Part shown: one piece after another, positions 1 to 64,000 of the stretch
How positions within the stretch are numbered: position 1 is the stretch's first letter
Layout of the letters: each line of letters opens with the position of its first letter
Assembly: GCA_020850355.1 (NCBI GenBank)
Contig: JADZEX010000028.1
Coordinates: forward strand, 1 to 64,000
DNA length: 64,000 bases
Direction: 5' to 3'
Source of the DNA: Fimbriimonadaceae bacterium
Lineage (GTDB): Bacteria > Armatimonadota > UBA10988
Translations under genes and position numbers: made by a program
The notes under the pieces: generated by a model
Told to the model about the DNA's origin: nothing
What the model saw: the letters and a program-made list of their open reading frames with translations, nothing else
Database searches by the model: none

Positions 1-2084
1 CCGTCGTGGTCGCGGTGAGCGGCGCCAACACCGCCACCCCGACCGTCACCGACCACGGCGACGGGACCTACCGTGCCAGCTACACGCCGACCGTCGCGGG
101 CAGCGACCAGGTGGCGATCACGCTCGGTGGGACCGCCATCGGCGGCTCGCCCTACGCCTCGCTGGTCGCCCCCGGCGCCGCCGACGGCAGCAAGTCCACC
201 GCCAGCGTGCCCGACGGCACCGCCTGGCAGCCCACCACGAACACCGTGCAGGCCCGCGATGCGCTCGGCAACGCCCGCCTGACCGGCGGCGACACCGTCG
301 CCGTCAGCGTCAGCGGCGCCAACTCCGCCACGGCCACCGTCACGGACCACGGCGATGGGACCTACACCGCCGTCTACACCCCGCAACTGCCCGGCACCAA
401 CCAGGTCGCCATCACGCTCGGCGGCACGGCGCTCGGCGGCAGTCCGTTCGACAGTCAGGTCGCTGTCGCGTTGCCCGACCGGGTCCAGTCGGCGGTCGCT
501 GTCAGCCCCGCCACGATCGGCGCCGACGGCGGCGATGCGGCGACCTTCACGGTGACCCTCCACGATGCCGCCGGCCATCCGGTCGCCGGCCTGCCCGGTG
601 ACCAGCGTAGCGCCACCGCCGCCAGCGGCCTGACGTTGCTCGACGCCGGCACCGCCAGCGATGCCGCCGGCGTCTACTCCTTCACCGCGACCGCCAGCAG
701 CGTCGCCCACTTCGACGTCACCGTCACCGCGGGCGGCGTCGCTCTCTCGCCGGTCGGCCTCGACGCCGTGCCCGTCTACCGCCTGCAAGTCCCGGCGGGG
801 ATCTCCTACCTGGCGGTCCCGGCCGCCCGCAGCGACGCCTCGCCCGAGGCCACCTTCGGCCCCACCGGCTGGCGCGTCGCCCGCTGGGCGGCCGCCCCGC
901 CGGGCTTCGCCTACCGCCAGCCCGGCGACCCCGCCGACCCCCTCTGCGACCTGCTCCCCGGCCGCGGGATCTGGGTCCGGCTGGACAGCGCGCTCGACAC
1001 CCGCTTGCTGGGGGCCGTGCCGACCGCGACCTCCTTCGACCTGGCCCTGGCCCACGGCTGGAGCAACGCCGGCAATCCCTTCGACCACGACCTGCCCTGG
1101 GACCTCGACGCGATCCGCGTGTTCCGCGGCAGCAGCGACCTCGGCCCGCTCAGTCAGACCTCGCTCTGGGGCCTGGTGCGACCCTACGTCTGGATCTTCG
1201 ACCGGGCCTCCGGCGAGCACCAACTGGTCTACGGCGGTCTGCCCGGCACCGCCGACCGGGTGCCCCGCCTGAGCGGCTGCTGGGCCCTGACCAACGCCGC
1301 CAACGTGACGCTCCGCCTGCCCGCGACCCCGCCGGCCAGCCGCCGCCGCGCCGCCACCGCCCCGTCGCTGCGCGACTGGACGGTCGCCCTCCAGGCCCGC
1401 GCTGGCGGCGGCCCGCCAGCGGCGGTCACCGTCGGCGTCAGCCACCGGCTGCACCAGGCCCTCGACCTGGAGCTGCCGCCGCAGCCCGAGCGCGACGCCA
1501 CGCCGCTGCTATCCCTCCGCAGCGCCGCCGGGGGGCGCCTCGCCGGCCACCTGCAGCCCGCCGCCGGCAGCGGCTCCTGGGACCTGCTCGCCACCAGCCG
1601 CCAGGCCGGCCCGCTGACCCTCACCTGGCCCAGCCTGCTGCGCCAGGCCCCGCGCGGCCTGGTGCTGACCCTGACCGATCCCACCAGCGGTCAGCGCACC
1701 TTGCTGAACACCCGCAGCAGCCTCACCTGGCAGGCCACCGCCGCCGGCGAACAGCGCCAGTTCACGCTCACCGCCCGCGTCGGCAACCTCGACCGGGCTG
1801 CCATCAGCAGCCTCAGCGTGGCCCCCAACCGGGGCCGCGGGTTGACCCTCCCACTGGTCCTCTCGGGCCCCGCCGAGATCACCGTCACAGTCCGCGGCCC
1901 GTCCGGCCGCCTGGTCCGCGAAACCCGCCTGGGCACCCAGCCGGCCGGCCCCGTCGCGGCGCTCTGGGACGGTCTCGACCAGGCCGGCCGTGCGGTCCCG
2001 GCCGGCTCCTACCGCGTCGAGGCCACCGCTCTCAGCCCCAACGGCGCCCAGTCCCGCGTCACCCGCACCGTCACCATCCGTTAG
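1..2084 (+). CDS. Secreted multi-domain Ig/filamin-repeat protein, 5' truncated by window edge
   Basis: The reading frame is open from the first base, so the true start lies outside the window; about 694 residues are visible. It begins with one partial and one full filamin-type Ig repeat carrying the 'DHGDGTY' core and a 'VAITLGGT' strand. An invasin-like Ig domain follows at about residues 160-255. The central region (about 260-450) contains a 'GWSNAGNPF' motif like those in secreted planctomycete and armatimonad proteins. The last 70 residues resemble the FlgD-type Ig fold ('ALWDGLDQAGRAVPAGSYRV'). The domain make-up suggests an extracellular or surface structural or adhesive protein; no catalytic motif is visible. 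A lipoprotein gene starts 11 bases after the stop and is probably co-transcribed. Confidence 0.7.
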   Translation, partial: VVVAVSGANTATPTVTDHGDGTYRASYTPTVAGSDQVAITLGGTAIGGSPYASLVAPGAADGSKSTASVPDGTAWQPTTNTVQARDALGNARLTGGDTVAVSVSGANSATATVTDHGDGTYTAVYTPQLPGTNQVAITLGGTALGGSPFDSQVAVALPDRVQSAVAVSPATIGADGGDAATFTVTLHDAAGHPVAGLPGDQRSATAASGLTLLDAGTASDAAGVYSFTATASSVAHFDVTVTAGGVALSPVGLDAVPVYRLQVPAGISYLAVPAARSDASPEATFGPTGWRVARWAAAPPGFAYRQPGDPADPLCDLLPGRGIWVRLDSALDTRLLGAVPTATSFDLALAHGWSNAGNPFDHDLPWDLDAIRVFRGSSDLGPLSQTSLWGLVRPYVWIFDRASGEHQLVYGGLPGTADRVPRLSGCWALTNAANVTLRLPATPPASRRRAATAPSLRDWTVALQARAGGGPPAAVTVGVSHRLHQALDLELPPQPERDATPLLSLRSAAGGRLAGHLQPAAGSGSWDLLATSRQAGPLTLTWPSLLRQAPRGLVLTLTDPTSGQRTLLNTRSSLTWQATAAGEQRQFTLTARVGNLDRAAISSLSVAPNRGRGLTLPLVLSGPAEITVTVRGPSGRLVRETRLGTQPAGPVAALWDGLDQAGRAVPAGSYRVEATALSPNGAQSRVTRTVTIR

Positions 2085-2095
2085 GAGTGCCCGCC

Positions 2096-2527
2096 ATGTT
2101 GCGTCGTCTGTCCCTGGCTTCGTTCCTGGCCCTGCTGGCCCTGACCACCGCCTGCAGCAGCGGCGGCAACGAGACGATCCTCTCGCTCGACCTGGCCGTC
2201 GCCCCCGGCCGGCTGCCCTTCACCGGCGGCCCCGTCACCGTCACCGTCACCAGCCACGGCCTCGGCAACAACTCCGCCCTGACTCTTACCGCCGCCGCGG
2301 TCGGTGGTGGCGATACCCAGACGATCCCCCTCACCGCCGCCGGCCAGGGCGTCTACACCGGTACCGTCACCCTCCCCGCCAACCCCTCCGCCTCCCCCCA
2401 GACCTGGTCCCTCACCGCGCGCGGCGACAACTCCTTCAGCCAGGTCAACGTCTCGACCACCGTCCGCGTCGACGGCCTCGACGTCCCCCCAGGCGGCGAC
2501 GACCAGCCCCCCACACCGGACCTGTAA
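2096..2527 (+). CDS. Small Ig-like lipoprotein
   Basis: This 143-residue protein has a classic lipoprotein signal: Arg-Arg, a hydrophobic stretch and a lipobox ending LTTAC, so it should be lipidated at Cys17 and exported. The mature part is Thr/Gly/Val-rich beta-strand sequence ('PVTVTVTS', 'VYTGTVTLP') like the Ig repeats of the preceding gene, with a Pro-rich C-terminus. The ATG at 2096 is preferred over an in-frame GTG at 2087 because an AGGAG at 2083-2087 is well spaced from it. It overlaps nothing and lies 11 bases after the upstream stop, consistent with one operon. Specific function unknown. Confidence 0.7.
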   Translation: MLRRLSLASFLALLALTTACSSGGNETILSLDLAVAPGRLPFTGGPVTVTVTSHGLGNNSALTLTAAAVGGGDTQTIPLTAAGQGVYTGTVTLPANPSASPQTWSLTARGDNSFSQVNVSTTVRVDGLDVPPGGDDQPPTPDL

Positions 2528-2538
2528 GCAGACGGGCT

Positions 2539-3039
2539 TCAGCGCACGCCGCTGAACCGCAACTCGGCGTCGACGCGGGGGCGCGTCTCGCCGCGCTTAA
2601 CCTTGCCGAGCTGCCAGAGCGGGGTCCGGACCGTCACCTGCCAGCTGCCGTCGTGACGTTCGAGCAGCGCGGTGCCGTTGACGGCATCGGCATCGCCGTC
2701 CGGATCGACGGGCGCGAAGCGCCGAGTCTTGCCGGCCCGGTGGAGGTCGACGTGCAGGGTGCCGTGGCCGCCGCTGCCGAGCACGTTGAGCTTGAACTCC
2801 GCCCGGCCGTTGGCGTCGGGCGGCGGGGTGTGGAGCGCGAAGCTCTCGGTCACCAACCCCTCGGCGTTCTTGTTGAGCGCAGCGAAGGTCAGCCCGCCGT
2901 CTTGCCGGCGAACCACCTTCACGGCCCGGAAGCTGAGCTCCTCACCGCAGCGCAGCGTGGCGACGGGTGCCTCTGCTGCCATGGCAACCACGGCGCTGGC
3001 CACGAGACCCACCAGAACGTGTGAACGACACAACGACAT
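2539..3039 (-). CDS. Secreted protein of unknown function, possibly CBM9/DOMON-like
   Basis: This 166-residue protein has a Sec-type signal (MSLCRSHVLVGLVASAVVAMAA) and a mature domain rich in beta-strand patterns. The C-terminal stretch 'WQVTVRTPLWQLGKVKRGE' resembles the 'vEvaIPwkeLg..pkpGd' edge of CBM9-like carbohydrate-binding domains, but the match is partial and the family call tentative. The frame extends upstream, but the ATG at 3039 starts exactly at the signal peptide and has a GGAG upstream. It converges on the lipoprotein gene (11-base gap) and is divergent from dsbD, so a control region should lie in 3040-3200. Confidence 0.55.
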   Translation of the reverse strand: MSLCRSHVLVGLVASAVVAMAAEAPVATLRCGEELSFRAVKVVRRQDGGLTFAALNKNAEGLVTESFALHTPPPDANGRAEFKLNVLGSGGHGTLHVDLHRAGKTRRFAPVDPDGDADAVNGTALLERHDGSWQVTVRTPLWQLGKVKRGETRPRVDAELRFSGVR

Positions 3040-3200
3040 CCAACGTCTCCGCTCCCGCAGGAGCAGGCTGAGCCTAGCAGCGCGGTCCCGGCGCGTCAAC
3101 GTAGCCTGGTGCCGGCGGCCGGGCACGAAGCGTTACCTCGACGACCTGCGTTCAGGAACCACCTGCCGCAGACTCGGGTTCAAGGGCGCCGGAGCGGCTG

Positions 3201-5123
3201 ATGCGACGTTGCTGGAGTTGGTTGGTGCTACTGACCGCCGCGGGGGCGGCGCTGGCCGAGGGCCCGGTCGCCTGGCGGGCGGCCGTCGAGCCGGCGGCGG
3301 TGCGGCCCGGCGAGGTGGCGGTGCTGGTGCTGCGCGGCACCTGCGAGCCGCCCTACCACATCTACGCGGTGGCCAAGAGCGACGGCGGCATGGTGTCCAC
3401 ATCGTTTGCGCCATCCGCCGGTCTGGAGCCGTTGGGCGGCCTCCGCGAGCCCCGGCCGAAGGAGTACTTCGACGAGGGCTTTCAGGTGATGGCCCTGGCG
3501 CATGAGGGCAGCGTCGTGTTGCGGCAGCCGTTCCGGGTGCCGCCGACGGCGCCGCCCGGCACGCTCAAGCTCGGCGGCGAGCTGACCTTCCAGGCCTGCA
3601 CCGAGACCAGTTGCCAGCGCCCGGCGACGGTGCCGCTGGCGGCCAGCGTGCGGGTGGTGGCGGGCGCCGTGCGGCCGGAGCTCCGCGAGCCGCCGGCCGA
3701 GACGCCCTGGGCCGTGACCGCCACGATGCCGCCGCCCGCGAGCAGCAGCAGCGGCGGCGCGCCGAGCCCCAACCCGGCCCCCGGTGAGGGCCCCACGGCG
3801 GCCGACCAGGCGCGCTCGCAGGGCCTCGGGCAGTTCCTCTTGGTGGCTTTCCTGGCCGGCTTCGCCGCGCTGCTGACGCCGTGCGTCTTCCCGATGGTGC
3901 CCATCACCGTCAGCTTCTTCACGAAGCAGGCCGGGGACAACGCCCGCAAGCGGGTCGGCCTGGCGGCGTCTTACGGGCTGGGGATTGTGGTGATGTACAC
4001 CACCTTCGGCCTGCTGCTGGCCGCCACGATGGGCGCCAGCGGCGTCCAGCGGATCGCCGCCAGTCCGGTGCTGAACCTCGGCTTCGCGGCGCTCTTCGTG
4101 TTCTTTGCGCTGAGCCTGTTTGGGGTCTTCGAGCTGCAGCTCCCGGAGCGCTGGGTCAATATCGCCAACCAGAAGTCCGGCGCCGGCGGGTACCTCGGCG
4201 CCGGGTTCATGGGCCTGACGCTGACCCTGGCGGCGTTCACCTGCACCGTGCAGTTCGTCGGCGGCGTGCTGGTCTGGGCGGCCAACGGCGAGTACCTCTG
4301 GCCGATTCTGGGGATGCTGGCGTTCAGCACGGCGTTCGCCCTGCCGTTCTTCCTGCTGGCGCTGTTTCCGCAGTACCTGGCGACGTTGCCACGCTCGGGC
4401 GGGTGGCTGGAGACCACCAAGATCACCCTCGGCTGGATCGAAGTCGCCGCCGCGGTGAAGTTCGTCTCGAACGCCGACCTGGTCTGGGGCTGGCGGATCC
4501 TCAGCCGCGAGCTGGTGCTGGGCCTCTGGGCGATGGTCGGCCTGCTGGTGACGCTGTACCTCGCCGGCTGGCTGCCGATGGGCCACGGCGCCAGCCACAT
4601 CGGCCGCGGCCGGCGGGTCACGGCAGGGGTCTTCGCGGCGCTCACGCTGTGGCTGCTGTGGGGCCTCAGCGGCGCGCGGCTGGCCCAGGACCTGGAAGCG
4701 CTGCTGCCGCCCGCCGACTACGGTCGCAACCCGCGCCTGGTCGCCCACGAGGCGTGGATCGAGGACCTCGACCAGGCCAAAGCAGCAGCGCGGGCCGCCG
4801 GGCGGCCGTTGTTCCTGGACTTCACTGGCGTGACCTGCACCAACTGCCGCTGGATGGAGCAGAACGTCTTCACCCGCCCCGAGGTCGCCGAGCGGCTCGC
4901 CAGGCTGACCCTGACCCGGCTCTACACCGACACCGGCGCCCGCCAGCGCGAGTACCGCGAACTGCAGGAGCGCGCGTATCAAACCGCGTCGCTGCCGTTC
5001 TACGCGGTGGTCACTGCCGACGGCCAGACCCTGGCAACCTTCGACGGCCTGACCCGCGACCCGGCGAAGTTCGTGGCGTTCCTGGACCAGGGCCTGGCCG
5101 GCGGCGGGGGCGGCGGCCGGTGA
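3201..5123 (+). CDS. dsbD: Thiol:disulfide interchange protein DsbD
   Basis: This 640-residue protein has all three parts of DsbD, which carries reducing power from cytoplasmic thioredoxin across the inner membrane to periplasmic disulfide partners. After a signal peptide (about 1-19) comes the periplasmic alpha domain with the Cys pair C133/C138 (CTETSC). A Gly/Ser/Pro linker leads to the CcdA-like membrane domain, with Cys228 in 'LLTPCVFPMVP' and Cys348 in 'FTCTVQFVGG'. The C-terminal thioredoxin domain has C546-T-N-C549. Length matches the family. It stands alone, divergent from the gene at 2539-3039 and convergent with the STAND NTPase. It is relevant to the MauE/thioredoxin operon 6 kb away as a possible source of periplasmic reductant. 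Confidence 0.92.
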   Translation: MRRCWSWLVLLTAAGAALAEGPVAWRAAVEPAAVRPGEVAVLVLRGTCEPPYHIYAVAKSDGGMVSTSFAPSAGLEPLGGLREPRPKEYFDEGFQVMALAHEGSVVLRQPFRVPPTAPPGTLKLGGELTFQACTETSCQRPATVPLAASVRVVAGAVRPELREPPAETPWAVTATMPPPASSSSGGAPSPNPAPGEGPTAADQARSQGLGQFLLVAFLAGFAALLTPCVFPMVPITVSFFTKQAGDNARKRVGLAASYGLGIVVMYTTFGLLLAATMGASGVQRIAASPVLNLGFAALFVFFALSLFGVFELQLPERWVNIANQKSGAGGYLGAGFMGLTLTLAAFTCTVQFVGGVLVWAANGEYLWPILGMLAFSTAFALPFFLLALFPQYLATLPRSGGWLETTKITLGWIEVAAAVKFVSNADLVWGWRILSRELVLGLWAMVGLLVTLYLAGWLPMGHGASHIGRGRRVTAGVFAALTLWLLWGLSGARLAQDLEALLPPADYGRNPRLVAHEAWIEDLDQAKAAARAAGRPLFLDFTGVTCTNCRWMEQNVFTRPEVAERLARLTLTRLYTDTGARQREYRELQERAYQTASLPFYAVVTADGQTLATFDGLTRDPAKFVAFLDQGLAGGGGGGR

Positions 5124-5186
5124 GCTGCGGCCGGTTGCGCCCGTGGCAGCGCCGGCCTCACCAACAGGCGGGACCCGCTCCGCATT

Positions 5187-5219
5187 CCGCCGCCGCGATC
5201 CGGCACGGCCGGGCGGCGG
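5187..5219. terminator. GC hairpin between convergent dsbD and STAND genes
   Basis: CCGCCGCC at 5187-5194 pairs with GGCGGCGG at 5212-5219, leaving a 17-base loop. It has no T-run. Its position between two convergent stops fits a bidirectional terminator, but the stem is short. Confidence 0.4.
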
Positions 5220-5228
5220 GCCAGCGGC

Positions 5229-8200
5229 TCACTGCGGCGGCGGGTTCTCCAGCACCAGCAGGCCGACGTAGCCATCCGAACGGCCATAGGCCCAGACCGG
5301 GGCGGTCGGGCAGGCGCTGCTTGCGATACCTTCGAATCGAGCACAGGCCAGGACAGCCCCGTGACGGTTGACGAACCGATACTCGCCGTCCTGCCCGACC
5401 GCACACCAGGCGGACCGCGGGGCCGTCCACGACGGTGTCAACGGCCGGCCTGACGCTTGCGCCAACCGACACCAGGTGCTGGTGTCCCAGGTGAGGGCTT
5501 CTGCCCGGCCCGAGGTATCGAGGCGCTGGCCGTCGGGCGACCAGGCCACGTCCTCGACGCCTTCGGTGTGCTCGGCGAGGCAGTGCAGCTCGTCGCCGCT
5601 GGCGGCCTCCCAGACCCGCACGGTCTGGTCATATGACCCCGAGGCGAGGAGCTGTCCGTCGGGCGACCAGGCCACGCTGTTGACCGAGCCGGTGTGCCCG
5701 GTGAGGCAGGGCAGCTCGGCGTCGCTGCCGGCCTCCCAGACCAGCAGGGTCTGGTCAAATGATCCGGAGGCGAGGCGCCGGCCGTCGGGCGACCAGGCCA
5801 CGCTGATGACCCAGCCGGCGTGCCCGGTAAGGCGGTGCAACTCGGCGCCGCTGGCGGCCTCCCAGACCCGCACGGTATGGTCCTCTGACCCCGAGGCGAG
5901 GCGCTGGCCGTCGGGCGACCAGGCCACGTCCGCGACGCCTTCAGTGTGTCCGGGGAGGCAGTGCAGCTCGTCGCCGCTGGCGGCCTCCCAGATCCTCACG
6001 GTCTGGTCCTCTGACCCCGAGGCGAGGCGCTCCCCGTCTGGCGACCAGGCCACGCTGTTGACCGTTGAGGTGTGCGCAGTGAGGCAGTGCAGCATGTCGC
6101 CGCTGGCGGAGTCCCAGACCCGCACCGTCTGGTCCCAGGACCCGCCAGCGAGGCGCTCCCCGTCGGGCGACCAGGCCACGCTCCTGACGCCTGCTAAGAC
6201 GCAGACCAGTTCGTCGCCGCTGGCGGCGTCCCAGACCCGCACGGTATCGTCGTAGGACCCCGAGGCGAGGCGCTGGCCGTCGGGCGACCAGGCCACGCTG
6301 TTGACCGCTTCGGTGTGCTCGGCGAGGCAGTGCAGCTCGTCGCCGCTGGCGGCGTCCCAGATCCGCACAGTATGGTCCTCTGACCCCGAGGCGAGGCGCT
6401 CCCCGTCGGGCGACCAGGCCACGCTGTTGACCGGGCGCGTGTGCCCGGTGAGGCAGGCCAACTCGGCGCCGCTGGCGGCGTCGCAGATCCGCACGGTCTG
6501 GTCAAATGACCCCGAGGCGAGGAGCTGGCCGTCGGGCGACCAGGCCACGCTGGTGACCGCCCAGGTGTGCCCGGTGAAACAGGCCAACTCGGCACCGCCG
6601 AGGGGGTGCTTCGGCGGACGGCCGGCGCGCAGCCAGGGCTGGCCCCCATGGGCGGCGCGGTGGCGCTCCAGCCAACTGCTGAGCCGCGGTTCCGGCCGCT
6701 CCCAGGGCGGGCCGGCCGGGCCCCAGCCGCCGGCGGGCGGCTGGTAGTGCGTCGCGGCTGCGGCGCAGTCGTACCACCAGGCCTCGTTCCAAACACACTG
6801 CCACAGGCTCTGGGGGTAGTCGTGCCGGTGACGGTCCAAGAACGTCAGGTGCCGCCGCACCGCCTGGGCCAGCAGCCGCAGGTTGAGGCGCCAGGGATGG
6901 TCAGCCGGCAGGGCGGCCGAGGCGGCCAACAGATCGCTGCCCAGCGCATGGACCTGCCCGTCGCGGTGCCGCGCTTGGAGGTGGGGGTAGTCGGTACACA
7001 ACTCCACCAGCCGGTCGGCCCATGGGGTACTGCCGGCCGGCCGCTGACACCAGCTTGCCGGCGCCGTGCCGGCAGTCAGGGCGATCAGGTGACGAGCGGT
7101 ATGCCGCAGCGCGTAGTCGGCGCGGTGGCACTCGCCGCGGCACCAGTCGAGCAGTTGGTGGAGCCCCGCCGTGGCGGCGTCCTGGTGCGCCACCAGTGCC
7201 GCGTCGTCGGCGACCACCTGTTGGAAGGCCTCGGCCAGGGCCGGGTGGTCCAGCGCCCAGAGCACTTCGCTGGCCTCGACATGCCGCCGGATCCAGCGAC
7301 TCACCAGCGGCGCCGGCCGGTGATTCGCGGCGTCCGGCAGCACTTCACGCACTGCGGCGCTGGGCAGCGGGCCGCGAGCGGTCAGCAGCAGGTAGAGCAG
7401 CGGCAGGCCCGGCTGGTCGGCGAGCTGATCGAGGTGCCAGACCAGGTACTGCCGGAACCCCTCCGGCAGTTGGTCCAACAGGCCGCGCGCCGCCTTCAGC
7501 ACGGCGTCGTCGGCCGCGTCGGCCGGCACCGCCGCGGCCAGGTCGCGCAGCAGGTAGTGCAGCAACAGCGGATAGCCCTGACAGCGCTCGTGCAGTTGCC
7601 GCAGCAGATCGTCGGCCGACGCCAGGGGGCCCAGGCTCGGGTGCTGGCCTAACCAGTGCGCCAGCGCCGCGAGCGGCAGCGGCCCCAGCGGCGGCGTCAA
7701 GCGGTGCGGCTGGAACGGGTGGTCTGGACTGGCGGCGAGGGGGAGGTGAAACGGCTGCTCGCCGTCTCGGGCCCGCACCGAGAGGATCACGTGGACGCCG
7801 TCCGGCAGTTTCCGCGGCAAGGGCAGGTGGCTGGTCTCCTGCCGCTCGTCCAGCGCATCGAGCTGCAGTACCAGCCGCTCGCCGGGCCGCGGGCCCTGGG
7901 CCAGCAGCCCACGCAAGAGGTCGGCGAGCTGCGTCTCGTCGGCGGCCGCCGGCGTCAGCAACCGCCAGGCGTCCTGGTCGTCGTTCAGGTGGTAGGCCAG
8001 CAGTTGCGCGCTGAGGTGGGCATAGGCCGAGGCGCTGGCAGCGAGTGTCGAGTCGGTCGTGCGGAAGTAGTGCGCCACCACCGTGGTCGACGGCAGGCGC
8101 CGTGGCAGCTCCCGCTGCAGGTCGGCCAACAGCGCGGTCTTGCCGAAGCCCGCCCGCGCCGCCACCAGCAGATGGCCCGATGGGCTCTGCTTCAGCCAGG

Positions 8201-9134
8201 TCACCACGGCGTCCGATTGCTCCTCGCGCCCGACGCAGGCGGGGTAGTCGGCGAGCAGGTTGGCGGTGGCGGTGCGCACACCCAACTGCGCGTAGCGTTG
8301 GTGCAGCGGCAGGCGTTGCAGCGCCACGGCCACCTGCTGGCGCACCGCCGCAGCCTCCACGTCGCTGAGCGTCTGGCCCGCGGCCACCGCCTCCAGCAGC
8401 CGCTGGCGGCAGACCGCCTCGGCAGGTTCGGCCAGCGCCTGCAGCACGCGCTGCAGGTCCTGATGCTGCACAATCTGGGCATAGGTCAGGAACTTGTCGC
8501 GGGCGTCGGGATCGCTCAGCAGCGCCTGCACGAAGGAGGTCTGCAGCGCGCCGACCAGCGTCGGTCGGAGGTCATTTAGGGCCGCTTCGATGGTCGGGGC
8601 ATGGTCGACCGGCCCGCGGTCGGCCGCCAGGCCGCGGAGTCCAGGCCGCAGTTGCTCCCAGAGGGTCTCGGCGGCGTTGTCGAGGACCGCCCTGGTCAGC
8701 TCCACCCCGCTGGCCGCGGCGCCCTTGGGCTGACCGAACAGCTTTTCCAGGCGATCGTTTGTGCGCTTGCTATGGGTGTCGAGCGCCTTGAGTTGCTGCT
8801 TCAGATGCGCGCGCACCCGACTGACTTGGTCCTGGTCACGTGTCGCCGGGATCGCCGCCGCCGCGGCGCGGACCAGGGCACGGGCCAGGTTGTGGTTGAA
8901 CTGCTGGCGGACTTGCGCCTGCCCGTTGGCCCACACCGACTTGGCGAGGTCCAGCCCGACATCTGGCGCCATGCCGGCGACGGCGTCGGTCAAGAGGCGG
9001 GCCAGCGGCCCGGCGGCCGCCGCACCGACGGCCAGGCCCAGCGCCGGTCCCAGCAAGGCGTAACCGGTCAAGGCCGCCCCGCCCCACAGCAGGGCGCGCG
9101 GTCCGACGCCCTCCAACTCCGCCGTTAGCCGCAT
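5229..9134 (-). CDS. STAND/NACHT-like NTPase with WD40 repeats
   Basis: This is a 1301-residue regulator of the STAND class, ATP-driven switches in which C-terminal repeats sense a ligand and the NTPase oligomerises to activate an N-terminal effector. The N-terminus has a Gly/Ala-rich hydrophobic stretch (about 12-55) that could enter membranes, then a helical region. The P-loop is 'ARAGFGKTALL' (GKT at about 331-333) and the Walker B is 'LVLQLDALDE' (about 421-430). Residues about 846-1218 hold eight WD40 repeats plus a degenerate ninth. Start: ATG 9134 has a purine-rich GAGAGGGG upstream; an in-frame GTG at 9209 would add 25 residues and cannot be excluded. Family knowledge supports roles in antiphage defence, programmed death or signalling; the precise role here is unknown. 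Confidence 0.85.
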   Translation of the reverse strand: MRLTAELEGVGPRALLWGGAALTGYALLGPALGLAVGAAAAGPLARLLTDAVAGMAPDVGLDLAKSVWANGQAQVRQQFNHNLARALVRAAAAAIPATRDQDQVSRVRAHLKQQLKALDTHSKRTNDRLEKLFGQPKGAAASGVELTRAVLDNAAETLWEQLRPGLRGLAADRGPVDHAPTIEAALNDLRPTLVGALQTSFVQALLSDPDARDKFLTYAQIVQHQDLQRVLQALAEPAEAVCRQRLLEAVAAGQTLSDVEAAAVRQQVAVALQRLPLHQRYAQLGVRTATANLLADYPACVGREEQSDAVVTWLKQSPSGHLLVAARAGFGKTALLADLQRELPRRLPSTTVVAHYFRTTDSTLAASASAYAHLSAQLLAYHLNDDQDAWRLLTPAAADETQLADLLRGLLAQGPRPGERLVLQLDALDERQETSHLPLPRKLPDGVHVILSVRARDGEQPFHLPLAASPDHPFQPHRLTPPLGPLPLAALAHWLGQHPSLGPLASADDLLRQLHERCQGYPLLLHYLLRDLAAAVPADAADDAVLKAARGLLDQLPEGFRQYLVWHLDQLADQPGLPLLYLLLTARGPLPSAAVREVLPDAANHRPAPLVSRWIRRHVEASEVLWALDHPALAEAFQQVVADDAALVAHQDAATAGLHQLLDWCRGECHRADYALRHTARHLIALTAGTAPASWCQRPAGSTPWADRLVELCTDYPHLQARHRDGQVHALGSDLLAASAALPADHPWRLNLRLLAQAVRRHLTFLDRHRHDYPQSLWQCVWNEAWWYDCAAAATHYQPPAGGWGPAGPPWERPEPRLSSWLERHRAAHGGQPWLRAGRPPKHPLGGAELACFTGHTWAVTSVAWSPDGQLLASGSFDQTVRICDAASGAELACLTGHTRPVNSVAWSPDGERLASGSEDHTVRIWDAASGDELHCLAEHTEAVNSVAWSPDGQRLASGSYDDTVRVWDAASGDELVCVLAGVRSVAWSPDGERLAGGSWDQTVRVWDSASGDMLHCLTAHTSTVNSVAWSPDGERLASGSEDQTVRIWEAASGDELHCLPGHTEGVADVAWSPDGQRLASGSEDHTVRVWEAASGAELHRLTGHAGWVISVAWSPDGRRLASGSFDQTLLVWEAGSDAELPCLTGHTGSVNSVAWSPDGQLLASGSYDQTVRVWEAASGDELHCLAEHTEGVEDVAWSPDGQRLDTSGRAEALTWDTSTWCRLAQASGRPLTPSWTAPRSAWCAVGQDGEYRFVNRHGAVLACARFEGIASSACPTAPVWAYGRSDGYVGLLVLENPPPQ
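5480..6599 (-). repeat. Tandem WD40-coding repeats, about 126 bp each
   Basis: Eight 42-residue units and a decayed ninth share the core 'VAWSPDG.(R/L)LASGS.D.TVR(I/V)W(D/E)AASG'. Similarity extends to the DNA, where blocks such as the codons for SVAWSPDG recur almost unchanged. Unit four is about four residues shorter and lacks the usual GHT turn. The hypervariable positions lie just before SVAWSP and at the residue before D.TVR. Confidence 0.9.
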
Positions 9135-9218
9135 CGCCTGTGCCCCTCTCACGACAGGTAACTTCAGAAAGGTTGCGCCGAATCCTGCCACCGCCCGCCG
9201 CCTCACCACCGCGGCCGT

Positions 9219-9569
9219 TCAGCCCTCGGCGAGGCGCGCGGCGACCAGGCGGTGCAACAGGTCGGCCGGCAGCGGCTGCTCGGGGGTGAAGCGGATCGTC
9301 CCGGCGCTGGTGCTGTAGGCCGTCAGCTCGGCGGCGAAGGTCGCGACGGTGCGGCCGCTCAGCGGGTAGAGCGCGCAGTGCCGCTTGGCGGCGCCGTAGG
9401 CCACCAGCAGCTTGCCATTGAGGCGGAAGGCCGGGAGCCGGTAGCTGAGACACTCCACCGCGCCGGGCGCCGCGGCGTGAATCTGCTGGCGGAGCAGCTC
9501 CAGCGCCGCCCGCTGGGCCGGCGGCAGCGACGCCAGGTAGCTGTCGTGAGGCGAGGTCGGGTCAGCCAT
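9219..9569 (-). CDS. DUF1801 / YdhG-like small protein
   Basis: This 116-residue protein matches the DUF1801 (YdhG/YobT-like) pattern: 'YLASLPPAQRAALELLRQQI' near the N-terminus, 'ECLSYRLPAFRLNGK' in the middle, and 'HCALYPLSG' and 'IRFTPEQPLPADLLHRLV' toward the end. Structures of the family have a frataxin-like fold and an iron-chaperone role has been proposed; the true function is unsettled. The ATG at 9569 overlaps the end of the upstream UroD-like gene (ATGGCTGA), and a GGAG lies about ten bases upstream, so translation is probably coupled. Confidence 0.8.
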   Translation of the reverse strand: MADPTSPHDSYLASLPPAQRAALELLRQQIHAAAPGAVECLSYRLPAFRLNGKLLVAYGAAKRHCALYPLSGRTVATFAAELTAYSTSAGTIRFTPEQPLPADLLHRLVAARLAEG

Positions 9570-10641
9570 GGAGGGTCTCCCGCCACGGCTGGTAACTGGC
9601 CGCGGTGTCGAACATCGCCAGCACGTTCGCCGGTGGCGTGCCGATCTGAATGGCGTGCGACGGGCCGAGCACGTAGCCACCGTCGCGACCGAGGACCTCG
9701 ATCCGGGCGCGGGTCTCGGCGATCACCTCGGCCACCGTGCCAAACGGCAGGGTCTGCTGCACGCTGACGCCGCCCTGGAAGCAGAGCCGGTCGCCGTAGG
9801 TGGCCTTGAGGTGGAGCGGATCCATGTCACGACAATCAAACTGCAGGGCCTGCAGGATGTCGATGCCCATCTCGAGCAGACCTGGCACGGCCGGCGTGAC
9901 GCAGCCGTCGCTGTGGTAGATCACCCGCGCGCCGTGGGCGTGGATCACCTGGTTGAGCCGCGCGTGGAACGGCATCAGATGATCGCGCCACATGCCCAAC
10001 GACATCAGCAGCCCCTCCTGCCCCCCGATGTCGTCGGCTGTGAAGACGAGGTCGATGCGCCCGCGGGCAGCCGTCAGCAGGCGGTCGAAGTGTTCGCAGA
10101 AGAAGGCCGTGACGCGCTCGAAGATGGCCAGCGGCAGTTCCGGCTGCAGCGCCAGGTCGGTCAGGGTCTGCTCGAAGCCGCGCAGGTACCAACTGCTCTC
10201 GAAGATGTTCCCGTTGGCGGCCAGCAGGCAGTACTCCGTCTCGCGGTCGAGCTCGGCGATCTGCGTGGCCAGCGCCTCGTAGTCGAACCAGGCGGTGGTC
10301 GGCCAGGGATAGTCGGCGAGTTCGGCGACGCTGCGCACCGCGGCCAACGGGTAGTGACAGATCTCGTCGTAGGCGCCGTCGCCGAAGCTGATCGGGGCGC
10401 GCCGGACGCCCCAGTAGTCGGTCTGCGGCGGCCGCTCCGGTCCGACGTAGGGCGGCGCCACGTTCTTGATGTCGAGCAGCGGCGCGAGGTACTGCGCCAG
10501 GCTGAGCCCCCGCTCCTGCTGCAAGATGGCCGCCATCCCGGCGGCGACCGGGGCGTGGATGCCGGAGCAGACCAGGGCGATCGGAATGCGGTCAGCGTAC
10601 TGGTGGGCGAGGGCCAACCGCACCCGTTCGCGCGGCGTCAT
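9562..10641 (-). CDS. Uroporphyrinogen decarboxylase-fold protein (UroD/MtaA superfamily)
   Basis: This 359-residue protein has the UroD superfamily pattern, starting 'MTPRERVRLALAHQYADRIP' and containing the barrel strand 'DLVFTADDIGGQEGLLMS'. The C-terminal half has 'RVIYHSDGC', where MtaA-type corrinoid methyltransferases have a zinc-binding H-x-C; here the pattern is His-Ser-Asp-Gly-Cys, so metal binding may differ. True HemE arginine and aspartate signatures are not evident, so haem synthesis is unlikely. Members in this type of genome are often of unknown role or act in C1/corrinoid or sugar-linked metabolism. The ATG at 10641 has a GGGAG upstream. It is the first gene of a two-gene unit with the DUF1801-like protein. 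Confidence 0.8.
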   Translation of the reverse strand: MTPRERVRLALAHQYADRIPIALVCSGIHAPVAAGMAAILQQERGLSLAQYLAPLLDIKNVAPPYVGPERPPQTDYWGVRRAPISFGDGAYDEICHYPLAAVRSVAELADYPWPTTAWFDYEALATQIAELDRETEYCLLAANGNIFESSWYLRGFEQTLTDLALQPELPLAIFERVTAFFCEHFDRLLTAARGRIDLVFTADDIGGQEGLLMSLGMWRDHLMPFHARLNQVIHAHGARVIYHSDGCVTPAVPGLLEMGIDILQALQFDCRDMDPLHLKATYGDRLCFQGGVSVQQTLPFGTVAEVIAETRARIEVLGRDGGYVLGPSHAIQIGTPPANVLAMFDTAASYQPWRETLHG

Positions 10642-10745
10642 GACGGACTCCCGTCGCCCGGTTGGCTGTCGGCGGGGCGGATCCTGCCTGGCCCGGGCGG
10701 CGCGACGCCGCGCCCGATCGGTGGGCACCTCGCCGACACTAAAAG

Positions 10746-10774
10746 TTGACCACTTGATTGCTCGTTCCTAATGG
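10746..10774 (+). promoter_or_regulatory. Probable promoter of the mauE-like operon
   Basis: TTGACC (10746-10751) and TAATGG (10769-10774) are separated by 17 bases, about 38 bases before the ATG at 10812. The -10 is imperfect, so this is a moderate call from sequence alone. Confidence 0.45.
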
Positions 10775-10811
10775 TCGCAGCACAGCATCCGGTGGTAGTC
10801 AGGGGAGTGAG

Positions 10812-12329
10812 ATGGGTTGGGTGCGAACCGGTCGCGACCACGCCGCAAGTCTCGCTCGGCTATTCCTATCCGGCGTCCTCCTGGTTGCTGTGATCGGGAA
10901 GATGCCGGACATTGCGCCGCTTACAGCCAACCTGGTGTCAGTTGGTATCTCACCAGGACTGGTAGCGCAGGTTGCTGCCTGGGCCCTCCTAGTCGCCGAG
11001 GTGGTGCTTGCCGCGGCGGTCTGGCGCGCGCGATGGGCAAGGCAAGTCTCCTGCTGCGGCTTGCTCCTGACAGGCGCTTTCGCAGCCTCGACGCTGCTTG
11101 GACTGCTGCGAGGAGCGCCGGCCGACTGCGGCTGCTTCGGTTTCCTGGTGCGCCTTCCGCCGTGGGCCTCGCTGCTCCTTGACCTGGCGCTCGCCGCGGC
11201 CTTCTGGCGCCTCGGCCGCTGGCGCCTGGCGGTCGTTGGCCCGGCTCGGGCAACTGCAGCCAGACCCGATGGCGCCCTGGTCCGGCTCGGGTCGATGGCC
11301 GTCCCGGTAGTTGCCGGAGTGGTCCTCTTGCTCTCGCTGGCGTACCTGCCACCGCGCCCCGGGCGAGATGGCCCGACTGGCAGACAGCCGGATCGCCACC
11401 GTTGGCTGGTCGGCTCCGTACTCCGCCACCTACCGCTGGCCGACGCCACCGGGGCGGCCACCGATGTCGCGGCGCTGCGCGGGAAGTGGCATCTGCTCGT
11501 CCTGGCCCTGCCCGGCTGCGAGCCTTGCGATCTGGTCGGCGCGGCGGCCCGAGCGGCACGGACGGTATCTGGCGATGGGCTGGCCGTCTGGTGTGTCTAC
11601 CCGAAGCCGACCTTCCCTGGCCGTGGTCCGAGGTGGGCCGACCGCGTCCTGTATGACCGCCACGGCGAGTTCACAGCTGCCAGCTTCGCCAGCACGCCCC
11701 GGTACCCGCTTGCGATCCTCACGGATCCCGACGCCGTCATCCGGCAAGTTATGGACGGCGTCATCGGCGACGCCCAGCAGCTCAAGGCCGAGTTCGCATC
11801 GTGGGGGAGGCGCGCGCCGATCAAGGAATCCGGCGGTCGCCCGGTCCAGATTCTGGTCGACCGTCCGGCTCCGCACCAGCCGCTTCGCGTGACGTCGCCG
11901 CGACGCAGCACGCCGGGTGTTGAGATCGTAGCGTTCTTGAGTCCAGCCTGTCGAAGCTGCGAACGCTACCTCGCGGCTGTCCAGGAGCTCGCTTCGCGGC
12001 AAGCCGGTCTGGCCATTCGGGTGATCACCGCCTCGTCGCGCCAGGCTGACGCTCTCCGTCAGAAGCTGGCGGTAGCACCGCCCAACCTGACACTCCGCCC
12101 GATGGCACTTGAAGAGCGCCAGCGCTGGGCCGTGTCGGGTGTACCAGCGGTCTATGTGTTGGGGGCCGGTCGAGTGCTGTTCGCGAGCGACACCCAGACT
12201 CAGGGCCTAGAACTCACGCTGGCGGCCCAACAGGCTCTGGCGCGCCAGTCCGGACGAGAGCGACAGGCCATCGCCGGTGTCGCTCCCATCGTATCCTCAC
12301 GAGAGCCACTGCAAGGGACAACACCATGA
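10812..12329 (+). CDS. MauE/DoxX-type membrane protein fused to two thioredoxin-like domains
   Basis: In this 505-residue protein residues 1-140 form a four-helix MauE/DoxX redox-associated membrane domain with the diagnostic D-C106-G-C108-F-G. A fifth membrane helix (about 162-180) leads to two periplasmic thioredoxin-like domains. The first has C236-E-P-C239 after 'WHLLVLALPG'. The second has C380-R-S-C383 after 'VEIVAFLSPA' and a later 'VSGVPAVYVL' cis-Pro motif. In methylamine dehydrogenase operons, MauE and the separate thioredoxin-like MauD are needed to fold the six-disulfide MauA subunit; here both functions seem fused. Start: ATG 10812 follows GGGGAG closely. Its stop overlaps the next start (ATGA), tying it to the Cys/Trp-rich peptide. 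The operon is visibly more A/T-rich than its surroundings. Confidence 0.85.
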   Translation: MGWVRTGRDHAASLARLFLSGVLLVAVIGKMPDIAPLTANLVSVGISPGLVAQVAAWALLVAEVVLAAAVWRARWARQVSCCGLLLTGAFAASTLLGLLRGAPADCGCFGFLVRLPPWASLLLDLALAAAFWRLGRWRLAVVGPARATAARPDGALVRLGSMAVPVVAGVVLLLSLAYLPPRPGRDGPTGRQPDRHRWLVGSVLRHLPLADATGAATDVAALRGKWHLLVLALPGCEPCDLVGAAARAARTVSGDGLAVWCVYPKPTFPGRGPRWADRVLYDRHGEFTAASFASTPRYPLAILTDPDAVIRQVMDGVIGDAQQLKAEFASWGRRAPIKESGGRPVQILVDRPAPHQPLRVTSPRRSTPGVEIVAFLSPACRSCERYLAAVQELASRQAGLAIRVITASSRQADALRQKLAVAPPNLTLRPMALEERQRWAVSGVPAVYVLGAGRVLFASDTQTQGLELTLAAQQALARQSGRERQAIAGVAPIVSSREPLQGTTP

Positions 12330-12640
12330 AGAAGCTCTGGATCGCGCTGACCTTCGGGATGGGCCTCTGGACAACGGCAGCGACCGCCGAGACGTGCCTT
12401 TGTTGCTGGGATGGTGGGCGCCAACAGAACGTTGATGACCAGTGGTGGTGCCGTCAAGTCGAGGATGACTGCAATGGCTGGCTGCCGTTCGACAACAACT
12501 GGTGGTACAAGCGATCGGTTCGCCTCTGTGAATGCGAGGACGCCACAGTCTGCTACGAGTGTGGTGATTGGTACCCGGCCGAGTGGTTTGAGAGCCAGTG
12601 CTGCATGACTGCCCTCACCGAACCAAACTGCCAGCTCTAG
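12326..12640 (+). CDS. Secreted Cys/Trp-rich small protein, candidate client of the MauE/thioredoxin fusion
   Basis: This 104-residue protein has a clear Sec signal (MKKLWIALTF..TAATA, cleavage after about Ala21). The mature 83 residues hold 12 cysteines (24, 26, 27, 42, 49, 68, 70, 76, 79, 92, 93, 102) and 8 tryptophans (28, 40, 41, 52, 59, 60, 82, 87). An even Cys count in an exported protein implies up to six disulfides. I recognise no family. Its position, translationally coupled (ATGA) to a MauE-thioredoxin fusion, parallels MauA, which has six disulfides and a Trp-Trp-derived cofactor; that parallel is inference and no sequence homology to MauA is claimed. No MauG-like dihaem enzyme is visible nearby. 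Local GC is about 55% (counted over 12421-12480). Confidence 0.8.
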   Translation: MKKLWIALTFGMGLWTTAATAETCLCCWDGGRQQNVDDQWWCRQVEDDCNGWLPFDNNWWYKRSVRLCECEDATVCYECGDWYPAEWFESQCCMTALTEPNCQL

Positions 12641-12697
12641 CGGGGCCGGCGCTGGACACCGGTCGCGGCCAACGGCCGGTGTCCTGGGAGGACGACC

Positions 12698-13333
12698 TTG
12701 CGACCTCAAACAGGCCCGCCGCCAAGCCGCGCCGGCCGGTTGCCGGCGACGGCGGGCTTCACGTTGGTCGAACTGCTGGTGGTGCTGGCGATCATCGCCG
12801 TCCTGGCCGGCCTGCTGCTGCCGGTTTGGGCGAGCGCGCAAGACCGTGGACGCCAGGCGGACTGCACCAGCCATCTGCGGCAGCTCGGGCAGGCCTACGG
12901 GATGTACCAGCAGGACTATGACGACGACCGGCCGAACAGCCTGCTCTGTCTGGCCCCGCGCTACTTGCCGCCAGCTCTGTTGGTCTGTAGCAGTGACCCA
13001 AACCGCCACAGCCTCGGCTGGGGTGGTCACATGGCGGCCTTTGAGGAGTACCCCAGTGACCCGCGGCGACCAGTCAGCTACGGCTACTTCAGCATTGTCT
13101 TCCGCGATCCCGGCTGGGACCAACTGCGGCGGACCACCGGCCGACCTGGGTACGCCGTCTGCGTCACACACGGCGAGACCACCGGCCGCGGTCCGCGCCC
13201 GGTGCTGTACTACCAAGGACTGGTCCTACGGCTCTGCTTTGACGGCAGTGTCGTAAGGCGACAGGTTCGCCGCCCCAACCAAAAGTACTACGAGGCACTG
13301 ACCGGCGACGGGCCGGTGGATTGGTGGCCCTAA
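12698..13333 (+). CDS. Divergent type II/IV pseudopilin-like protein
   Basis: This 211-residue protein has a prepilin peptidase site and N-terminal helix: 'AGFTLVELLVVLAIIAVLAGLLLP'. Conserved family traits follow ('LRQLGQAYGMYQQDYDDDRP', 'LLVCSSDPNRH'). The usual [13 protein letters not shown] segment is replaced by 'VWASAQDRGRQADC', and the C-terminal DG motif reads 'LRLCFDGSVVRRQVRR' instead of H-X9-DG followed by VK. Start: TTG 12698 is chosen because GGGAGG at 12684-12689 is well spaced and the next in-frame start lies inside the helix. As third gene of the mauE-like operon it may form part of an export or surface assembly for the Cys/Trp-rich protein (inference). Confidence 0.75.
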   Translation: MRPQTGPPPSRAGRLPATAGFTLVELLVVLAIIAVLAGLLLPVWASAQDRGRQADCTSHLRQLGQAYGMYQQDYDDDRPNSLLCLAPRYLPPALLVCSSDPNRHSLGWGGHMAAFEEYPSDPRRPVSYGYFSIVFRDPGWDQLRRTTGRPGYAVCVTHGETTGRGPRPVLYYQGLVLRLCFDGSVVRRQVRRPNQKYYEALTGDGPVDWWP

Positions 13334-13335
13334 CG

Positions 13336-13728
13336 ATGCATCCCCGCTTCACAGCAGCGATCGCAACGGGTGGTCTGGTGGCTGTCTGTGCAGCCGTCAA
13401 CGGCGCCGTCGCAATGGGCCTGATGGTGACATGTTGCCACCTCAGCAGCTTCCAGAGTGTGCAAGCCGAGGTTGTCCTGAATCTCGCGCAGGGCTTGGTG
13501 CAGGGCACTTGGGGTGGCTGGCAGCGGCACTCGCCACGGCGCTGCGCCTGCTTGATGGCCATCGTGCGTAGCGCCTTGGCAGCTGGTTCCTGCCTGCTCG
13601 ACCTGGTCGTTCAGGGCCGGTACGCGGCCAGCAATCTGCCCCTGATTGCCGTGAGTGTCCTTGCCATCTTGCTGGCCGGCTGGGGCGGCCTGACGCTGGC
13701 GCAGCGGCTGGGCGTCGGCGAGGAGTAG
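13336..13728 (+). CDS. Small integral membrane protein, last gene of the mauE-like operon
   Basis: This 130-residue protein has about three predicted membrane helices (about 9-30, 77-92 and 103-123) and a charged loop containing 'QRHSPRRCAC'. It has Cys residues in or near the helices ('VTCCHLSS'). No family is recognised. The ATG at 13336 lies two bases after the stop of the pseudopilin gene; an in-frame TTG at 13321 would overlap it. The tight spacing assigns it to the same transcript. A hairpin terminator follows at 13761. Confidence 0.6.
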   Translation: MHPRFTAAIATGGLVAVCAAVNGAVAMGLMVTCCHLSSFQSVQAEVVLNLAQGLVQGTWGGWQRHSPRRCACLMAIVRSALAAGSCLLDLVVQGRYAASNLPLIAVSVLAILLAGWGGLTLAQRLGVGEE

Positions 13729-13760
13729 GGGCCCACCGCGACCGCCGCCATCCAACGCCA

Positions 13761-13795
13761 CGACGCCCGCCCCCGGCCAGCGGGAGCGGGCGTCG
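13761..13795. terminator. Hairpin between convergent mauE-like operon and groEL
   Basis: CGACGCCCGC (13761-13770) pairs perfectly with GCGGGCGTCG (13786-13795) around a 15-base loop. Its place between two convergent stops suggests a bidirectional terminator. No T-run. Confidence 0.6.
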
Positions 13796-13816
13796 CGGCA
13801 CTGCGGTGAGCGGGGA

Positions 13817-15487
13817 CTAGAAGTCCATGCCACCCATGCCACCCATGCCACCCATGCCACCCATGCCACCGGGCCCGCCAGGGCCAGCGGCCGGGGCCGG
13901 CTTCTTGGGCTCGGGCTTCTCGGCGATGGTGCACTCGGTGGTCAGGATCATCCCAGCGATGGACCCGGCGTTTTCGAGGGCCGAGCGGACCACCTTCAGC
14001 GGGTCGACCACGCCGGCGGCGAAGAGGTCGCCGTACTCCAGCGTGGCGGCGTTGAAGCCGTAGCTCCAGTCGCTGTTGGCGAGCACCTGCTGCAGCACGA
14101 CCGGGCCTTCTTCGCCGGCGTTCTCGGCGATCTGGCAGAGCGGGCCGCTGAGGGCGCGCTTGATGATGCTGACGCCGACGGTCTCGTCGTGGCTGTCCCC
14201 GGTGAGGTCGGCGATGGCGGCCGCGGCGCGCGCCAGCGCGGTACCGCCACCGACCACGATGCCTTCCTCGATGGCCGCGCGGGTGGAGTGCAGGGCGTCT
14301 TCGAAGCGCGCCTTCTTCTCCTTCAGCTCGGTCTCGGTGGACGCACCGACCTGGATCTGGGCGACCCCGCCAGCGAGCTTGGCGAGCCGCTCTTCGAGCT
14401 TCTCGCGGTCGTAGTCGCTGGTGGTGGTCTCGATCTCACGGCGGATCTGGGCGATCCGGCCGGCGATCGCCGTGGGGTCACCCTTGCCGTCGACAATCAC
14501 GGTCGTGTCGCTGGTGATCACGACCTTCTCGGCCTGGCCGAGGCCGGTCAGGTCGAGGTTGTCGAGCGAGACGCCGAGGTCGTCGGTGTAGAAGGTGCCG
14601 CCGGTCATCACGGCCATGTCCTGCAACATCGCCTTGCGGCGATCGCCGAAGCCGGGGGCCTTCACGGCGGCGGCGCGGAGGGTGCCGCGGATGGCGTTGA
14701 CGACGATCGTCGCGAGCGCCTGGCCGTCGACATCCTCAGCCACGATCAGCAGCGGCCGGCCGGACTGGTGCAGCTTCTGCAACAGCGGCAGCAGCGCCTC
14801 GGCCTCGGAGATTTTCTTCTCCCAGAACAGCAAGAAGGGATTCTCGAGGACCACTTCCATGGCGTCGGGATTGGTGACCATGTAGGGCGAGAGGTAGCCC
14901 TTGTCGAACTGCATGCCCTCGACCAGCTCGATGCTGGTCTGGCTGGTCTTGCCCTGTTCGATGGTCACCACGCCGTCGGGCCCGACCTGGTCGAGCGCCT
15001 CGGCGACGACGCTGCCGACGGCCCGGTCGTTGCCGGCAATGGTCGCCACGTTCTCGTAGGCGGCCTTGTCGTTGACCGGCAGCGCGTGCTGCTTGAGGAC
15101 CTCCACCACCGCCTCGATGGCGCGGTCGAGACCACGCTTCACGAGCAGCGGCGAGGCGCCGGCGGCGACGTTGCGCAGGCCTTCGGCCAGCAGCGTCTGC
15201 GCCAGGACGGTCGCCGAGGTGGTGCCGTCGCCGGCGTCCTTGCTGGTCTTCTTGGAGACTTCCTTGACGAGCTGCGCACCCATGTCCTCGAGCGGATCGG
15301 TCAGCTCGATGTCCTTGGCGACCGTCACGCCGTCCTTGGTGACGGTCGGGCTGCCCCAGCTCTTCTCGATCACGACGTTCCGCCCGCGCGGGCCAAGAGT
15401 CACCTTGACCGCGTTGGCGACGGCGTCGGCGCCGCGCTGGAGCGCCTTGCGAGCGCGCTCATCGTAGGCCAACAGCTTGCTTGGCAC
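13817..15487 (-). CDS. groL: Chaperonin GroEL
   Basis: This 556-residue 60-kDa chaperonin forms the double-ring ATP-driven folding chamber in the cytoplasm with the adjacent GroES. It shows the expected start '[19 protein letters not shown]', the ATP-site motif '[15 protein letters not shown]', the '[14 protein letters not shown]' segment and the C-terminal Gly-Met tail. Length is normal. It lies 13 bases downstream of groES. Since it carries the GGM tail and is paired with groES, it looks like the housekeeping copy. Confidence 0.97.
13826..13870 (-). repeat. Five 9-bp units encoding the GroEL GGM tail
   Basis: The unit CATGCCACC repeats five times exactly at the 3' end of groEL and encodes the Gly-Gly-Met tail. 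Such a slippage-prone run can change tail length. Confidence 0.9.
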
Positions 15488-15500
15488 GGTCTGACCTCCG

Positions 15501-15788
15501 TTACTCGCGCACAGCCAGAATGTCGCTGACGCCCAGAATCTTCAGTTCCCGGCCCCCGTCCTCGACGTCGTTGCCCGACCACTTGCCGAACAGGACAACG
15601 TCACCGACGGCCAGCGGCATCGGAATGCGGCTGCCATCGTCCTTGCGAGCGCCGGGACCCACGGCGATCACTTTGCCTTCGGTCGGCTTCTCCGAGGCGG
15701 TCTCCGGCAGGACGATCCCGCCCTCAACCCGCTCGCGCTGCTCTTCGACTTCGACCACCACGCGGTCGCCCAATGGCTGCAAGCCCAT
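15501..15788 (-). CDS. groS: Co-chaperonin GroES
   Basis: This 95-residue GroES caps the GroEL ring. It has 'LQPLGDRVVVEVEEQRERVEGGIVLP', the mobile-loop region 'SEKPTEGKVIAVGPG' and 'GDVVLFGKWSGNDVEDGG'. The ATG at 15788 has a strong GGAGGTG. It is the promoter-proximal gene of groESL. No CIRCE inverted repeat is seen upstream; a perfect CACCGCGGTG palindrome lies about 55 bases before the start. Confidence 0.96.
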   Translation of the reverse strand: MGLQPLGDRVVVEVEEQRERVEGGIVLPETASEKPTEGKVIAVGPGARKDDGSRIPMPLAVGDVVLFGKWSGNDVEDGGRELKILGVSDILAVRE

Positions 15789-15841
15789 CGATCCACCTCC
15801 GAACAGAAGTCTGTCAAGGCAGCAGCTTCAGCGAGACGTGT

Positions 15842-15855
15842 CACCGCGGTGTCAA
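15842..15855 (-). promoter_or_regulatory. Palindrome overlapping a TTGACA box upstream of groESL
   Basis: CACCGCGGTG (15842-15851) is a perfect palindrome. It overlaps a minus-strand TTGACA (15850-15855) that could be a -35 box, although no good -10 is seen 17 bases downstream. It could be an operator in place of CIRCE. Speculative. Confidence 0.3.
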
Positions 15856-15920
15856 CACGATGGCACGCCGGTGTAACAAGCGGGTCACGGCCCGGCCGGG
15901 CCGCGCTCGCCCCGGCGGCG

Positions 15921-15949
15921 TTGCGGCGGCCGGGCGGCAGCGCTACAAT
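15921..15949 (+). promoter_or_regulatory. Promoter of the short N-acetylglutamate synthase-like gene
   Basis: TTGCGG (15921-15926), a 17-base spacer and TACAAT (15944-15949). The -10 overlaps an upstream in-frame ATG at 15948, which argues that translation starts at the later GTG. Confidence 0.6.
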
Positions 15950-15974
15950 GCCGCCGCACGGGAAGGCGACGCTG

Positions 15975-16448
15975 GTGTTGGAGCAGCCCACAGACCACAG
16001 CATCCGACGGGCGACGGTGGCCGATGCGGCCGCCATCAGCGCCCTGATCGCGCCGTTCGCGGCGCGCGACCTGATGCTGCCGCGGGCGCTGCCGGCGCTC
16101 TACGAGGGCATCCGCGACTTTCAGGTGGCCGCGCGCGGCGGCCGCCTGGCGGGCTGTGTCGCGCTGCATGTCTTCGATGCCGAGCTGGGCGAGATCAAGT
16201 CGTTGGCGGTGGCGGCGACGGAACAGGGCAGCGGACTCGGCAGTCAGCTTGTGCGAGCGGCCTTGCAGGAAGCGCGGGCGCTGCACCTAACACGCGTCTT
16301 CGCGCTGGTCTTGCGGGTCGGGCTGTTCGAGCGGCTGGGCTTCCGGGTCGTCGAGCGGGAGCAGTTGCCGCAGAAGGTCTGGGGGGAGTGCATCTTCTGC
16401 CCGAAGTTCCACCGCTGCGACGAGGTCGCCGTGGCGGTGGACCTGTAG
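15975..16448 (+). CDS. argA: GNAT acetyltransferase, short ArgA-like (N-acetylglutamate synthase)
   Basis: This 157-residue protein has the pattern of the short N-acetylglutamate synthases, which acetylate glutamate with acetyl-CoA as the first step of arginine synthesis. Visible are 'IRRATVADAAAISALIAPFA', the beta4/acetyl-CoA stretch 'EIKSLAVAATEQGSGLGSQL' and the diagnostic C-terminal 'KVWGECIFCPKFHRCDEVAV'. GTG 15975 is chosen because a GGAAGG lies about nine bases upstream and the in-frame ATG at 15948 sits inside the -10 box. It is a single gene, divergent from groESL. Confidence 0.8.
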   Translation: MLEQPTDHSIRRATVADAAAISALIAPFAARDLMLPRALPALYEGIRDFQVAARGGRLAGCVALHVFDAELGEIKSLAVAATEQGSGLGSQLVRAALQEARALHLTRVFALVLRVGLFERLGFRVVEREQLPQKVWGECIFCPKFHRCDEVAVAVDL

Positions 16449-16569
16449 CGGCCGCAGGTGACGGGAGTCTTGCGACGTGCCGGGAATAGGTCCGGGGGCG
16501 GGACCGTCTGGATTAGCGGCAGGACCAACGCGGCGGAGCGGATCCGCTGCAAGTGAAGGAGAGGCTACG

Positions 16570-17535
16570 ATGCGAGTTTTGCGCCATCTGGTGCTCGGAT
16601 TGGGCGCTGCTGTCGCCCTGGTGGCGGCCGACGCGCCGACCGCGGTGGTCGAGCAAGCTACCGACTACGCCACGATCGACTGGACCAAGGGCGTGATCAT
16701 CGCCGAGGGCCTCGGCCCGCGGCAGCGCGGCAGCACCATCAAGAACCTGGCGATCCAGCGCCGCGTGGCGATGGTCGACGCGCAGCGCCATCTCGCCGAG
16801 GCGGCTCGCGGCGTGAAGGTCACCAGCGAGACCACCATCGAGATGTACGAGCTGACCAAGGACATCGCGACCACCAAAGTGGACGCCTTCCTGAAGGGCT
16901 TCACGCTGGTCGAGGCGGGCTGGATGGCCGACGACCCGGAGACCTACCGCGTGCGCTTGGCGATCCCGCTGGCCAGCGCCGACGGCAAGGAGTGCCTGGC
17001 GACGGTGATCTTGCCCGAGGCGACTCGGAAGGAGCCGGAGAAGGTCCTCGAGACGGTCCGCCGGGAAGACCCGAAGGTCTTGGCCGACAAGAAGATCGAG
17101 CTGCCGCCGGTGCAGGAAAAGCCGGTCGAGATCCCCGTCAAGCAGCCCGATCCCCCGACCCCGGCGCCCGAGCGCCGCGCCGGCCCGTACACCGGCCTGG
17201 TGGTCGACCTGCGCGGTTTCGCCTGCGAGCGGGCGATGTCCCCGAAGATCGTCACCAAGGAAGAGGATGAGGTCTGGGGCACGATGCAGGTCTCGCGGGA
17301 GTTCGTGCTGGAGACCGGGATCGTCGGGTACATGCCGAACCTCGACATGGCCCTCAATCCCGACCAGTCGCGCGCCGGCCGCAACCCGCTGGTGGTCCGC
17401 GCCATCGGCCTGCACGGTTCGTTCCGCGCCAACGCAGTGGTCGCCGACGACGACGCCGCGCTGATCAAGTCGGAGAACGGCAAGTCCAAGTTCCTCGACA
17501 AGTTCAAGGTCGTCTTCGTGGTCGACCCGCGCTGA
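16570..17535 (+). CDS. Exported LPP20/FlgT-like protein
   Basis: This 321-residue protein has a signal peptide (MRVLRHLVLGLGAAVALVAADA). The domain 'IDWTKGVIIAEGLGPRQRG...AIQRRVAMVDAQRHLAEAARGV' matches the start of LPP20/FlgT-like exported domains, which are beta-alpha repeats found in envelope or flagellar assembly proteins. A Pro/Glu-rich linker (about 185-220) leads to a second domain with 'YTGLVVDLRGFACERAMSPKI'. There is no lipobox Cys. ATG 16570 follows GGAGAGG. A perfect 14-bp terminator hairpin follows. Role unknown. Confidence 0.7.
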   Translation: MRVLRHLVLGLGAAVALVAADAPTAVVEQATDYATIDWTKGVIIAEGLGPRQRGSTIKNLAIQRRVAMVDAQRHLAEAARGVKVTSETTIEMYELTKDIATTKVDAFLKGFTLVEAGWMADDPETYRVRLAIPLASADGKECLATVILPEATRKEPEKVLETVRREDPKVLADKKIELPPVQEKPVEIPVKQPDPPTPAPERRAGPYTGLVVDLRGFACERAMSPKIVTKEEDEVWGTMQVSREFVLETGIVGYMPNLDMALNPDQSRAGRNPLVVRAIGLHGSFRANAVVADDDAALIKSENGKSKFLDKFKVVFVVDPR

Positions 17536-17555
17536 CCCCACCGACGCAGCTCTGC

Positions 17556-17586
17556 GACCGCCCGCCGCGACCCGCGGCGGGCGGTC
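17556..17586 (+). terminator. Perfect 14-bp stem terminator after the LPP20-like gene
   Basis: GACCGCCCGCCGCG (17556-17569) pairs without mismatch with 17573-17586 around a 3-base loop, followed by TCTT. Confidence 0.8.
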
Positions 17587-17602
17587 TCTTGGGCCCCCCG
17601 CG

Positions 17603-17631
17603 TTGTAGCCGGCCCGCCGGGTTGTCATACT
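17603..17631 (+). promoter_or_regulatory. Promoter of ppk
   Basis: TTGTAG (17603-17608), 17 bases, CATACT (17626-17631), 20 bases before the ppk ATG. The short leader leaves little room for a ribosome site. Confidence 0.55.
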
Positions 17632-17651
17632 AGCGCCAGGACACCGCCGCC

Positions 17652-19790
17652 ATGAACCTGCGTGACCCGCAGTGGTACGAGAACCGCGAACTGAGCTGGG
17701 CCGAGTTCAACCACCGGGTGCTCGAAGAAGCGACCGACGAGCGCAATCCGTTGTTGGAGCGCCTGAAGTTCCTGGCCATCGTCTCCAGCAACCTCGACGA
17801 GTTCTACATGGTCCGCGTGGCCGGCGTCATGAAACAGGTCGCCGCCGGGGTCCGTGAACCACGCGCCGACGGCTACACCCCACTGGACCTGCTCGACCGC
17901 CTGCGCCGCCGGCTGCACCGGATGGTCGACGAGCAGTACACCCACGCCCGCGAGGTGGTCTTCCCAGCGCTCCGCACGGCCGGCATCCGCGTGCTGCAGC
18001 CGACTGAGCTGTCGCCGCAGCAAACCGCCGCGGCCGACGAGTTCTTCACGCGCGAGGTCTTCCCGGTGCTCGCGCCGCTGGCCATCGACCCGGGGCACCC
18101 GCTCCCCTTTCTGCGCAACCTCAGCCTCAACCTGGTGGTGACCCTGCGCCAGCCCTGGGTCCAGGGGGCCCCGCCGCTGATGGCGGTGATCGAAGTGCCC
18201 CACGTCGTGAAGCGCTTCGTGCCGCTGCCCTCGGCGCCCGGCCAGCGCGATCTGCTGCTGCTGGAAGACCTCATCGCCCCGCGCGTCGAGCGGCTCTTCA
18301 ACGGCTATCAGGTGCTGCGCGTGACGCCCTTCCGGGTGACCCGCAACGCCGACCTGAACATCGACGAGGACGAGGCCGAGGACCTCTTGCGGGCGATCGA
18401 AGCCGAGCTCCGCGAACGCGAGCGGGGCAACCCGGTGCGTCTGGAGATCCGTCACGACGTCGACCCCCTGGCGTTGCAGTTCCTGGTCCGCGAGCTGGGC
18501 CTGACGCAGGACGACGCCTACGTGGTCGACGGGCCGCTGAACCTCAAGGACTTCTTCGCAGTGGCCGGCCTGCCGGGCTTCGACAGCCTGCGCGACCGGC
18601 CCTTCGTGGCGCCGATTGTGCCGGCCCTGCGGGCGATGGATGAGGGCATCTTCGCGCGGATTCGCCGCGGCGACATTCTGCTGCACCATCCCTACGACAG
18701 CTTCTCGAGCGTGGTCGACTTCGTCGAGCAGGCCGCAGTCGATCCGGACGTACTGGCGCTGAAGCTGACGCTCTACCGCACCAGCGGCGACTCGCCGATC
18801 GTCCACGCGCTGCAACGTGCGGCCGAGAACGGCAAACAGGTCAGCGCGCTGGTCGAGCTGAAGGCCCGCTTCGACGAGGGCAACAACATCTCCTGGGCGC
18901 GGCAACTCGAAGAAGCCGGCGTGCACGTGGTCTACGGCCTGCTGGGCCTCAAGACGCACTGCAAGGTGCTCTGCGCGGTGCGCCGCGACCGCGACCGGAT
19001 CCGGCAGTACATCCACCTCGGCACCGGCAACTACCACCCGTCGACCGCCAAGCTCTACACCGACCTCGGCCTGCTGACCTGCGACCCGGAGATCGGCGAG
19101 GATGTCTGCCAGCTCTTCAACATCCTAACCGGCTACAGCGAGTTTCCGCAGTGGCACAAGCTGGCGGTGGCGCCGCGGGACCTTAAGAAGAAGCTGCTGC
19201 GGCTGATCGCCCGCGAAGCCGAGCAGTCCAGCCGCGCCCATCCGGGCCGCATCATCGCCAAGTGCAACGCGGTGATTGAGCCGCTGGTGATGCGCGCGCT
19301 CTACGAGGCGTCGCAAGCGGGGGTGCAGATCGACCTGGTCTGCCGCGGTATCTGCGGCATCCGGCCAGGCCTGGAGGGGATCAGCGAGAACATCCGCGTG
19401 CGCAGCGTGGTCGGCCGGTTCCTGGAGCACTCCCGGATCTACTACTTCGGCAACGCCGGCAACCCCGAGGTCTACTGCGCCAGCGCCGACCTGATGGACC
19501 GCAACCTCGACCGCCGCATTGAGACGATGTTCCCGGTCCAGGACCCCGCGCTGCGCAGCCGCATCGTCAACGAAGTGCTGGCCCTGGCCCTGGCGGACAA
19601 CGTCAAGGCCCGCGAGCTGCAGCCCGACGGCACCTGGGTCCGCGTGCCGCACCACCCCGGCGAGCCGGAGGTCAACAGCCAGGAGGAGTTCCTCCGCCTG
19701 GCGCTGGAGCAGGCCCCGCTCGGCCAAACCAAACTCGGCGCCGGGGCGCGGTTCCTGCTGCAACGGCTGGCCAAGACGAAGCGGGGGTGA
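17652..19790 (+). CDS. ppk: Polyphosphate kinase 1
   Basis: This 712-residue enzyme reversibly polymerises the gamma-phosphate of ATP into polyphosphate at the inner membrane face. The start 'YENRELSWAEFNHRVLEEA' and 'FLAIVSSNLDEFYMVRVAG' are typical. The catalytic His that becomes phosphorylated is H436 in 'LKTHCKVLCAVRRD', and the second essential His is H593 in 'EHSRIYYFGNAG', nearly the positions of E. coli PPK (435 and 592). 'HLGTGNYHPSTAKLYTDLGL' is also present. Length is normal. It is a single-gene unit with its own promoter. Polyphosphate storage fits a stress-adapted lifestyle. Confidence 0.96.
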   Translation: MNLRDPQWYENRELSWAEFNHRVLEEATDERNPLLERLKFLAIVSSNLDEFYMVRVAGVMKQVAAGVREPRADGYTPLDLLDRLRRRLHRMVDEQYTHAREVVFPALRTAGIRVLQPTELSPQQTAAADEFFTREVFPVLAPLAIDPGHPLPFLRNLSLNLVVTLRQPWVQGAPPLMAVIEVPHVVKRFVPLPSAPGQRDLLLLEDLIAPRVERLFNGYQVLRVTPFRVTRNADLNIDEDEAEDLLRAIEAELRERERGNPVRLEIRHDVDPLALQFLVRELGLTQDDAYVVDGPLNLKDFFAVAGLPGFDSLRDRPFVAPIVPALRAMDEGIFARIRRGDILLHHPYDSFSSVVDFVEQAAVDPDVLALKLTLYRTSGDSPIVHALQRAAENGKQVSALVELKARFDEGNNISWARQLEEAGVHVVYGLLGLKTHCKVLCAVRRDRDRIRQYIHLGTGNYHPSTAKLYTDLGLLTCDPEIGEDVCQLFNILTGYSEFPQWHKLAVAPRDLKKKLLRLIAREAEQSSRAHPGRIIAKCNAVIEPLVMRALYEASQAGVQIDLVCRGICGIRPGLEGISENIRVRSVVGRFLEHSRIYYFGNAGNPEVYCASADLMDRNLDRRIETMFPVQDPALRSRIVNEVLALALADNVKARELQPDGTWVRVPHHPGEPEVNSQEEFLRLALEQAPLGQTKLGAGARFLLQRLAKTKRG

Positions 19791-19871
19791 GCGGACGCAG
19801 CTTCTGCCTGACACCGAACACACCGGTTCTGCAAGGTCTTCTAACGCTCCCCAGCGATGCTCTCGCCATGA

Positions 19872-19889
19872 CCAGCCCACCTGGGCTGG
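19872..19889 (+). promoter_or_regulatory. Leader hairpin just upstream of a prepilin gene's SD
   Basis: CCAGCCCA (19872-19879) pairs with TGGGCTGG (19882-19889), ending four bases before the AAGGAG at 19894-19899. It could act in mRNA stability or translation. Confidence 0.35.
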
Positions 19890-19907
19890 CTGCAAGGAGC
19901 ATCTTCC

Positions 19908-20648
19908 ATGGCGCATGTCAAGCGGCGCGCTGGGTTCACCCTCATCGAGTTGCTGGTGGTGATCGCCATCATCGCGATTCTGGCGGCGATTCTGTTCCCG
20001 GTCTTTGCCAAGGCTCGCGAAAAAGCGCGGCAATCCACTTGCCTGTCGAACAACAAGCAGATGGGCCTGGCAATGATGCAGTACATCCAGGACTATGACG
20101 AGACCTTCCCCGCGTCGGCCGAGACCGATGAGATCTGGCCGTTCTGGATCTCGTCGTACATCGGCGGTCGGCCGCAGAACTGGTCCGGCCAGCGCGGCAA
20201 CATCTACGTCTGCCCCAGCAACCTGCAGGGCATCACGGTGACCGCCTCCAAGCTGAACATCTACGCCGCTGCCGTGGCCGGCTGGGGCATTACGCCGAGC
20301 GGGTCGGGCGATTACCTCTACCACTGCTCCTACTCGCTAAACGACGCGACGATCCCCGAGACGACCGGTGGGTCGGCGGCGCTGGCGGCCTGGATCAGCC
20401 CGGCGGAATGCTATCTGTTTCTGGAAGGCACCGGTGAAGCCGACATCGACAGCAATGATGTCGACCTCGAGGACAACGAAGTCTTTGTCGGCCACAATGA
20501 AGGCATGAACGTCACCTACATCGACGGGCATGTGAAGTGGCTCAAGGACTCGCGCGTGCCGACCGACAATGCCATCTACGACGGCCAGGGCTCGCCGGTC
20601 TACTATCGCGACGACAACACGGCGCGTACGCCGTGGAACTGCCGCTAG
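19908..20648 (+). CDS. Prepilin-type H-X9-DG domain protein
   Basis: This 246-residue protein has a prepilin peptidase site and helix ('[19 protein letters not shown]') followed by '[20 protein letters not shown]'. The C-terminus has the H-X9-DG motif ('[18 protein letters not shown]'). Such proteins are abundant in planctomycete-like and armatimonad genomes and are thought to be type II secretion or pilus-like minor pilins, though most have no assigned role. It starts 118 bases after ppk with AAGGAG well placed. A long GC hairpin follows. Confidence 0.85.
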
Positions 20649-20661
20649 GATCGCGGATCGG

Positions 20662-20706
20662 GCAGGCTGCCGGCCGGACGAGCACGATCGCCGGCCGGCA
20701 GCCTGC
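20662..20706 (+). terminator. 16-bp stem terminator after prepilin gene
   Basis: GCAGGCTGCCGGCCGG (20662-20677) pairs perfectly with 20691-20706 around a 13-base loop. It ends five bases before the phytase ribosome site and has no T-run. Confidence 0.7.
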
Positions 20707-20722
20707 GTTCAGGAGACGGCCA

Positions 20723-21844
20723 ATGCGCTGGGTCGCGGTGCTGCTGATGTTGCCCGGTCTGGTGGCCTGCCGCGGTCCACTTCCGCCCACGCAACCGGTC
20801 GCCGTGGCGTCACCCAACGCTCAGACGGCCGGCGGCCCTGCCGCGCCGCAGCTCCGTCCGGTCCGGGCCACCGCCGCCGTGGCCGACGACGCCGACGACC
20901 CGGCAGTCTGGGTGCATCCCACCGATCCGTCGCAGAGTCTGATCATCGGCACCAACAAGGCCGAGGCCCCGCGCGGCGCGCTGGTCGTGTTCGGGCTCGA
21001 CGGCCAGATCGTCCAGACAATCACCCCGCTTGACCGCCCGAACAACGTCGATGTCGAGCAGGGCTGCCAACTTGGCAGGCGGCACCTCGACCTCGTCGTC
21101 ACCGCCGAGCGGAAGCAGTCGCAGCTGCGGATTTACGCGGTCGACGCGACGACTCGTCGACTGCGGGAAGTGACCTGGACGGGGCACACCGGAGTCTTTG
21201 CGGGCGAGCCGGGCGAGCGCGCCGCCTGCATGGGAGTGGCGCTCTACAAGCGGCCCCGCGACGGCGCGGTCTTCGCGGTGGTCAGCCGCAAGGAAGGCCC
21301 GGCAGGACGCTACCTGTGGCAGTACCGCCTCGGCCTGGCGCCCGACGGTCGGGTCGGCCTGACCAAGGTCCGCGAGTTCGGGAGCAGCGCGGGCGGGGGC
21401 AGCGAGATTGAGGCCGTCGCGGTCGACGACGAACTCGGGCGGGCCTACTACGCCGACGAGGACCATGCCCTCTACGAGGTGGCCGCCGACCCCGACGCGC
21501 CGGACGCCGCCACGGCCCCGCGAGCGTTCGGCCAGGTCGGGTTCCACGGTGATCGAGAGGGGCTGGCAATCTGGCGCACGGGGCCGCGTTCGGGGTGGCT
21601 GGTCGCCAGCGACCAGGTCACCGGCGGCGGACCGCTCCGGGTCTATCCGCGGCTCAGTCCCAGCGCCGACGCGGCCGCGGTGATCCCGACGCCGGCCGAC
21701 GAGTGCGATGGCTTGGAGGTCTGCGCTGCGGCCCTGGGCCCCGACTTCCCGCAGGGCATCCTGGTGATGATGAACAGCGGCGGCCGCAACTTTCTGCTGT
21801 TCAGTCTCGCCGACCTGCGACCGCATCTGCCCGCCGCTCGCTGA
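20723..21844 (+). CDS. Beta-propeller phytase-like lipoprotein (3-phytase family)
   Basis: This 373-residue protein has a lipoprotein signal ending LVAC (Cys16). The mature part has beta-propeller phytase signatures: 'DDADDPAVWVHPTDPSQSLI', 'IIGTNKAEAPRGALVVFGLDG', 'RPNNVDVEQG', 'EIEAVAVDDELGRAYYADED' and 'FHGDREGLAIW'. The acidic residues correspond to the calcium-binding channel of these phytases, which release phosphate from phytate at the cell surface. ATG 20723 follows AGGAG. Its 3' end overlaps the convergent deacetylase gene by 44 bases. It may link to the nearby polyphosphate kinase in phosphate economy (inference). Confidence 0.85.
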   Translation: MRWVAVLLMLPGLVACRGPLPPTQPVAVASPNAQTAGGPAAPQLRPVRATAAVADDADDPAVWVHPTDPSQSLIIGTNKAEAPRGALVVFGLDGQIVQTITPLDRPNNVDVEQGCQLGRRHLDLVVTAERKQSQLRIYAVDATTRRLREVTWTGHTGVFAGEPGERAACMGVALYKRPRDGAVFAVVSRKEGPAGRYLWQYRLGLAPDGRVGLTKVREFGSSAGGGSEIEAVAVDDELGRAYYADEDHALYEVAADPDAPDAATAPRAFGQVGFHGDREGLAIWRTGPRSGWLVASDQVTGGGPLRVYPRLSPSADAAAVIPTPADECDGLEVCAAALGPDFPQGILVMMNSGGRNFLLFSLADLRPHLPAAR

Positions 21845-22580
21845 TCCACTCCGCCACCTGGATCACCGGCGCGGTCCAGATCCGTTCTTGCTGCTCACGC
21901 AGCCAGGTCAGCAAGCGGGTGTGCTCACCATCGTCCACCTGCAGCCGTTCGTAACCCGGCCCCACCCCGTGGAAGGTCAGCAGGCAGTAGCCGCCGCTGT
22001 CTAGCGCGGCCTGGATGAACTCCAGCCAGCGGTCGCAGGTGTGTCCATCGCCGGCGCTGGTGCCCAGGTTGTGCAGGTCGCAGGTCGCAGGGTCGGTCGG
22101 CTGCTGCGTGCGCTCACCGCGACCGGCGACGAACAGCTCGGCGAGGATCGGCTCGATCCGCTGCTTGGCGTCGGGAGGGCCGATCCAGACATCGTGGCAG
22201 GTGTTGCCGTAGGTCCGGGCGGTCTGGCCGTCGATCTGCTGCAGGATGAAGTTGGCGACGCGCAACTCCTGCCGGAAGCGCTGGGCGTCGAAGTGGATCA
22301 GGTTGTTCCAGGTCGCCAGCCAGTCGTCGGCCTGCGGCACCTCGCGGCGGCAGGGGTGGAACAGCGTGTGGTTGCCCAGCTCATGGCCCCGTGCGGCCAT
22401 TGCCCGCCAGGCCGCGGAGTGCGCCATCAGGTCGTCGCGCGGCGGGGCGTAGAAGGTCCCCCGCAGGCCGTGCGCCTCCAGGGCCGGGGCGACCAGCGTG
22501 CGGTGGCAGGGCATCGTGTCGTCGTAGCTCAACGACACCGCGGCGCGGGCGCCGTGCGGCCATCGAAAGGGGTCAGACAT
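21801..22580 (-). CDS. Polysaccharide deacetylase (NodB-like)
   Basis: This 259-residue protein has the NodB fold: the general-base/metal region 'AVSLSYDDTMPCH' and the metal-binding H-x3-H in 'HELGNHTLFHP'. Family members remove N- or O-acetyl groups from polysaccharides such as chitin or peptidoglycan. No signal peptide is visible, so a cytoplasmic or unconventional location is possible. It is the third gene of a minus-strand operon after two UroD-like genes (15-base gap, GGAGAGG before ATG 22580). It overlaps the convergent phytase gene by 44 bases. Confidence 0.85.
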   Translation of the reverse strand: MSDPFRWPHGARAAVSLSYDDTMPCHRTLVAPALEAHGLRGTFYAPPRDDLMAHSAAWRAMAARGHELGNHTLFHPCRREVPQADDWLATWNNLIHFDAQRFRQELRVANFILQQIDGQTARTYGNTCHDVWIGPPDAKQRIEPILAELFVAGRGERTQQPTDPATCDLHNLGTSAGDGHTCDRWLEFIQAALDSGGYCLLTFHGVGPGYERLQVDDGEHTRLLTWLREQQERIWTAPVIQVAEWISERRADAVAGRRD

Positions 22581-22595
22581 CGGCCTCTCCAGAGT

Positions 22596-23636
22596 TCAGC
22601 GGTGCGTCTCGACGGCGTCCAGCAGCGCCACGACGTTCTCCCAGGGCGCGTCGTCCTCGATCTCAACATAGTAGATGCCGCCGCCCCCGAGCTCGCGGTG
22701 GCGCTGGCCGTAGGCGGCGATCGTCGCGTCGATCTCGGCCGGTGTCCCGCGCGGCACCAGGTACTGGCGATCGGGGTGCAGGAACAGCGCCACCCCGCGG
22801 TCGCGCAGTCGGGCGGTCAGTTCACCGTAGTCGTAGCAGCCGATCTGCGGCCAGAGCAGGTCGATGTCGAGGGCCAGCAGGTCGTCGAGCAGCGGCCCGA
22901 GGTTGCCGCAGGAGTGGAACAGCACCTTCGCGCCAGCGGCCTTGACCGGGGCGATCAACTGCTCGTAGCGCGGCACGAACTCGCGTCGAAAGAGCTCGGG
23001 TGAGAGCAACGGCCCTTGCTGCGTACCCCAGTCATCGCCGATGCAGATCACGTCGGTCCCGCGGGCGAGGAGGGCCTCGTTGACCGCCAGGAAGTACTCC
23101 ACCAGCCGGTCGAGGAAGGCGTAACAGGCGACGTCGCCGCTGGCCAGGTCGCAGAGCACGTCCTCGAACGGCCGCAGGGCGTGCAGCCGCTCGAAGATGG
23201 ACATGCCGCCGTCGAAGACCAGGTACTGCTCCCGGCGGCGCGCCGTGGCGGCGACCTGGTCGCGCCAGCCGGCCGACTGCCGGTCGGGCAGACCGGGGAA
23301 GAGGTAAGCGGTCAACCCGACCTCCCAGCTCGGGAAGGGGTAGCCGGCGGGGTGGCCCAGCAGGCCGAAGATGCGGTACTCCCAGACGGTGCCCCAGGCG
23401 TCGGTGCGGTACTCGTGGTAGTTGCCAGCGTCATCGACGGTGCCCTCGGGCGGACCGGGCAGGCCCTCCCAGGTGGCGCCGTTGTCGGGCTCCAGGGCAC
23501 GCAGCCGGTCGAGCAGGCGCTGCCCGTGGACGTGCAGCCCGGCCGGCGAGCCGTGGACGTAGACCGGCAGGCGGTCGGGCTGCTGGTACTCGATGGCGGC
23601 CAGGAGCCGCTGCCGCGGGGTGATCGAGAGGCTCAT
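22596..23636 (-). CDS. UroD/MtaA-superfamily protein with H-x-C zinc-type motif
   Basis: This 346-residue protein is a UroD-fold barrel: 'ITPRQRLLAAIEYQQPDRLP' at the start, 'DVICIGDDWGTQQGPLLSPE' in the middle, and 'KVLFHSCGNLGPLLDDLL' with the His-Ser-Cys-Gly-Asn motif that binds zinc in MtaA/CmuA-type methyltransferases. This favours a metal-dependent methyl-transfer or related reaction over haem synthesis. ATG 23636 overlaps the upstream UroD-like stop as ATGA. It is the middle gene of the three-gene operon with the deacetylase. Confidence 0.85.
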   Translation of the reverse strand: MSLSITPRQRLLAAIEYQQPDRLPVYVHGSPAGLHVHGQRLLDRLRALEPDNGATWEGLPGPPEGTVDDAGNYHEYRTDAWGTVWEYRIFGLLGHPAGYPFPSWEVGLTAYLFPGLPDRQSAGWRDQVAATARRREQYLVFDGGMSIFERLHALRPFEDVLCDLASGDVACYAFLDRLVEYFLAVNEALLARGTDVICIGDDWGTQQGPLLSPELFRREFVPRYEQLIAPVKAAGAKVLFHSCGNLGPLLDDLLALDIDLLWPQIGCYDYGELTARLRDRGVALFLHPDRQYLVPRGTPAEIDATIAAYGQRHRELGGGGIYYVEIEDDAPWENVVALLDAVETHR

Positions 23637-24883
23637 TTGGCCAGACCTGCTCTCTCCAGCTCTTGGCGCACGATTCTCACCCACTGCCGGACGCGGTCCC
23701 GGTCGCCCTGAACGGTCTCGACATCCTTCAGGGTGATGTCGAAGCAGGTGTCCCGCAACGCGGCGAAGTCCTCGCGCAGGATCCGCCGCACGCGGTCTAC
23801 GTCGAACCCATAGCCGACCATGTCGGTCGGGCTGGGCCGGTAGCTCAGCACATAGTCGCGGCCGATTTGCTCCGCGCAGCGGGCCACGTTGGCCATCGGC
23901 GAGACGCCGATCCGACGCAGGTTCGGGATACTGCGCAGGAGGTCGATCTTGCGGGTCAGGTCCTCGCAGCAGCCGTAGGCGCTGAGCCCGAAGGCACTCA
24001 GGATAGGCATCTGGTAGCGCAGCAGGAACTCCTCGTGCATCGCTGGCGAGACGGCGGTGTACTCCTGCGCCGCCAGGAACACCCACAACTGCCGCCGAGC
24101 CACACCGTTGGTATTGGGCGCCGGATCGGGCAGCTCCTCGGCGTAGGGCATCGCCTGGTTCTGGTGACAGCCCAGCCCCCAGTCGCCAGCGGCTTCGGCC
24201 TGCTCGTGCGTCCGCAGTACACCGTCCGACATGTGGCGCAGCAGCGCGTGGAACCACTCCGGGCGGTCGATCATGTCGAGCATGAAGTGCTCGATGCCAC
24301 GGAGGTGCCCCAGGTCGGTCGAGAGGTCGGCGGTCCAGACGCGGTAGGCCGGGCCGCGGTCGAGGTTGACCTCCAGCAGTCCCTCGAAGATCCCCTGCGC
24401 CCGCTCCCAGCGCTGCGCTGTGGCGGCTTCGTCAAGCTCATGCCGTGGTGTCAGCAAGTTGGCGACATCGGCTTCGGTCTTGATGGGGTGGTCCGGCTTG
24501 TACGACCCGCGGGCCGTGCTGCTGGTGTGCCGCTTGTAGGGCACCCCCCAGCCGGCACAGCGGTGCACCGCGCTGAGGTTCAGCCAGGGCTCGAACACGC
24601 AGTCGTCGTCGAGCTCGGCCCAGCAGAGCTGGTAGCGCAACTGGTGCTCGAAACCGCGTAGGAAGCCGTCGGTGCAGACGCACTGCGAGTCGGGCAACTC
24701 GCCAAAGGCGAAGGCCCTCGTGTAGATCAGCGGACGCGTCGGTCGCAGGCTGTTATGGGCGCGCCAGAGGTCGCGCCGCGTGGTCTGCACCGGGTGGTCC
24801 GTCACGTCGCGGTACCGCCTGGCGAGATCGCGCAGCAGTTGGACCTCGGCGGCGGGTCCCAGGGCGGAGCTGGTGTCGGCCAT
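23633..24883 (-). CDS. UroD-superfamily protein, divergent member
   Basis: This 416-residue protein is a longer, more divergent UroD-like family member. It has 'DLWRAHNSLRPTRPLIYTRA', 'YGCCEDLTRKIDLLRSIPNL' and 'RRIGVSPMANVARCAEQIG', a pattern seen in uncharacterised UroD-family proteins of armatimonads and related bacteria. The double Cys in 'YGCCED' is at the place where others have H-x-C. ATG 24883 has GGAGGT six bases upstream. It is the first gene of the UroD-UroD-deacetylase operon and is divergent from the VapBC pair. Substrate unknown. Confidence 0.75.
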   Translation of the reverse strand: MADTSSALGPAAEVQLLRDLARRYRDVTDHPVQTTRRDLWRAHNSLRPTRPLIYTRAFAFGELPDSQCVCTDGFLRGFEHQLRYQLCWAELDDDCVFEPWLNLSAVHRCAGWGVPYKRHTSSTARGSYKPDHPIKTEADVANLLTPRHELDEAATAQRWERAQGIFEGLLEVNLDRGPAYRVWTADLSTDLGHLRGIEHFMLDMIDRPEWFHALLRHMSDGVLRTHEQAEAAGDWGLGCHQNQAMPYAEELPDPAPNTNGVARRQLWVFLAAQEYTAVSPAMHEEFLLRYQMPILSAFGLSAYGCCEDLTRKIDLLRSIPNLRRIGVSPMANVARCAEQIGRDYVLSYRPSPTDMVGYGFDVDRVRRILREDFAALRDTCFDITLKDVETVQGDRDRVRQWVRIVRQELERAGLAK

Positions 24884-24949
24884 GCCTACCTCCGGCGATG
24901 CCCCTGCGAATGCGCCGCCAGCCGGGCGACCCCTGCTGGCGAGATGTGG

Positions 24950-24955
24950 CATAAT
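24950..24955 (+). promoter_or_regulatory. -10 box of the vapBC-like pair
   Basis: CATAAT lies 17 bases before the antitoxin ATG, with GGAG between them. No convincing -35 is seen, as is common for autoregulated toxin-antitoxin promoters. Confidence 0.35.
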
Positions 24956-24972
24956 GGCCATCGGAGCGACCG

Positions 24973-25320
24973 ATGAGCAAATGGGAGAGCATCGCCGCCG
25001 TCGTTGGCCCCGACCATCGGATTGTGATCGAAACGCCGTACTGGCCGGTGGGCGCCGAGGTTGAGGTGGTGCTTCAGGCCCCGTCCGAAAGCAGCAGTCC
25101 GGCGGAGACGCGGGCTTGGCTGGCCGCGATCGACGCCATCGGGACTGGCACCTCGTCACCGCCCACAGCCCTGGGCGAGACTGGTCCCGAGCCGTCGGCC
25201 GCCCGCGCCGCCGCGATCCGGGAGGTCCTCGCCCGAGTCCGCGCCCGACCGGTCGATGCGACCTCGCGGGAGGCGAGGGAGCGCGAGTTGCAGGAGGACC
25301 GCGACTCGTGGGAACGATGA
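24973..25320 (+). CDS. Putative VapB-type antitoxin
   Basis: This 115-residue protein starts 'MSKWESIAAVVGPDHRIVIETPYWPVGAEVEVVLQ', a swapped-hairpin-like strand pattern as in AbrB/VapB-type antitoxins. A long Ala/Arg/Glu-rich helix ends the protein and could wrap the toxin. Its stop overlaps the PIN-domain start as ATGA, the usual antitoxin-toxin arrangement. No closer family is recognised; the role rests mainly on the neighbour. Confidence 0.65.
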   Translation: MSKWESIAAVVGPDHRIVIETPYWPVGAEVEVVLQAPSESSSPAETRAWLAAIDAIGTGTSSPPTALGETGPEPSAARAAAIREVLARVRARPVDATSREARERELQEDRDSWER

Positions 25321-25745
25321 GCGACCTGGGTCGCCGCGTCTACGTGGACACGATGGTCGCGATCTACGCGGTGGAACGCATGGTGCCCTACGAACGGCAA
25401 CTCGCGCCGCTCTGGGAGGCCGTCGCTGCTGGAGCAGTGCAGGCTGTTACGAGCGAACTCACGATGATGGAGACCATGGTCAAACCGTACCGCGAAGGTG
25501 ATGCTGAACTCGTCGCGCTGTACGCGGAGTTCTTGGAACAGCTCACTGCTCTGCAGCCGGTGGACCGGCGCATCCTGGACCGCGCCGCCCGCCTCCGGGC
25601 GACCGTTCGGGCGCTCCGGACACCCGATGCGATTCACGCGGCCACGGCCATAGAGACCGGCCATCTGAGCGTGCTGACGAACGATGCACGGTTCTCTCAG
25701 ATTCCCGGCTTGACCGTCCACCTCGTCGCCGACCTGCCCGGTTAG
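25317..25745 (+). CDS. PIN-domain toxin, VapC family
   Basis: This 142-residue PIN-domain ribonuclease is of the VapC type. Acidic metal-binding positions are visible as Asp11 in 'VYVDTMVAIY', Glu in 'TSELTMMETM', Asp in 'TPDAIHAATA' and Asp in 'LTNDARF'. VapC toxins cleave tRNA or rRNA when the antitoxin is degraded. Start: ATG 25317, overlapping the antitoxin stop by four bases. Confidence 0.88.
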   Translation: MSDLGRRVYVDTMVAIYAVERMVPYERQLAPLWEAVAAGAVQAVTSELTMMETMVKPYREGDAELVALYAEFLEQLTALQPVDRRILDRAARLRATVRALRTPDAIHAATAIETGHLSVLTNDARFSQIPGLTVHLVADLPG

Positions 25746-25770
25746 CAGGACGGCAGTCACGCCTGCGGAA

Positions 25771-25785
25771 GCTCCACGCTGGAGC
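25771..25785 (+). promoter_or_regulatory. Hairpin enclosing the SD of the GH51 gene
   Basis: GCTCCA (25771-25776) pairs with TGGAGC (25780-25785). The 3' arm contains the GGAG ribosome site for the ATG at 25791, so it could reduce translation. Confidence 0.35.
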
Positions 25786-25790
25786 CACCG

Positions 25791-28118
25791 ATGCACCTCG
25801 CCGCTTTGCTTGCTCTACCGTTGCTGGCGCCGGCCCAGGCACACTTGACGCTCGACGGCAACCGGATCGTCGGACCGATCGACGAACGGGTCTACGGGCA
25901 CTTCTTCGAGCACATCTACCACAGCGCCAACGGCGGGCTGTGGGGCGAACTGGTCTGGAGCCGGTCGTTCGAGGACGATGGCGGGGCTGGCAGTTGGAGC
26001 GTCGCTGACCAGGTCTTGCGGCAGACCTCGCAGGCACCGAACGTGCGTCTGCTGTTCGGTGATCCGACCTGGCGCGATTACGAGTTCACCTGCGAGGCGC
26101 GCAAGACCGCCGGCGCCGAGGGCTTTCTGGTGCTCTTCCGGGCGACCTCGCCGGACGACTTCTACTGGGCCAACCTGGGCGGCTGGGGCAACCAGCGGCA
26201 CCGCCTGGAGAAAGGCCAGCGTGGCGTCGGCCGCTGGGGCGGCGTCGGCGAGAGCGCCAGCGGCAGCATCGCCGGCGACCGCTGGTACCGCCTGAAGGTC
26301 CGCTGCGAGGGGCCGCGGGTGACCGTCTCGCTCGACGATCAGCGAGTGCTCGATTACAGCGACCCCGACCGGCCGCACCTCGCTGGGCAGGTCGGCCTGG
26401 GGACCTGGCTGACCGCCGCCGAGTTCCGCCACTTGCGGGTCACCGGGCTCGACGGCCAGGTCCTGTTGGACGGCCCGCCCGCCGTGCTCGGGCCGGCGGT
26501 CGGCAAGGGTTGGGAGGGTTGGGGCCAGGGCCAGTTTGAGTGCGTCAGCGGCGGCGCGCTGAATGGGCAACACAGCCAGCGGATCGCCCCGGCCGCCGGG
26601 GCTGAGGCGGGGATTCGCCAGGAGCCCTTCGCCCTGGCGCGGCGCGAGACCTACCGCGGCTCGCTGTGGGCGAAGGGCGTCGGCGCGCAGGTCGTGGTGC
26701 GGCTGAAGGACCGCGAGCGCGTGCTGGCCGAGACCGCGCCGGCCGCCGTGGGGACCGCCTGGACTGAGCTGCCGATCGTCTTGCAGCCGACCGCGGCGTG
26801 CAGCGAGGCGACCTTGGAGATTGGCATCCGCGGCGGCCCGGCCTGGGTCGATCAGGTCAGCCTGCTGGCCGACAGCGCCCGCCGGGCAGGCGGCTTTCGG
26901 CCCGATCTGCTGCAGGCCGTGGCCGCGCTCAAGCCGCCGCTGATCCGCTGGCCGGGCGGCTGCTTCGCCGAGCATTACCACTGGCGTGACGCCGTCGGCC
27001 CCCAGCACCAGCGGGTGCAGTACCCCATCAACATTTGGGACGACCAGGACGTCAACAGCCTGGGCACCGACGAGTTCATCGACCTCTGCCGGCGGGTCGG
27101 CAGCGAACCGATGCTGGTGATCAACATCGGCCGCCACCAGGACCCGGGGCAGCCCGCCGATCTGGTGAAGTACGCCCAGGACTGGGTCGAGTACTGCAAC
27201 GGCCCGACGACCTCCCCGATGGGCCAGTTGCGGGCCGCCAATGGTCATCCGCAGCCGTACGGCGTGAAGTACTGGGAGATCGACAACGAGACCTGGAGCA
27301 TGGGCACCGCCGCCTACAACGCCGCGGTGCAGCGCTTCGTGCCCGCCCTCAAGGCCATCGATCCGACGATTGTGATCGCCGTCTGCGGCAGTGGCGGGTT
27401 CAACAGCCGGTGGAACCAAGAGGTCCTGGACGGCTGCGCCAAGCTGGCCGACTGGATCAGCATCCACCATTACGAAGGCCCCGACAACTTCGCCGAAGGG
27501 CCGCGCCGCTACGAGCGGTTCTTCGTCGAGTTGGGCGAGCAGATCGCGAAGTCCAAGAACCCGCGGCTGGGGATCTTCGTGTCGGAGTGGAACGCCCAGA
27601 GCACCGACTGGCGGACTGGCCTCTACGCTGGCGGGCTGCTCAACGCTTTCGAGCGCGTCCCGGCGGTCCAGGTCGGCAGCCCGGCGCTGTTCTTGCGCCA
27701 CACCAGCGCCACCGACTGGGACAACGCCTTCATCAACTTCGACCAGACCGGCTGGTTCGCCGCGCCCAACTACGCGGTGATGCAGCTCTATCGGGAGCAC
27801 TACGAGCCGCAACGGATCGCGCTCGAAGGCGACCTGACGCGCCTCAACGCGGTCGCCACGCGGGCGGTCGACGGGTCGCGGGTGGTGCTGAAGGTGGTCA
27901 ACCCCAGCAACCAGGCCGTCGACGTGGTGCTCCACGCCAAGGCCGCCCCGGGCCGACCGCGGCTGACGCTGCTGGCGCCCGACTTCCTGGCGGCCCGCAA
28001 CACCCTGCGGCAACCGCACCTCGTGAAGCCCGAACCGGCGCCAGTGCAGCGCGAGGTCGACCGGATCAGCTTCCGGCTGCCCCGCTGGGCGGTTGGGGTG
28101 TTGGAGGTGCGCCGGTGA
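25791..28118 (+). CDS. Secreted alpha-L-arabinofuranosidase, GH51, with inserted LamG/DUF1080-like domain
   Basis: This 775-residue protein has a signal peptide (MHLAALLALPLLAPAQA). The GH51 N-terminus 'ERVYGHFFEHIYHSANGGLW' is interrupted by a beta-sandwich domain at about 65-225 ('FLVLFRATSPDDFYWANLGG'), similar to 3-keto-disaccharide hydrolase/DUF1080 domains. The catalytic barrel has the acid/base E500 in 'YWEIDNETWSMG' and nucleophile E599 in 'FVSEWNAQS'. A C-terminal beta domain completes the family architecture. The enzyme removes arabinofuranosyl side chains from hemicellulose outside the cytoplasm. Start: ATG 25791 with GGAG inside a small hairpin. Confidence 0.9.
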   Translation: MHLAALLALPLLAPAQAHLTLDGNRIVGPIDERVYGHFFEHIYHSANGGLWGELVWSRSFEDDGGAGSWSVADQVLRQTSQAPNVRLLFGDPTWRDYEFTCEARKTAGAEGFLVLFRATSPDDFYWANLGGWGNQRHRLEKGQRGVGRWGGVGESASGSIAGDRWYRLKVRCEGPRVTVSLDDQRVLDYSDPDRPHLAGQVGLGTWLTAAEFRHLRVTGLDGQVLLDGPPAVLGPAVGKGWEGWGQGQFECVSGGALNGQHSQRIAPAAGAEAGIRQEPFALARRETYRGSLWAKGVGAQVVVRLKDRERVLAETAPAAVGTAWTELPIVLQPTAACSEATLEIGIRGGPAWVDQVSLLADSARRAGGFRPDLLQAVAALKPPLIRWPGGCFAEHYHWRDAVGPQHQRVQYPINIWDDQDVNSLGTDEFIDLCRRVGSEPMLVINIGRHQDPGQPADLVKYAQDWVEYCNGPTTSPMGQLRAANGHPQPYGVKYWEIDNETWSMGTAAYNAAVQRFVPALKAIDPTIVIAVCGSGGFNSRWNQEVLDGCAKLADWISIHHYEGPDNFAEGPRRYERFFVELGEQIAKSKNPRLGIFVSEWNAQSTDWRTGLYAGGLLNAFERVPAVQVGSPALFLRHTSATDWDNAFINFDQTGWFAAPNYAVMQLYREHYEPQRIALEGDLTRLNAVATRAVDGSRVVLKVVNPSNQAVDVVLHAKAAPGRPRLTLLAPDFLAARNTLRQPHLVKPEPAPVQREVDRISFRLPRWAVGVLEVRR

Positions 28119-28133
28119 GCCGGCGCGGCGGGC

Positions 28134-28162
28134 TTGCCTGCGACTCGCCGGCGAGCTACAGT
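28134..28162 (+). promoter_or_regulatory. Promoter of the Phd/RelE pair
   Basis: TTGCCT (28134-28139), 17-base spacer, TACAGT (28157-28162), 19 bases before the ATG. Confidence 0.6.
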
Positions 28163-28181
28163 GGCGGGTAGGAGATGCCCG

Positions 28182-28427
28182 ATGGCCCAACACCGTGCGT
28201 TGAGTCAGCAAGCAGCCCTGGCCGCCGCAGCGGCCGGCGAGCGCGCTGTGACGCGCCATGCCGGCCAACGCCTGGCGGTGGTACCACTGAGCGATCTCGC
28301 TCGATTGGAGCAGATGGACGAGGACGACCTGCTCGCCAGCCTGGGGGATGCCGCCCTGGAACAGCACCGCGCTCGCGGCGACCGCGCCATACCGCTCAGC
28401 GAGGTGCTCACGGAACTCGGGCGGTGA
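28182..28427 (+). CDS. Phd/RelB-like antitoxin
   Basis: This 81-residue protein has a Phd/YefM-like N-terminal half with 'AVTRHAGQRLAVVPLSDLARLEQM' (compare 'vitrhGkpvavlvs') and an acidic C-terminal tail ending 'AIPLSEVLTELGR', typical of RelE-binding antitoxins. Start: ATG 28182 with GTAGGAG seven bases upstream. Four bases separate it from the RelE-like gene. Autoregulation is expected from the family. Confidence 0.8.
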   Translation: MAQHRALSQQAALAAAAAGERAVTRHAGQRLAVVPLSDLARLEQMDEDDLLASLGDAALEQHRARGDRAIPLSEVLTELGR

Positions 28428-28431
28428 AGCG

Positions 28432-28692
28432 GTGCACTACCGCGTCGAGTTGGCCACGGCGGCTCGCCGGCAACTGCGTGACCTGCCACCGACCGTTCAG
28501 GACCGGGTGCTGGCTGCGCTCGGCCGGCTCGTCGACGATCCGCGGAGCCAGGCGGCCAAGCTGCGTGGCAGCCGGCATGGCCTCTGGCGGAGCCGGGTCG
28601 GCCGCGACTACCGACTGGTCTACGAGGTGGATGACCGGCTGGAGGTTGTGACAGTGGTGTGGATCGGGAACCGCCGCGATGCCTACCGCTGA
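28432..28692 (+). CDS. RelE/ParE-family toxin
   Basis: This 86-residue protein has the RelE pattern: 'YRVELATAARRQLRDLPPTVQDRVLAAL', 'KLRGSRHGLWRSRVGRDYRLVYEV' and a final 'VVTVVWIGNRRDAYR'. RelE toxins cleave mRNA at the ribosome. GTG 28432 is selected because it follows the antitoxin stop directly and begins the family domain. Unusually, the 3' end overlaps the next gene, a metal-dependent peptidase, by 14 bases. Confidence 0.88.
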   Translation: MHYRVELATAARRQLRDLPPTVQDRVLAALGRLVDDPRSQAAKLRGSRHGLWRSRVGRDYRLVYEVDDRLEVVTVVWIGNRRDAYR

Positions 28693-29860
28693 GCCGAGGG
28701 CGCCCCTGGATGCCCAACACCTCCGCGCGCTGATCCGCCCGGACCGCCTGCGCGATCTGACCGCCGCGCTGGTGGCGATTCCCTCGCCGACCGGTCAGGC
28801 GCGGGAGTGTACCGAGTTCTACGCGCAGCACCTGGCCGGCCTGGGCCTGGAAGTGACGCTGGAGACCGGCCACTACCCCGACCACCCCAGCGCCGTGGCG
28901 CGTCTGCGGGGGCGTGGTGCGCCGTGTGTGCAGTTCGATGGCCACACCGACACTGTGCCGTTGCCCCACCCGCCGCTGGTGGTCACCGCCGACCGCATCG
29001 TCGGTCGGGGCGCCGCCGACATGAAAGGGCCCTTGGCGGCGGTGGCCGAGGTGGCGGCAGTGCTGGTTGAGGCGGGCGTCGACCTGCCCGGCGATCTGCT
29101 GATCACGGCCCACGACCTGCACGAAGCGCCGGGCGGGCTGGGTGAGACGATCACCGATCTCTGCCGTCGCGGGATTCACGGCGACGTCGCGATCGTTGCG
29201 GAACTGGGCCGCGACGTGGTGCCGGTGGCCGGCCGCGGGATGGCGATCTTCGAGCTGACGGTGCGCCGGGCTGGCGAGTTGTGCCACGAGGTGACCGGCG
29301 CGCCGAACCCGCTCGACACCGCGCAGGAGGTGATCGCCCGCCTGTTCGCCCGCCGGGCCGAGCTGGCGGCCGTCAGCGACCCGTGGGTGGGCCCCGAGAC
29401 GATCTTCCTCGGCCAGTGCCACGGCGGCTCGTTCTACAACCAGGTCCCGACCGAGGTCTTCCTGAACGGCACCTGGCGCTTCAGCCCGCGGCGGACCTTT
29501 GACGAGGTACAGGCCGAGCTGCAGCGCCTGCTGGAGTCGGTCGCGCGGCCGCCTGAGATCACCTTCGACCTGCGCTTCTTCCAAGTCCGGCCGAGCTTCA
29601 GCCTGGACCCCGGCGAGCCCGTGATCGCCGCGCTGCAGGGCGCTTACGAGGCCGTCCACGGCCAGCCGCTGCCGCTCGCGGCGGCGGCCGCGGTGTGTGA
29701 TGTCCCGGTCCTGATCCGCGAGGCCGGGATCCCTTGCCTCGGTCACGGGCCGGTCTCGCACGGCGCCCACGGCGAACCCGAGTGGATCGCCGTCGAGGAC
29801 CTGGTGCGCACGACTGGGGTCTACCTGGAGCTGCTGGCGCGCTTCTGGCAGTCCGGCTGA
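28679..29860 (+). CDS. M20-family metallopeptidase/deacylase (ArgE/DapE-like)
   Basis: This 393-residue protein has the M20 di-zinc fold: 'VQFDGHTDTVP' (His and Asp), 'VGRGAADMKGPLAA' (bridging Asp), 'DLHEAPGGL' (general-base Glu), 'AELGRD' and a C-terminal 'SHGAHGEPEWIAVED' (His). Family members cut amide bonds in acetyl-ornithine, succinyl-DAP or dipeptides; the substrate here cannot be set. The start ATG 28679 lies inside the relE-like 3' end, so translation is probably coupled to the toxin pair. Confidence 0.88.
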   Translation: MPTAEPRAPLDAQHLRALIRPDRLRDLTAALVAIPSPTGQARECTEFYAQHLAGLGLEVTLETGHYPDHPSAVARLRGRGAPCVQFDGHTDTVPLPHPPLVVTADRIVGRGAADMKGPLAAVAEVAAVLVEAGVDLPGDLLITAHDLHEAPGGLGETITDLCRRGIHGDVAIVAELGRDVVPVAGRGMAIFELTVRRAGELCHEVTGAPNPLDTAQEVIARLFARRAELAAVSDPWVGPETIFLGQCHGGSFYNQVPTEVFLNGTWRFSPRRTFDEVQAELQRLLESVARPPEITFDLRFFQVRPSFSLDPGEPVIAALQGAYEAVHGQPLPLAAAAAVCDVPVLIREAGIPCLGHGPVSHGAHGEPEWIAVEDLVRTTGVYLELLARFWQSG

Positions 29861-29876
29861 GCGGCCCCAACGCAGG

Positions 29877-29907
29877 CCGGCCCCACGCCACGGGGGCGCG
29901 GGGCCGG
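29877..29907. terminator. Hairpin between convergent M20 peptidase and MFS genes
   Basis: CCGGCCCC (29877-29884) pairs with GGGGCCGG (29900-29907) around a 15-base loop. No T-run. Confidence 0.5.
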
Positions 29908-29932
29908 AGCTGACCAACCAGCGTGACCGCCG

Positions 29933-31222
29933 CTACGCCGCGGCGGCCTTGGCCTTGGCAGCCTGCTGCTTGTAGACCAGGCTGAGCACGATGGTCACGG
30001 CGACGCAGATCCCGGCGATCAGGAAGGCCAGCCCGAAGGGCAGCCCGCGGTCCTTGATCATCGCGGCCATCTGCGGTCCGACGACCCCGCCGATGCCGTA
30101 CGCCGTGAAGACGAAGCCGTAGTTCATGCCCAGGTTTTTGGTGCCGAAGGCGTCGGCGGTGGCGGCCGGGAAGAGGGCCAGGTTGCCGCCGAAGTTGAGA
30201 CCGACCAGGGCGATCAGCAGGTAGGCCGGGGCCACCCCCAGGTCGAGGCCGGTCTTCATGAACAGCATCGCGAAGGTCTGGAGCACGAACATCACGGTCA
30301 GCGTGTTGAGCCGGCCGAGCCGGTCACTGACCGCGCCCCACATGATGCGGCCGCCGGCGTTGGCCAACGAGAGCACCGTGATGGCGGTCTTGGCGAGGTC
30401 CTCGGACATGCCGGGGACGTCCTTCACCAACGACTTCACGAGGCCGATGGTCATCAGGCCGGCCATCGCGTTGGCGAAGAACATCAGCCAGATCAGGTAG
30501 AACAGCGACGTGCGCAGCATGCCCGACCAGTCGGCATCCGCCGTGGCGGGCTTCGGGGCGGCCGCAGCGCCGGGTGCCGCCGCCTTGCTCGGCACGCGGT
30601 AACCGGCTGGCGGGTTGCGCAGCAGGAGCGCCCCGATCAGCACGGCGATGCCGGCGCCGATGGCATGCACCAGGAAGAACTCGCTGAGGGTGTGGCCACC
30701 CTTGTCCGGGTTGAGGTAGTCGCTGACGCTGGGTCCGAAGACCGCCGCGCCGCCGCCGAAGCCGGCCACGGCGATGCCGGTGATCAGGCCTTTGATGTCC
30801 GGGAACCACTTCGCCAGGGCGGCGATGGGGCAGACGTACGCGAACCCAATGCCCGCCCCGCCCAGCACGCCGTACGAAAGCCACCAGAGGACCTTGTCCT
30901 CCGGGCCATCCACCCGGCTGGTCAGCAGATAGGCCACAAACAGCAGCCCGGCGCCGATCAGCGCCGGCAGCCGCGGGCCCCGCTTGTCTTGCAGGCGCCC
31001 GGCCGGGATCATGGTCAACGCGAAGACCAGCAGGGCGAGGTTAAAGGCCCACTGCACTTCGGAGTTGGTCCATCCGAACGGAGCCGCCGTGAGCGGCTTC
31101 ACGAACACGCTGAAGCCGTAGACAGTCCCCAGAATCGTCTGAATGAGCAACGCGCCGACCAGCACCAGCCAGCGGTCGGTCGGCCGCACGGCAGGCGGGA
31201 CGGGCGTTTCGGTGGCAGACAC
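29933..31222 (-). CDS. OFA-type major facilitator transporter (oxalate/formate antiporter family)
   Basis: This 429-residue protein has about twelve membrane helices. It shows OFA-type MFS signatures: 'GTVYGFSVFVKPL' in helix 1, 'GRLQDKRGPRLPALIGAGLL' between helices 2 and 3, 'GGAGIGFAYVCPIAALAKWFPDIKGLITG' in short segments of helices 4-5, and 'WGAVSDRLGRLNTLTVMF'. Members exchange small carboxylates such as oxalate, formate or lactate; the substrate is open. Start: GTG 31222, with AAGGAG seven bases upstream and the first helix soon after; longer upstream frames lack a ribosome site. Confidence 0.88.
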   Translation of the reverse strand: MSATETPVPPAVRPTDRWLVLVGALLIQTILGTVYGFSVFVKPLTAAPFGWTNSEVQWAFNLALLVFALTMIPAGRLQDKRGPRLPALIGAGLLFVAYLLTSRVDGPEDKVLWWLSYGVLGGAGIGFAYVCPIAALAKWFPDIKGLITGIAVAGFGGGAAVFGPSVSDYLNPDKGGHTLSEFFLVHAIGAGIAVLIGALLLRNPPAGYRVPSKAAAPGAAAAPKPATADADWSGMLRTSLFYLIWLMFFANAMAGLMTIGLVKSLVKDVPGMSEDLAKTAITVLSLANAGGRIMWGAVSDRLGRLNTLTVMFVLQTFAMLFMKTGLDLGVAPAYLLIALVGLNFGGNLALFPAATADAFGTKNLGMNYGFVFTAYGIGGVVGPQMAAMIKDRGLPFGLAFLIAGICVAVTIVLSLVYKQQAAKAKAAAA

Positions 31223-31265
31223 AGCCAAGCTCCTTCCGGCGGCGCGACCCACAGCACCACCGTGT

Positions 31266-31285
31266 CGAGGTTTGCGACAACCTCG
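31266..31285 (-). promoter_or_regulatory. Inverted repeat upstream of the MFS gene
   Basis: CGAGGTT (31266-31272) and AACCTCG (31279-31285) form a perfect 7-bp inverted repeat about 45 bases before the MFS start. Possible operator or leader stem; not tested against other sites. Confidence 0.3.
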
Positions 31286-31366
31286 CCGGTCACTTGACGG
31301 AGGGGCCATCAACTGCCGGCGGGCGACCCAGATGGTGTGATCCGATTACAAGGAGCCTGCCAGCGG

Positions 31367-32683
31367 TTAGAGCAGCAGTTGGGCCTTCAGATCGAGGTAG
31401 GCCTGCACCATGGCGGCTCCGGCGCGCTCGGGCGGGGCGTCGACCACCCGCAGGCCGGCCGCGCGCAGCGCGCTGACCGCCGCGTCGCGCGCCTGCAGCG
31501 TCTGGTGCGCCAGCGCCCGCTCGTAGACCGCCGGCGCGTTGAGCGGGGCGGCGGTGTGGAGCGCGCTGACGGTCGGGTCGCGGAAGCTGGCCAACAAGGG
31601 CAGGTGCGCCGGGCGCAGGCTGGCGGCGGCCTGGAGCAGGCCGGCCGAGGCGGCGGGGTCGATCCAGTCGGTCAGCAGCACCACCAAACTGCGCTTGCGC
31701 TGCCGCAGGCCGAGCAGTCGCAGCGCCGCGGCGTAGTCCGGCTCGACCAGCTCGCCGGGCAGGTCGTACAGCGCTTCCAGGATCCGGCGCACTTGCGGCC
31801 GGCCGCGCCCAGGCGGCAGGTAGGTCAAGGGCTGCGCGGCGAACACCAGCAGGCCGACCCGGTCGTGCAGTTGGGTGGCGATCCCGGCCAGCAGCAACGC
31901 CGCGTCGATGGCGTGGTCGAGGCGCGTGCGCTGGTCCAGGCGACAGGTCATCAGCCGGCCGACATCGAGGCAGAGCTGCACCGTCTGGCTCCGTTCGACC
32001 TCGTACTGCCGCGTCACGAGGCGCCCGCGCCGGGCCGTCGCGCGCCAGTCGATGCGGCGGTACTCGTCGTCGGCCTGATACTCGCGGAGGCTCTCGAACT
32101 CGGTGCCCGCGCCGCGCAGACGCGCTGTGCGCAACCCGCTCTCGAGTCGCCGGCTGGCCTGTCGCAGCAGATCCCCGCCGCGCCAGGCGCGCGGGTGCGG
32201 ATAGACCCGCACCGGCTGCTCGCAGCGTCGCACCTCCTGCCGCTCCCAGAGCCCACTCGGACTGGCGTAGCGGAGCGTCAGGACGGTCAAGGGGTGGCTG
32301 CCCCGGACCGTTGGCCGCAGTTGCCAGGTGACGCTGCCGCTGGCGTCGGGCGCCAGACGCAGCGGCGGCGGATCGGTCAGCGCGCCCAGCTCGGCCGGTG
32401 GGGCTTCGCGCAGGGTCAGCTCGACGGTCTGGCGGCTGCGGTTGTGGACCACCAGCCGCGCGGTCGCGGTCTCGCCGACCGCCAGGTTGGCTGGCAGCTC
32501 GCGCCGGGCCGTCAGCAGCGTGGGCGGCGCCAGCCGGACCGCGTCGAGCACGGCCCAGGCCAGCAGCAGCAGGTCACCCACCAGGCCCCACCAGGCCCAC
32601 TCCGGCTGCGCCAGGCTGGGCCACAGCAGCAGCGTCACCGCCGCGCTGAGCCACGCCAGGCGCCGGGTCGGCAGCAGCTTCAC
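31367..32683 (-). CDS. DUF58 / vWA-like protein
   Basis: This 438-residue protein has two N-terminal membrane helices, a beta-rich domain with 'GSHPLTVLTLRYASPSGLW', and the DUF58 core 'FESLREYQADDEYRRIDWRATARRGRLVTRQYE', followed by a vWA-like region with 'DRVGLLVFA' and 'LVVLLTDWID'. DUF58 proteins usually sit with MoxR ATPases and transglutaminases in envelope-linked operons; neither neighbour is seen here. GTG start at 32683 with GGGAAGGGA upstream. Role unknown. Confidence 0.85.
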   Translation of the reverse strand: MKLLPTRRLAWLSAAVTLLLWPSLAQPEWAWWGLVGDLLLLAWAVLDAVRLAPPTLLTARRELPANLAVGETATARLVVHNRSRQTVELTLREAPPAELGALTDPPPLRLAPDASGSVTWQLRPTVRGSHPLTVLTLRYASPSGLWERQEVRRCEQPVRVYPHPRAWRGGDLLRQASRRLESGLRTARLRGAGTEFESLREYQADDEYRRIDWRATARRGRLVTRQYEVERSQTVQLCLDVGRLMTCRLDQRTRLDHAIDAALLLAGIATQLHDRVGLLVFAAQPLTYLPPGRGRPQVRRILEALYDLPGELVEPDYAAALRLLGLRQRKRSLVVLLTDWIDPAASAGLLQAAASLRPAHLPLLASFRDPTVSALHTAAPLNAPAVYERALAHQTLQARDAAVSALRAAGLRVVDAPPERAGAAMVQAYLDLKAQLLL

Positions 32684-32757
32684 CGTCGCCAGGTCCCTTC
32701 CCAGTCGCCAAGCAGGCGCATCGTCGGGTCCGGCCTCCGCCGCGCAGCTTCCCCCTC

Positions 32758-32788
32758 TTGACGGCGCCTCCTTGCCGGCGGCTACAAT
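32758..32788 (+). promoter_or_regulatory. Promoter of small membrane gene
   Basis: TTGACG (32758-32763) and TACAAT (32783-32788), separated by 19 bases, slightly long. It lies 17 bases before the ATG at 32806. Confidence 0.45.
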
Positions 32789-32805
32789 AGCAGCGAGGTG
32801 CCGCG

Positions 32806-33057
32806 ATGACCCCGCGCGAACTGCTCAACCAGCCGCCCGCCTGCCCCTGGAGCAAGGCCCGCTGCTACGTGCCGAGCATCCTGTTCATGGTGACGGTGGC
32901 GCTGCTGATCGCCTGGGGCACCTGGGAGCTGCGGGGCCGCCAATGGGCGGCGCTGCGGCCGCGCCATTTCGTCAACGGCGCCCTGCTCTGGTTCGTGATG
33001 ACCCCCGTGCTGCTCGGCATCGGGCGCGGCGCACGGCGGAACCTGCGGCGGGTCTGA
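32806..33057 (+). CDS. Small two-helix membrane protein
   Basis: This 83-residue protein has two predicted membrane helices (about 24-42 and 58-72) and a short N-terminal segment with two Cys ('ACPWSKARC'). The C-terminus is basic (GARRNLRRV). No family is recognised. A plausible promoter precedes it, a GAGGTG ribosome site is present, and a very long GC hairpin follows, which supports a real gene. Divergent from the DUF58 gene. Confidence 0.55.
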   Translation: MTPRELLNQPPACPWSKARCYVPSILFMVTVALLIAWGTWELRGRQWAALRPRHFVNGALLWFVMTPVLLGIGRGARRNLRRV

Positions 33058-33105
33058 GGCCCGGCAGCGGCTGGACGACCAACACTTCCCCGGCCAACCC
33101 AAGAA

Positions 33106-33152
33106 CCCCACCCCGGCCCTCCCCGCCGGCGGGGAGGGAGTCCGGAGTGGGG
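33106..33152. terminator. Long two-part hairpin between convergent genes
   Basis: An inner perfect 22-base palindrome (33117-33138) sits inside an outer stem CCCCACCCCGG (33106-33116) with CCGGAGTGGGG (33142-33152), which has one mismatch. This is a strong bidirectional terminator candidate. Confidence 0.75.
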
Positions 33153-33170
33153 CTCAGGTTGGGACGGTAG

Positions 33171-33815
33171 CTACCGGCGATCCCACTGGGCGCGGGCGTC
33201 GCCGTAGGGGTACTGGAAGCCCAGCGAGCTGACCTTGACCGCCTTGGCGTGGCCGTCGGCGAAGGCGACGTCGGTCATCTCGTTGTGGCGTGGCGTGACC
33301 CGCACCGGGTTGGTGTCGTACCACGGCGTGTTGGACGGGCAGCGCCAGACCGTGCTGGTGGTGTTGCTGTCCTGCCAGGCGTCGGGGTTCGGCTCCGCCG
33401 GATTGGGGATCAGCGAGCAGTCGGCAAAGACGGCCGTCTCGGCGGTCGCCTGGATGTCGGCCAGCGCCGGGCCGCCGCCGCGGTAGACACCCATCTCGGG
33501 GTGGTTCATGCCGATCCCGCCGGTGGTCTTGCTGGGGCACTGGTAGATCTGGCGGTTCTTGGCGTACGGCTGCAGCAGGTCAGTCCACCAGTACTCGGTC
33601 GGGTCGCACCAGACCGACAACGAAACGTACCGCTCGTCGTAGTCCTGGCAGTACATCATCGCAGCGTTGCCGATCTGCTTGAGGTTGCTGACGCAGGACG
33701 ACTGCCGCGCCTTCTCGCGGGCCTTGGCGAAGACTGGGAACAGAATCGCGGCCAGAATGGCAATGATCGCGATCACGACCAAGAGCTCGATCAGAGTGAA
33801 CGCTCGTCGTTTCAT
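33171..33815 (-). CDS. Prepilin-type H-X9-DG domain protein
   Basis: This 214-residue protein has the standard prepilin start '[18 protein letters not shown]', then '[20 protein letters not shown]' and C-terminal '[20 protein letters not shown]'. A Cys in 'IYQCPSKTT' matches others of the family. ATG 33815 is preceded by GGGAGGGAT, partly inside a small ATCCC/GGGAT stem. It probably acts as a minor pilin or secreted surface protein. Monocistronic. Confidence 0.88.
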
Positions 33816-33910
33816 GACTATCCCTCCCTGGGATGAGTGACTCTACCACTTCCCAGAACCGGTCCGCAAGCCCCTGACGACGGCGTTACAATGGCGGGCG
33901 TGAGCATCGC

Positions 33911-33997
33911 ATGATCCGACGTCTGGGCTGGTGGCTCGGCCTGGGGCTGCTGCTGCTGGCCGTGCCGCTGCTGGCCCGCGCACAGTCGCTGCGCTGA
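33911..33997 (+). CDS. Signal-peptide-only or single-helix microprotein
   Basis: This 28-codon frame reads MIRRLGWWLGLGLLLLAVPL.. and ends with LLARAQSLR: two Arg, a Leu-rich hydrophobic core and an A-R-A-like cleavage site, then only three to four further residues. TACAAT at 33887-33892 matches the local -10 consensus, although no -35 is seen and the ribosome site is weak. It converges on the heparinase-like gene (7-base gap). It may be a membrane microprotein, a decayed secreted gene or chance. Confidence 0.35.
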   Translation: MIRRLGWWLGLGLLLLAVPLLARAQSLR

Positions 33998-34004
33998 GAA
34001 CCGC

Positions 34005-37000
34005 TCAGCGCACGACCACCGCGGCGGAGCCACGGATCTGCCAGCCGTCGGCCTGTCGCGACAGCCAGGCACTGGTCGCCACGGTGGCCTGATCGCCCGG
34101 ACCGAGGTCCAGCAGGCGCAGCTCGTCGCCGACCTGCAGCCCGCTCGGGTCGGCGACCTCGAGCTCCAGCGGCTGGCCGTGCCGCATCGCGGTGACCCGC
34201 GTCTCACCGCGCGGACCAACCAGGCGCTTGCCGTCGAAGAACCCCGTCGTCGCGCCGCCGACCACGCTGCGGGTGTACTCGTGCAGCAGATCCGAGTGGA
34301 TCAGCTTGCCGCCCGGCCGCGCGCTGACCTCCAGGCGTCCTAGTTCGACCGACTGCTCGCCCAGGTCGAGCCGCGTGCCGCCGCCCAGGGCGCGCAGACC
34401 GGCCAGCCGGTAGCCCGAGCTGCGGCTGTACTCGGCGCGGCTGAAGATCACCTCGCTGCCGACCAGCTCAGCGGGCCAGCGGCCGTCCAGGTCGATCTGG
34501 TGCGTGGCGGGATCGACCGCCGTGACCGTCGCCCGCCAGGCGGGTGTCGTTGTCAACGTCAGCCCGGCGCCCTCCAGGCCGGCGCAGCCGACCAGGGCGA
34601 CCTGCTGCAGATGGCCCGCCACGGCGCTGAGGTAGACCACCCCGCCGCGCCAGCGCAACTCACCCAGCGGGCTGCTGACGCGGCGTTCGACGGTGTCGAG
34701 CGCGGCGCTCAGCAGGACCTCTCGGCGGTCACCGCGCTGCCAGGCCACCGCCAGCGGTGCCGGCTCGCCGCCGCCGGTGACGGCCAGGCGTTGCGCGCCA
34801 CGGACCAGCGGACCGCGCTCCGCCGCGGCCGCGGCGACGGGGGCCAGGCGGAGCGCCTGCAACCCGAAGATGCCCGCCGGCTGGCCGGCCGCCAAGGCCA
34901 CGCGAACGGTGTGCCGGCCGGCGGCGAGCTGGTGCCGGCCGAGCGGGAACCGCTGCTGCGGCCGGGGCTCGGCCGAGCGCAGGTCGATCGGCGCACCGAC
35001 CGGCGCGCCATCGAGCTGCACCTGCACCGTGGCGTACGACTTGTAGCAGAGCGCGGTCAGCTCGAGCTGATGCTCACCCGCGGCGGTCACCTCGATGGGG
35101 AACTCGACCCCCTCGCCCGGCGCCGCGCGGACCAGCAGGTAGCCCGGCCCGTAGCCGCTGCCAACCACCGGCGGCTGCGGCGCCACGGCGATCGCCGCCA
35201 GGTCGGCGACGCCCAGCGTGCCGGCCGGCAGGGGCACGGCGCTGGGCGTCAGAATCGTCGCGAACCCGCTGCTCAGCCCCGGCGCCGTGGCGCGGCGGCG
35301 CCAGAGGACGTAACTGGCGGCCGGCAGGCGCGGGTAGAGCCCCGGCGCATCGGCCACGATGGCCTGGTCGCCCGGCTCCGCCAGCAGGTGTGCGGTCAGT
35401 TCGGCGGCGTTCTCGCCGCCGAGCCGCCAGGTCGCCTGCCACGGCCCATTGGCCGGACCGCTGCGCGGGTTGTCGAAGAAGCCGTAGCCGTTGCCCGGCG
35501 GCGGGTTCCAGTAGGGTTTGCCCGGATACCCGCGCAGGTCGCCATCGGGCAGTTGCAGGGGGGCCCAGCGCTCGCCGCCGGCGGCCAACGAGGCCGGCTG
35601 CACCGGCTGCAGGGCCACCCCGGCGACGCTCAGGTCGCGGCTGCGGACGCCCAATGTCCAGTCGTGCTGCCGCCCGCCGGTGACCCGGAACAGGTCGACC
35701 AGAATCTGGTCGGCGCCAGCGCCCACCAGCGCCACCGTGCGCCGGTACTCGCTGACGCCGAGCGACCCGTAGCTGGCCGGGGAGTCGGCCTCGATCACCT
35801 GCAGGCCCGGCAGGCTGGCGAACAGGTGCAGGCTACCGCCCGAGCCAGGCCCGCGCTGCGGCTGCTCGTCGACCGTCACCAGACAGTGGCTGGCGGTCTG
35901 TCGGGCCCAGCCCACCTGGGTGTGCGTCGAACCGAGACCGTAGCCGATTTCGTAGGTCTGCTGCCAGCCGTTGGCGTAATAGAGCAGCCCCAGATCGTCG
36001 AGATGGCCGTGGTTCAGCGACGGCCCGAACCGCAGGACAGCGGCTTGCGCAGCCGAGCCGGCGCCGTCGCGCAGGATCGCCAGGCCCTTCTGCCCCATCA
36101 CCCAGGAGCCGCGCAGTTGCTGCTCGAGGGCGGCCGGCAGGGTCGCCGGGCCGGGCGGCAGCGGTGCGGTGTAGTAGGCCCGCCAGCGCGCCGGCAGCAG
36201 CCCGCGGCTGGCCTTGCCGGTGCTGTTCAACCAGCGTAGCAGGGTCGCGAACTCGTCCTTGGCGGCGCCCTGGGCCGCGGCGTGAAGCTCCTCGGCAAAG
36301 GCGTAGTCGGCGCCCGCGATGCCGGGCTCGACGGTGAGCTGCGTGACGTCTGGACTGCTGTCGCCGTAGTTCGGATCGTGGCCGGCGCAGCGCACCACGG
36401 CGGAGGGCAGGCGGTAGAAGCTCCGGAAGCGCGGGTCGGCGACGGGGTCGTAGCCCGCCGGGCAGTCGGCGGCGCGCCAGTGGCGCAAGGGGCCGAGGAA
36501 AGTCAGGTAGAGGTCGCGGGCGTGGATGGCGTAGCCCAGCGAGGTCTCGTAGTAACGCCCGTCGCGGTCGCAGTTGTTGGCGATCATCGCCTGCAGCGAG
36601 GCCGGCCCCTGCCAGGCGCGGCGCACCCACGGGCCGACGTTGAGCAGCGCCCCTGCCGCCAGCGCCCCGCGCAGGTAGTCGGCGTGACCGTTGTGCAGCA
36701 ATCCGGCGAAGGTGTGCTCGTAGCAGTAGTAGCCGCCGTCCAGGATCAGGTTGCGGTCGATGTTCTCGCGCCGGGTCAGGCCGGGCCGGCTGAAGCCGCG
36801 CCGGTCAGCGGTCTGCACGGCGCGCAGTTGCGGCGTCGGACCGGCCGGCCAGGTCGCCTCCAGCGCCGGCCGCAGCGAGGGCCGGTCGAGGGCCGCCGAG
36901 TTGGCGATCAGGTCGCGCGCCTCGACATAATGCACCAGCACCCGCGCCACCTGGTACCAGGGCCGCGCGAAGCGTCCGCTGGGGGGTGAGCTGGGGTAGT

Positions 37001-37604
37001 CCCAAGAGCCGGCCGACGACTCCGGGTAGACGCTGGCCAGCAGATCCAGGAAGAAGGCGCAGCGGTCGGCGTACTTCTCATCGGCGGTCAGCACGTAGGC
37101 GTCGGCGAGTTGCTCGCAGGCCACCGTCCACTGCTCGGTGACCCAGGCGTTGAAGCTGCCGACGAAGTAGTGCAGCCGGCCGTCGGCAGCGCGGTAGCCG
37201 CGACCATCGTCGGGGCATTGGGCATTCGGGAAGACCTGGCCGTCGGTGGTGCGAACCTGGCCGGGCTGTTCCCAGGAGCAGTTGGCGGCGCCCCAGGTGC
37301 CCCAGGTGGCGCCGTTGCTCGGTGCGCCGGTGAAGCCGTAAGCGTAGCACGCCCCTGGCGGCGGCAGGAACGCCCGCCAGGCGGCCTCGTCACGGCGCAG
37401 CCAGAACTCGGCGCGTTGCAGGAGGTCCTGCCGCCACTGCCGGCCCCAGGCGGTGGTCGCCGTGTTCTGTCGCGCCCGCTCCAGGTCGGCGGGCGTGTGA
37501 TAGACACACGGGTAGACCTCCCGCCGGCCGACGCTGAACTCGCCAGCGGCCTGCGGCGTCGCGGCCAGGGTCGAGAGGGTGCCCAAGAGGAAAGCGGTCA
37601 GCAT
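34005..37604 (-). CDS. Secreted heparinase II/III-like polysaccharide lyase, large
   Basis: This 1199-residue protein has a signal peptide (MLTAFLLGTLSTLAATPQAAG). An alpha/alpha toroid region covers about 40-480. The heparinase II/III beta domain follows, with the hallmark 'SLNHGHLDDLGLLYYANGWQ' near residue 530. A beta-sandwich region contains 'GEHQLELTALCYKSYATVQV' (carbohydrate-binding-like), and the C-terminus has short beta repeats. Family members cut uronic-acid-containing glycans by beta-elimination; the substrate is not predictable. The protein is much longer than typical heparinases (about 650-750). It lies 59 bases after the HtrA-like gene and may be the last gene of the ECF-sigma operon. 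Confidence 0.8.
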   Translation of the reverse strand: MLTAFLLGTLSTLAATPQAAGEFSVGRREVYPCVYHTPADLERARQNTATTAWGRQWRQDLLQRAEFWLRRDEAAWRAFLPPPGACYAYGFTGAPSNGATWGTWGAANCSWEQPGQVRTTDGQVFPNAQCPDDGRGYRAADGRLHYFVGSFNAWVTEQWTVACEQLADAYVLTADEKYADRCAFFLDLLASVYPESSAGSWDYPSSPPSGRFARPWYQVARVLVHYVEARDLIANSAALDRPSLRPALEATWPAGPTPQLRAVQTADRRGFSRPGLTRRENIDRNLILDGGYYCYEHTFAGLLHNGHADYLRGALAAGALLNVGPWVRRAWQGPASLQAMIANNCDRDGRYYETSLGYAIHARDLYLTFLGPLRHWRAADCPAGYDPVADPRFRSFYRLPSAVVRCAGHDPNYGDSSPDVTQLTVEPGIAGADYAFAEELHAAAQGAAKDEFATLLRWLNSTGKASRGLLPARWRAYYTAPLPPGPATLPAALEQQLRGSWVMGQKGLAILRDGAGSAAQAAVLRFGPSLNHGHLDDLGLLYYANGWQQTYEIGYGLGSTHTQVGWARQTASHCLVTVDEQPQRGPGSGGSLHLFASLPGLQVIEADSPASYGSLGVSEYRRTVALVGAGADQILVDLFRVTGGRQHDWTLGVRSRDLSVAGVALQPVQPASLAAGGERWAPLQLPDGDLRGYPGKPYWNPPPGNGYGFFDNPRSGPANGPWQATWRLGGENAAELTAHLLAEPGDQAIVADAPGLYPRLPAASYVLWRRRATAPGLSSGFATILTPSAVPLPAGTLGVADLAAIAVAPQPPVVGSGYGPGYLLVRAAPGEGVEFPIEVTAAGEHQLELTALCYKSYATVQVQLDGAPVGAPIDLRSAEPRPQQRFPLGRHQLAAGRHTVRVALAAGQPAGIFGLQALRLAPVAAAAAERGPLVRGAQRLAVTGGGEPAPLAVAWQRGDRREVLLSAALDTVERRVSSPLGELRWRGGVVYLSAVAGHLQQVALVGCAGLEGAGLTLTTTPAWRATVTAVDPATHQIDLDGRWPAELVGSEVIFSRAEYSRSSGYRLAGLRALGGGTRLDLGEQSVELGRLEVSARPGGKLIHSDLLHEYTRSVVGGATTGFFDGKRLVGPRGETRVTAMRHGQPLELEVADPSGLQVGDELRLLDLGPGDQATVATSAWLSRQADGWQIRGSAAVVVR

Positions 37605-37663
37605 GGCGCGCTCCGCCGGATCGGGTTGGCCGGGTCGCGCGCGGTTCCTTGGCGATCCGCTGG

Positions 37664-39469
37664 CTACCGCCGGACGGCCGCCAGGAACTCGGCGATCAGC
37701 GTGCCGGGGACTGCCAGCGAGATGTCCGGCCCGGGCTCGCCGGCGCTGATGCTGCCGAAGGCCACGCCCACCAGGCGACCGTCCAGATCGACCACAGGCC
37801 CGCCGCTGTTGCCGGCCGCCAGCAGACCGTCGAGCTGCAGCTCGGCGCCCGGCGCAGCCGCGAGCTGGCGCCGCTGGCCGCCGACCACGGTGACCGTCAC
37901 GGAGCGTTCCAAGCCGTGGGGGTGGCCGACCAGCACGACCGGCGCGCCGACATTCGGGTAGCCCCGGTACGGGGTCAGGTGCGGCAGGTCGCTGGCCTCG
38001 ATCCGCAGCAGCAACAGGGCGCCCGTGCCATCGACGCCGACTCGGCGGCAGGCGAACTCGCGACCGTCGGCCAGCGCCGCGCGGAGCTGGGTGGCGCCCT
38101 GCAGGACGGTCGCCGGGGAGGTCACCAGGTAGCCATCGGCGCTGACCAGCGTGCCGGCCAGCAGCAACTCGCGCTCCTCGTCGCCACGCTGGACGCGGGC
38201 CCGCAGCACCACCGCGGCCCGGCTGGCCACCGCGGCCGCCGGCTCCACGCGCTTCAACTCGTCCAGCTTGAGGCTCCGACTCGGCGCCAGGTTCGGATAG
38301 CCCCCTGGCGGCAGACTCGTCTGCTGCGCGAGCGGCCGGGTGGCTGGCGCCGGGGCCGCGGGTGTCCCACCGCTGGCGCCCGGAGCAGTCGGCCGCGGCG
38401 CTGGCGATGGGCCACCGCGAGTCGGCTCGTCCAGCTCGGTGTCGTCGGGATCAGCAGGCTCGCCGCCCGCGCTGGCGGAGCCAGTGGCGGCCGGCGCCCC
38501 GCCGCTCGGCACGCTCGACTTGGCCGGGCTGTCGGCGGGCAGCACCCGCAGCCGGTCGCGCGCCTGCAGGGGCAGTTGCTCCAAGGCGGCCCGGTCGCGA
38601 AGCTGCCGGCGCTCGACATTGCCGTCGGTCCCCAGCCGGCTCAGCTCGACCGGCCCGCTCCGCGGTAGACCGGCCCGTCGGAGGGCCTCGGCCGCGGTGG
38701 TGCCTTCCTGATAGGCTTGCGTCTCGGCCGGCCCGGCGCCAGCCACGGCGACCTGCCCTGGCGGGGCCACCGGCGGCTGGTACTGGTCGAACAGCAGGCT
38801 GCCGCCGGCGGGCACCAGGCGCAGCACCAGCCCCAGCAGCGGCGCCGCCGACTCGACGGTCTGGTTGCCGACGCGGCCGCGAAAGTTGACCTCGACCTGT
38901 TGCTGGCCGACCGCGACCTGCTCGGAGCTGGCCAGTAGCACCAGCAGCGGCTGCTCCCAGGCCAGGGTCTGCTGCAGCCCGACCGCCTGCTGCACGAAGC
39001 TCGGCGCCCCGACCGGCAGGTTGTTGGCCTGCGCCAGCGGCTCCTGGCCGGTGAACTGGATCACCTGCAGGTTGAAACTCAGCCGGGCGCCGGTCTTGCT
39101 GAAGGTCGGCCGCGCGGTGATGTGGACAGCGGCCGGGTTGACCACCGCCACCGGCTGCGGGCGTCCGTCACGCAGCGCCAGGTAGGTCAGCTCGCCCGAC
39201 CCGAGCGGCAGATGGATCGCCGGCTGCCCGTCGAGGGTGGTCGCGCCGGCGACCACCAGGCGGCCGCGCTGGCCGTCGAAGAGGCCGGCGAGGGCCTCCC
39301 GCGGGACATTCGGCACCAGCGTGACGCCGCGGCGGGCATCGTGCAGCACGGTCTGGTCCGACAGCACCAGCCCGGCGGCCGGCGGAATGAAGACCGCCGC
39401 TTCGAGGCGCGGCCCGGCCGCCGGCCGGGTGGCCGCCAGGACCGCCAGGGCCATCCAGTGCCAGATCAT
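37664..39469 (-). CDS. HtrA/DegP-like protein lacking catalytic His and Asp
   Basis: This 601-residue protein has a signal peptide (MIWHWMALAVLAATRPAAG). Residues 20-320 are beta-rich and unassigned, and a Pro/Ala/Gly-rich linker covers about 330-405. The C-terminal domain aligns with HtrA proteases: Ser555 in 'LAAGNSGGPVVDLDGRLVG', and 'SADGYLV' then 'TSPATVLQGA' where active enzymes read 'TNAHVVxGA', so the His is absent. The Asp strand 'DxxtDLAvLKI' reads 'VDGTGALLLLRI', so the Asp also seems lost. It is probably a pseudoprotease, perhaps a sensor or scaffold. ATG 39469 overlaps the anti-sigma stop (ATGA). Confidence 0.75.
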   Translation of the reverse strand: MIWHWMALAVLAATRPAAGPRLEAAVFIPPAAGLVLSDQTVLHDARRGVTLVPNVPREALAGLFDGQRGRLVVAGATTLDGQPAIHLPLGSGELTYLALRDGRPQPVAVVNPAAVHITARPTFSKTGARLSFNLQVIQFTGQEPLAQANNLPVGAPSFVQQAVGLQQTLAWEQPLLVLLASSEQVAVGQQQVEVNFRGRVGNQTVESAAPLLGLVLRLVPAGGSLLFDQYQPPVAPPGQVAVAGAGPAETQAYQEGTTAAEALRRAGLPRSGPVELSRLGTDGNVERRQLRDRAALEQLPLQARDRLRVLPADSPAKSSVPSGGAPAATGSASAGGEPADPDDTELDEPTRGGPSPAPRPTAPGASGGTPAAPAPATRPLAQQTSLPPGGYPNLAPSRSLKLDELKRVEPAAAVASRAAVVLRARVQRGDEERELLLAGTLVSADGYLVTSPATVLQGATQLRAALADGREFACRRVGVDGTGALLLLRIEASDLPHLTPYRGYPNVGAPVVLVGHPHGLERSVTVTVVGGQRRQLAAAPGAELQLDGLLAAGNSGGPVVDLDGRLVGVAFGSISAGEPGPDISLAVPGTLIAEFLAAVRR

Positions 39470-40416
39470 CGCGCTGCCTCCGCCCCGCCCGCCGCGACCT
39501 CGGTCGGCCAACTCTCGACCACCGCGGCGGTGACCCGCAGGCCACTGCCGCCAAACTCCTCGCGCGGTGACGCCGCCGTGGCCGCCGCGGTCTCGGGCCG
39601 CGGATCGCGCTCGGCCAGGGCCGGCTCGGCCGCGTCGTCGCCCGCCGCCCGGAGCGTGAACGCGCTGCTGCTGTGGCTGGTGACCCGCGGCGCGGCCAGC
39701 GCCACGACCACCAGGCTGTCGGCCAACCGCGCAGCAGGCTCGCCCGCCCGGCGGGCCGGCGGCGGAGCCACAACCCGGGGCCGCGGCACGGTGCGGCGGT
39801 AGGCCGGCCGGACGGCGGCCATCCGGACCGGGGACGCCCGGCGCGCCCGGCTGGTCGCGGGCCGGGGCGACGGTCGCCCGGTGACCTGCCGGGTGGTGCT
39901 CGGCCGCGCCGTCGCTGGGCGGGCCGCCGCCACCCGCGGTGGCGCGGCAGCGGGTGGTACGGGGTCCGCCTCCGGCGGCGGCGCAGCGACCGGCGCAGGC
40001 TCGGCCGGCAACTCAGGCTCGGCCGGCAACGCGGCGATGGTCGGGGCCGGCCGCCCGGCGGCGGTCTCGCGCAGGTCACGGTCGCGCAGCCAGAGGCCGC
40101 TGGCGAAGACGCCCAACAGCAGACAGGCCCCGACTCCGACCCCCGCGGGGCGTAGCAGCCAGCCGAACCAGCCGGCCCGCGCCGGCGGCGTGGCGATGGC
40201 TTCACGAATCGCGGCGCGGGTGCTGTTGAGGAGCGCGGCTGGCGGTTCGGGCGCGACGTAGGCGGCCAGCAGGTCGTCGACGGCGGTCACCGCCTGCCAG
40301 TCGGCAGCGCACTCGGGACATGCGGCGAGATGCGCCTGGAACGCCGCCTCGCGGCCGGGGTCGACCCCGTCGCAGGCGAACTCTTCCATCCACAGCCGGA
40401 CTTCCCGGCACCGCAT
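39466..40416 (-). CDS. Zinc-finger anti-sigma factor
   Basis: This 316-residue protein has an N-terminal ZAS zinc-binding motif H29-x3-C33-x2-C36 ('HLAACPECAADW') with upstream Cys3 and Cys15 as possible fourth ligands. One membrane helix (about 82-110) follows, then a long Ala/Pro/Arg-rich periplasmic region. It should bind and hold the ECF sigma factor encoded immediately upstream; TGATG joins the two genes. The low-complexity periplasmic part may be the sensing or protease-target region. Confidence 0.85.
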   Translation of the reverse strand: MRCREVRLWMEEFACDGVDPGREAAFQAHLAACPECAADWQAVTAVDDLLAAYVAPEPPAALLNSTRAAIREAIATPPARAGWFGWLLRPAGVGVGACLLLGVFASGLWLRDRDLRETAAGRPAPTIAALPAEPELPAEPAPVAAPPPEADPVPPAAAPPRVAAARPATARPSTTRQVTGRPSPRPATSRARRASPVRMAAVRPAYRRTVPRPRVVAPPPARRAGEPAARLADSLVVVALAAPRVTSHSSSAFTLRAAGDDAAEPALAERDPRPETAAATAASPREEFGGSGLRVTAAVVESWPTEVAAGGAEAAR

Positions 40417-40976
40417 CAGTGGTCCTCCGAGCTGCGGCCGTCGATATAGCCGGCCAGCAGCTCCCGTAAGCGCTTCTTGCCGCGGAACACGTGCTGTCGC
40501 ACGGTCACCGCCTCAATCTTCATCACCGCGGCGGCTTCCACCGCCGTCATGCCCTCCAGCTCCACCAGCACCATCGCATCGCGTTGCTGCGCCGACAGTT
40601 GGCGGATCGCCGCCCGGACCTCGCAGCTCAGCTCGTGACGCTCCAGATCGCCTGCCGGGTTGTCGGGCGCCGCCGGCTCGGGGCCGGCCTCGTCCAGCGC
40701 CACCGTCTCGCGCGGCTGTTCGTGGCGACGGTGGCTGTGCGCCCGGTTGGCGGCGATGGTGTAGAGCCACGGCTTCAGGGGGCGCGCCGGGTCGAAGCGG
40801 TCAAGGTACCGCCACGCCCGCACGAACACCTCCTGCGTCACCTCGGCGGCATCATCCGCCGAGCCGACGAGGTGCTGCACGAAGCCAAACACCGCGCGCT
40901 GATAGAGGCCGACCAGCTCGTCAAAGGCCAGCGTGTCGCCCGTCTGCGCGCGCCGGACCAGGGCGGCTTCATCCAC
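40416..40976 (-). CDS. ECF RNA polymerase sigma factor (RpoE-like)
   Basis: This 186-residue ECF sigma factor has region 2 in 'AFDELVGLYQRAVFGFVQHL' with 'DDAAEVTQEVFVRAWRYLDRF' and 'KPWLYTIAANRAHSHRR', and region 4 in 'LSAQQRDAMVLVELEGMTAV' with 'VTVRQHVFRGKKRLRELL'. It is first in an operon with its anti-sigma and an HtrA-like protein, so it probably directs an envelope or glycan response. Start: ATG 40976. The 145 bases upstream to yraN should hold its (auto)promoter; no consensus is claimed. Confidence 0.92.
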   Translation of the reverse strand: MDEAALVRRAQTGDTLAFDELVGLYQRAVFGFVQHLVGSADDAAEVTQEVFVRAWRYLDRFDPARPLKPWLYTIAANRAHSHRRHEQPRETVALDEAGPEPAAPDNPAGDLERHELSCEVRAAIRQLSAQQRDAMVLVELEGMTAVEAAAVMKIEAVTVRQHVFRGKKRLRELLAGYIDGRSSEDH

Positions 40977-41121
40977 CGTCGGAGCCCGCCCAGCCGTCGC
41001 CCGTCACCATCGATACCTCGCTCGTCGAGTCCCTGTTTACCCCGGCACCCCGATTCCGAAGATCGGCGGCGGGAGCCCTGACTGTAGTCTGACACCCGAT
41101 CCGGCCCCCGGCGCCGGCCGC

Positions 41122-41499
41122 TCAGGCCGAGTGCCGGAAGGCGTCCTCGAAGACCTCGAGGCACGGCCGGCCGCTGCCATCGTCGAGGGTGATCGCCACG
41201 ACATCGAAGCGGAGCGGCACCTCGTCGAGTCGCTGGGCCAGCAGCCAGGCGTCGGCCAGCCGCGACAGGCGGCGCTGTTTGGCGGGGTGCACCGCCAGCT
41301 CCGGCCCGCCCCAGGTGCCGTCGGCGCGGGCCTTGACCTCGACGATCACCACCTCCCCGCGGTGCCGGGCGATCAGGTCGATCTCCCCCAGCGGGCAGCG
41401 CCAGTTGCGGGCGATCAGCCGATAGCCCCGCCGCCGCAGTTCGCGCCAGGCGGCGTCCTCGGCGGCCTTCCCAAGCTGGTGGCGGCGGTCCTCAGACAT
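41122..41499 (-). CDS. yraN: YraN/UPF0102 family protein
   Basis: This 125-residue protein has a Holliday-junction-resolvase-like nuclease fold by family: 'GKAAEDAAWRELRRRGYRLI', 'NWRCPLGEIDLIARHRGEVV' and 'VEVKARADGTWG'. The Glu/Asp/Lys positions of the nuclease motif are kept. Function in the cell is unknown. It overlaps rnhB by eight bases, the usual rnhB-yraN pairing. Confidence 0.92.
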   Translation of the reverse strand: MSEDRRHQLGKAAEDAAWRELRRRGYRLIARNWRCPLGEIDLIARHRGEVVIVEVKARADGTWGGPELAVHPAKQRRLSRLADAWLLAQRLDEVPLRFDVVAITLDDGSGRPCLEVFEDAFRHSA

Positions 41500-42178
41500 C
41501 GTCGAAGAGGCTCAGTTGCACTTGCTGCCCGCGGCACTTCGCCGGCGGCAGCGGTGGCGGGTCGGCCAGCAGCTCGCGGACCGGGCCGAAGCTCGTGCGA
41601 TGCACCGGCGACGGCCCAAGTTGCCGCAGCGCTGCCAGGTGTGGCGGACAGGGATAGCCCTTGTGCTGCGCCAGGCCGTAGCCGGGGTAGAGCCGGTCGA
41701 GCTGCCCCATCAGCTCGTCGCGGGTCACTTTGGCGATGATGCTGGCGGCCGCGATGCTGCGACTGCGCCCGTCGCCGCCCACCACGGTCTCTTGCTCGCA
41801 GGCCAGGCCCGGCAGGCGCTGGTTGCCGTCGATCAGCACCACCGCCGGCGGGGCGAGGAGTCCGGCAATCGCCCGGCGCATCGCCAGCAGACTGGCCTGC
41901 AGGATGTTCAGCCGATCGATCTCCGCGGGCGAGGCGTAGCCGACCCCGACCGCCAGCGCCGTGCGGCGGATCGCGTGGTACAGACCGGATCGTGTCACTG
42001 CGTCAAGCTTCTTGGAATCGTTGAGACCCGGCAGGTCGGCCTCCGGCGGCAGAATCACGGCGGCGGCCACGACCGGCCCGGCGAGCGGGCCCCGGCCCGC
42101 CTCGTCGCAGCCGGCCACCGGGCGGTAACCGGCCGCCAGCCAGCGGTTCTCCAACGTCAGGTCCGGCCGGCTCGCCAT
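41492..42178 (-). CDS. rnhB: Ribonuclease HII
   Basis: This 228-residue protein shows the type-2 RNase H signature: '[20 protein letters not shown]' with the DEAGRG motif, 'LNDSKKL', 'VLIDGN' and '[15 protein letters not shown]', then '[10 protein letters not shown]'. It nicks RNA in RNA-DNA hybrids and misincorporated ribonucleotides. ATG 42178 is taken because the upstream frame codes no conserved sequence. The C-terminus is extended by about 20 residues. Divergent from acnA. Confidence 0.95.
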
Positions 42179-42251
42179 CGTGCGCTCCGCCCGGCAGAGT
42201 AGCAAAGGGACGGCGCCAAGGCAAACGCGGCAGCCCGGGCAGGAGCAGCAG

Positions 42252-44927
<2,676 letters not shown>

Positions 44928-44931
44928 ACGC

Positions 44932-44969
44932 CCGGGAGCCGGCGCCGCCCCCGCGGCGCCGGCTCCCGG
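44932..44969 (+). terminator. Perfect 17-bp stem terminator after acnA
   Basis: Bases 44932-44948 pair with 44953-44969 around a CCCC loop, beginning four bases after the acnA stop. No T-run. It also serves the convergent prepilin gene. Confidence 0.8.
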
Positions 44970-44988
44970 AAGGTCCCCTCGGCCAGCG

Positions 44989-45801
44989 TTACGGCGCCCA
45001 GGTCCCAGCGGCCATCGTGAAGTTGCAGAAGGGGCTGTAGAGCCCGGACGGGATCTGCACGAAGAGGTCGCTCACTTTGACGGCCTTGCCATGCCCGTCG
45101 GCGTAGGCGACGTTGGCCATGTCGTTGTGCCGGTCGCCGCGGCGCTGGTCACCGGGCGGCAGATTGAGGCCGATGCCGACATCGTCCCCACCACCGAGCG
45201 GTCCGCTGCCGAAGAAGCGCAGCGGATTGTCCGATCCGTCGACCATCGGGCAGACGCCCCAGCTATCCATCACCAGGTAGGTCGTCGCCGGGCTCTGCAT
45301 CGTGTCGGCGTTGCGGTTGTCGTTCTTGCTGGTGCTCCAGGGCGCCCGGGTCTTGCAGATGCCCTCGTAGTTGAACCCGTAGTGGCCCCAGATCTCACGG
45401 ATCGGCAGACCCCCGACGGTGTTCACGTAGCGCGGGGCGTTGCGGAAGTTCTGGTCACCGCTGGGGCAGAAGAAGACCTGGCTGTTCTTGACGTAGGACA
45501 GCCAGACCGTCTGCCAGTAGTAGGCCTCGGCGTAGCCGCGGTTCGGCACCGCCTCGCCCAAGACGTTCTGCCCGATGTTGCTGGCCGAGCTGGCGGCGCG
45601 GCTGAGGAAGCCCTCGTAGTCTGAGGCGTACATCAACGCCGCCTTGCCGATCTGGTTGAGGTTGGACAGACACGACGCCTGTCGCGCCTTCTCCCGCGCC
45701 TTCGCGAAGACCGGGAACAGGATCGCTGCCAGAATCGCGATGATCGCGATCACCACCAGCAGTTCAATCAACGTGAAACCAAGCCGTCGTGAGGCTCGCA
45801 T
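44989..45801 (-). CDS. Prepilin-type H-X9-DG domain protein
   Basis: This 270-residue protein has '[18 protein letters not shown]', '[20 protein letters not shown]', a middle Cys in '[10 protein letters not shown]' and the C-terminal '[20 protein letters not shown]'. It is third in a row with a small membrane protein and another prepilin gene (46875-44989), with short gaps, so the three are probably one operon. It is probably a minor pilin or secretion-linked surface subunit. Confidence 0.87.
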
Positions 45802-45821
45802 GGGGGTCTCCCTGAGGGCGG

Positions 45822-46172
45822 TCAGTCAGCCGCGCCGACCTGGGCTGGCGACTGGGGGGTGTTTTCCGGCACGCCCGCTGCCGCTGGCAAGACGGGCTGG
45901 TCATGCCGCTCGCTGAACCGCCGGTTCTGCTCAATCTCTTCCTGCATCGGGTCCAGGCTGGCGGGCTGCTGATCGCCGACCGGCACGTCTTCCTCACCGA
46001 CCACCCGTGGCATCTCGACGCCCACGCGGCGCGGTTCACTGGTCAGTGCCCGGCCGCCGACGAAACCAAGTGCGAGCACCAGGGCCACCAGGGCGGTGAC
46101 GATCAGAGTCGGGCCGACCGGCAGTTGCCGTCGCAGGACGCCCTGCGGTTCGCTGTGGGTTGGCTGTGCCAT
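45822..46172 (-). CDS. Small single-pass membrane protein between two prepilins
   Basis: This 116-residue protein has a basic/polar N-terminus, one helix (about 21-42: '[19 protein letters not shown]') and an acidic, Pro-rich exposed tail. No family is recognised. Spacing of 10 bases from the upstream prepilin and 20 from the downstream one indicates co-transcription; it may anchor or guide those pilin-like proteins. Confidence 0.6.
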
Positions 46173-46182
46173 CGGGATCCCC

Positions 46183-46875
46183 TTAGTCCATGTCCCAGTA
46201 GCTGTTGAGGCTCGGGTTGGCCGGTGCCGGGTTCGTCCCGCCGACCGCGGTGTAGCCGGCGTTGCGGCTGTCGTCCATGAAGTTGCTGAAGCCCAGCGGC
46301 TTGACGTGGCCGTCGATCCAGAGGATGTTGGCCAGGTCGTTATGCCGGTCGCGGGGCCGGGTGCTCCAACCGTTCGCCGGGCCGCCGCGTCCGCCGCCGC
46401 AGTAGTAGCCGTCGCCGTCGGTCAGCAGAATCGTCTCCGCCGGCAGCTTCACGCCGTCCATGAACTGCACGTTGGCGAAGTTGGCGAAGTAGCGCCAGTT
46501 GTAGGCGTACCCCCCGTCGTTGCCGTACGACGAGTTCGGCCGGACCTGCGCCGCCGACGGGCAGATCAGCACCTCGGGGCTCTTCATGTACGGGTAGAGG
46601 TGGTCGGCCCAGTCGGCGCGCGCTCCGGCGCGCCATGGGATCGCCGCGGGAATCGACCCGCCGATGGCGCAACTGACTGCCATCCGGTCGTAGTCGTCCC
46701 AGTACATCGCAAAGCTGATCCCGATCTGCTTGAGATTCGACTGGCAGGACGACTGCCGCGCCTTCTCACGCGCCTTGGCGAAGACCGGGAACAGGATTGC
46801 AGCCAGAATCGCGATGATGGCGATCACCACCAACAGCTCGATCAGCGTGAAGCCACGCCGCCTGCACGTGCCCAT
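46183..46875 (-). CDS. Prepilin-type H-X9-DG domain protein
   Basis: This 230-residue protein has '[18 protein letters not shown]' and '[20 protein letters not shown]', a Cys in '[10 protein letters not shown]', and '[20 protein letters not shown]' near the end. ATG 46875 has GGAGGGA nine bases upstream and a CGGGCCA/TGGCCCG hairpin just before that. First gene of the three-gene pilin-like operon. Confidence 0.87.
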
Positions 46876-46949
46876 CGTTGCGTCCCTCCGGGCCAACTGG
46901 CCCGTCCAGGACGATAGGCTCGCGGTGTTCTGACGGGGCGATCAACCGG

Positions 46950-48794
46950 TCAAGTTTGGCCGGGTGGGCGGCTAGGAATCCGTAAAGGCCGGGGCGGCGG
47001 CGGGGCCGAGCGGCGCTGCAGGCGCAGCTCGCCGGCGGCGGTGATCCGGCCACCAACGACGTCGCGCTGGCCGCCATCGACGGAGCCGAGCAGGGTGTTC
47101 GGCGGCAGCTCCTCGCCCGACAGCGCGACCACCAGCAGGTAGCTGCCGTCGAACAGGTTGCCCAGCGTGAAGTGCCCGGCGGCGTCGGTCGTGGTGGCCG
47201 CCGAGACCAGCCGTTGCGTCCACGGCGTCAGGGCGCCCGTGCCGGCCCACAGCGGCAAGGCCAGCAGCGGCGTGACGCCCACGCGGGTGGCGGCCAACGG
47301 ACGGCCATCGAGCAGCAGGCGACCGCGCAAGCCACCGCTGTGGCGCGGCGGGGCAACCCGCAGGCTGGCGGCCAGCGCCGGGTCGGCCGCGGCCCAGCGC
47401 TGCGCGGCGGCCGTGAAGCCCCAGCGCTGCGCCAGGCGGGCCAGGCGGACGGCCGCCGCCGGACTGGAGGCCTGGCTCGGCCCGACCCAGCGCGCCACCA
47501 GCCGGCTGGCTTCCGGGGAATAGGCACAGTGGCTGAGGGTTTCCAGTTGCGCCGCCAGGAAGATCGGGGCCGTGGTCGGCCGGCTGGTCAGCAGGTCCTG
47601 GGCCCGCACCGCGGCGAGCGGGTCCCAGGCCGCCGTGGCCGTGTCGCTGAGTTGGATCGCCGCGGCGCGGTCGAGGGCGCTTGGCGGCGCGGCGACCAAC
47701 CAGGCTGCCACGCGGCGGCTGGTGGCGCCGTCCAACGGCAGGCCCAGCGCACTGCGACCCGCCGAGCGGCCGACCAGGGCCGGCTTCTCACGATGGTAGA
47801 GCACGGCGACGGCCGGGCGTTCCGCCTCGGCCACCCGCCGGGGCGGGATCTGCCAGGCCACCGCGGGCGGCGTGCCGAGGCGGTAGCGACCGAAGAAGAC
47901 CAGCCGCCAGGCGACCTGCAGACCGATCGCCACGAGCGCCGTCACGACAGCCAGCGGCAGCACCCGCCGCAGCCGCGGCCGCAGCGTCTCGCCCGGCGGC
48001 GCCAGCAGCCCGGCGACCACCGCCACCACCAGCCCGCCCCAGGCGCGCAACGCCACCACGAACGCCAGCAGCGTCAACCAGGCCCGTCCGTGGTACAGCC
48101 CGAGATCGAGGAAGGTGCCGAGGAACCCGAACTCCCGGGCGCCCATCGCGTGCTTCAGGTAGAGGTGCGCCACCACCCCAACCAGCGCCCCGTTGATGGT
48201 CTGGCCGAGGCAGGTCAGCAGATAGGGCCAGTCGTCGCGGGGATGCAGCCAGCCGCGGCGGTGCCACAACAGCCACAACACGGCGCCGCAGCAGCCGGCC
48301 CGCAGGATCGGGAAGCTGGTCTGCATCACCAGATCGTCGAGCGGCCAGAGCGCCGCCGCCAGCACCGCGGCCGAGCCAAGCGCCGCGACCACCACCTTAT
48401 GCCGCTCGAGCCGCCCGCGCCGGAGCTCGCCAACCCAGTCGGGGCTCAGCCAGCCCAACAGGTGCCAGCAGGCGAGGCCCGCCAACAGCAGGTGGAGTCC
48501 CAGCACCAGCGGCTGCTGGCCGAACGCCACGGCCGACCGCAGAGTCTGGTCGAGCGCCGCCTGCGCCGCCGGCAGCGGCAGGCTGTCCAGGCTGCCGTCA
48601 GGCAGCAACTGCCGGAGCTGCAGGTCGGAGGCGGCGCGCGCGCGGTCGACCATCTGGACCCACAGCCGCCAGCCGTGCCAGGCGCCCAGCGCCAGCAGCA
48701 GGGCCGCCGTGCCGGCCAGCCGGCGGCGTCCCCCCGTCGGCGGTGGCTCCGGCGAACTGGCCCCCAGCGGGGCGGCGTCGGGCGGGTGATCCAA
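46950..48794 (-). CDS. Polytopic membrane protein with C-terminal Ig-like domain
   Basis: This 614-residue protein has seven or more hydrophobic helices in residues 25-315, then a soluble region with repeats rich in Ala. A final beta-sandwich ('TTTDAAGHFTLGNLFDGSYL') is like carboxypeptidase-regulatory Ig domains. No enzyme motif is seen and no family recognised. TTG 48794 is the likely start, 25 bases after the rsbR stop, so it may be co-transcribed with the stressosome genes and be their output or sensor (inference). Confidence 0.6.
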   Translation of the reverse strand: MDHPPDAAPLGASSPEPPPTGGRRRLAGTAALLLALGAWHGWRLWVQMVDRARAASDLQLRQLLPDGSLDSLPLPAAQAALDQTLRSAVAFGQQPLVLGLHLLLAGLACWHLLGWLSPDWVGELRRGRLERHKVVVAALGSAAVLAAALWPLDDLVMQTSFPILRAGCCGAVLWLLWHRRGWLHPRDDWPYLLTCLGQTINGALVGVVAHLYLKHAMGAREFGFLGTFLDLGLYHGRAWLTLLAFVVALRAWGGLVVAVVAGLLAPPGETLRPRLRRVLPLAVVTALVAIGLQVAWRLVFFGRYRLGTPPAVAWQIPPRRVAEAERPAVAVLYHREKPALVGRSAGRSALGLPLDGATSRRVAAWLVAAPPSALDRAAAIQLSDTATAAWDPLAAVRAQDLLTSRPTTAPIFLAAQLETLSHCAYSPEASRLVARWVGPSQASSPAAAVRLARLAQRWGFTAAAQRWAAADPALAASLRVAPPRHSGGLRGRLLLDGRPLAATRVGVTPLLALPLWAGTGALTPWTQRLVSAATTTDAAGHFTLGNLFDGSYLLVVALSGEELPPNTLLGSVDGGQRDVVGGRITAAGELRLQRRSAPPPPRPLRIPSRPPGQT

Positions 48795-48819
48795 GTCGGA
48801 GGTTCCCTTCCAGCGCCGC

Positions 48820-49653
48820 TCAGTGCCGCGCGGCGACCGGATCGACCGGTACCACCCGCAACCCGAGCCGCCGGAACGCCAGCGTCAGCCCCTGCCGCAT
48901 GTCGGCGCAGGAGTCGATGCTCCGCAGATCGACCCCCAGGCTGACAATGGTCTGCGCCAGCTCCGGGCCGACCCCGACCAGCAGACACTCCGTGCCCAGC
49001 AGCTCGGCGGCCCGGAAGGTCTTGATCAGGTGGTCGGCGACATTCGTGTCGACCACCGGGACGCCGGTGATGTCGATCAGCACCATCGCGGCCCGCTCGG
49101 CCGCCACGCTGCGCAGCAACTCTTCCATGATCTGCCGCGCCCGCCAACTGTCGATGGTTCCGATCAACGGCAAGGCCAGGATGCCGTCCCAGACCTTGAT
49201 CACCGGCGTCGAGAGCTCCAGCATCGCTTCGCGCTGGCGCTCCATCAGATGCAGTTGGAGGTCCAGGAAGGCCCGCGCAAAGCGCACCGCGATGCTCCGG
49301 ATGGCGCGGTCGACCGCTTCCAGAATCTCCCGCCGCCGCGCCGGATCGTCTTCCGCGCGCCAGGCGACGTCCAGCACGACGTCCTTGTAGTAGCACATCG
49401 CTTCCAGGATATCGGTCAGCTCGAACCCGGCCGGCAGCCGCTCGTGGACCAGCGTGTCGACGAACGCCAGCACGTCGGGATGCTCCGGCTCCCGCGCGGC
49501 GACCGGCAGCAGGTGGATCATCCGCCGCGTGTTCTCCGGAAACGTCAGCGGATCGGCGCTGGCATAGCGGGCGATGCGGTGCCGCACCAACTCCAGATAA
49601 GGCACCAGCACTTCCTCGAAATGCTGCTCGATGAAGGCCGCGAAGACCGCCAT
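48820..49653 (-). CDS. rsbR: RsbR-like stressosome protein
   Basis: This 277-residue protein has an N-terminal helical sensor-like region (about 1-140) and a C-terminal STAS domain. The STAS domain has 'STPVIKVWDGILALPLIGTID' in short pieces and 'IDITGVPVVDTNVADHLI', which keep the Thr residues phosphorylated by RsbT in Bacillus RsbR (GTID and VDT motifs). RsbR and RsbS build the stressosome that holds RsbT. Nine bases after rsbX. Confidence 0.88.
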   Translation of the reverse strand: MAVFAAFIEQHFEEVLVPYLELVRHRIARYASADPLTFPENTRRMIHLLPVAAREPEHPDVLAFVDTLVHERLPAGFELTDILEAMCYYKDVVLDVAWRAEDDPARRREILEAVDRAIRSIAVRFARAFLDLQLHLMERQREAMLELSTPVIKVWDGILALPLIGTIDSWRARQIMEELLRSVAAERAAMVLIDITGVPVVDTNVADHLIKTFRAAELLGTECLLVGVGPELAQTIVSLGVDLRSIDSCADMRQGLTLAFRRLGLRVVPVDPVAARH

Positions 49654-49662
49654 GGTCGGCTC

Positions 49663-50247
49663 CTAATCGTCCAATCGCAGGGCCAGCACAGTCAAGTCGT
49701 CGTGGTCCCGCGCATAGCTGGCGGCCAGCCGGTCAGCCAGCTCTTGCGGCTGCCCGCCACTGGCGCGCAGCTCGTCGTCCAGGTCGAAGTGGGTGGTCAG
49801 CCCATCGGAGTGCAGCACCAGCCAGTCGCCGGGTCGCCAGCTGCCCTCGAAGACCTTCGGCGGCCGGAAGTTGGTGCCGACGATGCCGCTGGTCGGGACC
49901 GCCCGGAAGCCGCCGCCGGCCAGGCTGCGCAGTTCGACATTGCCGAGCCCGGCAAACAGCACGCGGTGATCGGCGGCGTCCACCCGCAGCACCGCCAGCG
50001 CCGCGCCACGAGTCTGCCGCAAGGCCGCGTCCGCCGCGGCGAAGACCCGCGGCAAACTCGCCTGCCGGTGCTCGCCAACGGCCTCCACCGCAGCCTGGCT
50101 GGCGGTCCGCGCGGCACTGCCGCTGCCGAGACCGTCGGCCACCGTGACCGTCACGGCGTCGCCGTCGTCGAAGACCGCCCAGGCATCGCCGCACTCGACG
50201 TTGCCCTTCTTCGGACGACTGACCACGCCGTAGGCTAGCGCAGCCAT
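49663..50247 (-). CDS. rsbX: RsbX-like PP2C phosphatase
   Basis: This 194-residue protein has SpoIIE/PP2C-type motifs: 'NVECGDAWAVFDDGDAVTVT', 'VADGLGSGSAARTASQAAV', 'LFAGLGNVELRSL' and 'HDDLTVLALRL'. By family it removes phosphate from RsbS and RsbR to reset the stressosome. It overlaps rsbT by 13 bases. Confidence 0.88.
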   Translation of the reverse strand: MAALAYGVVSRPKKGNVECGDAWAVFDDGDAVTVTVADGLGSGSAARTASQAAVEAVGEHRQASLPRVFAAADAALRQTRGAALAVLRVDAADHRVLFAGLGNVELRSLAGGGFRAVPTSGIVGTNFRPPKVFEGSWRPGDWLVLHSDGLTTHFDLDDELRASGGQPQELADRLAASYARDHDDLTVLALRLDD

Positions 50248-50636
50248 TTGCGGATCGTCACTTTCGTGCCGACCCCGCGCTCGGACTCGATCTCGAACTC
50301 GTCGACCAGCCGCCGCGTGCCTGGCAGCCCCGCGCCGAGGCCGCCGGAGGTCGTGTAGCCATCGCGCATCGCCTCTTCGATGTCCGCGATCCCCGGCCCC
50401 TGGTCCTGCGCTACGACCTCGATGCCGCGCCGGCTGCCGCGCTGCACCGCGCCGAGCTCAATCGAGCCGGGTCGGGCGTAGTTGTAAATGTTCCGCGCCA
50501 GCTCGCTGATAGCAGTCGCGACCCGCGCCAGGTCGACCGGCCCGAAACCAGCCTCCTTGGCGAGCTGTCGTCCCTCCTGGCGAGCCCGGACGATATCGAG
50601 TTCGTCCTGGATTGGCACCACCACTCGCTCAGGCAT
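50235..50636 (-). CDS. rsbT: RsbT-like anti-sigma/switch kinase
   Basis: This 133-residue GHKL kinase has an N box '[15 protein letters not shown]', G1 box '[15 protein letters not shown]' and G2 '[13 protein letters not shown]'. RsbT phosphorylates RsbS/RsbR and, when released, activates a partner phosphatase in Bacillus. It overlaps rsbS by eight bases and rsbX by 13. No RsbU is visible nearby. Confidence 0.92.
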
Positions 50637-51006
50637 TGGATTCGGTCCCCTCCACCAACGCTGTCAGCTTGGCCAGCCCCTTCTCGAGGTTCAGCGCGGT
50701 GACCACACCCTCCAGCTCCAACCCCAGCTCGACCAGCGTGATCGCCACCGCCGGCTGGATCCCCGTGCAGACCACATGGGCGCCCATCAGTCGCGCCATC
50801 AGCGCCGCGTCGCGGATGATCTTGCCGAGGAAGCTGTCCACCATGTCGACCGCCGTCAGGTCGATCACCACCCCGGCGGCGCCCGTGGCGCTGATCTGGT
50901 TGAGGATGTCCTCCTTGAACTGCACCGCGGACTCATCGTTCAGTTCGATCTGAATCGAGGCGATCAGCGCGTTGCCGATCTTCAGGATGGGTATCTTCTG
51001 GACCAT
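50629..51006 (-). CDS. rsbS: RsbS-like STAS stressosome protein
   Basis: This 125-residue single STAS domain has '[20 protein letters not shown]' and '[20 protein letters not shown]', whose Ser58 corresponds to the serine phosphorylated by RsbT. It is the first gene of the rsbS-T-X-R module, eight bases after the rimO stop, with GGAGG before ATG 51006. Confidence 0.92.
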
Positions 51007-51014
51007 GCCGCCTC

Positions 51015-52394
51015 CTATCCGACCACCCGGCCATGCAGATCATGCACCCCGGCCGCGGTGATTTCTGCGGTCACCAGCTCGCCAGGCTGCGCCGCGCCGG
51101 TCAGGTGGACCACGCCATCGATCTCCGGCGCATCGCGGTACGACCGCCCACGCGCGCGACCGTCGCCCGCCGCCTCCACCAGCACCGCGAGGTGCCGCCC
51201 AATCTGTGCTTCGTTACGCTCCCGCGAGATGCCTTCCTGCAAAGCCGCCAGTTGCGCGATCCGGGCCTCGGCGACGCCCCGCGGCACCTGCCCCGGCAAC
51301 TCCGCCGCCGGGGTGCCAGGCTCGGGGGAGTAGGCGAAGAAGCCCACCCGGTCGAGGCGCGCCTCCGTCAGGAAACTCTCCAGCGCCTGGTACTCCTGGC
51401 GCCGCTCGCCCGGGAACCCGACGATGAACGTGCTCCGCAGGCAGATGTCCGGCAGCGCCGCCCGCAGCCGCTCGATCAGCTTCAGGTACGACGCCCGCCG
51501 CCCACCGCGGTTCATCGCCCGCAAGACCGGATCGGCGGCGTGCTGCAACGGCATGTCGAGGTACCGCACCACCTGCGGCGTCGTCGCCATCGCCTCCAGC
51601 AGCGCGTCGTCGACCTTCGTCGGGTAGCAGTACAGCAGCCGCACCCAGTCCAGCCCGGGCACCGCGCCGAGCGCCCGCACCAGGTCCGCCAGCCGCCGCC
51701 CGTCGGACTGGTCGCGGCCCCAATGCGTCAAGTCCTCGGCAATCAGCACCAGCTCGCGCACCCCACCCGCCGCCAGCCGCGTCGCTTCGGCCACCAGCGC
51801 TTCCAACGGCCGGCTGCGGAAGCTGCCGCGGATGGTTGGGATGATGCAGAAACTGCAGTTGCAGTTGCAGCCCTCGGCGATCTTCTGGTAAGCCGTCCAC
51901 GGCGGCGTCGCCAACCGTCGCGGGAGGTACTCCTGGTACGGCAGGTTCGGCAGCGAGACCGCCACCGGCCGCTCGCCCGGCCGGCCCCGCAGGCCGGCCA
52001 GCAGCTCCGCCAACTGCGGAAACTCCGAAACGCCGACCACCAGGTCGACCTGCGGGCACTTCTCGCGCACCAGCTCGGGCCGCAGTTGCGCCAGGCAACC
52101 GCTGACCACCAGCACCTCGCAGCGACCCTTGGTCTTGAAGCGGCTGGCCGCCCGGATCTCGCGGATCGCCTCCTCGCGGGCCGCCTCCAGGAAGCTGCAG
52201 GTGTTGACGATCACCACCTCGGCGGCGGCCGCGTCGGTGACCACCTCGTAGCCCTCCGCCGTCAGCAGCCCGAGCATCTGCTCGGCATCGACCAGGTTCT
52301 TGGCGCAGCCTAGCGCAATCAGCGCCACCCGGCCAACCACCGTCTGCGGCGATGGCCGGTCAAGCAGCGAGCCGAGCGGGATCAGGTCACTCAC
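51015..52394 (-). CDS. rimO: Ribosomal protein S12 methylthiotransferase RimO
   Basis: This 459-residue radical-SAM enzyme adds a methylthio group to an Asp of ribosomal protein S12. It has the N-terminal [4Fe-4S] Cys set ([18 protein letters not shown]), the radical-SAM CxxxCxxC in '[13 protein letters not shown]', which contains an extra Cys in the spacer, and a C-terminal TRAM domain. Starting with '[18 protein letters not shown]' it reads as RimO rather than MiaB. GTG 52394 immediately follows the glnD stop. Confidence 0.93.
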
Positions 52395-55166
52395 CTAGCC
52401 GCCCTCCGCCACCGGCTCGGCGGTCAGCCGCTGCCGCAACCGGTCGGTCAGCTCCGCGGTCTGGTCATCGTCGACCTTCGCCTGCTGCTGCGTCACCACG
52501 TAGAAGGCATCCTCCGCCGCGCCGCGCCAGGTCGTGATTTTGGCCACTACGATGTCCAGCCCCTCGGCCGCCAGGGCGTTGGTCAGGCAGTACAGCAGCC
52601 CACGCTGGTCGTCGGCCCGGAAGGTGACCACGGTGTGCTGCCGGGAGTCGGTGTTGCTCACCTTGACGGTGTGCAGCACGACGTTCTCGGGCACCTGCTT
52701 GCCCCGCCGCAACAGCACCTCGGCCGCCGTCTCGTGGCCGCCCAGCACGCTCTCCAGGTCGTGCCGCAGCCGGTCGCGCTTGACCTGGCCCAGCGGCTGG
52801 CCGAAGTCATCGACCCAGATCTTCGCCAGCGACCGCCGGCCGCAGCCATCGCATGGCGGCACGCTGACATCGGACTGGGCCAGGTAGATGTCGAGGTTGT
52901 TGGCCGTCACCGCGGCGGCGATGTCACGCAGCAGGCCGGGCCGGTCGTTGGTCGCCACGGTCAGCTCGGTGTGCATCGCCTGCAGCGCGTGGTAGAACTC
53001 GACCACCGGGTCCTCACCCTTGTCGACCCGGTCGAGGTACAGGATGTGCTTCGCGATCAGCGCCGGCGGCGTGTTCACCGCGTACCACGTCGGCATCGCC
53101 CCGAGGTGGCGCTGGATCACCGCCGGATCGACATTCCGCAGGGCTGCGTTGTCGCGCAGCCGCCGGCCAATCCGCTCGCGGGCCCCCGGCTCGTCGACCG
53201 CCGGCCGCTCGTTGATCCACTTCGCGGCCTTCACGAAGAGCTCCATCAGCATCCGCCGCTCGCTCTCGCGGAAGATGTTGTCGCCGACACTGCGGGCGTC
53301 CGACCAGGTCAGAATCGCCAGCATGTCGAGGGCGTCCAACGGGTCGTCCTGGGGCAGCGTCTTCAGGAAGCCCTCGATCGTGTCGGGCAGCGGCAGCGCC
53401 CGCAGCCGGGCCGTGCGCATCATCGTGAGATGCTCGCGGACCAGGAAACCGATCCGCTCGACCGAGGTCTCCGGCAGCCCCAACCGCCGGGCCACCGCGG
53501 CGGCCACCGGCGCGCCAGTCAAGCTGTGCTCGCCCGTCTTGTCGAGCTTCCCGACATCGTGGAACAACGCCGCCAGGAACAGCACCTCCGGCTCGCGGAT
53601 CATCCGGAAGGCGTCCGAGAGCGTCTGCTCATCCTCACCGACCGGCGTGTCGCGCAGCCGTTGCAGCTCCTCGATCACCTTCAGAGTGTGCTCGCCGACG
53701 GTGTACTCGTGCGCCGGATCACCCGGCAGGAAGGTCATCAGCGGCTCAAACTCAGGCAGCAGCCGCTCCAGAACGCCGGTCCGCAACATGTAGCGCAGCG
53801 TGCCGGCGACGTCGTTGGTCGACGTCAGAATCCGCCGCAGGCTCGAGCCGACCGCCAGCTTGTTGAGCACCGGCCGGTTGATCAACTCGGCGTTGGTGGT
53901 GATCAGCCGCTCCAGGTCAACCGCGTGCGGCAGCCGCAGGCGCTGGCGCTCTTCGTAGACCAGCACCAGCCGCGCCGGGTCCTCGCGGAAAATCCCCTCG
54001 TGGTTCGGCGCCATCATCCAGTTCACGACATGCGTGCCGTGGCGGAACTCCAGCCGTTGGTGGCGGCAGGTGAACAGCAGCCGGCGCGAGAAGTCGTGGA
54101 TCACCCGCGCGCACTTGTAGTACTCGCGCATCACCTGCTCGGCCGGCCGCTCGACCCCGTCGGGGTAGCGCAGCGCCTCGCCCAGGCCGTGCTGGTACTC
54201 GACATGCAGCACGTCCAGCTTCTGGCCGCGCCGGTAGTGGATCCAGTTGCGCAGCAGCAGCAGGAACTCCAGCGCCTGAATCACCGCCTCGCACTCGCCG
54301 TAGGTCACCACGCCGCGCTGCCGCAGGGCGTTCAGGATGTCCCAGTCGGCGATCCCGTAGACCACCTTGGCGACCCAGATCGCCGCATGAAAATCGCGCA
54401 GCCCGCCCGGGCCGCTCTTCAGGTTCGGCTCCACCGCAAACACCGACTGCCGCGCGTCCAGCCAAACCGCCTGCCGCTCCTCGTAGTTCAGATGCACGAA
54501 CTCCACCGGCTCAATCGACCGCAGCAGGTTCTGCATGAAGTGGATGTGCAGCGACTCGTTGCCGACCACGAACCGCGACTCCAGCAGCGCCGTGGCGGTC
54601 TGGTGGTCGATCAACCCAAGATCGGACAACGGCCGGTAGCTGTGCGCCACCTGCGGGTGCCGCCCCGGCACCAGCACGTCGCCCAACAACAGCAGGATCT
54701 CGCGGACCACCGCGTCGATCGCTTCGTTCTCTTCGTGCGCCGGGATGAACACCAGGTCGATATCGGACCACGGCGACAGCGCACTGCGGCCATAGCCCCC
54801 AACCGCCGCCACGCAGAGGTCGGCCTCGGCCGGCAACGGACCCAGCTTCGCCGCCACCAGCTTCGTGGCCACCTTGTAGAGCCGCGCCAGCAACAGGTCG
54901 AAGAGCGTCGCCTGCTCGTGACAGAAGATCGCCCCCGCCGGCTCCTCGCCAAAACGCTGCCGCAGCGTCTCGCGCTCCGCGTCGACCCAGCCCCGCAACG
55001 CGGCGGTCAGCGCGTTGCGCTGCTCGACCGGGTCCCCACAAGCCGTCACCACCTGCTTCAGGCGTTCGGCCATCAGCGTGCGCTGCTCGGGGCTCAGCAC
55101 CGTTCTCCGCCCGTCGCGCCGCCGCGGGCCGGCATCGGCGGGAACCTCCAGGGTACTGTCGCCCAT
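52395..55166 (-). CDS. glnD: Bifunctional [protein-PII] uridylyltransferase/uridylyl-removing enzyme
   Basis: This 923-residue protein has a nucleotidyltransferase motif 'GGYGRSALSPWSDIDLVF', the GlnD-specific 'KSGPGGLRDFHAAIWVAK', an HD hydrolase motif 'LAALFHDVGKL' and two C-terminal ACT domains that bind glutamine. It modifies PII proteins to signal nitrogen status in the cytoplasm. The frame extends upstream into rhs-derived sequence without homology; ATG 55166 is the first reasonable start, although its ribosome site is weak and ATG 55071 is an alternative. A CDGCG motif lies before the second ACT pair. Transcribed ahead of rimO. Confidence 0.9.
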   Translation of the reverse strand: MGDSTLEVPADAGPRRRDGRRTVLSPEQRTLMAERLKQVVTACGDPVEQRNALTAALRGWVDAERETLRQRFGEEPAGAIFCHEQATLFDLLLARLYKVATKLVAAKLGPLPAEADLCVAAVGGYGRSALSPWSDIDLVFIPAHEENEAIDAVVREILLLLGDVLVPGRHPQVAHSYRPLSDLGLIDHQTATALLESRFVVGNESLHIHFMQNLLRSIEPVEFVHLNYEERQAVWLDARQSVFAVEPNLKSGPGGLRDFHAAIWVAKVVYGIADWDILNALRQRGVVTYGECEAVIQALEFLLLLRNWIHYRRGQKLDVLHVEYQHGLGEALRYPDGVERPAEQVMREYYKCARVIHDFSRRLLFTCRHQRLEFRHGTHVVNWMMAPNHEGIFREDPARLVLVYEERQRLRLPHAVDLERLITTNAELINRPVLNKLAVGSSLRRILTSTNDVAGTLRYMLRTGVLERLLPEFEPLMTFLPGDPAHEYTVGEHTLKVIEELQRLRDTPVGEDEQTLSDAFRMIREPEVLFLAALFHDVGKLDKTGEHSLTGAPVAAAVARRLGLPETSVERIGFLVREHLTMMRTARLRALPLPDTIEGFLKTLPQDDPLDALDMLAILTWSDARSVGDNIFRESERRMLMELFVKAAKWINERPAVDEPGARERIGRRLRDNAALRNVDPAVIQRHLGAMPTWYAVNTPPALIAKHILYLDRVDKGEDPVVEFYHALQAMHTELTVATNDRPGLLRDIAAAVTANNLDIYLAQSDVSVPPCDGCGRRSLAKIWVDDFGQPLGQVKRDRLRHDLESVLGGHETAAEVLLRRGKQVPENVVLHTVKVSNTDSRQHTVVTFRADDQRGLLYCLTNALAAEGLDIVVAKITTWRGAAEDAFYVVTQQQAKVDDDQTAELTDRLRQRLTAEPVAEGG

Positions 55167-55231
55167 CCGCCCCGTCAACCGCCCGAGCGCCCGTCGCGTT
55201 GCGGGGGTGTGACGGCGACGGGGGCCGTCTA

Positions 55232-55690
55232 CTACTCCGCGACCGCCCACCCCCACGCGCCGCAAACCGCCAGCAGCTCCCCCTCGGCGCCGAGCTGGTG
55301 GTTGACGTGCTGCACCACCGCCCCGGCCTCGTCGAGCACGGTCACCTCGGTCCGCGGGCCGCCGGGGAAGACGTACTCGTAGAGCACCGTCACCCGCCCC
55401 GACCCCTGCTGCCCCGTCGCCGGCTGCTGCGTGGAAACGACCTGGTCGGCGAGGTTGTAGACGGTCTCCCAGGTGCTCCCCAGCGCGTCGGTGACGAGAG
55501 TCCGGTTGCCCCGCCCATCGTACCGGAAGTACGTGCGGTGGCCGAGATTGTCCTCCACATACAACGCCTGCCCGACGGCGGCGGCCTGCGACCAGGCGAC
55601 GTCGGTTTCGTACTCGTAGGTGGTCACGAGGGTGGTGTCGGAGCTGATGGCGGGGTGGGTGTGATGGTCGGTGGCGGGAGCAGTAGTGAT
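55232..55690 (-). pseudogene. rhs core fragment (YD repeats)
   Basis: The frame encodes YD-repeat sequence such as 'YFRYDGRGNRTLVTDALGST' and 'WETVYNLADQVVSTQQP', the core-shell pattern of Rhs proteins. It has no start with a ribosome site and an in-frame TAG lies just upstream (about 55733). It ends after 'LLAVCGAWGWAVAE' with no DPxGL boundary or toxin tip. It belongs to a more N-terminal part of an Rhs core yet lies downstream of the rhs C-terminal cassette, so the locus is rearranged. Confidence 0.65.
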
Positions 55691-55801
55691 TGCTACTGGG
55701 CGGCCCCGCCAGCATCCCCGTTGGCGCCTCTAGTTTCCCCTGCCTTCCCAGAGTGGAGCATCGGAGTAGCGCAATCAGAGTGACGTTCCTAGTTGCGCAC
55801 G

Positions 55802-56059
55802 CTATCTGAACCGAGTCCCATCGGAGGCTTGCTGAAACCTATATTGGCGCTGGCGCAGGCAGTTCTGAAGAAGCACGACCACCGCACCTGCGAGCACTTG
55901 GGCGATGACAAAGCACACTGGCAGTCCCATCCACCACTGACCGTCGGCCGAAGCGCCCGACGGTGCCCTGAACACCAGCACGAGAATTACGATCATGCCT
56001 ACCACAAGGCCTGTGATTGCAGCCGTGTGCCGAGCCATCACAACATCGCGCAGTACCAT
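55802..56059 (-). CDS. Two-helix membrane protein, candidate immunity protein for the Rhs-PLA2 tip
   Basis: This 85-residue protein has helices at about 12-28 and 45-63 and a polar Arg/Gln-rich tail (RQRQYRFQQ). ATG 56059 is preceded by a strong GGAGGTG. It starts 54 bases after the stop of the Rhs C-terminal gene, the usual location for the cognate immunity gene. A membrane protein would suit protection against a phospholipase. No family recognised; function is inferred from context. Confidence 0.6.
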   Translation of the reverse strand: MVLRDVVMARHTAAITGLVVGMIVILVLVFRAPSGASADGQWWMGLPVCFVIAQVLAGAVVVLLQNCLRQRQYRFQQASDGTRFR

Positions 56060-56112
56060 ACGGCACCTCCAAAGCTCCGCTCGTCCCCTACCGCACTCGG
56101 CCCTACATCGGG

Positions 56113-57060
56113 TTAGTCTAACACAGGTGGCACACGGAGACCGATGAGCTTGCAAGCATCGACTCCGAAGACAGGGAACCCGCAGCTAAACATGATCCAA
56201 ACCTCAGCGGCATAGGCCAGGCAGTCGAAGCTTGTGCAGTACGAGCCAGCCACACATCGACACAGCCGGTAGTGGCACTGCAAGCACTCTGGGCGCGCGA
56301 GCATATAGAACATGCAGCCGCTATTCGTGAGACACTCATCGTGACTCTTGCAACAAGCATCAACTTGATCGACAGGCATACCGGGGCCAGAGTTGTACAA
56401 ACCGCACCAGTTTCCGTGGTTGGCTGGCCACAGCCCCCTTGGATCACTTCGACTGGTAGTTCCGCTTGCGACATACCCGTAGACATTCACCCCGCCCTCA
56501 TACCCAATCGGATCCCGATTCAGGAACCTCCCCACCCCCGGCCCATAGTACCGGTACGCCAGCGCGACCAGGCCGGTCTCTTCGTCCGTGTAGTACCCAT
56601 ACTTCGCCCGGTACCCGCGGGGATCAACATCGCCGCTGGTGAGCTCGTTGCCCCAGGCGTCGAAGAGGCGGTTGGCGAGGACGTCGCCGGCGGCGTCGAG
56701 GAGGTGGACCGCGTCGCCGAGGGGGTCGAACTGGTATTGCACCTCGCCGCGACTGAGCAATCCCGCCGCGCCGAAGGTGCTGGCGGCGACCAGGTCACCC
56801 GCCGCGTCCAACTCACAGACCACATTGATGCCGTCGTAGAGGAAGTAGGTGCGGGTGGCGCCTTCCTTCCAGGCCCGCAAGCCATCACCGCGGTAGGCGG
56901 CTTCGAGGGCGGTGCCGTGGGCGGTCATGCGGTTCTCGACATCCCAGGTCAAGGCCGTGCCGCCGAAGGTGGTCGGGTTGCCATTGCCATCGTAGACATA
57001 GGTGCCCGGGCCGGTGAGCGGGTTGGCTGCGTGGCTGGCGGTTGTGGCCGGACTCCCCAT
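56113..57060 (-). CDS. Orphan Rhs C-terminal module with phospholipase A2 tip
   Basis: 315 residues are visible. Residues 15-205 are Rhs core: 'YVYDGNGNPTTFGGTALTWD', 'ENRMTAHG', and the conserved end 'RYYGPGVGRFLNRDPIGYEG'. The processing boundary DPRGL is at 206-210. The tip (211-315) has the secreted phospholipase A2 signature: Ca-loop-like 'WCGLYNSGPG' (218-227) and 'DACCKSHDECL' with catalytic His240-Asp241, and 13 Cys in total. PLA2 cleaves phospholipid sn-2 esters, so it would be membrane-damaging. The N-terminus is truncated: a TAG lies three codons upstream of the ATG and no ribosome site is seen. The tip is about 57% GC locally, against about 67% in the core (60-base counts). Confidence 0.8.
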   Translation of the reverse strand: MGSPATTASHAANPLTGPGTYVYDGNGNPTTFGGTALTWDVENRMTAHGTALEAAYRGDGLRAWKEGATRTYFLYDGINVVCELDAAGDLVAASTFGAAGLLSRGEVQYQFDPLGDAVHLLDAAGDVLANRLFDAWGNELTSGDVDPRGYRAKYGYYTDEETGLVALAYRYYGPGVGRFLNRDPIGYEGGVNVYGYVASGTTSRSDPRGLWPANHGNWCGLYNSGPGMPVDQVDACCKSHDECLTNSGCMFYMLARPECLQCHYRLCRCVAGSYCTSFDCLAYAAEVWIMFSCGFPVFGVDACKLIGLRVPPVLD

Positions 57061-57461
57061 GTTGCGCGCCTATCCCGAATCACTCTGCCTGATGGGAGGG
57101 CGGGTGTCAAGAGCACTTGTCCCGCGCCTGTCATGGTTTCGCAAGACGGGCCGTGGTCGACGCCGGTGGCGGCCAGGCCACGAGCCCAGGGCGTTGCCCT
57201 GGGCTGGCTTGGGTCGCCCCTTCGGGGCTTCCGGATGGCGCAGGCCTCCGCACCAGCGCTGGATCGGGCTGGCTGGACGTGGTGGCGTCGAAAACGGGTC
57301 AGGACCGGCGGAGTACCGTCAGTCCAGACCCGTGTTTCGCCGCCGGTCCGCCCTGACATGGTAGCCCGCGTCGGCCGTCGCGAGGGTTGCCGCGACCCGG
57401 CGGCCCGCCGCGACCCGGCGATGCTGGCGCGCTTGGGTGGGGTGTGGCCAGGCCGCTGACC
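57061..57461. other. Non-coding stretch with REP-like element between rhs and truncated hydrolase
   Basis: I see no credible gene in these 401 bases. They contain tandem hairpins (57183-57228). Short open frames here lack ribosome sites and family motifs. The region probably marks the breakpoint between the rhs cassette and the hydrolase remnant. Confidence 0.6.
57183..57228. repeat. REP-like pair of palindromes
   Basis: AGCCCAGGGC (57183-57192) pairs with GCCCTGGGCT (57196-57205) around GTT. Eleven bases later GCCCC/GGGGC (57216-57228) pairs around TTC. The arrangement and sequence resemble dispersed REP-type elements of planctomycete-like genomes; only one copy is in this window. Confidence 0.5.
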
Positions 57462-58103
57462 TTACCACCAGATCTCGGCCGTCCCACTTCTGTAGTGTGC
57501 CAACGTCGCCGTGACGCGGGTGGCTGGGCCGCTCTGGAGGCCGAGTTGGGTGGCCACGGCCGCGACCAGGGGCGGGGGCTCGCCGACCCAGGAGAGGTGG
57601 TTGCCGCCGGCCCGGAGGAGGGTCTCGCCGAGGTCCCAGAGGGAGTCCTCCGCGAGGGTTGCCAGCTCCGCGGCGGCGAAGGCCCAGGCGCGGTGGCGGG
57701 TTGGCCAGGGCGGCTGGACGTGGTGCAGGTGGCCGGTCCAGGCGGCGGCCGCCGGCGCGCGGGCGGTCCAGGGGTCGCGGCCGAGGCAGGTGGCGGCGAG
57801 CCAGGCCAGGCCGAGCACGGTGCCGCGGGGGTCGGCGCCGCTGAGGGTCAGCTCGTCGCCGCTGGTCTGCACGGCGAAGGTCTCAGGCGCGGCTGGCGCG
57901 ACGACGGCGGTGTAGGCCGGGTCGGGGCCGATCAGGATGGCCGGCTGGCCAAGCGGGGCCGGCTGCGGGTAGAGCGGGGCCGGGGCGCCGAGGGCGAGGG
58001 CGACGTCGCGCGAGAGGCGGTAGGCGGCGGCCAGCAGGCTGGGCGGGTAGACCAGCGGCAGGTAGATGGGCGTCGCCGCAGTCCAGACGAAGGGCTGACT
58101 CAT
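57462..58103 (-). CDS. Truncated GH67N/GH20-type glycosidase N-terminal domain
   Basis: This 213-residue protein has the 'DELTLSGADPRGTVLGLAWL' segment typical of the N-terminal beta/alpha domain found before the catalytic barrel in GH67, GH20 and GH84 glycosidases. The catalytic barrel is missing. The reading frame ends in 'ATLAHYRSGTAEIWW' beside the REP-like region, so the gene is probably a 3'-truncated remnant; a stand-alone domain is an alternative. Its ATG overlaps the upstream glycosidase stop (ATGA). Confidence 0.5.
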   Translation of the reverse strand: MSQPFVWTAATPIYLPLVYPPSLLAAAYRLSRDVALALGAPAPLYPQPAPLGQPAILIGPDPAYTAVVAPAAPETFAVQTSGDELTLSGADPRGTVLGLAWLAATCLGRDPWTARAPAAAAWTGHLHHVQPPWPTRHRAWAFAAAELATLAEDSLWDLGETLLRAGGNHLSWVGEPPPLVAAVATQLGLQSGPATRVTATLAHYRSGTAEIWW

Positions 58104-58909
58104 GGCAGCACCGCCAGGTGGGTCGGCATCGCGTAGAGGCCACTGACGTTGGCGCGACCGGGCACGCAGAACTGCGTCGACGGCCCGCCGTCGAGGTTCA
58201 GCGCCTCCTGACAGCCGAGCCCACCGCGGTCACGGGAGCGGGCCAACACGGCGGCGAACTCGGCCAGCGTGGCGGCGGTGTCGAGGGTCGCCGCGAGGAC
58301 CACGCGGCCCTGGTCGTCGATCCCGACCGCGGAGCGCGCCGCGCGGGGCGAGTCCTTGAGCTGGGTCGGGCGGCCGTCTTCGACCAGCCGCGGGCCGCAC
58401 TGCACCGCCTGCTGCACATCGGACAGGTTCGCGGCGGTCTGTCGTGAGACAATCCGGGCGCGCTGGCCCTGCACCACGAAGCAGGGCCAGCGGTTGGCGC
58501 GGCGCGCGATGCGCTGCTGGCCATTACTGACGACCCAGCCGAGCGGGTGCCGCTGCTCGTCGAAGTAGCCACCGTTGATCACGGCCAGCGCCCCGAGCCG
58601 GGCGGCCACGGCGTCGGAACGCTCCCAGGTGCTGGCGCCGCCGCTGGCGGCGACCACCTGCAGGCGGTGCGCCCGCAGGTCGACCACCACCGCGCCGACC
58701 TCGCGGGTGAGGTTGACCCCTGGCGGCAGCGCGGCCCGCAGGAGTGGCAAGCTGGAGACCGGCTCCGGCGCCGCCGACGCGGTGGGCGGCACGGCCTGCG
58801 GGGTGGCGACGGGTACACTGCTGGGCGGTGCGGGTGTCGGCGGCCGGCAGGCGGTCAGGCAGAGGGCCAGCAGACTGCTACGACGGGCGTCAATCGGCGG
58901 CCTCGCCAC
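58100..58909 (-). CDS. Phosphodiester glycosidase (NAGPA/DUF2233-like) lipoprotein
   Basis: This 269-residue protein has a lipobox-like 'LLALCLTAC' signal and a Pro/Ala-rich linker. The NAGPA domain follows with 'LAVINGGYFDEQRHPLGWVV', 'AVQCGPRLVEDGR', 'SAVGIDDQGRVVLA' and 'EALNLDGGPSTQFC'. Members hydrolyse phosphodiester-linked sugars, as in teichoic-type polymers or mannose-6-phosphate uncovering. Its start overlaps the squalene-hopene cyclase 3' end by 20 bases. Confidence 0.82.
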   Translation of the reverse strand: MARPPIDARRSSLLALCLTACRPPTPAPPSSVPVATPQAVPPTASAAPEPVSSLPLLRAALPPGVNLTREVGAVVVDLRAHRLQVVAASGGASTWERSDAVAARLGALAVINGGYFDEQRHPLGWVVSNGQQRIARRANRWPCFVVQGQRARIVSRQTAANLSDVQQAVQCGPRLVEDGRPTQLKDSPRAARSAVGIDDQGRVVLAATLDTAATLAEFAAVLARSRDRGGLGCQEALNLDGGPSTQFCVPGRANVSGLYAMPTHLAVLP

Positions 58910-60935
58910 GCCCCGCCTGCGCCTCGCACCAGTCGCGGGCGCGCCCGAGGGCCATCACCGGGAAGTAATGCCGATAGAGGTTGTAGTTGATCATGAAGCC
59001 GCGGCCGAGCTCGGTGCCCTGCGGCAAGGTGCTGCCAGGCTTACTGAGATCGACGCGCGCACCGCCGCCGTAGCCGGGAAAGCCGGTGCCGGTGTACTGC
59101 GGCTCGTCCCAGGTGCCGTCGCTGGTGATCGTGCGCAGCAGGTACTCGACGCCGCGCCGGATGGCCGCAGCGTAGCGCGGCGCACCCACCGCCAGCAACG
59201 CCATCAGCGCCCAGGCGGTCTGCGACGCGGTGCTGTCGCCGACGCCGCGCAGGCGGAGATCCATGTAGCTGCCACAGGTCTCGCCCCAGCCGCCGTCGGG
59301 GTTCTGGTGCTCGCTGATCCAGTCGGCGGCCCGCCGCACGTAGAACGAGTGCATGTCCTCGCCGACGGCGGCCAGCGCTGGCAGCACCGCGGCGGTGCCG
59401 TAGATGTGGTTGACGCCCCAGCGGCCGAACCAGCTCCCGTCGCGTTCCTGCTCGGCCCGGATGTAGGCCACGGCGCGCGCCACCACCGGGTCGCTGAGGT
59501 CGCGTCCGAGCGCCCCGAGGGCCTCGACGACGTGGGCCGTGACGTCGACACTCGGCGGGTCGAGCGCCTCGCCGAAGTCGCAGAAGGGGATCTTGGCGAC
59601 CAGCGGGTTGGTGTTGTCCTTGTCGAACGCCGCCCAGGCGCCGTTGCGGCAGCGCATGCCGAGCACCCAGGCCGCGCCGCGCTCGATGGCGGCGTCGACC
59701 TCCGCCGGCACGGGAGCGCTATCGCGCAGCCGCGCCAGGGCGATCAGCGCGACCGCGGTGTCGTCGACGTCGGGGTAGGTGTCGTTCTCAAACTCGAAGG
59801 CCCAGCCGCCGGCGGGGATGGCACCGGCGTAGACCTGCCAATCGCCCGGCACCCGGACCTGCTCATCGAGCACCCAGCGGATGGCGCGGCGGACGGCCTT
59901 GGAGTGGCGGCCGTCGCAGCCGCAGTCGGTGTAGGCCAGCAGCGCCAAGACGGTGTCCCAGACCGGCGAGACGCAGGCCTGGACATAGGTCCCGCCGCGC
60001 CGCTCGTAGGCCCAGGGCGCGTTGAAGGCGTCGAGCCCCTTGGCGACCACGGGATGGTCGATGGCATAACCCTCGACATGGAGCGCCATCAGCGAGTAGA
60101 CCCACGGCGGTTGGATGCCACCCCAGCAGCCGTCGGCCTCCTGTCGCTCGATGATCCACTCGAGGCCGACCTTGATGGCCTCCTCGCGGCGCGGGTGCCA
60201 CGGCAGCTTCTGGAACAGGCAGGCGCCGCGGTCGAGCCAGTAGAACAGCCGCTCCCAGGAGAGCAGTCGCCCACGCCGGGGGAGGCTGTAATCGAAGTTG
60301 GCGCGGCCATCAGGAAAGAGCTCGTCGAGCCGCTGCTCGGGAGCGAGCGGCCGGACCGGCCGGCGGGCCGCCAAGATGCTCAGCGGCACCATTGTCCCGC
60401 GGGCCCAACTGCTGAACTGGTAGATGTTGAAGGGCACCCAGGAGGGCAAGAAGATCAACTCGGGCGGCAACGATGGCGTGCCGTCCCAGGGCCACTCGCC
60501 GATCAGCGCCAGCCAGAACTTGGTGAAGACGCGCACCCGCGCGAGGCCGCCTTGGGCCATGATCCACTCGCGGGCCGCCCGCAACTGGGGCGAGTCGGGA
60601 TCGAACCCGGCGACGCGCAGCGCGGCGTAGCACTCGACGGTGGTCGAAATGTCGCCGGCGGGGGCCTCGTAGTAGTTTTCCCAGGAGCCGTCGGCGCGCT
60701 GGTCGTTGAGGATCGCGCGGACCACGCCGGGGTACTTCGGGTCGTCGCGGACCCCCAGGAAGTGCATCGCGAGAATCCACTCGGCTTCCATCGAGGGATT
60801 CGTCTCGAGGGCGCCGACCCAGAAGCCGCGCGGGTCCTGGTGGCGCTCCAACCAGCCGAGCGCGTCAGCGATCCCGGCCTGGAGGGTGCGTTCGTGGTGC
60901 AGGGCCAGGGTGGCCGCTTCAGACTCCAGTGCCAC
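58890..60935 (-). CDS. shc: Squalene-hopene cyclase
   Basis: This 681-residue enzyme cyclises squalene to hopene/hopanol, giving membrane hopanoids. The catalytic acid motif is D389-V-D-D-T-A ('DVDDTAVALIAL'). QW motifs include 'GSWENYYEAP', 'GCWGGIQPPW', 'GAWAAFDKDN' and 'GGWGETCGSY', plus the conserved C-terminal 'GFMINYNLYRHYFPVMALGR'. Length is normal. GTG 60935 follows GAGGAGGGG. First gene of a unit with the phosphodiester glycosidase. No hpn genes are seen nearby. Confidence 0.95.
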   Translation of the reverse strand: MALESEAATLALHHERTLQAGIADALGWLERHQDPRGFWVGALETNPSMEAEWILAMHFLGVRDDPKYPGVVRAILNDQRADGSWENYYEAPAGDISTTVECYAALRVAGFDPDSPQLRAAREWIMAQGGLARVRVFTKFWLALIGEWPWDGTPSLPPELIFLPSWVPFNIYQFSSWARGTMVPLSILAARRPVRPLAPEQRLDELFPDGRANFDYSLPRRGRLLSWERLFYWLDRGACLFQKLPWHPRREEAIKVGLEWIIERQEADGCWGGIQPPWVYSLMALHVEGYAIDHPVVAKGLDAFNAPWAYERRGGTYVQACVSPVWDTVLALLAYTDCGCDGRHSKAVRRAIRWVLDEQVRVPGDWQVYAGAIPAGGWAFEFENDTYPDVDDTAVALIALARLRDSAPVPAEVDAAIERGAAWVLGMRCRNGAWAAFDKDNTNPLVAKIPFCDFGEALDPPSVDVTAHVVEALGALGRDLSDPVVARAVAYIRAEQERDGSWFGRWGVNHIYGTAAVLPALAAVGEDMHSFYVRRAADWISEHQNPDGGWGETCGSYMDLRLRGVGDSTASQTAWALMALLAVGAPRYAAAIRRGVEYLLRTITSDGTWDEPQYTGTGFPGYGGGARVDLSKPGSTLPQGTELGRGFMINYNLYRHYFPVMALGRARDWCEAQAGRGEAAD

Positions 60936-61041
60936 GGAGGCGCCCCTCCTCGTCCTTCGGCCGGCCTCACCACCGCTGCCGAGGCGGCTTGCCAAGCGCC
61001 TTCGGCCACTGTTCAAACGGTGCCACAACAATCTTACAACG

Positions 61042-62232
61042 TCAAGGAGTCGACCACGATTCCGGTTCGGCGTACTCCACCCGGAACCCGCCGGCCGGGA
61101 CCCGCGCCAGCCGTGGGGCGATGTGGGTGAGTGCCTGTGGCCCGCTTTCGACGAGGATCCAGCGGCGCCGCAGGCGGGCCGCCACCGCGCCGGTGGTGCC
61201 CGATCCGGCGAAGCAATCGAGCACCAGGTCGTCCTCGCGGCTGAACAACTCGAGCACTCGTTGCAGCAAGGTTTCGCTTTTCTCAGTTGGGAAAGCCTGC
61301 CCAAAGGCGTAGCCGCTGAACTCGTCCCAGAGCGTGTCGGCGAAGCGCTGGTCCAACGGCGGCACCCAGTGCTGCACCTTGCCCGGCCCGCCGGGTCGCA
61401 GGTACTCTTCGCAACCCCCGCGGCGGCGCCACCAGGCCAGCAACTCGCCCTCCCCGGCGGCGGCGAAAGCGGCGTAGTTGGCAACCGCGCGCGCCGCCCG
61501 CGCCTGACACCACTTCCACTGCCCGCGGACCGGGGTCACGCCGTACAGCTCGTAGCGCATCGTCGGCCGGTCGGCGGTGCTCCAGAAGTCCTTCCAGTAG
61601 CCGGCCGGGTGCGCCGGGCCGCCCGCCTTGCGCACCAGCGGCGGCGGGTAGCGGTGGGCCGGCGACTTGCTGTAAAGCAGCACCACGTCGTGCGCCCAGG
61701 GCAGCGCGGCGACGGCTCTGAACTGCCGCTGCAGGTTCTTGGTGACCCGCTTGACGATGATCGTGTTGCGGTAGTTGGCGGCTCCGAAGATTTCGTCCAG
61801 CAAGACCCGCACGAGGTGCGCCACGCTCTCGTCGAGGTGCAGCAGCAGCGAGCCGTGGTCGGCCAGCAGGGCATGCAGTTGCAGCAGCCGGCTGCGCAGC
61901 CAGGCGAGGTAGACCGCCGGGGGCAGGTGGTCGTCGTAATGCTCAAAGCGCCGCCCGGTATTGAAGGGCGGATCGGTGTAGACCAGATCGACCTGTCCCG
62001 CGAGGCCCTCCCGCAACAACGCATCGAGCGCCCAGTGGTTGTCCCCGATCAGCAGGCGGCCGACGCCGTCGCCGTGCTGCGGGTCCCACCGCAGCCGACC
62101 GCGCGCCGCCGCGGGCAACGTCTGCAGGCCGGCGGACGTGACCAGGTGAACGTGCTGGTCGTCGCGCCCGGCCCACTCCAAGCGGGGCGCGGCAACGGGC
62201 GAGCAGCGATGGTGGCGGAGCGGCTGGGCCAT
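61042..62232 (-). CDS. Orphan DNA methyltransferase, Mod-like N6-adenine type
   Basis: This 396-residue protein has the beta-class order of motifs: catalytic 'VDLVYTDPPFNTG' first, then the AdoMet motif 'LVLDCFAGSGTTGAVAARLR'. The stretch 'GSLLLHLDESVAHLVRVLLDE' with 'IFGAANYRNTIIVKR' is typical of type III Mod and related site-specific adenine methylases. No restriction subunit lies beside it. Likely role: epigenetic or protective methylation of an unknown target. ATG 62232 has no strong ribosome site. Confidence 0.88.
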   Translation of the reverse strand: MAQPLRHHRCSPVAAPRLEWAGRDDQHVHLVTSAGLQTLPAAARGRLRWDPQHGDGVGRLLIGDNHWALDALLREGLAGQVDLVYTDPPFNTGRRFEHYDDHLPPAVYLAWLRSRLLQLHALLADHGSLLLHLDESVAHLVRVLLDEIFGAANYRNTIIVKRVTKNLQRQFRAVAALPWAHDVVLLYSKSPAHRYPPPLVRKAGGPAHPAGYWKDFWSTADRPTMRYELYGVTPVRGQWKWCQARAARAVANYAAFAAAGEGELLAWWRRRGGCEEYLRPGGPGKVQHWVPPLDQRFADTLWDEFSGYAFGQAFPTEKSETLLQRVLELFSREDDLVLDCFAGSGTTGAVAARLRRRWILVESGPQALTHIAPRLARVPAGGFRVEYAEPESWSTP

Positions 62233-62273
62233 GCACGCTTAGACACCCCGGTCGCCCCGAGGTGGCACCGCGC

Positions 62274-63689
62274 TCAGCGGGGCAAGGCCGCGAAGGCCGC
62301 CAGAGCCCTGGCGCGGGCGGCGGCGTGGTCGACCAGCGGCGCGGGGTAGGTCGCCCCGAGGGTCACCCCGGCCGCCGCGAGCACGGCGGCGTCGAGCTGC
62401 CAGGGCGCCTGGATGTCGGCCGGCCCGAGCTGTGCCAGTTCGGGCAGGAAGGCCCGCACGAAGTCGCCCGCCGGGTCGAACTTACGGGCCTGCAGCAGCG
62501 GGTTGAAGATCCGGAAGTAGGGCGCCGCGTCAGCTCCGCAGCCGGCGGCCCATTGCCAGCCCAGGGTGTTGCAGGCGAGGTCGGCATCGACCAGCGTGTC
62601 CCAGAACCAGCGCGCCCCGACCTGCCACGGCTGCAGCAAGTCTTTGACCAGGAACGACGCGACCAACATCCGCAGCCGGTTGTGCATCCAGCCGGTCTGC
62701 CAGAGCTGCCGCAGCGCGGCATCGAGCAGCGGGTAGCCGGTCTGCCCGCCCTGCCAGCGCTGCAGCGCCTCGGGATCAGGCTGCCACGGGAACTGCTCGA
62801 ACTCTCGCCGCAGCGGCGCGGCGGCCGTGTGCGGGTAGTGGTAGAGCAGGTGGTAGGCGAACTCGCGCCAGCCGAGCTCGGCCAGGAACCGCTGCCGATC
62901 GGGAGTCGCGTCGGCTGCCAGCGCCAGGTGATAGACCTGCCGCGGGCTGATCTCGCCGAAGTGCAGGTGCGGCGAGAGGCGCGAGGTGCCCTCCAGGTCG
63001 GGCCGGTCACGGTGCGCGTCATAGCGCTGCAGCACCGTCGCCAGCCGCGCCAGCCGGCGCGCGGCACCGGCCTCGCCGGGCTCCCAGGTCCGCGCCAGAC
63101 CGTCTGTCCAGGCGACTCGTGGCAGCAGCCCGAGCTCCTCCAGGCGACAGCCCTCGACCGCCGTCGCCGCCGCCTGCAGCGCTGGCGCCGCGACTGGGGC
63201 GGCCGGCACCGGCAGGTTGCCGCAAGCGCGCCAGAACGGGGTGAAGACCGTGTAAGGGTCACCGCTGCGGTTGGCCACCGCTTCGGGCTCGTGCAACAGG
63301 CTGCCGGGATAGGTCGCCACGCTCAGCCCAGCGGCGGCCAGGCCGCTGGCGACGCGCCGGCCCTGCTCCCGGGCGGCCGGCTCGTAGCGCCGGGTGTAGA
63401 CCACCCGCGTGGCACCGACCGCCGCGGCGACCTGGCGCAGCTCGGTCAGCGGGTCGCCAACCCGCCAGACCAGCGGCGCCCCGGCCGCGGCGAGACTCTG
63501 CCCCAGCGCCTGCAACGAGTGGTGCAGCCACCACCGCGAGGCCGCCCCCGGCGCCCAGTCGCCTTCGTCCTGCGGCGCCCAGATGTAGACCGGCACCACC
63601 GGCCCGGCCCCCGCCGCGGCGGTCAGCGCGGGATGGTCCTGCAACCGCAGGTCCTGACGGTACCAGACGACAGTCGGCGCCACACGCAT
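62274..63689 (-). CDS. phrB: Deoxyribodipyrimidine photolyase
   Basis: This 471-residue flavoprotein repairs UV pyrimidine dimers with light. The N-terminal antenna domain starts 'PTVVWYRQDLRLQDHPALTA'. The FAD domain has 'TSRLSPHLHFGEISPRQVYH', 'WQTGWMHNRLRMLVASFLVK' and 'NTLGWQWAAGCGADAAPYFR'. Class I CPD type by pattern. ATG 63689 has GGAGAGG upstream. It precedes the methylase by 41 bases on the same strand and may be co-transcribed. Confidence 0.95.
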   Translation of the reverse strand: MRVAPTVVWYRQDLRLQDHPALTAAAGAGPVVPVYIWAPQDEGDWAPGAASRWWLHHSLQALGQSLAAAGAPLVWRVGDPLTELRQVAAAVGATRVVYTRRYEPAAREQGRRVASGLAAAGLSVATYPGSLLHEPEAVANRSGDPYTVFTPFWRACGNLPVPAAPVAAPALQAAATAVEGCRLEELGLLPRVAWTDGLARTWEPGEAGAARRLARLATVLQRYDAHRDRPDLEGTSRLSPHLHFGEISPRQVYHLALAADATPDRQRFLAELGWREFAYHLLYHYPHTAAAPLRREFEQFPWQPDPEALQRWQGGQTGYPLLDAALRQLWQTGWMHNRLRMLVASFLVKDLLQPWQVGARWFWDTLVDADLACNTLGWQWAAGCGADAAPYFRIFNPLLQARKFDPAGDFVRAFLPELAQLGPADIQAPWQLDAAVLAAAGVTLGATYPAPLVDHAAARARALAAFAALPR

Positions 63690-63743
63690 CGCGAAACCTC
63701 TCCAGCCACGCTGAGAATGCCCCAACCGGACGTCATCTAGCCG

Positions 63744-64000
63744 TCACATGCGGGCAGCCCTCAACTGTTCGCGCAGGCGCTCAATGTCGGTGGCGGCGTG
63801 CGGTTCGCGGTCCGCACCGCGCGTCGCGAGGTGCAGCTTGCGGAACGCCAGCTCGCCGCAGAGGTGGTGGAAGCGGACCTCTTGGCGACGCTGTCGGCCC
63901 CAGCCAGCGCGCGCGGCGAGGTGACCGCCGAGCGAGCAGACGGCCCGGAACTCGGCCGCGCTGAGCAGCCCGGCGGCAACTTCGGGAGCCAGTTGCTCGC
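63744..64000 (-). CDS. 3' end of an unidentified gene, possibly PrsW-like
   Basis: The minus frame is open from the window edge to TGA at 63744-63746, giving 85 C-terminal residues. Visible sequence includes 'LLSAAEFRAVCSLGGHLAAR', 'QEVRFHHLCGELAFRKLHLA' and a final 'IERLREQLRAARM'. The '(R)FHHLCGELAFRK' pattern resembles the cytoplasmic end of PrsW-family membrane proteases. The start and any catalytic motifs are beyond the window. Confidence 0.45.
   Translation of the reverse strand, partial: EQLAPEVAAGLLSAAEFRAVCSLGGHLAARAGWGRQRRQEVRFHHLCGELAFRKLHLATRGADREPHAATDIERLREQLRAARM

Follow-up and report, generated by a model that had tools for sequence, protein, structure and literature searches.

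The operon and its genes

The window analyzed here, a stretch of 64,000 nucleotides from a Fimbriimonadaceae bacterium, contains four genes that follow one another on the same strand with short gaps between them, and that are presumably transcribed together. These genes and their main features are as follows.

10812-12329, + strand: MauE-thioredoxin gene (putative fusion), ORF of 505 aa
10839-11201, + strand: MauE membrane domain, residues 10-130, matched by PF07291
11127-11141, + strand: CGCFG motif, residues 106-110, within the MauE domain
11517-11528, + strand: CEPC motif, residues 236-239, in the first CxxC region
11949-11960, + strand: CRSC motif, residues 380-383, in the second CxxC region
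12326-12329, + strand: ATGA stop/start overlap of the MauE-thioredoxin and Cys-rich genes
12326-12640, + strand: exported Cys-rich protein, ORF of 104 aa
12698-13333, + strand: dedicated pseudopilin, 211 aa, TTG start, five Cys
13336-13728, + strand: small membrane protein of 130 aa with three hydrophobic segments (predicted)

Judged by its sequence, the 505-aa protein is certainly a member of the MauE family: PF07291 matches it at 5.5e-15 with 56.3 bits, against a curated cut-off of 27, which confirms the ORF and MauE domain that an earlier note on this DNA had described, and the CGCFG, CEPC and CRSC motifs were all located. That note had read the protein as a MauE-double-thioredoxin fusion, and here the MauE part stands while the thioredoxin domains are weaker than claimed. 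In profile searches the CRSC region matched PDB 2m72 at E=0.0044 and Thioredoxin_3 at 0.06, both weakly, and the only match of the CEPC region was one to AhpC-TSA at 0.27, with no PDB match. AlphaFold2 was confident in the MauE membrane part only: pLDDT stayed under 50 over nearly all of both thioredoxin stretches, though the second showed a thioredoxin-like order of elements. Two fused thioredoxin domains are plausible from the CxxC motifs and the weak similarity, but are unproven by profile or model.

The ATGA overlap at the end of this gene suggests that its translation is coupled to that of the Cys-rich gene. We assigned the signal peptide of the Cys-rich protein by eye to residues 1-21, with cleavage after ATA, and on that assumption the mature protein is 83 residues long and contains 12 Cys and 8 Trp, with two WW pairs among the latter; both the overlap and this composition are, on inspection of the sequence, as the earlier note gave them. 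A double-glycine leader is absent from the window protein. Its predicted fold is a small beta meander of moderate confidence (AF2 pLDDT 75, pTM 0.58), and a Foldseek search of the model against the PDB gave no match at E <= 0.001. As a single query the protein matched nothing in genome contigs, plasmids, Pfam or NCBIfam, and its PDB matches were all at chance level; single-sequence searches gave nothing firm, and the window protein has no known close relative.

A divergent family of Cys-rich proteins in Armatimonadota

A single-sequence search of 291 Armatimonadota genomes returned weak matches for the Cys-rich protein (E 0.002-1), and among those that were translated most were spurious and two were real exported Cys-rich proteins. 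These two seeded a profile, with further sequences drawn from the neighborhoods of the matches, and the family profile was built from five core sequences and then from twelve, each round finding further members. Profile searches of this kind, which the earlier note had proposed for the 104-residue protein, show that it is not an orphan but belongs to a divergent family across Armatimonadota in which Cys positions are conserved. Scored against a profile built without it, the window protein reached 24.6 bits, and the best of 2000 composition-preserving shuffles reached 5.2. With a held-out score above the shuffles, and with a pseudopilin and a membrane protein as neighbors, the window protein is a member of this family. 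The same note had named loss of the Cys positions in homologues as evidence against its proposal; the relatives found by profile keep the Cys pattern, beyond chance.

The near-invariant core of the family reads C-x2/3-C, WC, C, R, C, C-G-x-W, CC, C, and the positions invariant in the twelve-sequence alignment are, in window numbering, C27, R63, C70, C79, W82, C92 and C93. W82, the Trp of CGxW, is the one invariant Trp; W41 is retained in most sequences, and the WW pairs are unconserved. The alignment has no conserved His. One family member is found in CP054189.1, a Chthonomonadaceae MAG, and as a query against genome contigs it matched that record alone. The first filter of the family search passed no more than 18 candidates from each genome on to scoring, which limits recall, and little can be read into a genome that shows no member.

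A dedicated pseudopilin is the constant partner

The gene that follows the Cys-rich gene encodes a prepilin-like protein, with the cleavage motif G^FTLVE at residues 20/21 and a match to N_methyl (PF07963) of 29.2 bits against a cut-off of 21.2; with the GspG major pseudopilin model TIGR01710 it scores 37.6 bits, below the cut-off of 88.85. This gene and the one for the small membrane protein, at 12698-13333 and 13336-13728, had both been overlooked when the operon was first described, yet they belong to the cassette. A pseudopilin gene follows the Cys-rich gene at 28 of 28 family loci, starting within about 0.65 kb, with the proviso that the 28 loci are not independent, because some are close relatives; they comprise 25 with a profile E <= 1e-3, while the other three, namely L181, L185 and the locus of the second Cys-rich gene in L025, are weaker. 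At most family loci a further gene, placed between these two or behind them, encodes a small membrane protein of roughly 120-200 aa. The order in most cassettes is Cys-rich gene, membrane protein, pseudopilin, and in the window and a few others it is Cys-rich gene, pseudopilin, membrane protein. By position, the protein at 13336-13728 corresponds to the membrane protein of 119-196 aa in other cassettes.

The pseudopilins themselves form a subfamily. In an alignment of 13 of them, chosen as the clearest, the positions C, Y, C, G, G, C, H, G, R, D and S are invariant, and this pattern is less well kept in the pseudopilins of more divergent cassettes. A subfamily profile from which the window pseudopilin was left out gives it 63.7 bits; in the phylum search its match stood at 3.8e-38, with its own sequence among the 13 rows of the profile. 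Like the pseudopilins of type II secretion and type IV pili and the DUF1559-like pilins, these proteins have a prepilin cleavage/methylation motif and an H...DGS C-terminal pattern; what sets them apart as a subfamily of their own is the conserved Cys and C-x2-H-G and the tie to a partner gene for a Cys-rich protein. In a reverse search from the subfamily, several more of its pilins proved to have a Cys-rich ORF upstream, and at other subfamily pilins none was recognized. Fimbriimonas ginsengisoli has 79 PulG-type pseudopilin genes among 4820 ORFs (PMC4072686). Generic pseudopilins are indeed common in such genomes, but their rate does not explain a partner at every locus, and the constant partner of the Cys-rich family is a dedicated pseudopilin, not MauE.

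More pseudopilin-like ORFs, with weaker subfamily matches, lie elsewhere in the window at 19908-20648 (+), 33171-33815 (-), 44989-45801 (-) and 46183-46896 (-). At two loci, L086:9145-10197(+) and L021:6698-7780(-), a single ORF spans both the membrane protein and the pseudopilin, and the prepilin cleavage site falls in the middle of it.

MauE genes and their Cys-rich neighbors

The earlier note had asked whether homologues of the Cys-rich protein always follow a MauE-thioredoxin gene, and had counted homologues found without that redox partner as a refutation. None of the other family loci showed such a gene: the window is the only locus at which a MauE match adjoins a Cys-rich family gene, two of the family loci being near contig ends, where the upstream gene could be missing. 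Since no other family locus has an adjacent MauE match, the cassette need not include the MauE-thioredoxin gene.

Viewed from the MauE side, a secreted Cys-rich gene lies directly 3' (<200 nt) of 16 of the 28 CxCFG-type MauE genes inspected in Armatimonadota, against 0 of 48 other MauE/DoxX genes (0/19 other DoxX-like, 0/29 strongest MauE). The Fisher p of 2.8e-9 for this comparison marks a clear trend rather than an exact probability, because relatedness is ignored and the criteria were adjusted after a partial run: the cut-off on signal-peptide hydrophobicity was lowered from 1.9 to 1.6, as the window's own signal peptide had failed it, the motif class was widened, and L096 was dropped because it repeats the L110 locus, the two genomes being nearly identical. 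A general coupling of MauE to secreted Cys-rich genes in the phylum is supported by these counts. Many of the Cys-rich neighbors of CxCFG-type MauE genes belong to other Cys-rich families, and some are then followed by a C39 peptidase.

Operons of the latter kind, which end in Peptidase_C39 (PF03412 over cut-off), were seen with the peptidase at L104:1086-1550(-), L128:890-1528(-) and L087:7152-7646(+). Their peptidase gene comes after a further exported protein, and their Cys-rich proteins have an L[ST]xxEM...G-rich stretch that resembles a double-glycine leader. Another MauE-linked Cys-rich protein, L115:1759-2172 (+), gave a sub-threshold BufA2 match over its N-terminal part (22 bits, cut-off 60).

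The window genome has two MauE matches, and these fall at the same two loci as its two dedicated-pseudopilin matches (11 of 120 pilin candidates scored). The second MauE-thioredoxin gene (G000:C30) has no Cys-rich gene beside it, and 58 nt separate it from a membrane-pseudopilin ORF that belongs to the same subfamily. In this assembly, which is 95% complete, neither DsbB nor VKOR has a model match, which makes the MauE-thioredoxin proteins candidates for disulfide formation. MauA (PF02975) is likewise without a match in the 95% complete assembly, and so is the MNIO enzyme (PF05114) in this genome. We rejected a bufferin reading of the Cys-rich protein on the missing MNIO match, and a reading based on TTQ, the tryptophan tryptophylquinone cofactor of MauA, on the missing MauA match.

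Discussion

On balance we lean towards a four-gene operon in which an oxidative-folding enzyme has been joined to a cassette of a Cys-rich protein and a pseudopilin. The MauE-thioredoxin protein would be a membrane thiol oxidoreductase, with MauE as its electron-accepting membrane part and the fused thioredoxin domains as a periplasmic oxidase or isomerase, and it would form the disulfides of the Sec-exported 12-Cys protein and possibly also those of the Cys-containing pseudopilin. The pseudopilin and the small membrane protein might serve to export the Cys-rich protein once it is folded, or to anchor or display it, perhaps by way of the cell's machinery for type II secretion or type IV pili. 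Going by the association of the genes only, the MauE-thioredoxin protein probably makes the disulfides of the Cys-rich protein; we infer disulfide formation itself and the direction of electron flow, as well as export or display through a pilus-like machine. The constant pilus-like partner points to an undescribed kind of disulfide-rich protein that is secreted or displayed on a pilus. A wider scheme, in which such surface systems occur across the phylum, each disulfide-rich protein with its own pseudopilin and membrane protein, and in which the MauE-thioredoxin gene was recruited privately in this lineage, is possible rather than probable. The dedicated oxidative folding system proposed in the earlier note is plausible in light of the neighbor counts and of the two MauE-thioredoxin genes that adjoin the same kind of pseudopilin, and is weakened by the absence of MauE at the other family loci.

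If true, that wider scheme would describe a device, tied to a pilus, by which disulfide-rich proteins are exported or displayed. Pseudopilin genes are very numerous in Armatimonadota, and the pairing of one subfamily with Cys-rich genes offers a testable function for some of them. The findings also support a general role for MauE in forming the disulfides of exported Cys-rich partners, one not confined to methylamine dehydrogenase.

Several known systems bear a resemblance to this one. Paracoccus requires both MauE and MauD to metabolize methylamine (as cited in PMC7794033), and the arrangement in Paracoccus denitrificans shares with ours a MauE and a periplasmic thioredoxin-like part beside a small multi-Cys exported protein; here, in contrast, the two parts appear fused into one protein, MauA was not found in the genome, and the client comes from an unrelated family. 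The closest published precedent is the set of candidate clusters that decRiPPter found in Streptomyces, where a MauE gene, once together with MauD, stands beside precursors with at least 8 Cys (PMC7794033). Those clusters likewise pair a MauE gene with a gene for a small Cys-rich protein but belong to another phylum, and the cited passage mentions no pseudopilin. Bufferin (MNIO) clusters with DoxX (PMC12452194) also place a signal-peptide-bearing Cys-rich small protein beside a DoxX/MauE-like membrane protein, and some clusters there, like some of the present cassettes, include sigma factor genes; they differ in that this genome has no MNIO match and the window protein matches no bufferin family in Pfam or NCBIfam. 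A search covering part of the literature found no paper on the Cys-rich/pseudopilin cassette.

Other readings of the locus are possible. The Cys-rich protein, pseudopilin and membrane protein could be the functional unit, with the MauE-thioredoxin gene as a recent or accidental neighbor that serves general disulfide formation. We consider this unlikely: it would fit the cassettes without a MauE match at every other family locus, and with no DsbB or VKOR in the genome both MauE-thioredoxin proteins could be general oxidases, but the ATGA overlap speaks for a closer tie, as do the dedicated pseudopilin beside both MauE-thioredoxin genes of the genome and the preference of CxCFG-type MauE genes in the phylum for secreted Cys-rich neighbors. 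It is more doubtful still that the cysteines bind metal and are kept reduced by the MauE-thioredoxin protein, which would make the Cys-rich product a secreted metal-binding or metal-buffering protein. Disulfides are the more usual state in small exported proteins with 10-12 Cys in such a pattern, the family alignment offers no conserved His, and the genome has no MNIO match; the CxxC-like and CC motifs and the DsbD-like gene at 3201-5123 of the window would suit a metal-binding role, as would the DoxX genes that accompany copper-chelating bufferins (PMC12452194).

It is improbable that the redox enzyme matures the Cys-rich protein as a peptide of bacteriocin-like or RiPP type, an idea that draws on the C39 peptidase in other MauE and Cys-rich operons of the phylum and on the MauE clusters among the decRiPPter candidate RiPPs (PMC7794033). 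No peptidase, modification enzyme or ABC exporter was recognized among the genes examined around the operon, the window protein has no double-glycine leader, and the partner of its family is a pseudopilin. We attach next to no weight to the Trp-derived cofactor, as in MauA with its tryptophan tryptophylquinone, that the earlier note had raised: MauE is present and there are 8 Trp in 83 residues, but the idea is unsupported when W82 alone is invariant, the WW pairs are unconserved and MauA was not found in the genome.

Some observations concern the surroundings of the operon and of its relatives. In some lineages the gene immediately before the Cys-rich one is of the sigma-70/ECF type (L085:6693-7427(-), L175:4383-5105(+) and L178:4320-5423(+)), and in L178 the sigma factor and the Cys-rich protein read as a single ORF. 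In the window, the DsbD-like thiol-disulfide gene is on the + strand, 5.7 kb upstream of the operon, and an ORF of 1326 aa at 5229-9209 (-) has a long C-terminal run of WD40 repeats, its best 25 Pfam matches all being beta-propellers.

What the first reader, a model, noticed from the sequence alone, without database searches (positions are those of the whole stretch)
56113..57060. Rhs C-terminal tip with a phospholipase A2 catalytic signature
Downstream of DPRGL the tip has a Ca-loop-like WCGLYNSGPG and DACCKSHDECL, where the CCxxHD motif is the PLA2 active site. Phospholipase tips are less usual than nuclease or deaminase tips on Rhs proteins. The lower local GC fits an acquired tip.
Basis: partly seen in the sequence, partly recalled or inferred. 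Interest (0 to 1): 0.72.

Follow-up and report, generated by a model that had tools for sequence, protein, structure and literature searches.

The report
Rhs fragment with phospholipase A2 tip
A truncated bacterial Rhs gene ends in a small cysteine-rich domain built like plant and venom phospholipase A2, next to a likely membrane immunity gene; such tips are known in outline, but this type recurs across the bacterial phylum Armatimonadota with a candidate protecting partner.

Summary
Observation confirmed. ORF 56113-57060 (-) is a 315-aa orphan Rhs fragment: an Rhs-associated core (58.9 bits, cutoff 32.5) followed by a 105-aa tip with His240-Asp241. The tip is PLA2-like: PF00068 E 2.8e-5, but below its curated cutoff. 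A profile of 32 related tips finds rice PLA2 at 5e-10, and rice PLA2 is the best structural neighbour (Z 9.1, 86 residues, 2.6 A). Ca-loop Cys-Gly and the His-Asp dyad are invariant in all 32. The Asp99 position reads His, as in some plant enzymes. The tip lies in a low-GC block (55662-56470) without DNA match to the genome's other Rhs copies. The block also holds an 85-aa two-TM gene with a good ribosome site (55802-56059), the likely immunity gene. At least 27 of 291 phylum genomes have such a tip. Small multi-TM ORFs follow 12 of 21 Rhs-core PLA2 tips and 6 of 38 other Rhs tips. This copy is 5'-truncated, so expression and delivery are unproven; activity and immunity are untested. PLA2 tips on RHS toxins were catalogued in 2012 without an immunity partner. 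Verdict: a new variant of a known kind.

The parts
56113..57060 (-). orphan Rhs fragment ORF, 315 aa (3' part of core plus PLA2 tip)
56431..56661 (-). Rhs-associated core domain (TIGR03696, residues 134-210)
   Evidence: E 5.2e-16, 58.9 bits, cutoff 32.5
56116..56430 (-). PLA2-like tip, residues 211-315, 13 Cys
56380..56418 (-). Ca-loop-like HGNWCGLYNSGPG
   Evidence: Cys12 and Gly13 of the aligned tip invariant in 32 tips
56332..56361 (-). active-site motif DACCKSHDEC with His240-Asp241
   Evidence: His and Asp invariant in 32 tips; plant sPLA2 motif DACCxxHDxC
56065..56070 (-). Shine-Dalgarno-like GGAGGT ahead of the candidate immunity gene
   Evidence: read by eye from the sequence
55802..56059 (-). 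candidate immunity gene, 85 aa, two predicted TM helices, DGQ...LP motif
55662..56470 (-). variable block (tip + candidate immunity gene) without blastn match in the other own-genome Rhs stretches
   Evidence: alignment breakpoints; GC 0.588
55266..55661 (-). YD-repeat fragment of an internal part of full-length Rhs, shared by other copies
57066..57179 (-). leader shared with truncated copies C49, C33, C23, C81; holds promoter-like TTGACA-17-CAGAGT (57105-57110 / 57082-57087)
   Evidence: promoter-like string by eye

Best explanation
This is an orphan toxin-immunity cassette of a polymorphic Rhs system in an Armatimonadota bacterium. The toxin is a Ca-dependent, disulfide-stabilised phospholipase A2 of the plant/animal sPLA2 type. 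Expected mechanism: a full-length Rhs carrier exports or displays the tip, and the tip is released outside the cytoplasm, where Ca2+ and oxidising conditions are available. His240, with Asp241 and the Ca loop, activates water and cleaves the sn-2 ester of phospholipids in a neighbour's membrane, giving lysolipid and loss of barrier. The two-TM protein encoded 53 nt downstream sits in the producer's membrane and blocks the enzyme. Shown here: tip homology and fold, invariance of the catalytic residues, the variable block, the TM gene and its association with PLA2 tips. Inferred: catalysis, export, target and immunity function. This copy lacks the carrier's N-terminal part and is probably a store for recombination, or silent, rather than itself delivered (see first rival, which does not exclude this reading).
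For: PLA2 profile and fold. Catalytic residues invariant in 32 tips. Rhs core. Seven other own-genome core copies at 83-87% identity; six of them have a readable tip, all different from one another. C49, the second PLA2 tip of the genome (37-38% identical over the tip), also has a two-TM ORF next to it. Small (55-150 aa) >=2-TM ORF next to PLA2 tips: 16 of 33 against 6 of 38 control tips, p 0.0044; newly found set alone 11 of 16, p 2.8e-4; carriers with a detected Rhs core only, 12 of 21, p 0.0024. In the window 1 of 176 ORFs of 60-130 aa has two strong TM peaks, and it is this one; 0 of 192 in nine other own-genome stretches, C49 not among them. Four of five full-length Rhs ORFs fetched from relatives begin with signal-peptide-like sequence, by eye (L122-L125; L126 unclear).
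Against: Single-sequence Pfam score below the curated cutoff. No Asp at the Asp99 position. The window's TM protein has no convincing homologue in 291 genomes (best other E 6.7e-4), and profile scores to the other TM neighbours do not exceed block-shuffled decoys. The ORF is 5'-truncated; its ATG is not shared with sister copies C49, C33 and C23. C49's PLA2 tip is separated from its core by an in-frame stop. The own-genome 5' Rhs part found (C103) shows no obvious signal peptide by eye. 17 of 33 PLA2 loci have no small multi-TM neighbour by the test used. PLA2 loci share ancestry and controls come from other genomes, so the p-values are optimistic.
Confidence: 0.7

Rival explanations
1. The cassette is a dead remnant: a PLA2-tip fragment left by deletion of the carrier and repeat-driven rearrangement, neither expressed nor delivered, although the domain is a PLA2 by descent. 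(Overlaps with the best explanation; it differs on whether this copy does anything.)
For: Only 315 aa; same truncation junction in C49, C33 and C23 and a different one in C81; C49 has an in-frame stop; the C23 copy runs into transposase-like sequence, by eye; start ATG not conserved.
Against: Frame open through core and tip; catalytic residues intact; Shine-Dalgarno-like site on the next gene; conserved promoter-like leader. A paper titled 'Selection of Orphan Rhs Toxin Expression in Evolved Salmonella enterica Serovar Typhimurium' (PMC3967940, listing and abstract start only) suggests that orphan tips can be put to use.
Confidence: 0.45
2. The tip is an active PLA2 aimed at eukaryotic grazers or other non-kin rather than at bacterial competitors.
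For: Closest solved structures are plant and venom PLA2s.
Against: A TM gene enriched next to such tips suggests that the producer needs protection, and tips vary among core copies as in kin-competition systems.
Confidence: 0.15
3. The tip has the PLA2 fold but is not catalytic and perturbs membranes without hydrolysis.
For: Non-catalytic PLA2 homologues exist in venoms (PMC3958778 calls two of three new PLA2s very likely inactive, abstract start in listing); the Asp99 position is His.
Against: His48/Asp49 equivalents and Ca-loop Cys-Gly invariant in 32 tips; plant group XIA enzymes carry His or Asn at the Asp99 position (PMC6635587, passages).
Confidence: 0.08
4. The resemblance is a coincidence of a Cys-rich tip; other tips of this system are also Cys-rich.
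For: Five other tips in the genome hold 3-9 Cys.
Against: Profile, fold and motif evidence agree.
Confidence: 0.03

Closest known systems
Tox-PLA2 of polymorphic toxins (Zhang et al. 2012, PMC3482391, passages read)
   Same: PLA2-fold toxin domain in polymorphic toxins, RHS among the listed repeats, T2SS listed as export, Chloroflexi among many listed phyla
   Different: The listed signature (DxC[ST], CxxHxxxYxN; PDB 1kp4) is not literally met: the window reads DACC and CKSHDECLTN; the immunity column is empty there
Plant secretory PLA2 (rice PLA2 2wg7-2wg9)
   Same: Best structural neighbour and top hit of the 32-tip profile; DACCxxHDxC motif; non-Asp residue at the Asp99 position
   Different: Stand-alone plant enzyme; 22-25% identity in the structural alignments
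Orphan Rhs tips of enterobacteria
   Same: Displaced rhs gene lacking the conserved delivery part (PMC7043789, abstract start in listing)
   Different: Other phylum; no T6SS shown here; lies between unrelated genes, not beside a full-length rhs, in this draft assembly
Immunities of Lipocone toxins (PMC12419801, passages)
   Different: Different toxin fold; no sequence link tested

Membership tests
Rhs proteins (TIGR03696 core) | Rhs-associated core above curated cutoff | tested here: met
   58.9 bits, cutoff 32.5
Rhs proteins (TIGR03696 core) | full-length YD-repeat carrier with export or delivery N-terminus | tested here: not met
   315-aa fragment in an open frame of 318 codons. Filed as an orphan fragment, not a complete Rhs
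Polymorphic toxin cassette | conserved core with different tips in different copies | tested here: met
   core 83-87% identical in seven other copies; DNA homology stops at about 56471 and resumes at about 55661
Polymorphic toxin cassette | cognate immunity gene that protects | not testable with these tools
   a candidate gene is present; function untested
Pfam PF00068 Phospholip_A2_1 | score above gathering cutoff | tested here: not met
   25-25.6 bits, cutoff 32.1. Called PLA2-like, not a PF00068 member
sPLA2 superfamily | Ca-loop Cys-Gly and Cys-x-x-His-Asp | tested here: met
   present in the window and invariant in 32 tips; profile hit to rice PLA2 5.1e-10
sPLA2 superfamily | PLA2 fold | tested here: met
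   predicted model only; rice PLA2 top in both models, Z 8.9 and 9.1; Foldseek E 0.01 and 0.1
sPLA2 superfamily | Asp99 of animal enzymes | tested here: not met
   His in the window (alignment); plant enzymes also lack it
sPLA2 superfamily | Ca-dependent sn-2 hydrolysis | not testable with these tools
   needs an assay
Tox-PLA2 (Zhang 2012) | listed motif DxC[ST], CxxHxxxYxN | tested here: not met
   window reads DACC and CKSHDECLTN (motif)

The most novel reading that the evidence does not exclude
Armatimonadota run an extracytoplasmic Rhs system with disulfide-rich tips in which sPLA2-type toxins are neutralised in the membrane by small 2-3-TM proteins (some sharing a DGQ-x(4-6)-[LIV]P motif), a first immunity class for PLA2 tips. 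A second PLA2 lineage on divergent YD carriers is paired with membrane-anchored or lipoprotein beta-propellers.
Probability: 0.35. Interest if true: 0.6.

Novelty: new variant of a known kind. Interest (0 to 1): 0.42.

Why it matters
PLA2 tips were catalogued in polymorphic toxins in 2012 with an empty immunity column. The window and its relatives give 33 loci, 16 of them with a small multi-TM candidate partner that can be tested, and show the plant/venom type of PLA2 as an exchangeable bacterial tip in a little-studied phylum.

Tried and rejected
Beta-propeller immunity as the general partner: a propeller profile hits the neighbour of 7 PLA2 loci (leave-one-out E < 1e-3, 7 of the 10 tested; L057's neighbour is cut by a contig end and was not tested) and 3 of 38 controls. 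In the 16 new loci the best was L174 at E 0.002, not counted. Over all 33 loci, untested ones counted as no, 7/33 vs 3/38 gives p 0.17. Six of the 7 lie on carriers without a detected Rhs core, whereas controls were chosen by Rhs core, so the link is confounded with carrier class and does not concern the window; three of those six ORFs run to a contig edge and may only be incomplete. I first thought a propeller immunity would be a first, as the 2012 paper says none had been found; a later paper names Tsi1 and XAC2610 as beta-propeller-fold immunities (PMC10933484, one passage), so I dropped that claim.

Homology among the TM neighbours: not above shuffled decoys. The DGQ...P motif was noticed after the fact; among 126 distinct >=2-TM ORFs in all DNA fetched by then, only window, L047, L176 and L178 carry it. 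TM counts are plain Kyte-Doolittle; the 2.4 cut was chosen after seeing the protein. In one search the window ORF was scored from its first start (TTG, 117 aa), not from the ATG that gives 85 aa.

Rows dropped: G014 (five stops; no CCxxHD printed for its locus), leaving 17 of 18 rows; L059-L061, fetched because their match ran into the tip, gave no CCxxHD; L098 and L107 of 40 control loci had no core frame. Control L114 ends at its contig end before any neighbour and was counted as a miss. L011 and L047 were not scanned for a Rhs core because of a stop. Control rows were picked by hand from the listed part by a fixed rule (match ends at query 208-222, no stop, at most 2 per genome, first 40). 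Rhs core upstream at E <= 0.01, some below the curated cutoff, was found in 20 of 30 scanned loci plus the window. Searches of genomes scored only part of the first-look candidates (for example 17 of 73 in G000), so counts of genomes are lower bounds.

The second structure job (32 rows) raised pLDDT but the Foldseek E-value got worse (0.1 against 0.01); rice PLA2 stays top in both.

Full report
Check of the observation. ORF 56113-57060 (-) is open, 315 aa. Residues 134-210 are the Rhs-associated core (TIGR03696, E 5.2e-16, 58.9 bits, cutoff 32.5). The tip carries HGNWCGLYNSGPG and DACCKSHDEC with His240-Asp241. The GC dip is real: tip 0.556, block 0.588, window 0.71; 3 of 1264 stretches of equal length are as low, all three at the block itself.

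Is it a PLA2? The single sequence gives PF00068 at E 2.8e-5 (25 bits), below the curated 32.1, so it is not a PF00068 member by Pfam's own rule. Against the PDB, single-sequence hits start with PLA2s at E 5e-4. Sixteen related tips as a profile reach 1.8e-9 (krait) and 4e-9 (rice); 11 of these 16 match PF00068 on their own at E <= 0.1. Of ten newer, more divergent tips, six match PF00068 at E <= 0.1 and four do not. Thirty-two tips as a profile reach 5.1e-10, rice first. In the 32-row alignment the invariant columns are the Ca-loop Cys and Gly, Asp27, Cys30, His33, Asp34 and one further Cys. Two models were made: pLDDT 76.8 (16 rows) and 81.9 (32 rows), each with a helix over the HD motif and further helices behind it. 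Rice PLA2 is the best neighbour in both: Z 8.9, 88 residues, 3.4 A and Z 9.1, 86 residues, 2.6 A. The tool warns that such Z values are not decisive for helical models. Foldseek E-values are weak (0.01 and 0.1), but its first 25 and 23 rows are PLA2s. A plant sPLA2 review gives the motif DACCxxHDxC and says that the animal Asp99 is replaced by His or Asn in plant group XIA (PMC6635587, passages); the window has His there (alignment).

Where it sits. The window is contig C29 of a 6.67 Mb draft genome in 117 contigs. Several hits in its phylum match named Armatimonadetes or Fimbriimonadaceae contigs by length, so the host is in Armatimonadota; its own name is not known. The genome has 12 matches to the ORF including itself, seven of them other core copies at 83-87% identity. 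DNA homology between the window and those copies stops at about 56471 and resumes at about 55661. The 0.8-kb block between holds the tip and the next gene. Six of the other copies have a readable tip, all different from one another. One of them, C49, also has a PLA2 tip (38% over the tip), cut off from its core by an in-frame stop. Behind the block lies a piece of an internal YD region of the full-length gene. Ahead of the ORF, 57066-57179 is covered's list by C49, C33, C23 and C81, all truncated Rhs copies; one C91 match overlaps about 20 bases of it, and 40 of 238 first-look candidates were scored. It holds a promoter-like TTGACA-17-CAGAGT string (by eye). C49, C33 and C23 share the window's truncation point and C81 has another; the window's start ATG is not present in C49, C33 and C23. 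So the unit is an orphan cassette, and whether it is expressed is open.

Candidate immunity. Fifty-three nt after the Rhs stop, behind a GGAGGT, an 85-aa ORF encodes two strong hydrophobic helices. It is the only one of 176 ORFs of 60-130 aa in the window with two such peaks, and there were 0 of 192 in nine other own-genome stretches (cut chosen after seeing it; C49 not included). It has no convincing homologue in 291 genomes. Support comes from context. A 2-row profile matched 16 of 291 genomes of the phylum, giving 17 usable loci. A 16-row profile matched 27 of 291 genomes with 33 matches, adding 16 loci. Small >=2-TM ORFs follow 5 of the first 17 and 11 of the 16 new ones, 16 of 33 in all, against 6 of 38 other Rhs tips scored the same way (Fisher p 0.0044; new set alone 2.8e-4). 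Among PLA2 loci with a detected Rhs core it is 12 of 21 against 6 of 38, p 0.0024. Loci share ancestry, so these p-values are optimistic. Sequence homology among the TM proteins is not above shuffled decoys. A DGQ-x(4-6)-[LIV]P motif, noticed after the fact, is shared by four of them and by no other of 126 multi-TM ORFs.

A second PLA2 lineage. Seven PLA2 loci are followed by a TolB/PD40-like propeller gene of about 300 aa with an N-terminal hydrophobic or lipobox-like start (lipobox by eye). Six of these seven have carriers without a detected Rhs core. Over all loci the excess over controls is not significant (7/33 vs 3/38, p 0.17). It is a lead for those carriers, not for the window.

Mechanism. 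Four of five full-length Rhs ORFs fetched from relatives begin with signal-peptide-like sequence, by eye. Many tips of this system are Cys-rich and many neighbours have an N-terminal hydrophobic segment, though not all. I infer an extracytoplasmic system in which PLA2 acts where Ca2+ and disulfides are available, with protection at the membrane. For the window's own genome no export signal was found (C103 start). Catalysis, delivery, target and immunity are inferred.

What is known. PLA2 tips on polymorphic toxins with RHS repeats were listed in 2012, with an empty immunity column (PMC3482391, Table 2 passages). My term searches for Rhs with phospholipase A2 and polymorphic toxin, Tox-PLA2, YD repeat with phospholipase A2 and immunity protein with propeller and phospholipase listed no paper that, from title and abstract start, describes an immunity for such tips. 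One search lists a T6SS phospholipase effector paper (PMC11470151), which I did not read; a broader search showed 25 of 167 papers. The library lacks most subscription journals. Immunities of the Lipocone toxins are described as all TM proteins or lipoproteins (PMC12419801, passages). I therefore rate the finding a new variant of a known kind.

Noticed in passing
window 57181-57396: Dispersed REP-like intergenic repeat with GC palindromes; 61 matches (self included) to 57060-57461 in the own genome, closely spaced on C95 and C85.
   Followed up: partly
L016 4140-5242 (C23 end): A further Rhs core copy running into transposase-like sequence at a contig end (family by eye).
   Followed up: no
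L121 4056-12461 (C69): A 2802-codon open frame with YD repeats in the own genome, unlike the multi-copy Rhs.
   Followed up: no
L049, L050, L051, L053, L054, L055, L058: PLA2-tip carriers, six of seven without a detected Rhs core, followed by PD40-like propeller genes.
   Followed up: partly
L175, L180: PLA2 tips followed by a one-TM protein with ankyrin-like repeats (by eye).
   Followed up: no
L063, L065, L068-L072: Short 88-105-codon CCxxHD PLA2-like ORFs in Mesobacillus, Bacillus and Lysinibacillus, not on Rhs carriers.
   Followed up: no
L076 871-1302: Ramlibacter MAG with a DPTGL-PLA2 tip, so the tip type is not limited to Armatimonadota.
   Followed up: no
one search hits such as G006:C42 and G048:C43: Several Rhs core fragments within a few kb of one another, suggesting arrays of displaced tips.
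   Followed up: no
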